Assembly (NCBI GenBank): GCA_022925895.1
Contig: JAKSYS010000546.1
Coordinates: 1-42,435 of the forward strand
DNA length: 42,435 nucleotides
DNA from: Fragilaria crotonensis
Taxonomy: Eukaryota; Bacillariophyta; Fragilariophyceae; Fragilariales; Fragilariaceae
Direction: 5' to 3'
Part shown: positions 1 to 42,435 of the stretch, piece by piece
How positions within the stretch are numbered: the first letter of the stretch is position 1
Layout: each line of letters begins with the position of its first letter
Made by a program: the position numbers and the translations under genes
Notes under the pieces: model-generated
Told to the model about the DNA's origin: nothing
Databases searched by the model: none
The model's input: only the letters and a program-made list of their open reading frames with translations

Positions 1-154
1 CCTCTAACATTCGCTACGTCAACGTTCGGCCCGTGTGTAGATAGGTAGATGTTTTTGGTCCTATAGAGTAGTACTAGTAGGTTGTGGTGGCGATTGCAGT
101 TTTACTGAGTACCGTTCACCCTGCAACCGTAGGCGGACCTAGGGTCCGCTTCTG
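1..154 (-). repeat. B2 copy of the split direct repeat (3' end of YR element)
   Basis: Identical to 423-576 over all 154 bases I can compare. It may continue past the left edge. Near its inner end it holds a short palindrome, GCGGACC-TAG-GGTCCGC (134-150). A 16-base G-rich spacer (155-170) separates it from A2. Confidence 0.9.
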
Positions 155-170
155 GCGTGGGCGGGCGGGT

Positions 171-411
171 TTTAACTAACAAGTTCCTGACCCCTCACAG
201 TGCGTTCGGGCTCGCGAAGATCGAGCGTGTGAACACAGAGGTATCAGCTGCTGGGTGATCGTAACCGATGTTGCGATGCTTCGTCCCAAACAATGGACGA
301 TTGCTTGTCTCTTCTGTTCAAGCTGCCGAGAAGAATTCTTTGGTGCGCACGTGTTCAGTGGAACGTTCTGTACGCTTGGCCGATCTCTTGTCTGCGCATC
401 TGCTATCAGCG
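171..411 (-). repeat. A2 copy of the split direct repeat
   Basis: Matches 6106-6346 with the same 241-base length and scattered substitutions, starting TTTAACTAAC and ending CTATCAGCG. It abuts B1 through a hairpin, as expected if the B1-A2 block represents the joined ends of a circular intermediate. Confidence 0.9.
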
Positions 412-423
412 GGCTTCGCCCGC
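409..423. other. Hairpin at the A2/B1 junction
   Basis: GCGGGC-TTC-GCCCGC is a perfect six-base-pair inverted repeat lying exactly where A2 ends and B1 begins. In YR retrotransposons this junction corresponds to the joined element ends, so it is a candidate recombinase core site. That role is inference. Confidence 0.6.
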
Positions 424-576
424 CTCTAACATTCGCTACGTCAACGTTCGGCCCGTGTGTAGATAGGTAGATGTTTTTGGTCCTATAGAGTAGTACTAGT
501 AGGTTGTGGTGGCGATTGCAGTTTTACTGAGTACCGTTCACCCTGCAACCGTAGGCGGACCTAGGGTCCGCTTCTG
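423..576 (-). repeat. B1 copy of the split direct repeat
   Basis: Identical to 1-154. It lies immediately downstream (minus strand) of the recombinase stop codon at 597-599 and is followed by A2. Confidence 0.9.
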
Positions 577-596
577 CCCCCATGGGCCCGAAGGAA

Positions 597-1786
597 TTAG
601 AAGGGTGGGGCGCCGGCAAGGAGTGCCGCCGCCGGAAGGGTGGGTGCGTCACCAGGGGTGAAGCTGAACGTACCGCCACGGAACATGGCCGCGGCGATGC
701 CGTTCATAACGGGTTGTGCCTGGACATGAAGGTACCGGTACATCTCATCGGAGCGCCAGCGCCCGATGAGGCGTATGCGGTCGCCATCAATGCCAGCACA
801 CAGGAGAGCCATGGCGCCCCCGGAGCGGGTGGAGCGTGCCGAGACGTCTTTGGCAGAGAAGCCTAAGCCGGGGGACAAGGCGACAGCGCTGCGAAGGAGA
901 GCAGTGATGCAGGAGGGCGGAACATATTGCCAGCAGGAGGTAGGAGATGTGCGCGACGCATTCAGGGGAGTGGTGGGAAGAGCATTGTGTTGCCGGAGAT
1001 GGAGAGCTCGGGAGGCGAGGCGCAGGACGGGGCAGAGTGTGGGGTGGCCGGAGCGGCCATGACCGACGGTCTCCCCCCGCACACCGTTCTTTTGGGAGGT
1101 GAAAGTCAAGGTGGCGAAGGTAGCGGCGGTCAAGTCGGCCAGCGGACAGGTCGGAACGTCCAACTTGCGGCCACCGATCCAGAGACCCAAGTCTTGGAGG
1201 CGGAACAAATCGTCAGCGTCCGTCTTGGGGGCTCCCGCATACTCGCCAGGACGTAGCAGGAAGTAGAAGGCAACCACCATGCAGTCCGCTGCCGCAAGGG
1301 CCAAGGGAGTGCCACTGAGAAGAGCTAATTGGGAGGCGCCATGAACGACTTGGAGTGGGAGCGGTTTGACCCGTGTAGGCGGGGGGTCCGCCTTCTTCCA
1401 GGCCTGAAACAGGGAGGAGAGACGAACATCCACGACGCCGAAGGCATTCAGGCGAGGTCAATGGCCCCCACCCCGGCGAACGCCTGCCCCACGCCTCGTA
1501 GGGCGTCCTCCACCGTGCGAGATCGGACGGGCCGGCCGCAGGGCGACAGGAGGCCGGTGCGGTAGCGGTGTGCAAAGTTGGAGTACAGGTATTTTGTCGC
1601 GAGGGTGTCCGTGAGGTCGGTAGCGACCCCGAGATCGGAACAAAAGGTCTCCCACAGTTGCCAGGCGGCTCGAGCTGAGCGATCTCGCTGAGGAGACACT
1701 CGGGCACGCATCGTTGCTTGGATAAGGCACCATTCAAAGCGGAGAGCATGGTGGGCGTCGGGTGGTGTAGTGTCCAAGAGGTGCAC
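597..1786 (-). CDS. Tyrosine recombinase of the YR retrotransposon
   Basis: This would integrate the element's DNA circle in place of a DDE integrase. An N-terminal SAM-like DNA-binding part (1786-1448) is followed by the catalytic domain (1433-597). The catalytic part has FYFLLRPGEYAGA, then SARSTRSGGAMALL (first arginine), IRLIGRW (second arginine) and MYRYLHVQ (tyrosine nucleophile). This is the algal DIRS-type signature. The two parts are in different frames. One extra C near 1457 would join them, giving a length of 397 codons, and the residues on both sides then read as conserved sequence. The break is therefore either a recent deletion or a sequencing error. Family assignment is firm. 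Confidence 0.85.
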
Positions 1787-2790
1787 TGTGGGTAAGCAGA
1801 ATCAAAATGGGTGAGTAAGTCAGAGTCGCTCAAGTGCCACAAGCGGCTAGCATCATCAGCCATCGAGTTGGCGGTGCCCGCAATGTAATGATGACGGGAG
1901 ACGTAGCGATGAGCCCGTTGGTGGAGGGCATTGAGGCGAAGGAGGTAGGCCCGCGCACGATCGGAGGTTGCCGACCCTTTTGTTGCCCAAGAGAGGGAAG
2001 CCTTATTGTCGCCCGCGATCCAGATGGTGCGTTCGTGGACGTGTCGGGCTTGTGCCAGAACATCCTTGTGGGCGATGGTGCCCACGAGTTCCAAGTCCGA
2101 GATGCTAAGCGTGCCGTGAGGGTGGTCAGCCGTGATGAGCGAGGATTGGACGGAAGCTGGGAAAGGGGCGCGCCACACGATGGGTGGAGCGTCCGGCTGG
2201 AGCAGGTCGAAACACACGCCGCCCATGCCGCGGCGACATGCGTCACACGAGCCCGAATCGGAGGGGGACACCGGAACCAGCTCGCGGAGACGAGTGGGGC
2301 GGTGCGCCAACGAGTCGGCTAGGAGACGAAAGTCAGCCATGGTGTCAAAGACATGGCGATTGAGGCGAATGCGCCCCCGGTCACCGCGACTAAGGGCGTC
2401 TTGGAGAACCGAGAAGAGACCTCCGGAGCCGGGAAGTCCGGGCGCCATGGAGCGCAGTTCCCCGAGCAGCTTATGCCATGCCTTGAGGGGAAGGCGCTTG
2501 CGAGGCGGCTGCACTGCATCCAGGAGCTCATAGAGGCAAGCAATGCGGTGAGGGGGTAAGTTGAGGGTCCCCGCCACAGTGTCGAGTTGCCACCCCAAAA
2601 TCATCTTCCGGGTGTCCCAATGTGCATCACCTTGGAGCATCTTTTTGACGGACGAGGGCTCCTTGCGGTGACTGGGGTCAGCGTCTGATAAAGGCCGTAG
2701 GACGGAGTCGATGGCGTGGAGCGTGGCCCTCAACAATCGGCTTTGATGGCTGCCGACGAGTCTGCGCTGTGAGAAGAAAGTCGTCCACAT
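1760..2790 (-). CDS. RNase H region of the YR retrotransposon pol
   Basis: This degrades the RNA strand during reverse transcription. The segment carries ordered acidic motifs typical of DIRS RNase H: SDLELVG, AGDNKASLSW and, near the end, MADDASRLW. It follows directly on the reverse transcriptase but in another frame: the RT catalytic region ends near 2775, and VGSHQSRLLRATLHAID continues in this frame. Beyond about 1760 the frame stays open to 1213 but no longer encodes conserved sequence; the recombinase continues in a different frame. RT, RNase H and recombinase were probably one polyprotein or closely overlapping frames. Confidence 0.75.
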
Positions 2791-3851
2791 AGACGTCGGC
2801 GACAGCTACCGGTGGGCGGCGGGAGGCACCAAAGTGTGCGTTTTGGCTCGCCCACGTGTGCTGGCAGGACGCACCACCAAGGGGTGTGCTACGTTTCCAG
2901 ATGGTAGCTGGCCTCGTCGCGTGGGTGTTGTCCTCGTTGGCGGATGGTGGCGTGTTGGCCGCCTGTTCCAACCGATGTGCCCGCATGGGCCCGCCGTGCG
3001 TCATGGCTGCGTTTGCCAGGTCGCAAGCGGTTTCCGTCAACGTCGTAAAGTGCGGAGGGCTCTCGACCCAACCCATTGGGAGCGCCGAAGGGAATGCCAC
3101 CAGTTGGGTGCTCCCCCCATTGCCACTAAATGGTAGCAAGACGCCGAGCTTGGGTATGTCCCGCCACCACAGCCAAACGCGATAAAAGCCATCAGCAATG
3201 TCTATTTTAGCAAGCTTTGGTGGGCCAAACCGCGGGTCAGCATGCACAATCTGCGTTAAGACACGTTGGAGGGCCCGCCCAAATTGCATTGCCTCGGCGG
3301 GGCCCAGCCGGGCGGTGTCTTGATTGACGCCCGAAAAGGTGTAGTCGACAATCAACCTCGGGCGTCGCTCACGTTGGGGCACCACGCCAAGCGGCGAGAG
3401 TCGGAGCTCGGGCCAATGCTGTACAGCGTCCAATGGCAGTACCGTCCAGTATCCTTGGCGACAAAAATCCACGAGTTCCTCGCAGACAAACTCCGTGTGG
3501 TCGCGAGCGGACTTGTGGCATCCGCGCTTGGCCGCGGTCATGATCTGCTCGTGCGTCCAGGGCGCCGTCCGCATTGGCACGGCAGCGCCTTTCCGTCTGA
3601 GATGGTCCAGTAGGCGGCCTGCCTTGTGCGGGATCCACTGGACTTTGTCATCCAAAAGTCCCACGGGCGTGCTTCACCAGTTTTTCCCATCCAACGGACG
3701 CCAACTCAACACTAGCCACTGCTGCCCACTTACATAAAGTCGCCTCCGCTGGGGACAATTCTGGCTCGACCTGCTTGCGCCGTTTGTTGCCCCCAAAATT
3801 TGACCACTCGTCCGAATTTCTCAACCTCGTCGCGCCCACCGTTGGTGCCAC
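2678..3851 (-). CDS. Reverse transcriptase of the YR retrotransposon
   Basis: The RT palm motifs appear in order: PRLIVDYTFSGVN, KIDIADGFYRVWL (motif A with its Asp), LPMGWVESPPHF (motif B) and VYVDDFLL (motif C, YVDD). The N-terminal stretch starts with an ATG at 3851, 72 bases after the gag stop, and changes frame near 3660 in a GCCCGTGGG context. Downstream of that, GLLDDKVQWIPHKAGRLL is the usual lead-in of this RT group. A second frame change near 2780 leads into RNase H. The catalytic residues are intact, so the element could be functional if the breaks are sequencing errors. Confidence 0.85.
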
Positions 3852-3923
3852 GACGCCTGCCGTGCAGGGGAGATGGCGTCCGGGCGCAGGTGCTCTGGCT
3901 ATCGCACCCGGAGCCGCCTCATG

Positions 3924-6068
3924 TCATTCCAGGCGCAGGTGGGTTGTGGCGTATGCCAGCAACCGCTCGCGCTCTCCTGGGGACGCAAAGGGGACGTGGG
4001 CGCTGCGCCTCCCGCAGGAGTAGCACCCACCTTTACACCACCATCCCACACAAAATTCGTTTCCCGCGTCGTTGCGGGGCGGCCGATGGGCCCGGGTCAG
4101 CGGACCGAGAGCACCCCGCAGCGCCATGTCATTGAATGTGGGATCGCTGACCGGGTTGGTGCTGCGGGTTTGAGCAACAGCCGTGGTTGCCGCCGTCAAT
4201 GCGGAGACTCCACTGGCTACACTTCCACCTCCCCCGGTCGTCGTCGACGTAGTCGTGATTGTGCCAGCCGAACGTGCGGGCTGTATGGCGATGACCGGGG
4301 CTACAACATAGGCTGATGGAAGGGGCACCCAGCCATTTGAAGTGTGGAAGGTTCCCCGTTGCAAGTCCAACAAAAGTTGAGTAAAATCCGGCGAGGCATC
4401 GACAGCAACTGCAATGTCGTCGGCGGCCGCGATCATGATTCCCCGAAGGTATTCGTACACTTGAATTTGAATGGAGCGAAGGATGCGGGCTGGGTATGCC
4501 TGTTGAATTGCAGGAGACCCTGCAAGCCCATGGTACCGGTCCAGTATGAAGGGGAGTTTGTTCTGGTACCCCGTGGCCAGGGCCCAGATGGAACGCACGA
4601 ACGGATGCACAGGTTCAGCTACTCCCTGAAACAAGGTTTGCACCAGGACGGCGTACCTCTGAAGAGTCGTGCCTACCTGGTGCAGGTCCGTCGGGAAGCG
4701 AATCTTCTCCTTGTCCTTGATCGCCTGAATGTCAGATAGTGTCGCACCGTGCATACCTTGGTCCAGCTGTTGCGACACCCCGGCTGACTCCTGCGCCTGA
4801 TAGTAATCTGTAGCGCCAACATAGGTTACCTGAAACGGGTTGCACCCTGTGCCCAAGTCATCGGGTCCAAAACCGGCAAAATTAAAGCTAACAACCATCT
4901 GCTTAAGTGCCGTTGTGACAACAGGGCAAACAAGCTCCGGGTTCAGCATCCGGTCCGCACACACCTTGGCAAACTCCTGTTGGAGGATGGTTTGCTGCTC
5001 CCCCTTCTGGCAGTTCGCCAAGCGATCCCAGATTTGGGCCACCCCAGTTGCCTCCGTCACTCTGTTGTAGCGAAGGAGAACAGGGTAGGTTTCTTTGTAG
5101 GCTTCCCGAATGGTGCGTGGCTCGCGTGTGTGATCGTCGGTATTGCGTGCCGCTGCTAGAGCTTGTACTACGGTTGCAATCTCAGTGGCGCCCAGTACCC
5201 CGGTACCGCCCACCCCCACGGGGTTGCGCAGTGCTGGCAAATCTGACATGATCTTAGAGACGACATAATCATACACCGCCCCCGGCAAGTGAACAGGGTT
5301 CAATGGGTGGAGCACGATGGAGGAGCCGGCTTGTGGGCCCGCCCCGCCTCGGCAAGTGCAGGCCGTCCGGAGCCAAGTCAAGATGTCCGAGCAGGCAACG
5401 TCATTGCCGTCCGCATGGATTGCCCCAGCAATTTCCTGATAAGCTTGTTTTGGTGTGACGCCTTCGCGATGTACCAACAAGGCAGCGTAGCGACTGGGCA
5501 CGAGTTGCACATTTCGGGGCCTCACTACCTCGGTTAGGAGATCCGGCTCCAAGTATGGGCCCAACGGGGCATCCCCATCCCACGTAGCCAAGATCCCTGC
5601 CATGGCATCATGAGTCGGGATGCGTACCTGGGAGGCAACCAAATAGAGTATCGTTGCCGGGACGTCCACTACTGGATACTGATTGGGGCGTAGGTCGCCA
5701 AGGAGGCCGAGTACTCGATCGCGAAACCCCGTGGTGGGTTCGCCTGGAAGCTCCATGTATCGCATGAAGCGATGGAGGATCCTCACTTCAACCACCTCGT
5801 CCAGACGCGCCACCAAGCATAAAAATGCCATGGGCTGGCGGTCGCAAAAGAGAACAGTCTGGTCACGTAGCGCCCCCGGTGTCGGCACGGGTTGCCCGCC
5901 TCCGTCGACGAAACGGTAGCCAGCTAAGTATGCCGCTGGGTGCCCGAAGACGGCATCGCGGGTACGGTCGGAAAACACTTCACGGTAGGACGTAGGCGCA
6001 GTAGGCGCTCGTACGGCCGGTGCCAGTACGGGAGGAACAGCCTCCGGGACAAGGCCTGGGTGTGCCAT
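3924..6068 (-). CDS. Gag-like ORF1 of the YR retrotransposon
   Basis: An uninterrupted 714-codon frame starts 38 bases inside the A1 repeat edge. It has a Pro/Ala-rich N-terminus, a long alpha-helical middle and a Cys/His cluster near the C-terminus (CVGWWCKGGCYSCGRRSAH), which could be a zinc knuckle or CCCH-like finger binding the element's RNA. I assign Gag by position (first ORF, upstream of RT) and by this finger; the body shows no motif I recognise. It is the only intact long frame in the element. Confidence 0.7.
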   Translation of the reverse strand: MAHPGLVPEAVPPVLAPAVRAPTAPTSYREVFSDRTRDAVFGHPAAYLAGYRFVDGGGQPVPTPGALRDQTVLFCDRQPMAFLCLVARLDEVVEVRILHRFMRYMELPGEPTTGFRDRVLGLLGDLRPNQYPVVDVPATILYLVASQVRIPTHDAMAGILATWDGDAPLGPYLEPDLLTEVVRPRNVQLVPSRYAALLVHREGVTPKQAYQEIAGAIHADGNDVACSDILTWLRTACTCRGGAGPQAGSSIVLHPLNPVHLPGAVYDYVVSKIMSDLPALRNPVGVGGTGVLGATEIATVVQALAAARNTDDHTREPRTIREAYKETYPVLLRYNRVTEATGVAQIWDRLANCQKGEQQTILQQEFAKVCADRMLNPELVCPVVTTALKQMVVSFNFAGFGPDDLGTGCNPFQVTYVGATDYYQAQESAGVSQQLDQGMHGATLSDIQAIKDKEKIRFPTDLHQVGTTLQRYAVLVQTLFQGVAEPVHPFVRSIWALATGYQNKLPFILDRYHGLAGSPAIQQAYPARILRSIQIQVYEYLRGIMIAAADDIAVAVDASPDFTQLLLDLQRGTFHTSNGWVPLPSAYVVAPVIAIQPARSAGTITTTSTTTGGGGSVASGVSALTAATTAVAQTRSTNPVSDPTFNDMALRGALGPLTRAHRPPRNDAGNEFCVGWWCKGGCYSCGRRSAHVPFASPGERERLLAYATTHLRLE

Positions 6069-6105
6069 GGTACGATACTTCGTAGGCTGTGCCGCGCAGG
6101 TGTGG

Positions 6106-6346
6106 TTTAACTAACAAGTTCCTGACCCCTCACAATGCGTTCGAGGCTCGCGACGATCGAGCGTGTGAACACAGAGGTATCAGCTGCTGGGTGATTGTAA
6201 CCGATGTTGCGATACTTCGTCCCGAACAATGGATGATTGCTTGTTTCTTCTGTTCAAGCTGCCGAGCGAATTCTTTGGTGCGCACGTGTTCAGTGGAACG
6301 TTCTGTACGCTTGGCCGACCTCTTGTCTGCGCGTCTGCTATCAGCG
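6106..6346 (-). repeat. A1 copy of the split direct repeat (5' end of YR element)
   Basis: It is the homologue of 171-411. The similarity stops after CTATCAGCG at 6346, which marks the outer 5' end of the element; the sequence beyond is unrelated to B1. Confidence 0.88.
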
Positions 6347-6599
6347 TTTGTGTCCCCGCTAAGAACCGGTCTTATTAGCAATTAGCACTCATTGCCGCCG
6401 TATGGGCATACAGCGTATGTACCGATACACCGATACTGACTGAAGCAATGAGTACCGGCGATACTGCAGTACTGAAACAACCACACTACCAGTACAACAA
6501 TAAACTCCGCCAGTAGCCCAGATCAACGCGGCCTTGGGCCGCACATATCCAGTCTGGTATCTAATAATTTATATATGTAGTGCGTATAATATATGTGTT
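6347..6599. other. Spacer between the two retroelements
   Basis: About 250 bases of presumed host DNA. It has several GTAC/TACCGG-type short palindromes and an AT-rich stretch before 6600. I see no gene. Confidence 0.6.
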
Positions 6600-6604
6600 A
6601 AAGA

Positions 6605-7892
6605 TGAAACCGCACCCCACAACCAACGTGCTTATTACATCACTGATTCAATTCCATCTCAATCACATGCTTTTTACCATCAAGCATACATTGCATCCTG
6701 CAATGACCAGGGCAACATCAACTGCCCAAATCCAGTTCCTTCATGGCCTGATATTGACACACCTGAGCAAATGGCAATCAACAGAGTATTCCTCAATGAT
6801 TTCTAACCATCAGTTCCAACATCTCCATACAGGCCAACAACAAGACACACTACACATCAACTACACTGAAAACCTTGTGAATCACACTTCACAGACATTC
6901 CCGAAAAAAAACCAAAAAACAAATCTTCAGATCAAAAGATTCTGTATGTTTCCAAAGCAAATGCTACAACATCAGCAATCAACAGAGATTTGATTCAAGA
7001 GGGTGACAGACTTCCAGTATCGCCCTACATATTTTTACATCTATCCCGATCCTAACTGTCGCCTGTGTGCACAGTAAAACGTTACATCCGTGCTCCAGTA
7101 ACCAGTGCGACACTGCACGACTGGAATCAAAACTCTCGTCGTTTGAATTTCATGTTCATCTCATCCCATGAGATTGAACACTCATTTTCAAACGAGACTC
7201 AACGCCTCGTGTACCGACGACCACACCGCGGCACGAAACGACGTCTCCGAGAAGGAGTGTTCCTCATTGTTCCAAGGAACACTCCCCATCTATCAGACCT
7301 CTCACCTCGTGTCACTCCTCACTCTTCTCACAATTGTCGAAATAATTCATTTTTAGTGCCACTTACCTTTTCGTGAATACTGCACATATTTGCACATGAT
7401 GAATGAATTTGACCATGACGAATTTTACCGCCGGTCGTCAAATTGTCAACCTCACCATACTGTACATATATCAGTAGTCAGTACGACGGTACTCACTATT
7501 ACGACAGCACACAGCACGGCAAGCAGTACAACAGTACTTCTTGCACATCACTTCCTCTGCCCGGCCATAGTCCGTGCACGTCTGAGTCTATCGTTACCGT
7601 ACATAACGATAAACTATTAGACAGTGCCCACTATGACCAAAGCGATATTATTACTAGTCAGTCCCTCGCACATTTATGTAGCGATAGACCGACAGATAGT
7701 ATACGTATCGTTGTCTGTAGCGGTAGACAGCATTGTATTGCTGTACCGTTTATAGACACACTAAGCAGTAGTCAGTGTCGTACTAGACACTTACCTACTG
7801 GGGGCGTACCCCGTAATGGTTACGTCCTGGTTCTTAACCCGAACCTTATGCCGACATGCGCGTCGACAGGTTCCGTTAACCCGAACCCTATC
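6605..7892 (+). repeat. 5' LTR
   Basis: Begins TG and ends CA. It contains a conserved 10-bp-arm hairpin at 7254-7285 (GGAGTGTTCC/GGAACACTCC). Its first ~200 bases duplicate the end of the gag coding frame. Nearly identical to 11632-12919. Confidence 0.92.
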
Positions 7893-7996
7893 ATGGTTGC
7901 TCGCCAGGTTGCTATCCTGGCTGCTCGCCTGGTTACTCGCCAGGAAACCCCGAGCCTACCCAATTTAAATTTGGTGCCTAGCACCAATTTAAATTG
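7893..7996 (+). promoter_or_regulatory. Candidate primer-binding site and leader hairpins
   Basis: TGGTTGCTCGCC follows the 5' LTR directly, the expected place and TGG start of a primer-binding site. The sequence is then repeated with variation three more times to about 7940, with CCAGG/CCTGG arms that can pair. At 7961-7996 lies a 36-base near-perfect palindrome (CAATTTAAATTTGGTGC, loop, GCACCAATTTAAATTG, one bulged base). Such stable leader hairpins are often packaging or dimerisation signals; that role here is inference, and I have not identified the matching tRNA. Confidence 0.5.
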
Positions 7997-8156
7997 TTCT
8001 AACCTTTGTTCTTTTCTATTCCAGCCCTCACCCAATACCAGCAGTACAGCTTCCTACTGCCAGAGAATTGAAATTCTCATTCCTTGTGCTCACTTTTTTT
8101 TGCAAAACTTGTCTAACCCAACTCACCCTTCATCCTCAAACTTTGCAACACTCACC

Positions 8157-11100
8157 ATGGTCAACCCAGCACTAACCCATTTGCCTCCAACTGAGGCCAA
8201 CTGCCCACCCACCCATTGTGTCAAACCAACGACGCACATGGCGAACTATGTCGCCGCCAATGGCGATTTTACAGCTCCTTTTGATGCACTCAAAAATGCT
8301 GTCCTACCTTTCAAGAAGCATTCCTTTTCCTATGTTGCAACAACTAACACTTCTTCTATTGCTGAATCTAACACCTACAGGCCCAAGAAGAGCCCCAAGC
8401 AAGCTCCAGGCCATTTTCAGCACACCGCAACGGCCCTGACTCCTGAGCAAGAGTCCGCCGTCATCTCGCGTTTCCTTGAAACCATCGATCAAGAACGCCT
8501 CCAAGACACCGACACCAACAACAGAGTTAACTACGCCTGCGAACTCTCCTACGAAGCAGGATCTACCGATATGGGTCGCTCCCATTCTCTTTCCATCAAA
8601 CCCGGCGCCATCAACGACATCGCAGCCGCCGAACTCCAAGACATTCAAGACAATTATGCGCGCAATACCTTCGCTTCCACCATCATCCCGCGCCAAGAAG
8701 ACCTCCAACTCGCCTCCTACGAAAGGCCTATCAAGAACCAACGTGTCAGATTCAATTTTAATGTCCAAACCATCAAGATCAAGAACAACAATGAAGTCGC
8801 GAAATGCGACTCTTTCAAGATTCCGGCGACGAACGCCGAAGACCTCCACTACGACAAGAGGGGTATCATCCAAACCGCCTTGAAAAGGGCTCTCCAATGC
8901 ATGTCCTCAATCAAAATTCCGACGAATACTCGAGGAGAAATCGTCCGAACAGTGGACTGCATCAAAGAATTAGCGCAGAACGTACGTTTTACTACGCCGT
9001 GCAAGCGCGAAGCTCGCAAGAGCGATTCTGACGACGGCATCACATCAAGCGAAGCCAGAGCTTCCCACAACATGTCTACTTTCCTTCAATCACCAAGAAT
9101 TGGCGGAGAACAAGCAAAAACAATAATGGCAATAATGGACAAGTTCCAAGTCCAAAATTGCAAATTCTCCTCTGAGTGCCTCTCCAAGTCTCCAGAACTG
9201 CTGAATCCACCTACAAGTGCTACAATGATGCAGCTTCCTATGAGATTGGAAGAACTTCACAGAATTTCTTTCCCAACTTTACCTGAGAAGGTCATTCCAT
9301 TTGTAAGGCACCATAACAAAGCAGTCATACAGCATGACAGCATCCTTATCTTGCCTGTGACCCCTCCGGTTACAACTTCCCATCTAACTGTCAGCACTTC
9401 AATTGCTACTCAGAATGATGAGAACACCCCCGTCCACAGTGACGCCATCAATGGCCCTGTTCCGCACGACGGAATTGGTCCGATGTCTGCACGCGATCCC
9501 GCATTCGAAAATGCCGTTAACCTTAACTTCAACGAAGACATTTCCGATAACGGCCTTGACATAGGTAACATGTCATGCGGCATCCGATGGAAACAAATGA
9601 TGACAGAGATATTCATCAAGACTCCCCGGACGAGAAATCGAAATTCCCTACGTCGAATTCCCTCCCACGCCACCCTACACAGACAAGACTCCCGCGGACA
9701 CCACCTACGAATCTGCGGACATGCTGACGACTACGATTCCAGCACAGCCACAGACTATGTCCGCCTTCCACCATCCGGACACCAAGATCTACCGTGACTC
9801 GGACATCAAGCACAAGAAAACTACCCAATTCTCAGTCACACTTCCACAATTTTTGAACAGAAAGCCTGTAGCTTTTGAAAGCTGCAATCCCTTCAGTTTT
9901 CTGTCAATTGCTGAGAACTCTCACAAGTTGCATCCCACCACCGACAGCGCCTCCGATTGCCTACTATCTACGACTGCAGGCATCACCAACTTGATCAAGA
10001 CAATGTCACAAAATCCCCCAGAATACCCATACACAAACAAGACACCAGAGACACTCCTTCATGTCATTCCTGGTGAGTCTAGTTCTGTGTGTTCAAACGA
10101 TGAAAACAAAGAAAAATCTATTACTTGCAACTCACTTACTCCTCCTGGCCACAGACACAATGATGTGAATGTAGCAACAGAGGATTATTGCAATGTGATA
10201 AGATATGAATTGGAGAAACAACAAAGCCTTTGCAAACACAATGCCCTTGCTGTTCAAACTCCCAGATCATTAATTTTACCGAGAAAAATCCGAAAACACA
10301 GACATCAACAACAACCGCTCCGTCAACCAAAAATGCACCTCCAGAAGTGAATGCTCACCACCAAGAAATGCACCAACTATTTTTCGATGACAATGAGCAT
10401 GACAACAATGATGATGAACTGCCTCAAATTCCTTAACCTCCCCAGATGGTGCCCTGACATCATCAACCAGAACTGACTTCACATATCCACCGATTGAAGA
10501 CCTCACAAGGACGCTCCTGAAATATGCCAAGATTGCAAACCTTCAGGAACTTAGCTTCCCAACTGACCTTCTCTCACGAAGAAGACAATTCAATGCCTTC
10601 ATGGATAACCTCCGAATCATATGCAGCATATCACCATGGACACGCCAAGTCTTTGACCTTTGGCCGAGACAAATCAATTACTCTCATCCATGTGTTGGTA
10701 TTGCAATTTTCAATCTGATTTTCACCAACATCTGTGAGCCCTGCCAGACACATATTATTGACTGTTCCCAGATGCCAGAACAGCCATTCTGACTCTAAGG
10801 CGTCACTGTGCACCGCTCACCCAAGATCACATTGAGCACGCGCGAATCCTTCTACTCCATCAAGCAAGGACATCAAGAAGTTGCAACATCCTACTTGAAT
10901 CGCATTCGGACATTATCGCGCGACTGTTATCACGCCGGAATCACAAACACCGATGCTGATATAATCAAACGAGCCATTCATGGCGGCAGCAATCACCACT
11001 TTTACGCTGCTTCCTACCAACGCTTTGATGCCGACATCCGTCGAGCAGAATTACATGACAAAGAACTACCAACTTTTGCGGAACTTGAGAGCCACTTATT

Positions 11101-11833
11101 GAATATTGATGATTCCTGTGGACTTACTCTCCCTTCCCAAAACCAGCACAATTACAACCAACATGCAAATTCTGCACACCAACCTTCATCAAGTCTGCCT
11201 TTTCAACATCAAGGCACAACTTATGATGATTTTCCACCACATCAACAGCAAGCCTTCACCAGTTCTTCAATGATGCAACCAAATGCAGCCATAAACAAGA
11301 ACAGGCCACCAAATCATTTTCAAAATCAAACAAACAATCTGGCCTCTGAACATCCAAGGAGACAGACTGATGACAATGATTGCAGTATTGCAATGCAACA
11401 GCCTCAACCTTGTCAAAAGCAACATTGCAACACAAGACCTCATTTCAGACACAATTCTGCAAACAATGCAAATCAAAGGCGTCCTCCAGATAATTTCAGC
11501 TCACCCAATGCTGCAAATATTACATGCTACAATTGTGGACAACTTGGCCACTATGCTAATCGATGCATAACCGTCAACAGATCACAAAACAGCAACCACG
11601 GAGGACTCCCAAACACAAATCCAAACAATGATGAAACTGCACCCCACAACCAACGTGCTTATTACATCACTGATTCAATTCCATCTCAATCACATGCTTT
11701 TTACCATCAAGCATACATTGCATCCTGCAATGACCAGGGCAACATCAACTGCCCAAATCCAGTTCCTTCATGGCCTGATATTGACACACCTGAGCAAATG
11801 GCAATCAACAGAGTATTCCTCAATGATTTCTAA
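8157..11833 (+). pseudogene. Gag gene of the LTR element, interrupted by frame breaks
   Basis: A frame starts at ATG 8157 (context CACCATGG) and runs to 9797. The reading continues in other frames, near 9625-10350, 10230-10436, 10449-10790 and 10808-11833. The piece at 10449-10790 contains RRRQFNAFMDNLRIICSISP, the Gag core typical of diatom Copia elements. The last piece continues with YLNRIRTLSRDCYHAGI, a Gln/Asn-rich stretch, and the zinc knuckle CYNCGQLGHYANRC (CX2CX4HX4C) near 11525. The whole would be about 1200 residues. At least four indels break it. The Gag N-terminal 540 residues have no motif I recognise. Some breaks may be sequencing errors, because the near-identical LTRs differ mostly by homopolymer indels. 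Confidence 0.75.
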
Positions 11834-12919
11834 CCATCAGTTCCAATATCTCCATACAGGCCAACAACAAGACACACTACACATCAACTACACTGAAAAC
11901 CTTGTGAATCACACTTCACAGACATTCCCAAAAAAACAAAAAACAAATCTTCAGATCAAAAGATTCTGTATGTTTCCAAAGCAAATGCTACAACATCAGA
12001 AATCAACAGAGATTTGATTCAAGAGGGGTGACAGACTTCCAGTATCGCCCTACATATTTTTACATCTATCCCGATCCCTAACTGTCGCCTGTGTGCACAG
12101 TAAAACGTTACATCCGTGCTCCAGTAACCAGTGCGACACTGCACGACTGGAATCAAATCTCTCGTCGTTTGAATTTCATGTTCATCTCATCCCATGAGAT
12201 TGAACACTCATTTTCAAACGAGACTCAACGCCTCGTGTACCGACGACCACACCGCGGCACGAAACGACGTCTCCGAGAAACGAGGAGTGTTCCTCATTGT
12301 TCCAAAGGAACACTCCCCATCTATCAGACCTCTCACCTCGTGTCACTCCTCACTCTTCTCACAATTGTCGAAATAATTCATTTTTAGTGCCACTTACCTT
12401 TTCGTGAATACTGCACATATTTGCACATGATGAATGAATTTGACCATGACGAATTTTTACCGCCGGTCGTCAAATTGTCAACCTCACCATACTGTACATA
12501 TATCAGTAGTCAGTACGACGGTACTCACTATTACGACAGCACACAGCACGGCAAGCAGTACAACAGTACTTCTTGCACATCACTTCTGCCCGGCCATAGT
12601 CCGTGCACGTCTGAGTCTATCGTTACCGTACATAACGATAAACTATTAGACAGTGCCCACTATGACAAGCGATATTATTACTAGTCAGTCCTCGCACATT
12701 TATGTAGCGATAGACCGACAGATAGTATACGTATCGTTGTCTGTAGCGGTAGACAGCATTGTATTGCTGTACCGTTTATAGGCACACTAAGCAGTAGTCA
12801 GTGTCGTACTAGACACTTACCTACTGGGGGCGTACCCCGTAATGGTTACGTCCTGGTTCTTAACCCGAACCTTATGCCAACATGCGCGTCGACAGGTTCC
12901 GTTAACCCGAACCCTATCA
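11632..12919 (+). repeat. 3' LTR
   Basis: Homologue of 6605-7892. The gag frame terminates inside it at 11833. It also carries the 10-bp-arm hairpin, here at 12284-12316. Confidence 0.92.
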
Positions 12920-12924
12920 AAAGA

Positions 12925-13285
12925 ATACTCCAGTACCATGTACTATGAGGTCTACGGTACCATACCGGTACTCAACTTGGTGAGTATCGGCTCACTTAAC
13001 ATAGGATTGCATTTTAACAAACCCCTTATAAATCGTGTCATCATCTTATGTTGCGTCTCGTCATCTCGTCCCTCGATCGTTCCACAGGAACAACCCGAAT
13101 CAAAAAATGAGAACACTTCATCATGAACACGAATCAAAAAATGAGAACACGACTTCATCATGAACGTTGCAACAAGTTCACAACCAGATCGCGAACATAT
13201 TCAACTTGAATTGAATTGACTTCGCTTTTGCGTAAAGCCAACATTTCGTTTCAATCGTCACTTATGGCGTCAGAAGCTAATAATT
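12925..13285 (+). promoter_or_regulatory. Upstream region of the ankyrin-kinase gene
   Basis: It contains GTAC-rich short palindromes, a TATA-like TTATAAAT near 13026, and a 34-bp unit repeated twice in tandem at 13097-13165 (GAATCAAAAAATGAGAACAC start). An ATG at 13264 opens a 12-codon upstream reading frame (stop 13300-13302) that overlaps the main start at 13286. Promoter assignment is by position. Confidence 0.4.
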
Positions 13286-15922
13286 ATGGCGTCATTCATT
13301 GAATCCAAACAAACGATATTGATTGAGAATGCCCAAAAGGGTAATCTTGACGAGGTTCTTGAGCTCTTGAAAGAGGGGGCAAACGTGAATGCCACAAATA
13401 CCTCGAGTGAAACAGCTCTCATTTTGGCAAGCCGTAATGGCTTTGCGGACGTCGTTAAAGCTTTGCTGAATCACCATGGGGTGAATGTGGATATCAAGAG
13501 TAAAAATGGAAACACAGCTCTCATCAACGCAAGCTATAAGGGCAATTTGGACGTCGTTCATGCTCTGCTGAATCACGACAGGGTTGAGGTGAATATCAAG
13601 GGTGAACATGGCAGCACAGCTCTCATTGCGGCAAGCTGGCACGGCCATTTGGAAGTCGTACGTGCTTTGCTGAATCACCGCAGGGTGGATGTGAACATCC
13701 TGAATAATGTTGGCAACACAGCTCTCATCACCGCTAGCTATAGGGGCCATTTGGGCGTCGTTCATGCTTTGCTGAATCACGACAGGGTTGAGGTGAATAT
13801 CAAGGGTGAACATGGCAGCACAGCTCTCATTGCGGCAAGCTGGCATGGCCATTTGGACGTCGTGCGTGCTTTGCTGAATAAAGACGGGATTGATGTGAAT
13901 ATCCGGAATAATGATGGTGCCACAGCTCTTGAATCTGCTCGCAAAATGGCGAACGACAAAGTTGTGCGTCTCTTGGAGGAACACATGGCGCATGGAGAGT
14001 GCCTAATGCGCTTAGAATTAATGCGCTTATAAAGCACTTGCACCCATCAAAATCGTCCAAAACGTCATCGTTGCAATTTCGAAGTCAATAATTCTGTTAC
14101 ACCCCCTGCCTAAGTATGAAGGTCACTTTTAACGCTCATGACCACAAGATCAAACATGTAACATGTAACACGAATTCTGTGTACTTGTATAGTACCGTAG
14201 CTGAACTACCTTGCACCACACCATGTCTACTCAGTGCTTTTTTGAATAGATCAACCAAATTAGCAGTCTTCGCCGCACTTCGCAACACTCGGAATACTCG
14301 TGTTTTTACCAAGAGATCGTAAAAAGAACCAATAGAAGACCGTCACGCACACGATCTTCGTGCCTGCGATCAACGTACGATACACGCCATTTATGTCACA
14401 CATACAAGACCCACTACGCCCAGCACCAACGCCATCGCCATACATTTTCAATGCAAGAGAAATTAAGATATATAACCTCTCAACTGGTGTTGCTTGCAAC
14501 CTGACTTGAACCGTTATTGATATTTTCAGAAAAGGTAGATGACTCTTTCGGGGAAGGGCAACCCCAACAGAAATTTGGACGATTTTGATTGGTGCAAGTG
14601 CTTTTTATAAGCGCATCAATTCTAAGCGCATTAGGCATATTCTGGCGCATGCGGAGGGTCGCAACGCTACTGAACAGAAGAGGGCTTTAGAAGAAACACA
14701 CCGTCTACAAGAGGAGCCACGCCCTCCAAGATTTGACATGACGTTGGATACGGACCAAAAGCTGCTTCTCAAAGTAATGAACACAACCTCCGCTGATCCT
14801 GTGGAACTATCAGCGGAGTATATCCAGCGTTGCATCACCGACTGCAAAATTGGATCGGGTGCCTTTGGCGATGTTTTACTGGCCGAGGATAATCATCTCC
14901 CCAAAAAGTTTGCTGTCAAGAGGATCAACCTTGAGCGTTGTGACGAAGGCACCGTTAACAATATTCGGGACAGCTTCCAGAAGGAACTTTCGGTACGTTC
15001 TGTACTCTGCTTAGTCTTGTTTGGAACATTGGGACCCTTCAGATGCCAGGTCAAGTTCTAACAAGTTTGCATACACTCAATTCCGCCAGACATTGAAGAG
15101 ATTTCATCATCCTAATATCATTGTCTTGTACGGCTACAATTTAAACGTCAGTCTTAAAGATAAGTTCTTGGTGTATGAATATGCTGCCAACGGCTCCCTC
15201 GATGGCTTCCTCCGGGACGACGGCAATCGAGCCCGCCTGCCTGCAGATACTCGACTGTCTATTATGTTCGAAATGGCGAGAGCAGTGCACTTCTTGCACA
15301 CTGGGGGCTGCAGTGGATGGAAAGTGTTCCATCGCGATATCAAGAGTGCCAACATTTGTCTGGCTGAAGATTTCACAGCTCGCCTTATTGATTGCGGGCT
15401 GGCCAAGTTTGTACCTGATGAGAATTCCAATATCATACCTGGGTCGGTTGCACCGTCTGTTTGGAGCACAAGTGGGTTACCTGCATTTGGAACCCCCGGT
15501 TATATGTGCCCTGAGTATGCAAGAGACAAGTCAGAGGGCATTCCGTGTCCCTATATTGCTGCCTTCGACGTGTTCTCTATTGGTGTTGTCCTGGTTGAGC
15601 TGATCTTGGGATGCTTGATTGGTGGGCAGTCGACAAGGAATGGAATGAAATTTGAGAATGCGTTTCGTAGATACGTCAGGGATAATCGTTATAAGTTAAT
15701 AAAGGATGGGTGTGAAAAGCTCAAGCGTGATGCCGATCCCGCGATCATCTGGAATCCAGAAGCACTTGGCCTCGTTTGCAAAACAGCGATTCGGTGCATG
15801 GCTCCTTTTTTCCCGAGGAAAGGTTGAGCACGGACGACCTCCCAATCAAGCTAAGCCGTGCCGTCCAGTTACAAGCCGGTATACGGAATGCCGAGCCGGA
15901 GGTTCCTGCTGGTTTGGATTAG
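13286..15922 (+). CDS. Ankyrin-repeat protein kinase, split by a MITE
   Basis: Exons as inferred: 13286-13998, 14635-14992, 15090-15922, about 634 residues. Residues 1-235 are about six ankyrin repeats (for example NGNTALINASYKGNLDVVHA). After a linker comes a kinase domain: glycine loop IGSGAFGDVLLAE, lysine FAVKRI, catalytic loop HRDIKSANICL, DCG in place of DFG, and GTPGYMCPEYA. The layout resembles plant/oomycete TKL or receptor-like kinases. Intron 14993-15089 has GTACGT, a CTAAC branch site and CCAG. A Mutator-like MITE (13995-14642) lies between the ankyrin part and the kinase, and could be removed in frame. A run of six T at 15806-15811 breaks the C-terminus. Seven T restores PEERLSTDDLP and a stop at 15920-15922. 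Two 204-bp blocks within the ankyrin DNA are almost identical, indicating recent internal duplication. Confidence 0.8.
13995..14642. mobile_element. Mutator-like MITE inserted in the ankyrin-kinase gene
   Basis: Terminal inverted repeats of about 68 bp (13995-14062 and 14574-14642) begin GAGAGTGCCTAATGCGC on the left and, reverse-complemented, GAATATGCCTAATGCGC on the right. The insert is flanked by a perfect 9-bp target duplication, TGGCGCATG (13986-13994 and 14643-14651). Long TIRs starting with GA and 9-bp duplications are Mutator superfamily hallmarks. The interior shows no transposase. Removing the element plus one duplication rejoins the host gene in frame (EEHMAHAEGRNATEQ). Confidence 0.85.
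13999..14634 (+). other. Possible MITE-derived intron
   Basis: A GT at 13999-14000 in the left terminal repeat and an AG at 14633-14634 in the right one leave the ankyrin and kinase exons in the same frame (GGA GA / G CAT ATT CTG GCG CAT). The donor GTGCCT is weak compared with GTAAGT or GTACGT in neighbouring introns, and the branch candidate TTCTAAG is close to the acceptor. Splicing is possible but unproven; the alternative is that the insertion breaks the gene. Confidence 0.45.
14993..15089 (+). other. Spliceosomal intron in the kinase domain
   Basis: A 97-nt intron with donor GTACGT, branch CTAAC (about 15057-15061) and acceptor CCAG. Joining gives KELS-TLKRFHHPNI, the normal kinase alphaC-beta4 sequence, in phase 0. 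Confidence 0.85.
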
Positions 15923-17821
15923 TATTTTCTTTATACTGTATGCACACGCAGAACTACAGTACTCTATGATATGATGATACTATGATATGTTATCTTTTAT
16001 AGGTGAGGAGTGAGGACTACTGTACACGGTACCAGTGAGCGTGTACCACTCCAAGTACTCCAGTACATTGTAAGGTGTTCCTCGTACTCAGTACTGTAGA
16101 ATACAGGTGATGATACTGGAGTACGACACTATCAGAATCACCAGCTTGTGTGGGAATGCGTATGACGTATTACATATGACCATGTACAGTACTCCAGTAC
16201 CAGGAAAAAGGCAGCACAGTTAAAAAAAATTGGGATTCTTTTTGGAAATGCAACTCGGAGTATTACGTGTAAAAAAATTGCTACCACATAAAAATGGCTT
16301 GGAACCAATAGTTTCACAAGAGTTTTAAATTACTATATCTCCGTAGAAACATGAATGTTCAATGAACAGTTCTTATTTTTGTCATTGATCCTTCATCTGG
16401 TTGTCAACAGCTATGAGGAATGATCAAAGTACTGGAGCAAGATCCGAATTGCCTATCGATGATATACAAGTCTTCGTTTTTCATTTACTGGTTCATTGTC
16501 ATGCATAAATATAAATACATATATAGATAATATTTTATATTCCGTTCTTAATATTTTTCACAAGAGTTTGATGAGTGAATCGTCAATCAAAATTCGTATT
16601 GGTACAGGGTTTTGTACGAGCTGTGTGTACCACACAGTGTAGAACGAACGCCAAGTGGAATTCTCTCACACGTATGAAAATATTCAGAACTGTAGCTTAG
16701 AAATTGGGAGGGCATCCTCGACATGTGAAAAATGGTCGTGCAACAATGTTTTGACGCCTCATCTGCAGTATGCATTTTTCAGAGAATTGAGTAATTAAAA
16801 TGCTTTTCTATCAGCAGAACATATCTCTATATGTTGACTAATGAGAGCTTTATGATAGGTCACGGTGTGAAATTATGGAAAATGGATTGTTTTTGTGTAG
16901 AGTTCCTTGAATTTCACAAGAGATTGGTTCAAAGCCATTTTATTGGGCCAAGGCCATTTTTATGTGGTAGTATGTCATATGCATACATACCACAGCTTTG
17001 GATGCGCATCATATGAAGTATGATATGAACTCTGAAGTAACAGGTGGGATTGGTATTGATGGAAGGACATTCTACAGAAATGAAACATGGCACTGGCATG
17101 CATCCAGAAATTGCGCTGTTTTCAATGTACGAGTACCAGGCACCTTAATATTCCTCACGAACACAAACTTGTTCGTATGCTGGTATCATTTTATTTCACG
17201 GTTTCGTGCGTTTCTGGATGACCCCATCTCGGTTGTGCACGATTATTGGTTCTTCGTTGTGCTACTGTACCACCTACCACATGTACCAGGTACTGGTACA
17301 GTCCTCTAGTACCGTAGTACCAGCAAGTGAGCGCCGTGCGCGCAAGGAAGGGTCATCTTTGAGAACTTCGAACGTCGGTCAACTATGTCTTCACGATCCC
17401 AAAACCAATGTTACAGGCGTATGAGACGTGCAATTCACGCTATAACATACGACGCCGAGCATCCCAGTTATGATTTTCCATAATCCGCGATGATTGGTGC
17501 ATATTGGATTGATGTCCGAATACTCTCGACTCTATGACGTATGCTATTCTTTAGTTGCTAAGTAATCGAGAACAACCGGGTAGACAGTGTCGTCGAGTAC
17601 GGGTATCATACTTCTACTTGTACATCACCAGTTTCAGCAGACGAGGGTATCAAACAAGATTTCGTTTCGTGACATGTCACGTTTTGAAAATTCACGATGA
17701 TGTGTGATATGTTCGATACAGAAGCTCCTCGCTCGCTGTGATGCAACGTCGATTCAAACACCAACGTGTTGCTGGTCTGGTCCTAATAATGTTACATAAA
17801 TGCTGGAGGCACTGATCAACT
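15923..17821. other. Intergenic region, AT-rich
   Basis: About 1.9 kb with many short GTAC-centred palindromes (16020-16205, 17270-17330) and AT-rich stretches (16240-16580). Short open frames lack any recognisable domain. I see no RNA gene. Confidence 0.55.
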
Positions 17822-19045
17822 ATGGAGCAGGAACAGGACGTCAAGCGCCACCACCACAAGTTGAGATTGCATCCTGTCGGCTGGATTGTGCTGTGCATGA
17901 CAGCGACATCATATCTTGCTCTCCCGTCATCGACCATTGAGTTATTTTCCATTGAATCATCTCCGTTGCAAGTAACAAAGACCTTCTTCCTGTACGAAGA
18001 TCCTTTTGATTCAGTGTGGGGTCGTCACATTTCCTCGTATCCAGCGATTCCGACAGATGTGACGCAAGTTTACGACGATGTGGACTCGGAGGACTATGAA
18101 GATGTCATGGAAAAAGCGGAGGCTCATTGCCGACCATCATACTATCAGATTCATCCAACGTGCAATGACGTCCATACCTTGGACTTGGCGCGTGATATGT
18201 TGCCCTCCAACCGTACGTCCATCCTCTCCATCAAGGGCTATTGGAGACACGCATGGGAATTCGAGGAACAGAACACTGCATTGATATTCAAGACATTTCG
18301 TTTGGAGCACGCCTTTGAAGAAGCATATTACGAACATCAACAAGTTGACGCCTTCGTCATGGAAAGATTTACCTCTTCGCCGAACATTTTGGACATGTAC
18401 AGCAATTGTGGTCTCACAGTAGTTACTGAGTTTGCAGGGCTGCAACTATCTCACGTTGTAGACAAGCTGAAGCGACCAGATCGGCTCAAATTGGCAAAGC
18501 AGGTGACGAAGGGTGTTGCGACTCTACACGAAGCGGGCGTCATTCACAATGATCTTAATCAAGCCAACGTCGGGTATTCCGAACTCAAGAGGGCGCCCGT
18601 CTTGTTTGATTTCAACATAGCTGTACTTGGAAAGGAGTGCCCCTTTGAGTCCAAGTATCCTAATCCTCAATGGCGTGCTCCAGAAGAACAGGTGCTGGGT
18701 GCATTGCTGACGGAAAAGGTAGACATCTATGCCTTGGGTAATATTCTATTTCGCTTCGCCGTCGGTTCCACCCCATGGGGCCCGAAGCTATCCAATGAGG
18801 AAAAAGTGACGATCGCTGACGGCAAAGTCCGTCATGGACTGCTTCCACCCTTTCCGCGTGAACCCGCAAACGACACTGCAACTCAAGCACTCCTGCACAT
18901 CATGTACCAATGCTTTGCATATGATCCTAGCAGTCGGCCATCTGCTAAACGTGTCTTGGCAATGCTGCACTCGGCCATTCACGATGTGGCGAATGAGACG
19001 GTGACAAAGCATCGTGCTCACCATCACCGTCGTAATGTTAGTTAG
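17822..19045 (+). CDS. Membrane-anchored atypical protein kinase
   Basis: A 407-residue single-exon gene. A short basic N-terminus is followed by a hydrophobic segment at about residues 25-39 (WIVLCMTATSYLAL), suggesting a type II anchor with the rest in the secretory lumen. The kinase fold covers about residues 145-390: lysine in TALIFKTFRL, catalytic loop HNDLNQANVGY (HND in place of HRD), DFN in place of DFG, APE in WRAPEE, and DIYALGNILFRFA. No glycine-rich loop is evident. The Asp of the catalytic loop and of DFN are kept, so activity is possible. A tail of repeated histidines and basic residues closes it. Lumenal kinases of the Fam20 type are a functional comparison only; the sequence looks like an ordinary protein kinase fold. 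Confidence 0.8.
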   Translation: MEQEQDVKRHHHKLRLHPVGWIVLCMTATSYLALPSSTIELFSIESSPLQVTKTFFLYEDPFDSVWGRHISSYPAIPTDVTQVYDDVDSEDYEDVMEKAEAHCRPSYYQIHPTCNDVHTLDLARDMLPSNRTSILSIKGYWRHAWEFEEQNTALIFKTFRLEHAFEEAYYEHQQVDAFVMERFTSSPNILDMYSNCGLTVVTEFAGLQLSHVVDKLKRPDRLKLAKQVTKGVATLHEAGVIHNDLNQANVGYSELKRAPVLFDFNIAVLGKECPFESKYPNPQWRAPEEQVLGALLTEKVDIYALGNILFRFAVGSTPWGPKLSNEEKVTIADGKVRHGLLPPFPREPANDTATQALLHIMYQCFAYDPSSRPSAKRVLAMLHSAIHDVANETVTKHRAHHHRRNVS

Positions 19046-19156
19046 AAGTTGGTTGCCATGATATCCCCCGAATGCACCTCAACTGTACACACTTAACCCC
19101 ACGCCAATGATATAAACAGCAAATATTGAATCTCTAATTCATGATTTGGCGCATGG

Positions 19157-20445
19157 CTATACTTTATCATTACCGAGCTGCTGCTCTCTGTGAAGTCGGG
19201 CAGTTTCAGCCTGTGCTTTGCGGACCACAATGTCCTGCAGGCGCCGCATTTCCTCCTCGTGGGTTTCAGCAGCTCCACCTTGAGTGAACGACTTCATGCC
19301 ATGCGCCGCCACACCGCCGACCAGGGTGGCATCAATCTGGTTGAGACTAGGCATGATCTCCTTCAACTTCTTGCGGTACTCAAATTCGCCTGCCACAGGA
19401 TTGTACTCGAGGTAGATGCATCCAGCACCGTCAAGGTGGACAGATGCGAAATTTGGTCAAAGGTTACAATCTTGTTTCCCGACAACCACAAGTCGTTCAG
19501 TCCAACAAGATGCGCCAGGGGCTCAGTGGAAGTTAAAAAGTTGCGGCTCAAATCGAGAGTAAGGAGTTGCGTGAAATTGAGTGCCAATCCAGTTGGATCC
19601 GACGCGCCCTCATTCGTGATACCGTTGTGTCCCAGATACAGCTCTTCCAAAGTATCCTTCTGACTTTCCAAATTAGTTACCACCGTCAGACGGTTCGACT
19701 GAACATCGAGACGTCTCAACTTCGTTAGTTTTTCAATACCCTGGATCATCTCAATCTTGTTCTTTCCCAACCAAAGTTCCTCTAGATTGACCAGCCCATG
19801 GAATCCCTCCATCACTCGAATCTTGTTCGCTCCCAGATCAATCTTGACCAGGCTCTTGAGTTCGCTCAAACCGTCAATGGTCCTGAGCTTGTTGTTGGCC
19901 AAATAGAGTTCGCGCAAGTTGCGACACAAGCTCACTGGCCTCATGTCGCGAATGACGTTGTAGCTCATATCAAGTACTTGCAAAGTATTTCCGGGAGCAC
20001 CATTGGGACCCTCATCGAGAGCCGAAAGAGCATCGACCATGTTATCGTACAGCTCCAACAATTCGAGTTCTTCGAAATCTCCAAGACCTTCCATAGTCTT
20101 AACCAAGTTACTTCTCAGAATTAGCTTTTTGAGCTTCGGGTTGCAGTGCTCTCCCAATTTACCCATGTTTGTAACTTTCTTGCCCGCGGTCCCTACTATG
20201 CAAAGCTCGTCGTCCTCAATATCGATATCCGACACCGTCCAGGGATAGCGAACAACTTTCTCCTCAGTCTCCCGTTCCTTGTTAATCCTCGTCCAATCCA
20301 ATGGCAAGGGTGCTGTGACGGTGCGACGGTCCGCTGTTTCCGGTTCTACGACTCCCGCGTCATCCTCACTCGCTCCTCGTTCTTGCTCTCCCTCGCCATT
20401 ATTGATTTCTTGTTCATCTTCTAATACCTCTGGAGGAGATGACAT
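19157..20445 (-). CDS. SDS22: SDS22-type leucine-rich regulatory subunit of protein phosphatase 1
   Basis: It binds and regulates the PP1 catalytic subunit in nucleus and cytosol. An acidic N-terminus of about 100 residues precedes about eleven 22-residue SDS22-like LRRs (for example LVNLEELWLGKNKIEMIQGI). The conserved LRR cap is YLEYNPVAGEFEYRKKL followed by PSLNQIDATLV. The cap is in a different frame from the repeats. One missing base near 19432 (TTGACGG where TTGGACGG is expected) explains this and makes the length 429 residues exactly. A tail of charged helix follows the cap. The gene is divergent from VPS25, sharing a 650-bp upstream region. Assignment is confident. Confidence 0.9.
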
Positions 20446-21095
20446 GATGAGGACGACGGCTTTTGTGTGTGAATTACAAGTTTGGTGGCTCTAGTAACGA
20501 TGGAGTTCACAATTGTTTTGTTGTGAATACAATTGATTGAAAATGCGGTGACGAGAACACAGTGGGCACAGTACTACCGGTAGTCGTAGTACACAAGTGT
20601 ACGATAGTGCCGTGGGCACTTCTGTGCTTGTGTTACTTGTGTCGTGGCAGGTGCAAGTAGGATGCATATGCATATTCTCATATACGACCAAGGCACCAAG
20701 GCTATACCCACGGAAACAGAATCCAATCCTTGGAATCTTGATTCACTCCACAGACAAAGAAAAGGGTGGAGTTTCGTACTGTAGGACGACAGTAGAAAGT
20801 AGAAACTGTCCCAAAAACTGCTGACACTCTGTGCTCTCTACTAGATAGAACTACTAGCCGTACAGTACTGGAGTACGGGAGTAGAGCAAGCAGAGTACTT
20901 GAACTGAAGCGCTGCACGGAGTAGTAGCGTAGTAGGACTGTTTGTGACTGTAGACTGTAGACTGTAGACAAGGAGGAAGAGGACACAACAAGGGCGCATT
21001 CCACTTACGCTCTCACTCATTCATGTACATGCGCCTTCACTCCCTCACCTCTCCTTCAATCGTTCTCAGCACTCAGCACATCAGCGTTTCCCAAC
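20446..21095. promoter_or_regulatory. Shared upstream region of SDS22 (-) and VPS25 (+)
   Basis: The two genes are transcribed away from each other from this 650-bp gap. It holds GTAC palindromes around 20575 and 20865-20880, and a short tandem of CTGTAGA (about 20945-20968). A pyrimidine-rich stretch (21005-21070) precedes VPS25. No gene is apparent. Confidence 0.45.
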
Positions 21096-21713
21096 ATGTC
21101 GGCAAGTGCAAAGTTTGAGGTAAGTTGCTAGGCATTTAAGGACAAGGAGGCTGTGGCAAACGCAAACTTCTAATTTCATGTCGTTGGTCGATCTCTCCAG
21201 TTTCCTGAATTCTATTCCTTCCCTCCTTTCTTTACTGTCCAACCCGTCCTGGAAACAAGAGAAAAGCAAATGGCACTGTGGCGTGAACTAATTCTGAAGT
21301 ATCACGCTTCCAAAAAGATTAAGACACTCGTCGTGCACGATTGTCCTCTGTGGAGCAATGCCGAGATTGGAAGATCGCTCAGCCAAGACGATGTACAACA
21401 AGTCATGGCAGATTTCTGCAAGCACGGACACGGTGAATGGCAGGACCCAGCGACCAAGACAAGATGTCGTATTCTGTGGCGGAAACCCGAACAACTGGCG
21501 TCGGATATTTACGACTGGGCAGACGCCAATGGATTTGTCGGTTCGGTATGTACGCTATATGAATTGCATTCGGGAGAAGATGTCAATGGTATGAGCTTTC
21601 AAGGTGCCGATGAGGAATTGCTGCGACGGGCATTGGAAATTCTGCAGTCGCAAGGGAAGTGTGCTATCTTTAAAGGTGACACGAGTTCAGAAGATGGAAT
21701 TAAGTTTTTCTAG
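21096..21713 (+). CDS. VPS25: VPS25, ESCRT-II subunit
   Basis: VPS25 links ESCRT-II to ESCRT-III (VPS20) in sorting ubiquitinated membrane proteins into multivesicular bodies. Exon 1 is only 24 bases (21096-21119, MSASAKFE), followed by an 81-nt GTAAGT...CCAG intron (21120-21200) and exon 2 to 21713. The product of 178 residues matches the family length. The signature start FPEFYSFPPFFTVQP and VLETREKQMALW is present, as are two winged-helix domains (for example YDWADANGFVGSVCTLYEL in the second). The frame is intact. Confidence 0.95.
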
Positions 21714-22161
21714 TTTGTAGGCGGAGGATGGACCGACGCATTAGAAGATTGCCGGACTCCAGGTGCGAGAAGCGCTGGGATCCTCACTTGGTGTTGAAGG
21801 ATGCAAGTCAAGTAATAGAGTCCAAAGTCTGAATCACATTTGTACCAGATTGAAAGCTATTGTGGCTACAGTTCGCAAATTTGCTGAGACAGCCTATCAG
21901 TAGATAATGAAGTCTACAACCTGTTCAAGTGCTTGGAGTTTTATTCGTATTTTCTCCTACAGTAGTTGTACTCTACTGTCTACTGTGAGCACCGAGTCAG
22001 CCTCCTGCCTCGACGACTGGTTGCCGACGATGCATCCCCGCATCGGTTTATCATTGATGGGAGATGGGACTGGTTGAACCTCTTTGCAAGGGCATAGACA
22101 GAGCATTCATGACACGTCGTAGTGAAGGCTACCGGTAGTACATAGAATTAAAAGGAAAGCC
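21714..22161. other. Intergenic region between VPS25 and the PIN-like gene
   Basis: About 450 bases containing the 3' end of VPS25 and the presumed promoter of the next gene. I see only short GTAG/GTAC-type repeats near 21960 and 22130. Confidence 0.5.
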
Positions 22162-23736
22162 ATGGGGAGCGAAATTGGGTCAGTAATTCTTGCATCAGCT
22201 CAAAGTGTGGGGAAGGTTTATGTGATCGGTTCCGTTGGATTCTTGGCAGTGAAGTGTACGTATTGACAGGATGATGGCGTTTGTGCGGTGAGCTTGGACG
22301 GCGTATCGTGAACCCTCCCACATTAGTGGCCTCATACTAAACCTTGTGACTCCTCATTAACGCAGTCCCAAGAAATGCTCCCTTGTTGCCTGCCAATTCC
22401 ATTGGTGCACTCGCCAGATTCTCCTTCAATGTGCTTACTATGTGCCTGATTTACGGGACTATTGCTCGAACCACGTCGGCAGCAACAATTGGTTCATACT
22501 GGTTCGAGATAATTGGGAATGTCGTCGTTGTGGGAATATCCTACCTCACAGCAACTCTGTTGGGACTCATCATCAAGATCAAAAATCCTGTTGACTTTGA
22601 TTCCCTCCGAATAGCTGCATCGTTTCCGAATATTGTGGCACTTCCAATTCTTATATTTCCAGCCCTATGCGAATATCCAGTAGTCTATGAAGCCTTTGGT
22701 GGTTCCTACGCACGATGCGTGGATGAATCGACGAGCAAAATTTTTGCATATTTCTTTTCCTGGAGTTTTCTGTTTTGGACATTTGGACAATCGAAACTTA
22801 TGGCGGCCGCGAACCAGAGATTGAAAGACTCGACGTTGGCGACAACAACGGCGCAGCCGTCTGCGGAGGAAACTGTGCAAGGTACCGAGCAATCTGCAGA
22901 CGCAGTTGGGGTCGAAATTGAACACAACGACAATGGGACCTCTCCCGACGTACCAACTACCGCGCTTCGGGCGTTTTGCTCGAGAACACGAGATTCGATG
23001 GCAAAAACTTTTTTATCAGCAGGATTTCTAGCAACGATGTTCGGATTTATCACAGGCTGCATACCTCTGCTGCAGGAAGCATTGTTTTCGCAAGGTGGTG
23101 CTCTTCGTTTTATCGGTGCCGCTATCGATACCATGGGGACAGCATCATCGTCCATATCGACTATTGTTGTCGCGGCAAGTTTGGTTCCCTGCAGTGGTAC
23201 TGTCGCGAACGAGGCAGCAGTTATGGAGGACGACAGAGTTGCGGCGGAGTCGGGCTTCATGATCCTGACCCCATTGAGTCGCCCATCATGTCAGACCCAA
23301 ACTTTGGCCCAAGGCGCAGGACGGCTGCAATCAGGAATGTAACCTCGGCTGTACGGCGTCGATCAAGTCTAATACTGAGCATTCGAAGATCCGATCGAGA
23401 TATGATGCGACTACATGTGTGGTTCTTTTTATCACGCCTCATCCTTACTCAGCCATTGTCAGTGGTGGCTTAGTAGCACTTGAGTGCGCTGGTGCACTTG
23501 GAGCAGTGTCGAATCTTAGCAAGTTAGTGATTATCATCAATTCCGCTCTACCTGGCGCGTTGATTGTTGTGGTATTGCTCAAGTCTCAGCCAGCACTCTC
23601 GGAAAGTGCAGCTGTTGTGGCCAAGATTTACTTTTCGAGTTACCTGCTCTCCATCATCCCCATCGCAGCATGGACCTCCATCGGACTCTATTTGTCAATC
23701 CCTCGAGAAGATGGTACGTCGTTTTGTGGACGATGA
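22162..23736 (+). CDS. PIN-like / auxin-efflux-carrier family membrane transporter
   Basis: A 10-helix-type transporter of the AEC/PILS family. Exon 1 (22162-22255, MGSEIGSVILASAQS) is followed by a 110-nt GTACGT...GCAG intron, and exon 2 starts at 22366. N-terminal helices include the family motif FPNIVALPILIFPALC. A hydrophilic loop of about 70 residues follows. C-terminal helices contain GGLVALECAGALGAVSNLSK. Two single-base losses break the frame: near 23265 (CTGACCCC) and near 23450 (CTCAGCC where CTCCAGCC is expected). Adding them back gives 488 residues. In diatoms the substrate of these carriers is unknown; auxin transport should not be assumed. The last few residues before the stop may instead be the start of an intron (GTACGT at about 23714). 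Confidence 0.82.
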
Positions 23737-24728
23737 TTGATCGTCTCGATGGACTATCGCTTGGAGTTCGGATTAGCTAAAGTATTTGGATGGCTGGCCA
23801 AGGAATGCTATCTCTTGAGGGGATCAGGAGGCCTCATTTCAATGCGTCAAGATTCTGCGATCAGCGTCGACATTCCACATGAGTCGCTATAGAATATTGT
23901 TGGTAGCATTGATAATTAACGAAACCAAGGGGACACGTACAATCATATGATGACCACCACGATGCTTCAAATCGTTCCCAGTCACGTAGGCGGCCTCAAG
24001 TCCACGTAAAGCTGAAAGAATCTGAGTGCTTCATTGTAACACCATTACTTGCAGCTGAGCGACATACAAAGGGTCCTGATGTCCTGATGCCTAACCAGTT
24101 CATCGGAAATCACAATTTAGATCCCGAAGGAGGCAAGAACTATATTTATTTAGCCAGGTTATGGATTAATGTGGACATCAACTTGGACTTCGGTTGCCTG
24201 ATTCTCGTGAATTTTTAGTTCCTGCTTTAGAAAGAAGGATGAAACTGTCATCTCTGCAGTGCTCCTGGACAGGCAACTACCGCTTGAAAGAGAAGATATG
24301 CCAATTATGCATTTCAAGAATCCTGCAGTTTGGCTTTTGTGGCACAATTCCGGCAAGAACTCCTTGTGCCTTGATTGAATGGAATCAGGCACACGAAGGA
24401 AGGTTCTGGAAGGATTGTGCCATCTGAGACTTGACTGTTAAATCATGATGCTTTCGTTGAGCATGGATTCATTGAAGAAGTCACAATACCACACATTTTC
24501 CTTCACAGTTTGCAATGTCAACAATGACTTACTGACTGCAACTTGAACTTTACCATCCAGCAAACATTTTGCTTCATCATAACATCATCAGCCACATGTG
24601 GCTTCTACAAATATATCAATTTTAAATATTTTTCTCACTAGTAGAATGCCTCTTAAAGCCAGCATTGCCTGTTTCCCACAGATAGTGCGGAATCATGAGG
24701 AGTGGCAAATGATTGCAATGGTCTCTTG
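23737..24728. other. Intergenic region
   Basis: Nearly 1 kb with no supported gene. From about 24450 the DNA becomes AT-rich with many TTGCA words, similar in style to the gag-only retroelement, and may be old transposon remains. Confidence 0.45.
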
Positions 24729-25402
24729 GTTTCTTTGATTTCATTGCCAACCCTTTGAATTCCAAACCATCATCTCCTTGGAACTTCATTACAACTCAAC
24801 CTTCATAATGGTCATAATTTGTTCGAGCAATAGTCCTTCACATTTTTCAACCTTGATTGCAAGGGCAGGTCTTGGTGACAAGCGTCTTATACTTCATCAG
24901 GGGAAATAATGCTATTGTGGCACACACTTTCTTGCATGTATTGCAACACCCATTGGAATTTCCTTTCCCAAACACCTGATTGGTTATTGAAGTTTGCCAA
25001 TACAGCATAAAATTTTCTGAAAAGTCTAGGTTTTATGTTGACAATTGTATGACTTATTCAGCATCGTTTCTTTGATTTCATTGCCAACCCTTTGAATTCC
25101 AAACCATCATCTCCTTGGAACTTCATTACAACTCAACCTTTATAATGGACATAATTTGTTTGAGCAATATTCCTTCACATTTTTCAACCTTGATTGCAAG
25201 GGCAGGTCTTGGTGACAAGCGTCTTATACTTCATAAGGGGAAATATTGCTTTTGTGGCACATAATTTCTTGCATGTATTGCAACACCCATTGGAATTTCC
25301 TTTCCCAAACACCTGATTGGTTATTGAAGTTTGCCAGTACAGCATAAAATATTCTGAAAAGTCTAGGTTTTATGTTGACAATTGTATGACTTATTCAGCA
25401 TC
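24729..25402. repeat. 337-bp tandem duplication
   Basis: Units 24729-25065 and 25066-25402 have the same length and differ at about a dozen positions. Both begin GTTTCTTTGATTTC and end TTATTCAGCATC. No coding frame is open through a unit. Confidence 0.9.
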
Positions 25403-28045
25403 ATACAGTTAGTCACTTTAGAAACACATGATCAAAGTATGAAGTACGACGCAACGTTGCTTGGACAGGTACTTAGACACAGTGTGCCATGGGTTTGATG
25501 ACAATGACACCACCAAACTAGTAGTCAAAAACAATGTTTTAAGGATTCTAGACTATAGACATCCAAAACTTTCTCTCTCTACCTTCTGGTAGTTAGCCTC
25601 TATCATTTAAGTATTATCCGAGTAAGGCTTCTACTATACCTTTCCATCACCTGAATGAAAGAATACTGGAGTACTCAAGGACTGTACTTGTAGAAGATGT
25701 ACGTTCTGTTCTCTTTGGATAAAAAATTCTGGATTCGCCCTTCCTTAGACAGCAGGTCAAAAACAGCAAAACAAAAATGGATGATTACTCCGCTTGTTCC
25801 CCCATTTTGTGGCTTTCTTTACCCTCCTCATATACAACAAAGAAAAACAATTCTACATTCTTTGATACCAAGATCTTTCATGAGTACCGCAACTGCAAAG
25901 TTGAAGGGTGCATAAACATCTTTTCTTTTCAGCACTTATAACATACTAAGGAAGATACGTGCAATAATAATAGAAATTTATTTCTGTAATCTAAGACTAT
26001 TTGCTACTGCCGGGTCGTTGCAATGTTGATGCTCCATTGTCGTCTTCAATTTCAAATAGTGGTGATACCTTGTGCTTGCATTGAATGGCCACCGCTATCA
26101 TTGCTGGCAATGCACATGATGTTGTTCATGCTGCACTAGTTGTTTCATCTCCTCTTTGTCAATCATTGACTTTGTGATATATGGCTGCATGCATGTGTTG
26201 ATGTAATAATGAATGGACAACGGTTGAGTGACCGTGGCAAAAACAAATTGAGCCAAAATCTGTGTGTCAGCATTTTTGTCCACAGAATTTTGTGCAAGGA
26301 ATGGCCTACTAGCTAGTGCCAAATCTGTGAGAGTTCAGATCCAAAACCGAGGACTATTCATGTACTATGCAGAGGTGTTCAGCTCAATCTGGCTGGTGCA
26401 TTGTCCAATGCCTTAATTAGTTCATAAAGTTGCAAAGCTTGGCTTTTGAAGAGGCGCTGAGGTTAGGGGTATGGAAACCTTAGGGTTTTGTGGGGTCATG
26501 GTAGTAGAATACAACAATAGACTTCAACAGTGCTGTGGAATCTCGATTGTACAGTGTTATTCTCATACTGTACAGTATAGGATGAGAAGTACTAAAATCT
26601 CCGTTTGTTTGATACGTCCAATTTCTACACTCATATGCAGACTACGTTTGCCCACGTGACATCGCAAGGCATAATTTTGAGGTCTGAAAAGGGGTTTGAT
26701 GGTGGGTGCTGGGCCAAAAAAGCCGCGGGCGTAAATACTAGTACAAGTACTCTGGAATATCATCTGGGAAATGCAACCCAAGAATTGTTGTTGCATGGGT
26801 TTTTGTGGACGAGGCAAGAAATTCAATACTGCCAAAATGTGTACTAGTATCTAATACATAGATTTGTGCAGCTTGTATCAGGCTTGGGATAACATCTTTA
26901 TGCAACCCTGATGCACCATGGTCATACTTATTTACATCCGATGCAACCAGGCATCATGCATACCAGAAAAGAACAATATGATTGTTGATATGGAAGCGGA
27001 GATTTCTTTTTGTATTTGACACCATTCAAGACATGGATTGCCATGAGAGGTCAGAAGGTTAGAGAAAATATTGGAAAGTTTGATGTCCAGTGTTAATCAG
27101 TTGGGCCCTGGAGAGCAATTTGAAGATGTGGCAGACAATGGCAGAATGGAGTTTCAACACATGCCTTAAGTTTTGAAGACATTCCATGGATGTCACAATT
27201 CAGTGATTTGGAAGCTTGGAATGCCAGGGCTTATTAACTTTTAGTTTCATGTTATTGCGAGAATTGACAACATGACACAGATGATTCTACTCTCTAGAGG
27301 GTTGTATCATGCCCCGTGCGCCATACTATCATACAGCTTGATATTGTGAAGCATGAAGCACGAAATCCTTTTCTTGCGTACGGCAGCCATTCGTATGCAT
27401 AGTATCACTCGTTCTCACTTCACTCGGAGGCTCGGAGGTACAATATCATACTTGTACATACACCTCTGGCCGTGTATCATATATTTATATATCACTAGTG
27501 GGTACCATCACATTTGATCGGAGTGTGTCTACTACAGGAAACTGGACGTACAGTACCCCCAACCTGGTCGTACTCCGTACCACTACTTTTTACTGTACTG
27601 CGTATTGCGCACAGTGAAAAAATTCAGACAGTATTCATTTGGTCCAGTACCCCAGAGTGGTCATACTCCGTAACAGACGCACGCACACACACACACACAC
27701 ACACAATTAATTTATAATATAGTAGGATATATCCATATATGCAATGCACTCGGAGTACCAGGTATCAATTCATGCGCCTATAAAAAAGCATTTACTCCAA
27801 TCAGACTCCGCTGAGACGTCAATGTTTTTCTGAGATTTTAAATCATCAATCTCAGCCAGCATCCAGTCCATAATGAAGTCATCATCAATAGTAGAACGAG
27901 AAGGCCGATCGATGTGCTTCGCGCTTCGAAACAAAACGAGAAGGCTGGGTATCACTCCCCAAACATCGTGCGGACCACATGTACTCCACTGCTCTGAGCA
28001 CCGTGGCAGGTTATTTTTTATTTTTTATTTACTCACGATTCCAAG
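25403..28045. other. Gene-poor AT-rich region
   Basis: 2.6 kb without a supported gene. It includes GTAC palindromes (25670, 27540-27600), a CA dinucleotide repeat at 27684-27705, and AT-rich TTGCA-style DNA around 26880-27260 that could be decayed mobile-element sequence. I saw no tRNA. Confidence 0.45.
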
Positions 28046-28295
28046 TTGAGCATTGAAGTTTCGACCTTGGAACGAGTGCCAGAAATGTGAGTATTCCTCG
28101 TGCAATCTTCTTGGAAGCAAAAATGAAGCATTCAAGAAGAGCGGTACCAGGTTGGTAGTCCAGAGTACAAGACTAACTGGGAAGATCCAGAAAGCCAAAA
28201 TTTCAATTTGAAGATTGAAGGTCTCTGGGTGCACAGCTGAAAACGAGAACCAGAAATGTGATCTATCCTCTATCCTCATATTCTTGGAAGCAAAA
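28046..28295. repeat. Degenerate duplicated segment upstream of the G8 gene
   Basis: Segments around 28046-28123 and 28208-28295 share CAGAAATGTGA and TTCTTGGAAGCAAAA at matching spacing. A further piece at 27920-27950 shares ACAAAACGAGAAGGCTGG. It directly precedes the start at 28353. Confidence 0.55.
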
Positions 28296-28352
28296 CGAGA
28301 AGGCTGGCAGTCACTACCTACCCAAAATATTTCTTCAAGAAAATTTTCCAAC

Positions 28353-31300
28353 ATGGTACTGAGAGTCCTTGTTCTAGCCCTTGGCTTTCCTTTCTTGCTT
28401 GCCCGTCAAGGCGACCATGAGCTTGACAAGCGCAGCAAGCTTCTACGAGGATATCCAGTCCCACCAAGTGTGACTAACTTATCGGCTATTCAAGAACCAA
28501 GCAACCGCCTTGTGACAGGAGGTGCGCGGGGTCTACACGAAGCTCTCATCCAGCATCGATCTTTCGAGATTCCGACCAAGACAGCAAGGACTCAGACACA
28601 GTCTGGAACTGGAGTGCGTCGAGCCGCCGCCCTACCGACCTCCGCTCCAGTTGGCATCCCCTCGGGGCCATTCATTTATGCAACATCTGCCAATGAGGTT
28701 GTCGTCATTCCAGACCCTCCTCGACCTAGCTTTCCTTCGCGATCGAGTTGCCCTCATCTCGACAACGACCTGCTTGATTGGCATAAACCATCTACGTGGG
28801 GTGGTCCGATCCCAAAAGCTGGGACGAATGTGACACTGCCAACGAATTCCAGAGTCGTGGTCCGACGGCCGGTCGTTGGGAAACTCTCATTTGTCAACAT
28901 TCCGGCGTCATCAGAGCTCATTTTCGGAGAGAATATCACTGGCATTACGTTTGATGTAAGTGGAATTGCTGTCAAGGGAAAGTTGACCGCGGGGTCTGAG
29001 ACTTGTCGCATAAGGACCCCTGTGACAATCACCCTCCATGGCGCACGACCCAACAGCGCAGTCACAAATGTTCCTCCACCAGAGTACAAGGGAATCTCAG
29101 TCACTGGGGAGATCAGTATCCACGGACAGCGGTTCTTCCGCATCTGGACCCGTCTTGCATTGACGATCAATCCTGGTGGTTCTGTCCTGATGCTGCAGCA
29201 CGGCGTCAACTGGGAACCCGGACAGAAGATTGTGCTCGTGACAACGGCAATGAAAGACTCGCGCGAGTGGCATAGAAACGAAGTAGCATCGGTGAAGAAG
29301 GTGATTCTTAGTCCGAGAACAGGTGTTGGGGCGGCTGTATTTCTTGAAAAGCCCGTGCTCTATCAACACATCGCCAACAGTGGATACCAAGGGGAAGTAG
29401 GGCTTCTGACTCGAACCGTGAAAATTCAAGGAAGCCAGACATCGGAGCCAACAGATCCCGATCCACTGAATTGTGTTCAAAGTTCTTCAAACTACGGCGA
29501 CGCAGCGAAACCTTGTCCAAACAAATCTTTGACTGGATACGGCGGGCACATTATAGTTCATCAAGGTGGCAAAGGTTACGTCGAGGGCGTTGAGCTGTAT
29601 CGAATGGGACAGACCAACGTCATGGGTCGATACCCTATGCATTTTCATCTCCTTGGAGAAAGTTGTTCCGATTGCTACTTCCGCGATTCTTCTGTGCACA
29701 GATCATTCTATCGCTGTATATCCGTTCATGCCACACATTTCATCGAGGTATCAGAAAATGTTGCGTACGATGTTTCCGGTTACTGCTTCTATCTCGAGGA
29801 TGGAATTGAGCATGACAACAGGATAGAGTACAATTTGGGCGCTCACATCCACATTATTGGTCCCGATCCAGCGAAGGGCACTGGTCTGATCACTTCCTTG
29901 TACACGCCAAGCAGCAGTCTCAACTTTCCTGCTGATGTTACCGCATCCGCATTCTACATAACGAATGTCCATAACTTCATAATTGGGAATGCTGCGTCGG
30001 GTGGGTGGGCGGGATTTGCGTTTCCCAATCTACTAACACCAACAGGCCTGAGTCGTGACGTGAACCTTCGACCGTCCAGTGTCAGGGAGTTGGTGATCGA
30101 CGGCAATACTGCACATTCGACTGGTTGGTGGTGGAACCGTGCAGCAGCTTTCTACTTCGGTGGGTCTCTGTATTACAACGCCGAAGGGATTCTTGAATAC
30201 CAGGCTGGGAGAGATTTGAACAACCAACGGAGTACATGCCTGCTTGATAAATGCCAGTCGTCCGCTGGATGTGGTTCGTTTTGTACTCAATGGCAACAAG
30301 CGTGGATGAGGGTATCGAATAATAAAGCTTTCCTGACGCCCAGCATTGGACTTAACTCTTGGGGTGGAAGACTGGATGTCGTTGGCTTCGAATGCCACGA
30401 CTGCGGCCTCTGCATGCAAGCGCAAGCGACAGATGGTTTCTCAGCTCACGACGTGTTGGTCGCATGTCGAAGTCGAACCCCAATCGTTCTACCAAGTTCT
30501 GCCAGCGCCAGTAAAATCCCAGCAGTTGGATTCTCGTGGTACGATACTAACCAGGAGCACATCATTTACGATATAACCTTCAGAAACTGTGGCTATCGGT
30601 CCGCAAGCTATGCACAGTATGACCAGGGCTTGACCAGAGGTTGTGGCGATGAACGTGACATCGGGTGTGATCCAAATTCTTCGGTTTGGTCGATGGAGGC
30701 CTTCAGTGACCAGAATGTACCAGAAGTGATGCATGCGACAAGAGGTGTCAAGTTTGAGAAATGCGGACGACGATTCAGAATGCACGACTTCAGGCCGATC
30801 AGTCTTCCGAATTCAAATTCTGGACGATTGCAAAACTGGTATGACATTGATGGTTCGGTCACAGGCTTGGGGGAGCGGTCTGTTATTGCGTCTGGGTTTG
30901 CTGACGCAGGCATGTGGTGGAAAGTTGACGATGAAGGTACGAACATCTTGATGGATTTGTGCTTTCCATGGTAGTTCGTATCATAGAAACATTGACTGAC
31001 AAGTGACCTTCCTCGAAATAGTTGTATTTGACCAGCAAGGTCCACTTTGGTTCTTCAAGCTGGACAGTGGGCCTCAGCGAGGACTTGGCAGCGTCACGAT
31101 GAAGTGGGACAGCACACTTGACGCACAGGTCGGCGTGTCCCATTGCGGAAACGGCAATAGTTTTCCATGCGATGCTGTGGGTCGTATCAAGCATTTGGGA
31201 GGAAAGTACAAAAACGATGCAGGCCTTCCGGTTACGGCAAATGCGCAGATTGTAGGTCCGGTGGGGGGCTTTGGCTGGAAGCTGCAGCTTTATAAAGGCG

Positions 31301-31865
31301 CTCCGAAGTCAATTCGCTTTAGCGAGATCGAAGTTGACCCTGCCACTCCAATGCTCCTGAGTATCGCCTATCCACCTGGAACCAAATTCACTATCACTGC
31401 GAGCTCCAGTTATTGTAAACCTTCTGTTCAGTACACGTGCCAGGACACCTTTCGCCAAGTCGCATCAGTGGCCGCGGTGCGCAAATCCATCGGGAACACG
31501 TACCACGTCAGCACAAATGGCGTCTTAACGCTTCGTTTGATCCAGACGCCAAAGACGTTTGTGGGTCGACCCGACTTCTTCCTCCCTAAATACACGGATG
31601 AAGGCAGGGATGGCAACGGTGTAGCTTTGGAACGATTTGAACGCGATGGAATTCGGCTCCTGTGTTCACAGATGGTAACTCGTTGCTGGTAGAAGCAGAT
31701 TGTCCTTCAGTAGGGGCATATTGCTCGGAGAAGCCGCAGTCATTTGATACCGTCGTATGTCCCACAGGATACTTTCAGACTGGATACGATACCTGCAGCT
31801 TGATTGCCAACCCGAAGTTGAGTAAGATATACGCCGATGGGAGTTCTAGCGAGGGCAGGTTGTAG
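28353..31865 (+). CDS. Secreted G8-domain / CEMIP-TMEM2-like protein
   Basis: Start chosen at 28353 because MVLRVLVLALGFPFLLA is a clear signal peptide; an upstream open stretch lies in the duplicated leader. A G8 domain (about residues 130-270: CPHLDNDLLDWHKPSTWGG, VLMLQHGVNWEPGQKIVLVT) is followed by a right-handed beta-helix (HFHLLGESCSDCYFRDSSVH, YDVSGYCFYLEDGIEHD). The animal relatives bind or degrade hyaluronan and fibrocystin-like proteins are receptors; the diatom substrate is unknown. An 85-nt intron (30937-31021, GTACGA...ATAG, CTGAC branch) joins WWKVDDE to VVFDQQGPLWF. At 31659 CC appears where CCC is needed; restoring it extends the protein from IRLPVFTDGNSLL through a Cys-containing tail to 31865 and gives 1142 residues exactly. 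Confidence 0.85.
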
Positions 31866-32210
31866 AGTCGTGCAACTTCTCCTCATTTATTCAGAACCAT
31901 CAGCCTTTGTGTGTAATTATATAATTGATAATAAGTACGAGACAGTTCCCAGATTTGATATCCTATTTGCAATCAGCTCATCAGGGACCTTAGGATTTCT
32001 TGGGTAGCGGCTGAACTGTAGTGTACTGTACCTACGCTGGCTTCCTCACTGGAATGTTGCAGGGGTGATGGTTTTCTTCAGGACAATCCACTGCCTCTGG
32101 GCTGCTGGACATTCGTTACGCGATGACCTCGAGGGACCGAGCAGGCAGAAAAAGAAACAATCTAGCATAAACCATGAGTGCAAGAGGTTGTTGTTCGGTG
32201 GTTGTTTCGA
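31866..32210. other. Convergent intergenic region
   Basis: The 3' flanks of the G8 gene (+) and ALG14 (-) meet here. I see nothing beyond AT-rich sequence near 31910-31960. Confidence 0.5.
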
Positions 32211-32857
32211 TCAACTCCCTCTTGATGTATTGGGGACAAAAGTCGAGACGGTTTGCGATCTAGGGAATTTGGCATGCAGCTCATCCCAGTGCACCAGAAA
32301 CATGTCTGCGATAGGATAAAGTATCCTACCGGTGAGCGAAAGCGATTCGACCCGACAGAAGCTCTCCACAAACACAACGTTGCCTTCACAGAGTCCGAAA
32401 ACTCGAGCCAGCAGTGTAGCTGCAGCAACTGGAATGCAGGTTCCCGGGCCGTTGCAGAGGAGCAAGGCAGGACGTGTCTTGAAAACAATCCACAAGGAGA
32501 ATATCATGGCGTACAGCGTGGACGCAATTGAGGTTACATAAGACTGGCCAACCTCTCGACTTCTGGGTATGAAATAGGTTTCAGAAGGCAACCTCCTCCA
32601 AACGCGTTGATTCGTCGTTCGCTCGTGTCATCGGTTGTAGCGACAATATAAACCAAGGGTCGTAAGTTTGTGGATTCAATTGTTGGATCATTTGAAGCAT
32701 TTCCGTCGTGTGGCCACCGGATCAAGGACGACTAACGTCTTTAGGGTAGTTTCGTTCTCACGGGTCGTTCTTTTGTATCACGGTGGTTCTGAATTGAACT
32801 CAGCACCTGATACGTTCGAACGAGGAAGGCCACGATGACGAGGAAAAGAAACAACAT
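32211..32857 (-). CDS. ALG14: ALG14, subunit of the UDP-GlcNAc transferase of N-glycan synthesis
   Basis: ALG14 anchors the catalytic ALG13 at the ER membrane and adds the second GlcNAc to the dolichol-linked precursor. The protein starts with a membrane anchor, MLFLFLVIVAFLVRTYQVL (ATG at 32857). It continues with SGGHTTEMLQMI, the sugar-nucleotide/ALG13 interface motif, then LVYIVATTDDTS, TRPALLLCNGPGTCIP and VFVESFCRVESLSLTG. These segments are in different frames. Four single-base losses, near 32751 (AAA), 32722 (GA), 32658 (CCC) and 32599 (GG), explain all of them, and correcting them gives 216 residues, the size of human ALG14. Such clustering within a conserved essential gene argues for sequencing error rather than decay. 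Confidence 0.9.
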
Positions 32858-33259
32858 CGTATACCCGCTGTTTGCTTTCACCGTTACTACCGATAGAGAG
32901 CAGTGGAGCAAACAGGGTAAAGAAGATGTAGTAAATGCGGTTGCGGTCGGCTCGAAGATCGACGGTATGCATACTGGTATTGCATGCTCTCTACAAGTAC
33001 TCTATTGTACAGTGCAAGTAGCCCCCAAGGAGTTCACCATACAGAAGATACTACTACAGTGTACAAGCTCTCAAAACGCATGTCCTCAAAGCACCAACTG
33101 ACGAAGAAGCCGTAGCGCAATTAGACTCTACAAACTACTCCGGTACTGAACACCATTCAAGCCGAATCGAATAACCTGTATCCTGTTGCACTCCACACAG
33201 GACGTAATCTAGTAAGAACAGACAGCGTCTGTCATTGAACATCAACTAAGCGGCGGAGA
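32858..33259. other. Spacer upstream of ALG14
   Basis: 400 bases between ALG14 and the repeat-protein gene, both on the minus strand. It should contain the ALG14 promoter. I see only short GTAC words near 33000 and no gene. Confidence 0.45.
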
Positions 33260-33925
33260 CTATGCGAAAAACTCGTCATGTTGACGGATGCCCTTTCCTG
33301 GGATAAAGTTTCCCTTTGTGTGCTTCGCCCCCTTAAAGGTCTCGGCAGCAGGATTTTTCAAGCCAGCGAGCAAGAAGTCGTCATGTTGACGGATGCCCTT
33401 TCCTGGGATAAAGTTTCCCTTTGTCTGCTTCGCTCCCTTGAAGGTCGCGGCAGCGGGATTTTTCAAGCCAGCTAGCAAGAAGTCGTCATGTTGACGAAGG
33501 CCCTTTCCTGGGATAAAGTTTCCCTTCGTGTGCTTCGCTCCCTTAAAGGTCTCGGCAGCAGGATTTTTCAAGCCAGCTAGCAAGAAGTCGTCATGTTGGC
33601 GAAGGCCCTTGCCTGGGATAAAGTTTCCCTTAGTCTGCTTCGCTCCCTTGAAGGTCTCGGCAGCAGGATTTTTCAAGCCAGCCATCAACATTTCATCGTG
33701 TTGACGAATTCCCTTCCCGGGGATGAAATTTCCCTTTGTCTTGGGTCTCGCCTTGAATGTTTCAGCAGCAGGATTCTTCAAGCCGGCCAAAAGGATGCCA
33801 CCAAGAGCCAAAATCTCGCGGCGGTCGGCGGCAAGCTGAGTCGAGACACGAACTTGCTGCGGAATGGGAGCGAATGCACTGGCAATAGCCAGGCTGGACA
33901 AAAGAAGAACGGCAACTTTCATCAT
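33260..33925 (-). CDS. Plastid-targeted protein of five 35-residue tandem repeats
   Basis: Start chosen at 33925 (MMKVAVLLLSS), which gives a compact signal peptide; an in-frame ATG at 33964 would add 13 residues. The signal peptide ends IASAFAPIPQ, the ASAFAP motif whose Phe marks import into secondary red plastids. After a short transit-like stretch come five repeats of consensus AGLKNPAAETFKGAKxTKG and NFIPGKGxRQHDDFL. They are nearly identical in protein and DNA, and the protein ends just after the fifth. The units are basic and Gly/Pro-rich, without membrane segments. I do not recognise the family. A structural protein binding thylakoid or DNA, or a precursor cut into peptides, are both only guesses. 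The frame is intact. Confidence 0.75.
   Translation of the reverse strand: MMKVAVLLLSSLAIASAFAPIPQQVRVSTQLAADRREILALGGILLAGLKNPAAETFKARPKTKGNFIPGKGIRQHDEMLMAGLKNPAAETFKGAKQTKGNFIPGKGLRQHDDFLLAGLKNPAAETFKGAKHTKGNFIPGKGLRQHDDFLLAGLKNPAAATFKGAKQTKGNFIPGKGIRQHDDFLLAGLKNPAAETFKGAKHTKGNFIPGKGIRQHDEFFA
33276..33800 (-). repeat. 105-bp tandem repeats coding for the plastid protein
   Basis: The unit start (TCATGTTGACG or a variant) recurs at 33276, 33381, 33486, 33591 and 33696, an exact 105-bp period. The first four units are more alike than the fifth, which encodes the N-terminal repeat. Confidence 0.95.
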
Positions 33926-34240
33926 CGTCAAAAAAATATGGTAGCCGACTGACTTCGATGTCATCGACCATCAAAGCCAGAAGGTACTGTCCTCCAGTAT
34001 TCACTTTACGTACGTTTCGACACCACCTCATTGAAGGCAAATCTTAAATCAACTGGTAGGTATTTTCTAAATTAGAGTTATGGTTCCCAATTCCCCAAAA
34101 TGGGATTCGATGTCTACGGTCTACTACAGTACCTGGTACCAGTACAAGGTACAAACACCCTGTGCTAGTAGATATCAATACGCGATCGGCGATGGTGCGA
34201 TGGTGCGATGGTGCGCGACGGACAATGGGCACTGCTATAT
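33926..34240. other. Upstream of the plastid repeat gene
   Basis: About 300 bases with GTACC/GGTAC palindromes around 34125-34150 and a triple GATGGTGC repeat (34192-34213) just before the hexanucleotide array. Confidence 0.45.
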
Positions 34241-34949
34241 TTATTGCTATTGCTATTGCTATTGCTATTGCTATTGCTATTGCTATTGCTATTGCTATTG
34301 CTATTGCTATTGCTATTACTTTATTGCTATTGCTATTGCTATTGCTATTACTATTATTATTGCTATTGCTATTGCTTTATTGCTATTGCTATTTTATTGC
34401 TATTGCTATTGCTATTGCTATTGCTATTGCTATTGCTATTGCTATTGCTATTAAGCTATTGCTATTGCTATTGCTATTGCTATTATATTGCTATTGCTAT
34501 TGCTATTATATTGCTATTTATTGCTATTGCTATTATATTGCTATTGCTATTGCTATTGCTATTAAGCTATTGCTATTGCTTATTGCTATTGCTATTGCTA
34601 TTATTTATTGCTATTGCTATTGCTTTATTGCTATTGCTATTGCTATTGCTATTGCTATTGCTATTGCTATTGCTATTATTTATTGCTATTGCTATTGCTA
34701 TTGCTATTATATTGCTATTGCTATTGCTATTGCTATTATATATTGCTATTGCTATTGCTATTGCTATTGCTATTGCTATTGCTATTGCTATTGCTATTAT
34801 ATTGCTATTGCTATTGCTATTGCTATTGCTATTGCTATTGCTATTACTATTGCTATTACTTTATTATATTGCTATTGCTATTGCTATTGCTATTGCTATT
34901 GCTATTGCTATTGCTATTGCTATTGCTATTGCTATTGCTATTGCTATTA
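34241..34949. repeat. TATTGC hexanucleotide array
   Basis: About 710 bases of (TATTGC)n interrupted by slips such as TATTAT, TTTAT and TTAAGC. Because no frame contains a stop, it produces long spurious frames of poly-Leu, Ile-Ala and Tyr-Cys. It does not match known telomere repeats. Confidence 0.97.
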
Positions 34950-36533
34950 TGATATCGCCTATCGCACAGCGGAAAGCAGAAGATGATGCGGAATCCGGAG
35001 AGCGTTACCAGGTACCATGTACCGTACACGCTTTAATAGCAGTACAATACCATTGGTACTGTCAGTATGTATATTAATGGTAGATGGACTACCGGTAGTG
35101 TGTGAACTTGCTACAGTATCACCAGGCAGAGGAAGAAGTGCAGTGCAAGCAATATTGTTGTTAATGGTTGCAGTATTGTGTGTTGTTGTTGTAGTGTGTC
35201 CTGTTGTAATGGCTTCTCCTGCTGACACATGTCCAGAGTGCTGCTGGAGCTAAAGTGACATCATGCAAAGGCAGGTAATATTCGTCATGGTCAATTTTCA
35301 ACATGACATGCAGAACATGTAATTATGTTCAGATCAGAAAGAGTGTGTGGCACCAGTAAAACATGTAAAATTGGCAATTGAAAATTTGGGATAAAGCGCA
35401 GGGCATGAAATGAGGAGTGCAAAGTCACTTGAAGAACACTCCTCACACGTCCTCTCTGGTGTTGTTGATAGTATCTCTGCAAAGTTTTCCAAAACCCAGT
35501 GTTGACTCTAATTCCAAAATGGTCCTAATGGATGCACAATCTGATGGGATAACATGAACTTGATTTGAATTGACAGGAACTGTGATTCCAGTTGTACAGT
35601 GTTGCACTCGTTACTGGAGCAAGTCCACCACATAAATGAAGAAATGCCTGTGTGTTGTGCAACCAATGTACATTTAGTAGGCCTTTCCTTTCAGAACAAC
35701 AAAACAGGAATGAAACTATGCTCCTGTTTTATTCCTGTCAAAAATGTGTCCTTACTGGGTTAAAGAAGTCTGTCATATTTTGACCTCAGCAAAAAACTAT
35801 CCTTTCAAAATTGTGGGATGCCAAACCAATGTCGGGCAGATTTATGTTCTGTATGTATGACGAAGTTTTGAATACGAGCGTCTTGAAAAATAGCTCCGGT
35901 GAAGTGAGAAAATCAAGATTCCAAAAACTCAAGTTCTGTGACAAAAATGTTGACGTCATTTCCTTGCATTCTAATCGCTTCCGTATGCATACAGTATAGT
36001 AGTAGAACTCCCAAATCCGGTACTGTACCGGGTACCGGCAGTCTTAGTTGCTCGTGAAACAGCCAACAACGAACGTGAATCCGACAAAAGTTAATTCGCT
36101 CTTGAATGACTTTCTGAGTGTCGTATGACGTAAACTACGACAATCGATTCCACTGGAGCTTGAAGGATTACCCTTCTGCAAAACGTGTCTCCTTCTCCCG
36201 GAGAGCTATGTACACTTACGATTCTAATGAACTGCTCTGCATTTATACTTTTAGGCTTTGAGCACTCGAGGGCATATTTGTTCAAAGGTCAAAGTCATTG
36301 GGGAATAGATGTTTGAAGTTTGAAGACTCAGCGTCCTATTCCGATTCGTGAATAATCACATTGATCAGACATTATCCCCTTTCTCTCGAGATCAGTATAA
36401 ATCAATCGGTATGTCCTTTTACGGTCCAAACAAGGCCGCCATATGCACATAGCAGACCAATGTTATTGCAAGGCTCACTTTTCTGCATTCTCGCTTCTCG
36501 TGTGTCGCCCTTATCAAGCTACTGTCAGTGACG
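34950..36533. other. Intergenic region
   Basis: 1.6 kb with no supported gene. Near 35000-35100 and 36010-36040 there are GTACC palindromes. From 35230 to 35800 the DNA is AT-rich with TGCA/CATG words, in the style of the retroelement relics elsewhere in the window. Confidence 0.45.
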
Positions 36534-37268
36534 ATGAAGGCCTTTCTATACCCTCTCGCCACAATGCTCATGGTTGCATCAGCGTCGAACCTCCGCCATG
36601 GTAACAGGAATCTGGTAGGAACAGGACCTTGGAGCTCTTGTCCGTATGGCGGGGTGCTGTCTTTTCAACGTTGAAACTTCCGTCATTCCTGGGACTGGTG
36701 CTACAGAATGCAGCGCTGCAACACTGGACAGTATTGGCGAAATGATCAATGCGACACTTATCTCCGCCGGGATGAGTAGCATGCCGGATTCGAAATTCGT
36801 CTCTGGCGTTTGTGATGAGCCCATTTCCGTTTCGACCACCACGACTGGTACAACTGGTGGAGATAATTGGATTCGCAGAAGATTGCAGACTGGATACATC
36901 TGGAAGGGTGGCGGAGTAAGTCACTTGGCGATCACGTTTTTGTTCGTTTCGTATCGCAATTCTGACTCAGAAACAACTTTTCCTCTCAGGCCTGCAGAGG
37001 GTGCAACGGTGACAATGGTGATGGAAGGAAGTTGGCGCAAACCTCCTCAGTTCTAGCCGCACAGCAGCTATTGTACGAAACCACGTTTATCGAAACGAGC
37101 AACACCATCGAAGCAGATGTTGCGGCCGCCGTCACTCAAGGCCTCGCGAGCTTTCCATGCGTCGGGACTAGTCCGCACGTTACTGTCACAATTGATGTTG
37201 TCAAGCTTTGGCAACTGGATCTATCATGCGGAAGTTCATCTCTCATCTCACAAATCCAATGGATTTAG
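36534..37268 (+). CDS. Small secreted protein of unknown function
   Basis: ATG at 36534 gives the signal peptide MKAFLYPLATMLMVASAS. The mature part reads SSCPYGGCCLFNVETSVIPG if GGGG at 36654-36657 is taken as GGG (one extra base); as printed, the frame stops early. A 74-nt intron (36916-36989, GTAAGT...CTCAG, phase 0) joins YIWKGGG to ACRGCNGDNGDGR. The last part has IEADVAAAVTQGLASFPCV and ends at 37268; total 219 residues. Several Cys and a CxxC plus Asp/Asn/Gly cluster suggest a secreted, disulfide- or metal-stabilised protein. I do not recognise the family. Confidence 0.65.
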
Positions 37269-38178
37269 CTGATCGAGAAAATGTTAATCGACACGGGGAT
37301 TTCAACTTCCAAAAAGTCTATTTCATCTGCATGCGGTTCATGTGGATGGTATCAGGACGAACATATCATTTCTTACGAGATGCATTTAGAATTCGAAGGA
37401 TAAACGAACATTTGTGTCATCTTGATGTCTTTCAGCATCACCTGCAGCTGATGTATGATAGCAGCTATGGCATAGAACCTCGACCAGCTAATTGCGTAGG
37501 TGTATTCGGAGTTGTACGTCGTACTCCGGGTCCGGAGGGTCCCAGTATAAAATCATGCGTACACTTGGAGATTTTCACATGATAGAAATGAGAAGTACTC
37601 TGTCCGAGCTCTGAATGCTTCATGTTAGCTCTACAAGTAGTCTCTCTCTCTAGACTACCGGTAGAGTAATAGTGTATTCGAAGGACAAGCAACCTCATAT
37701 GATCTTTGGTGCTATGGTCACATCTGTCGTATGTCATATCAGACATGATGACATGATGGATCCAAGACCGAAGAATGATATCATGATATCATATACTGGT
37801 ACTGGTACCAGTACCTGGTAGTATGAAACAACAAGTATCATACTGTACGCGCGGTCGCGCGGGCCACAGATCAGTGTACATAAGATGTAGTAGTAGGAGT
37901 ACAAGTACATGTACCGGGTACGAATCGGAGTACAGGAGTATGATATGGAAAGTGGAAACCACTGAATACTCCCTATGTCATACTGGAATAGTACGTTGTA
38001 CTAGAGAGGTGCTACGAGGACCGCAACCTTCGTCCATAAATTTGTCCACAGTCCCGCCGCCAGTCTTGTCGTAGTTTGTCGACCTACGTTGTACCGATGA
38101 TCGCATGATTGATCCAATTGAAGCCTCCCCGCATCTACTGTAGTACTTGTAGCATATTTGACACCAATAGACTCTGAG
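37269..38178. other. Intergenic region rich in GTAC palindromes
   Basis: 900 bases without a gene. It includes the perfect palindrome TACTGGTACCAGTA (37800-37813), GATATCATGATATC just before it, a CT-rich stretch (37640-37660), and more GTAC words at 37895-37925. Confidence 0.55.
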
Positions 38179-39711
38179 ATGGGAAAGCGGGGCAAGAGGA
38201 ATCGATCCTTGCGAAAGGAACCCATTATAACAACAGGTGAGGAGGGCCACAATCGCCATGAGAAGGCAGCGTCTCTGGTGGTTACTTACACTGGTGATGA
38301 CACGTCCTTCGTCATCCCGCCTCCTTTCGTCGCATCGGATCTGAACGAACAAGAATTGCTGGCACCACTTCAAAGATTATGGACTGTCGTGGAGAATCGA
38401 GGCAAGAAGGCTGGTTCGACCACGACCTGGAGTCCTACTCCGATACAATTGCAAACGTGGTCGATTTTGCTGAGATCAACAATTGATATGATTGGAATTG
38501 CTCCTACTGGAAGTGGCAAGACATATGCCTACGGTTTGCCGCTGTTGAATCAGATTGACGTGGCGTCAGATACTGGTATTCAAGGAATTGTTTTGGTGCC
38601 AACCAGAGAGTTGGCACTTCAGGCTGAGAAAGATTTGAAACGAACGAAATGCAGAAACGTGTCTATCGTAGCGGTCTATGGTGGGGTTGATCGTGACACC
38701 CAACTTCAAGCGCTCTCTCCGTGGACTCGCCATTGGTGGTGACTGGTACCCCAGGACGACTGGGAGATTTGCTCAAGGTCGTAAAGGGCAGCTTGTCAAA
38801 TCTCAAGTGGGTTGTAATGGACGAAGCCGATCGTATGGCGACTCAAGTCGACATGTCGAAGCAAGTTGACGATATCATGGCGATTCTGGGCAAAGATGAG
38901 AATCGAAGAATATGCTTGTTCTCAGCAACTTTCCCAGAAGCTGCTTCCAAATGGAATGACTGGATTAGCGAAAAACATGTCGTTGTCAAGGTCAACATTG
39001 TCACAGTGGGCCAGACCCAAGTGACAGCGACCGAGGAAAGTCAGGCTGTGGTGCCGGCCTCGTCATCAGTAAACGAGGAGAATCAAGCCAATGAAAATGA
39101 AATCGATGAGCACCCCAAGAAGAAACACCATAGTCCGCTTGATCTTGCTAGGATTCCATCGAATGTTACTCAGATACTGCATGTGTGCTCGGCGCACAAG
39201 AAACCCAGGAAGTTAGTGACAACACTACAAAGGTGCGATCGGACAAGGAAAGTCGGACACAATCCTTATGCCTAGTTTTTTTGCCAGGATCAAGACCCTT
39301 CAGTACGTATCAAAGCTGCTTCAAAAGGACGGATTCGCAAGTGCGGAACTGCACAGCCACTTGAGTCAGAAGGATCGTGAACGCGTGCTCTTCAACTTTC
39401 AATGTGGAAAGGTTCAAACATTACTTGCGACGGATGTTGCGGCAAGAGGTATTCACGTCCCCAACGTCGACTCGGTCATTAACTACGACTTTCCAATCTC
39501 ACTCGAGCAGTACGTCCATCGATGTGGTCGAGCTGGAAGGTCGGGAAACAAACCAGCAACAGTGTATAGCTTCTTCACTCGTGAACTGCAGCCAATGGCA
39601 AAGGATGCTGTGACGCTGCTGACAGAAACCAACGCATGGATCGATCCCAATTTATCGGAACTGGCGGCTGAAAAGCGCAGGAGGGCAGGCGGTCCAAGAA
39701 ACGAAAACTGA
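38179..39711 (+). CDS. DEAD-box ATP-dependent RNA helicase
   Basis: All core motifs occur in order: WSPTPIQLQTW (Q-like), APTGSGKT (I), VLVPTRELALQ (Ia), TGTPGRLGDLL (Ib), MDEADRM (II), FSATFP (III), SLCLVFFARIKTLQY (IV), ATDVAARGIHVP (V) and YVHRCGRAGRSG (VI). The start is the first ATG (38179, MGKRGKRNRSL, basic). Three single-base losses separate the pieces: near 38715, in AAA at 39229-39231, and in the T run at 39276-39282. Correcting them gives 511 residues. A fourth indel near 39690 may hide an acidic tail ending at 39796 (DSDNDDALEDQFAF). Basic start and acidic tail would suit a nuclear or nucleolar helicase, but I cannot name the subfamily. It is convergent with the CK2-beta gene. Confidence 0.85.
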
Positions 39712-40030
39712 CGACGCAGCGAAATATCCAGCTCACGCAGAGGAAAAGGTCGACAGCGACAATGACGACGCTTTGGAGGATCAATTTGCCTTTTGAATCC
39801 GGAACCGGATCGTTCTTAAGAGAGCAAGTCATGTGAGCGACGCCTCTTCCGAATCGGAAGCAGAGGAGGATACTTGACCGTGAATGAAAACGAGGATTTC
39901 TTGGGGACCCGCCTCGCAAAGCAATAATGGGGACTAATTTCCTCCATAGCAAACATGTACCACGCAGATTTGTGCGCGTAGCACTGTCCAAGTAGCACAA
40001 GACATTTGACGAAACGTGACCTGTTAAGGA

Positions 40031-40880
40031 TCAATGCTCGTGGAGCCTTCGTAGTGCAGCCGAGTGGACCTGAAAACCAAAAATAGTCGGCACGGTGGCA
40101 GTAGGGTTCTGTTGTGGCATACTTCCAACGCCACCCAACAAACCTTTGCCGTACGTCAATAAATACAAATGACACAGAGACGGACCCCACGCACTCCCAT
40201 CGACCTTTGAGTCCCACCACTCCCACACTTGACCGCACGAAAACAGTAGCGCTGTGCATTTCGACCTGGGATGCTGTCGCCGTGTGGAAGCATAGGCATT
40301 CCCGACATGACGGTCGCGGGCACTTGCCAAAGATTTCCTTGTGGTGCATCAAGGTGCGTCGAAGGGTGTCAAGACCTCGGGGAGACGTAACGAAACGGCC
40401 GTGGATAAGTGCGTACAAAATTTCTGCGGCTTGTTGCACCAATGGAGGGATGTCAGAAAGTTGCTCGTTACTGAGAATGAGACGGAGAGCAGCTTTGTAC
40501 AGCGGAAAGGACAAGTCCACACTGCCGACGAATCGCTCCACGAGTGGTGGAAGGTGTACTAGATTAAATCCATCGCCGAGGAAGTCACGAGGGACTGCCA
40601 GAAGTGCATCGTTGGGGCGTGACTGCAAGAAGTCAATAACCCATGGAGTAGTATAAGACAGCATTGCCGCACGCTGTTCCAGCATGCTCAATTTGTGCGT
40701 CTTTGTAGCCTTGGTTGTGGATTGTGGTGCGAAAACGTTGGCGATTGGGGCAAGTAGGGCAGAATTCTCATGGCGCAAGGGCTGTTCTATGGGTTGCTGC
40801 ACCTCAGGACTATCCAACCTTTGCTGCACAATCGGTTGAGTGATCCTGTCTCCTGTGTCAAGAATACGCTGTATTGACAT
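40031..40880 (-). CDS. Casein kinase 2 regulatory (beta) subunit, divergent
   Basis: CK2-beta dimers dock the CK2 catalytic subunits. The N-terminal helical part is recognisable (PWVIDFLQSRPNDALL, GDGFNLVHLPPLV), as is VQQAAEILYALIHGRFV, the most conserved family segment. GKCPRPSCRECL is the first half of the zinc ribbon (CX4C). The frame then changes at about 40265 (one extra C in CCC). Beyond it VDGSAWGPSLCHLYLL matches the family region that contains TDGAYFGTGFPH, and VPTIFGFQVHSAAL is the typical C-terminus. The second zinc half reads FSCGQVW, with one Cys where CPKC is usual. Corrected length is 282 residues from this ATG. An N-terminal extension is likely, because codons 5' of it remain protein-like in another frame. 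Confidence 0.82.
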
Positions 40881-41374
40881 CGGAATCTGCCTTCGATCTC
40901 ATCTTGCCCTTCCGCAACACTGACGCTCCGAGACGATTCTGTGACAATCTTAGTGTCCTCAACGATATGCAGCTCCTTCTTTGGGTCGGCGTGTCCTGTC
41001 GATGAGGAATTCAGGTCTGCACGGCCTGGCGAGGCGTCGAGCGGGCTAGATTGCAATTGAGGATTCAACGGCATCTCGAAGCTGGTGGTAACATTAACTG
41101 CTCTTTCGATCGCGGGGTGTGGCGGGTCGTTTGTTGGACGATTCTGCATCAGTGCAACTGACTCCCTCGTTTGACTCTGTTTTCTCTTTTCATGGTCTTC
41201 TTAGATTTTTCTTCTCTGAGACAATTTTAACTTCTTCCCTGTCGATACTTTCAAGAAGAGAAAGAAGCCTCCTCCTCTTCGTTGTCCATGATGTCAATAG
41301 GGTCAAAGTCAGAAAGGTCAATCAAGACTTGTTGTCGTCGTTGCTTCTTTCAGAAACGTTTCGCATGCCCTTTC
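40881..41374 (-). other. Probable acidic/Ser-rich N-terminal extension of CK2-beta
   Basis: A frame at 41149-40887 (MQNRPTNDPPHPAIERAV start) and further upstream pieces (LIDLSDFDPIDIMDNEEEE near 41300) are coherent, acidic, low-complexity sequence on the same strand. They reach the CK2-beta core only if two or three single-base breaks (near 40890, 41190 and 41240) are bridged. A first ATG could be at about 41374 (MRNVSERSNDDNK). Long acidic extensions occur in some CK2-beta proteins. It could instead be 5' untranslated region. Confidence 0.35.
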
Positions 41375-42080
41375 GCTGCCCCGATTGTCTTGCAGGTGCG
41401 CGGGAATAATCCGATGAAGCGTCGGCATTCGATAGAAAGAACCAAGTCGCCACAAAAGCTATGGCAAGGCATGAGAAACGGGTTGTCATTGACAAATCAC
41501 GTTCCGTTCGAAAATACAGGCGATGTCAAGTTTTTTGGCAGGAAACCGGAAAATATGAAGACAAAACGTGTGCTCCGTATCAGAATCTGTCATATTATAA
41601 CGGCTTATTACCGCTCTTGTGGTACCGAGCTACCGAGCTACAATGGTACCGATTGGACGGTGGACGGTGCCCTGGAGACAGAGCATTCTGTCGGCATCGT
41701 TATTCCCACATAGCTGCAGGAAGCTAGTCCGATCTACAATGTACGATAGGTAACACGAGCAAATGAATAAACCAGATGCAACAAAGGGTACAATCTATTG
41801 GATAACATTGGAGTACTAACGTGGAACCAATATCGAGATGCTATCTGGATTACTTACGAAGTAATGCAAGCATGTCTGGATGTGAGATCACCATTAGTGA
41901 ATGAGACCAAGATTAGCTTCGGAGTGGAGACTTGTTTTGGGAAATAAATTGGGCTTACAACACAAGAAAAGAGGATGTAGCGAGTATAGGGTAACTGCCT
42001 ACTCAAGGCGTAGCAGCTGGATATATTTACTTGTTGGCAAATAAGGGAGTATTTGCAACAACGGTGATTAGGATGGGCCA
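41375..42080. other. Intergenic region
   Basis: 700 bases with no supported gene. It holds the presumed CK2-beta promoter and a short GTACCGAG/TACCGAGC repeat (41620-41650). Confidence 0.45.
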
Positions 42081-42435
42081 CTAATCGTCTTCAGTCTTCT
42101 TCTTCCCTCTCAAAATTGAATAAAGTTGATACCAAAAACGTTTCCCTTTTGGCTTCCAACTCGGTGAAGACGTCGGAGCAACGGTTGCACCCGACAAGAA
42201 ATCGAACAAAGACTTCCTGATTCGTCGGGATGAGATTCCTTGAACGAGACGAGTGAAGGAAAATTGTTTGGCGCACTTGCTGGGAGTCCTTTATCGGAGG
42301 AGTCGTCGGCAGATGGTTTTGATGGAACCGATACCGACGATAGAATAATCGCTGGCGGAAGCGTTGGTGGTTGTATGCTGAGAGACACGGATGGCTTATT
42401 GGTGGAGACAGTGATGGGCCAAGACCTGGCCCTTC
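42081..42435 (-). CDS. Possible 3' end of a minus-strand gene (partial)
   Basis: A Ser/Pro-rich frame enters from the right edge (VSLSIQPPTLPPAIILSSV) and runs to 42110. Another frame from about 42270 reads SFTRLVQGISSRRIRKSLF and ends KKKTEDD with a stop at 42081-42083, which looks more like a natural C-terminus. A single-base indel near 42255-42265 would join them. All three minus frames are largely open here, so coding potential is uncertain and the plus strand is also open. No domain recognised. Confidence 0.3.

Follow-up and report, generated by a model that had tools for sequence, protein, structure and literature searches.

In this study, a DNA window of 42,435 nucleotides from Fragilaria crotonensis was analysed, which is the whole of one contig (C499) in an assembly of 62.1 Mb and 881 contigs. 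A gene on the plus strand of the window codes for ankyrin repeats followed by a protein kinase domain, and its coding sequence is interrupted by a 648-bp element (Table 1). The terminal inverted repeats (TIRs) of the element are ~67–69 bp long, with 93.75% identity over 64 aligned columns; the outermost 5 nt of the two ends are unlike (GAGAG/GAATA). Target-site duplications (TSDs) of 9 bp, TGGCGCATG, flank the element and are perfectly identical. The initial annotation had described such an element with ~68-bp TIRs and a perfect 9-bp duplication, and this description was confirmed. A paralogue of the host gene on contig C87 (L041) has the exact empty site, and the alignment places one TGGCGCATG there in closely matching sequence. 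The single copy at the paralogue shows that the element inserted cleanly into the window copy. The insertion is real: of two closely related ankyrin-kinase copies, one contains a non-autonomous Mutator-like element. From the empty site and the perfect TSD, it may be guessed that the insertion is recent.

Table 1. Features of the interrupted ankyrin-kinase gene and of the inserted element (positions in the window)
Feature	Position	Strand	Evidence
Ankyrin-repeat part of host gene, including left TSD copy	13286..13994	+	Ank_2 E = 2.4e-56; 89% DNA identity to C87
Left target-site duplication TGGCGCATG	13986..13994	.	Single copy at C87 empty site
Non-autonomous Mutator-like element (MITE), 648 bp	13995..14642	+	TIRs, TSD, genome copies
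Left terminal inverted repeat	13995..14061	+	Comparison of ends
Intron (GT..AG) proposed by the initial annotation, weak donor GTGCCT	13999..14634	+	Not supported
In-frame stop met by ankyrin frame inside element	14030..14032	+	ORF 13286–14032
Right terminal inverted repeat	14574..14642	-	Comparison of ends
Right target-site duplication TGGCGCATG	14643..14651	.	Identical to left copy
Kinase part of host gene, one intron, cut short near 15805	14643..15827	+	Pkinase E = 2e-24; 93% identity to C87; alignment
Inferred 97-bp gene-family intron (GTACGT..CAG)	14993..15089	+	Paralogue comparison

The DNA identity between the host copy and the C87 paralogue was 89% over 12926–13929 and 93% over 14643–15913, and the inferred 97-bp intron did not differ between the two. 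The Pkinase match was computed on 15021–15824. The ankyrin frame ends inside the element and codes for 248 aa. In the alignment with C87, a length change near 15805 shifts the frame of the host copy. Similarity to C87 ends at 15913, while the C87 frame is open for ~390 codons further; the C-terminal part present in C87 is missing from the host copy.

Substitutions before 15490 were assigned to branches by using four other paralogues. The replacement:silent counts in this region were 5:1 on the window branch, 4:2 on the C87 branch, and 3:1 for changes placed on neither branch, so that both copies look unconstrained here. The corresponding counts in the patch 15490–15725 were 4:10, 4:9, and 13:4, and the two copies differ far more in this patch than before it. 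After the patch, there was one replacement and one silent change, both placed on neither branch. The patch looks like the result of constraint or gene conversion. It does not agree with a simple decay of the host copy, and its richness in silent changes weakens the pseudogene part of the explanation given below. A decaying duplicate is the probable status of the host copy, argued mainly from the frameshift and the missing end.

The ankyrin-kinase family is large: a search with the kinase query gave at least 139 matches in the genome, with each exon counted separately. An LTR retrotransposon-like element lies at 6605–12919, ~360 bp upstream of the ATG of the ankyrin frame at 13286. Its LTRs, of 1289 and 1288 bp, differ by 7 mismatches and 17 gap columns, and a 5-bp AAAGA repeat is found on both sides. 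It is absent from C87, where ~33 nt of the left flank alone can be matched. Elsewhere in the window, a minus-strand block at 597–6068 has a GC content of ~57–63%, compared with 34–52% in the rest of the window; its frames are retroelement-like by eye, with a weak RVT_3 match (E = 0.12). A minus-strand frame of 234 aa at 33260–33964 has an ASAFAP-like leader, a motif of plastid-import signals, and five copies of a ~35-residue unit beginning AGLKNPAA. This motif and the 61 genome matches to PF00504, a light-harvesting family, indicate a photosynthetic alga, perhaps a diatom.

A 20-nt stretch of the TIR (14000–14019) was used as the query for further copies in the genome. It gave 75 matches at up to 3 mismatches and 49 at 0–1 mismatches; the reversed control pattern gave 0. 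The 49 ends were interpreted as 23 pairs facing inwards, plus 3 ends without a partner; 21 of these close pairs are flanked by a perfect TSD of 9 bp or more. It abutted the ends exactly in 20 pairs and was shifted by one base in L020; no perfect TSD of at least 9 bp was present in L023 and L029. A TSD was also looked for in two more distant TIR pairs (L033 and L034), and none was found. By length, 16 of the 23 pairs were miniatures of 590–913 bp, and 7 were long copies of 4.2–8.0 kb. The TIRs spanned 62–77 aligned columns in all nine of the 23 elements that were measured. One TSD was common to three miniatures and another to two, and miniatures with the same TSD are likely segmental copies; counted by shared TSDs, there were 13 independent miniature insertions. 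The genome-wide TIR matches against none for the control, the TSDs, and the empty site indicated that the element is not a product of chance.

In the best-scored matches, the similarity between the window element and the long copies on C744, C560, C108, and C723 covered 76–90 bp at the left end and ~140–150 bp at the right end. The element has the characters of a MITE: it is short and non-coding, it belongs to a set of 16 miniature loci, and in these matches it shares only its ends with the long copies. TIRs resembling those of the family (TGCCTAATGCACTAACAATT, TGCCTAATGCGCTAACAACT, and similar) were also seen, with 26 ends at 3 mismatches, on C19, C35, C55, C175, C364, C385, C575, C638, and other contigs. 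These are likely sister families.

The same TIR was found in the long copies measured (6 of 7), and their frames were compared with Pfam. MULE-domain matches were obtained with a frame of L025 (E = 0.0039, 18.0 bits against a cut-off of 27.6) and a frame of L026 (E = 0.0067, 17.3 bits against 27.6). The L025 frame also matched a ZSWIM RNaseH-like domain (E = 0.011, 16.1 bits against 27.2). An L028 frame matched SWIM (E = 0.0064, 16.5 bits against 19.6) and also the unrelated YabA (E = 0.0044, 18 bits against 30), and another L028 frame matched a CCHC-type knuckle (E = 0.026). All transposase-type matches of the long copies were below the curated Pfam cut-offs, and the 637-aa frame of L026 gave no hit in Pfam up to E = 0.01. 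A CxC..CxH pattern was visible by eye when the long copies were searched for a transposase. At least 91 MULE-domain matches were found in the genome at E up to 0.001, none of these 91 on the contig of any long copy. The assignment of the family to the Mutator-like superfamily is suggested by the TSDs, the TIRs, and the weak domain matches taken together. The term Mutator-like MITE in the initial annotation was supported by the 9-bp length of the TSDs, the long TIRs, the exact empty site, and the long partners, whose frames weakly match MULE/SWIM-type domains. One long member, of 4.2 kb (L024:2373–6552), has the family ends and a TSD, with an ankyrin-repeat frame on one side and a frame that is ankyrin-like by eye on the other; its inner frame of 714 aa had no Pfam match at E 0.01.

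The position of the copies relative to genes was investigated with the 21 insertions that have a TSD, of which 18 were independent by TSD. Open frames of at least 90 aa on both sides of the empty site were found for the window copy only; at 50 aa, L011, L018, and its copy L020 passed too. The open-frame test is a proxy for exonic insertion, by which genes with short exons could be missed. The initial annotation had proposed a genome search for further TIR copies; 23 close pairs were found, and one of the 21 insertions had the 90-aa frames on both sides. A set of genic introns derived from element copies in several genes, as expected of introners, was not found among the 21 insertions by this proxy.

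The nearest frames, up to five each, were listed for the 19 other loci, and the distance to the start codon was taken for eight of them, chosen by eye. For six of the eight, a candidate start codon followed 29–298 nt downstream of the insertion. L018 lay at a candidate start codon, with the candidate ATG within its TSD, and L021 was ambiguous. The insertion of L013 is 55 nt upstream of the start of an RPB11-type gene, and that of L022 is 29 nt upstream of the start of a short-chain dehydrogenase gene, both identified with Pfam. Also by Pfam matches, the neighbours of L009 are a TP_methylase protein, presumably diphthine-synthase-like, and a UBA protein; those of L021, L018, and L017 are an amine oxidase, an L15/L27A-type ribosomal protein, and a DUF2780 protein, respectively. 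Two of the nine neighbour peptides had no Pfam match. The positions of these copies would fit the preference of MULEs for inserting within genes or close to them (PMC6446971).

The initial annotation had proposed that the element acts as an intron, with a GT in the left TIR and an AG in the right TIR. Both dinucleotides are present near the ends, and they occur at the same places in all 23 close pairs. Excision of 13999–14634 (636 bp) would leave 12 element bases and the extra TSD, a residue of 21 nt or 7 codons, and would join the ankyrin and kinase parts in an open frame, as had been stated. Wherever the TSD directly abuts the ends (20 pairs), the residue would be the same 21 nt (12 + 9), whatever the inner length. 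A precedent in an alga is the Aureococcus introner, which carries both splice sites and adds 12 nt, as given in part of PMC9860276. However, the ends may be fixed by the needs of transposition alone, so the conservation of GT and AG is no argument for splicing. On the opposite strand, a GT was present in only 3 of the 23 pairs and lacking in 20.

The donor had also been called weak, which was correct: GTGCCT agrees with the consensus at 2 of the 4 positions from +3 to +6, a score reached or exceeded by 799 of the 2522 GTs on the plus strand of the window. Ten introns of the gene family, one from the window and the others from 9 of the 11 paralogue loci (the exon borders of L047 and L051 were not matched by the text pattern), had the donors GTAAGT (6), GTACGT (3), and GCAAGT (1). 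They all ended in CAG and were 70–102 bp long, against 636 bp for the proposed intron; these ten represent one homologous kinase position read from the frames and are no independent sample of genome introns. Dinucleotide shuffling of the element produced an open in-frame GT..AG within 12 nt of both ends 242 times in 2000. With the right end rebuilt as the inverted copy of the shuffled left end, the figure was 167 in 2000, so that such a pair arose in 8–12% of shuffles. In the terminal regions of the element, 36 GT/AG pairs were scanned, and 2 were open in frame. Of the earlier proposal, the MITE is supported and the intron is not, given the poor donor, the chance level, the single exonic-type copy, and the frameshift and missing C-terminus of the host. 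The action of the element as an intron was not supported by anything examined, and an introner that is spliced out at its own ends with the addition of 7 codons appears highly unlikely. An introner family was rejected as the working explanation, since the window copy alone of 21 has the 90-aa frames on both sides. A wider version seems improbable to the same high degree: a MULE family with both splice sites in its TIRs, any sense insertion of which into an exon could be spliced out to leave 7 codons each time, would be an introner in the making with a single clearly exonic copy.

Splicing may instead use sites outside the element ends. The pre-mRNA of some maize transposon insertions is spliced at host or cryptic sites around the element. 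At the present locus, a stronger donor, GTGCGT at 13964, and an acceptor ending at 14677 would keep the frame open, with host codons dropped. This was the single open pair in a scan of stronger donors with YAG acceptors, and the host copy is frameshifted downstream; splicing at host-encoded or cryptic sites is very unlikely. The truncated ankyrin frame, with its short TIR-coded tail, could also be a kept functional product. The frame 13286–14032 is open, and Pfam Ank matches 5 stretches of the host part; this reading is considered exceedingly unlikely.

The insertion looks like an ordinary gene-breaking insertion of a MULE MITE. The element was presumably mobilised in trans by the MULE transposase of a long relative that shares its ends. 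Its target lay within the coding part of an ankyrin-kinase gene that exists in two duplicated copies, and 9 bp of this target were duplicated. Should the interrupted gene be transcribed with the element left in the message, translation would end 12 codons beyond the final undamaged codon of the host. The kinase part would be cut off, and an ankyrin-only protein or a degraded transcript would be expected. As the interrupted copy is probably a duplicate in decay, clear signs of selection for removal of the element by splicing are not seen. Very probably, therefore, a MULE MITE mobilised in trans broke the coding sequence of one duplicated, probably decaying ankyrin-kinase gene, with no clear selection for its removal by splicing. 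Splicing of the element, if shown, would be relevant to the origin of introns from DNA transposons; this is not where the present evidence points. Almost all TSDs of the MULE/MITE family documented here are perfect, and an exact empty site is available, which is useful for dating and mobility studies.

Insertions of Ds/dSpm in maize are spliced from pre-mRNA, as shown by transcripts. The present element is likewise a DNA transposon within an exon; the maize cases are based on transcripts, whereas the present element is known from DNA alone, a difference that also separates it from the Aureococcus introners. Like those introners, as far as they are described in part of PMC9860276, it is a TSD-flanked algal element whose ends could provide both donor and acceptor, and its excision could leave an in-frame residue of constant length. 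It differs from them in its weak donor, its frameshifted host, and the lack of a genic intron set by the search made here; introner families of at least four introns were kept in that study. The TSDs of MULEs are 8–11 bp, and MULEs in diatoms are mentioned, in the part of PMC6446971 considered. The row "MULE-Diatoms" of that source gives TIRs of 123–124 bp and "No TSD and not indicated", in contrast to the TIRs of 62–77 bp and the 9-bp TSD of the present family. The present family was matched to no named one. Its 9-bp TSDs, the TIRs of 62–77 bp in the elements measured, the ends common to long members with weak MULE/SWIM matches, and the insertions close to genes in some cases are all consistent with MULE MITEs, with no essential difference seen.
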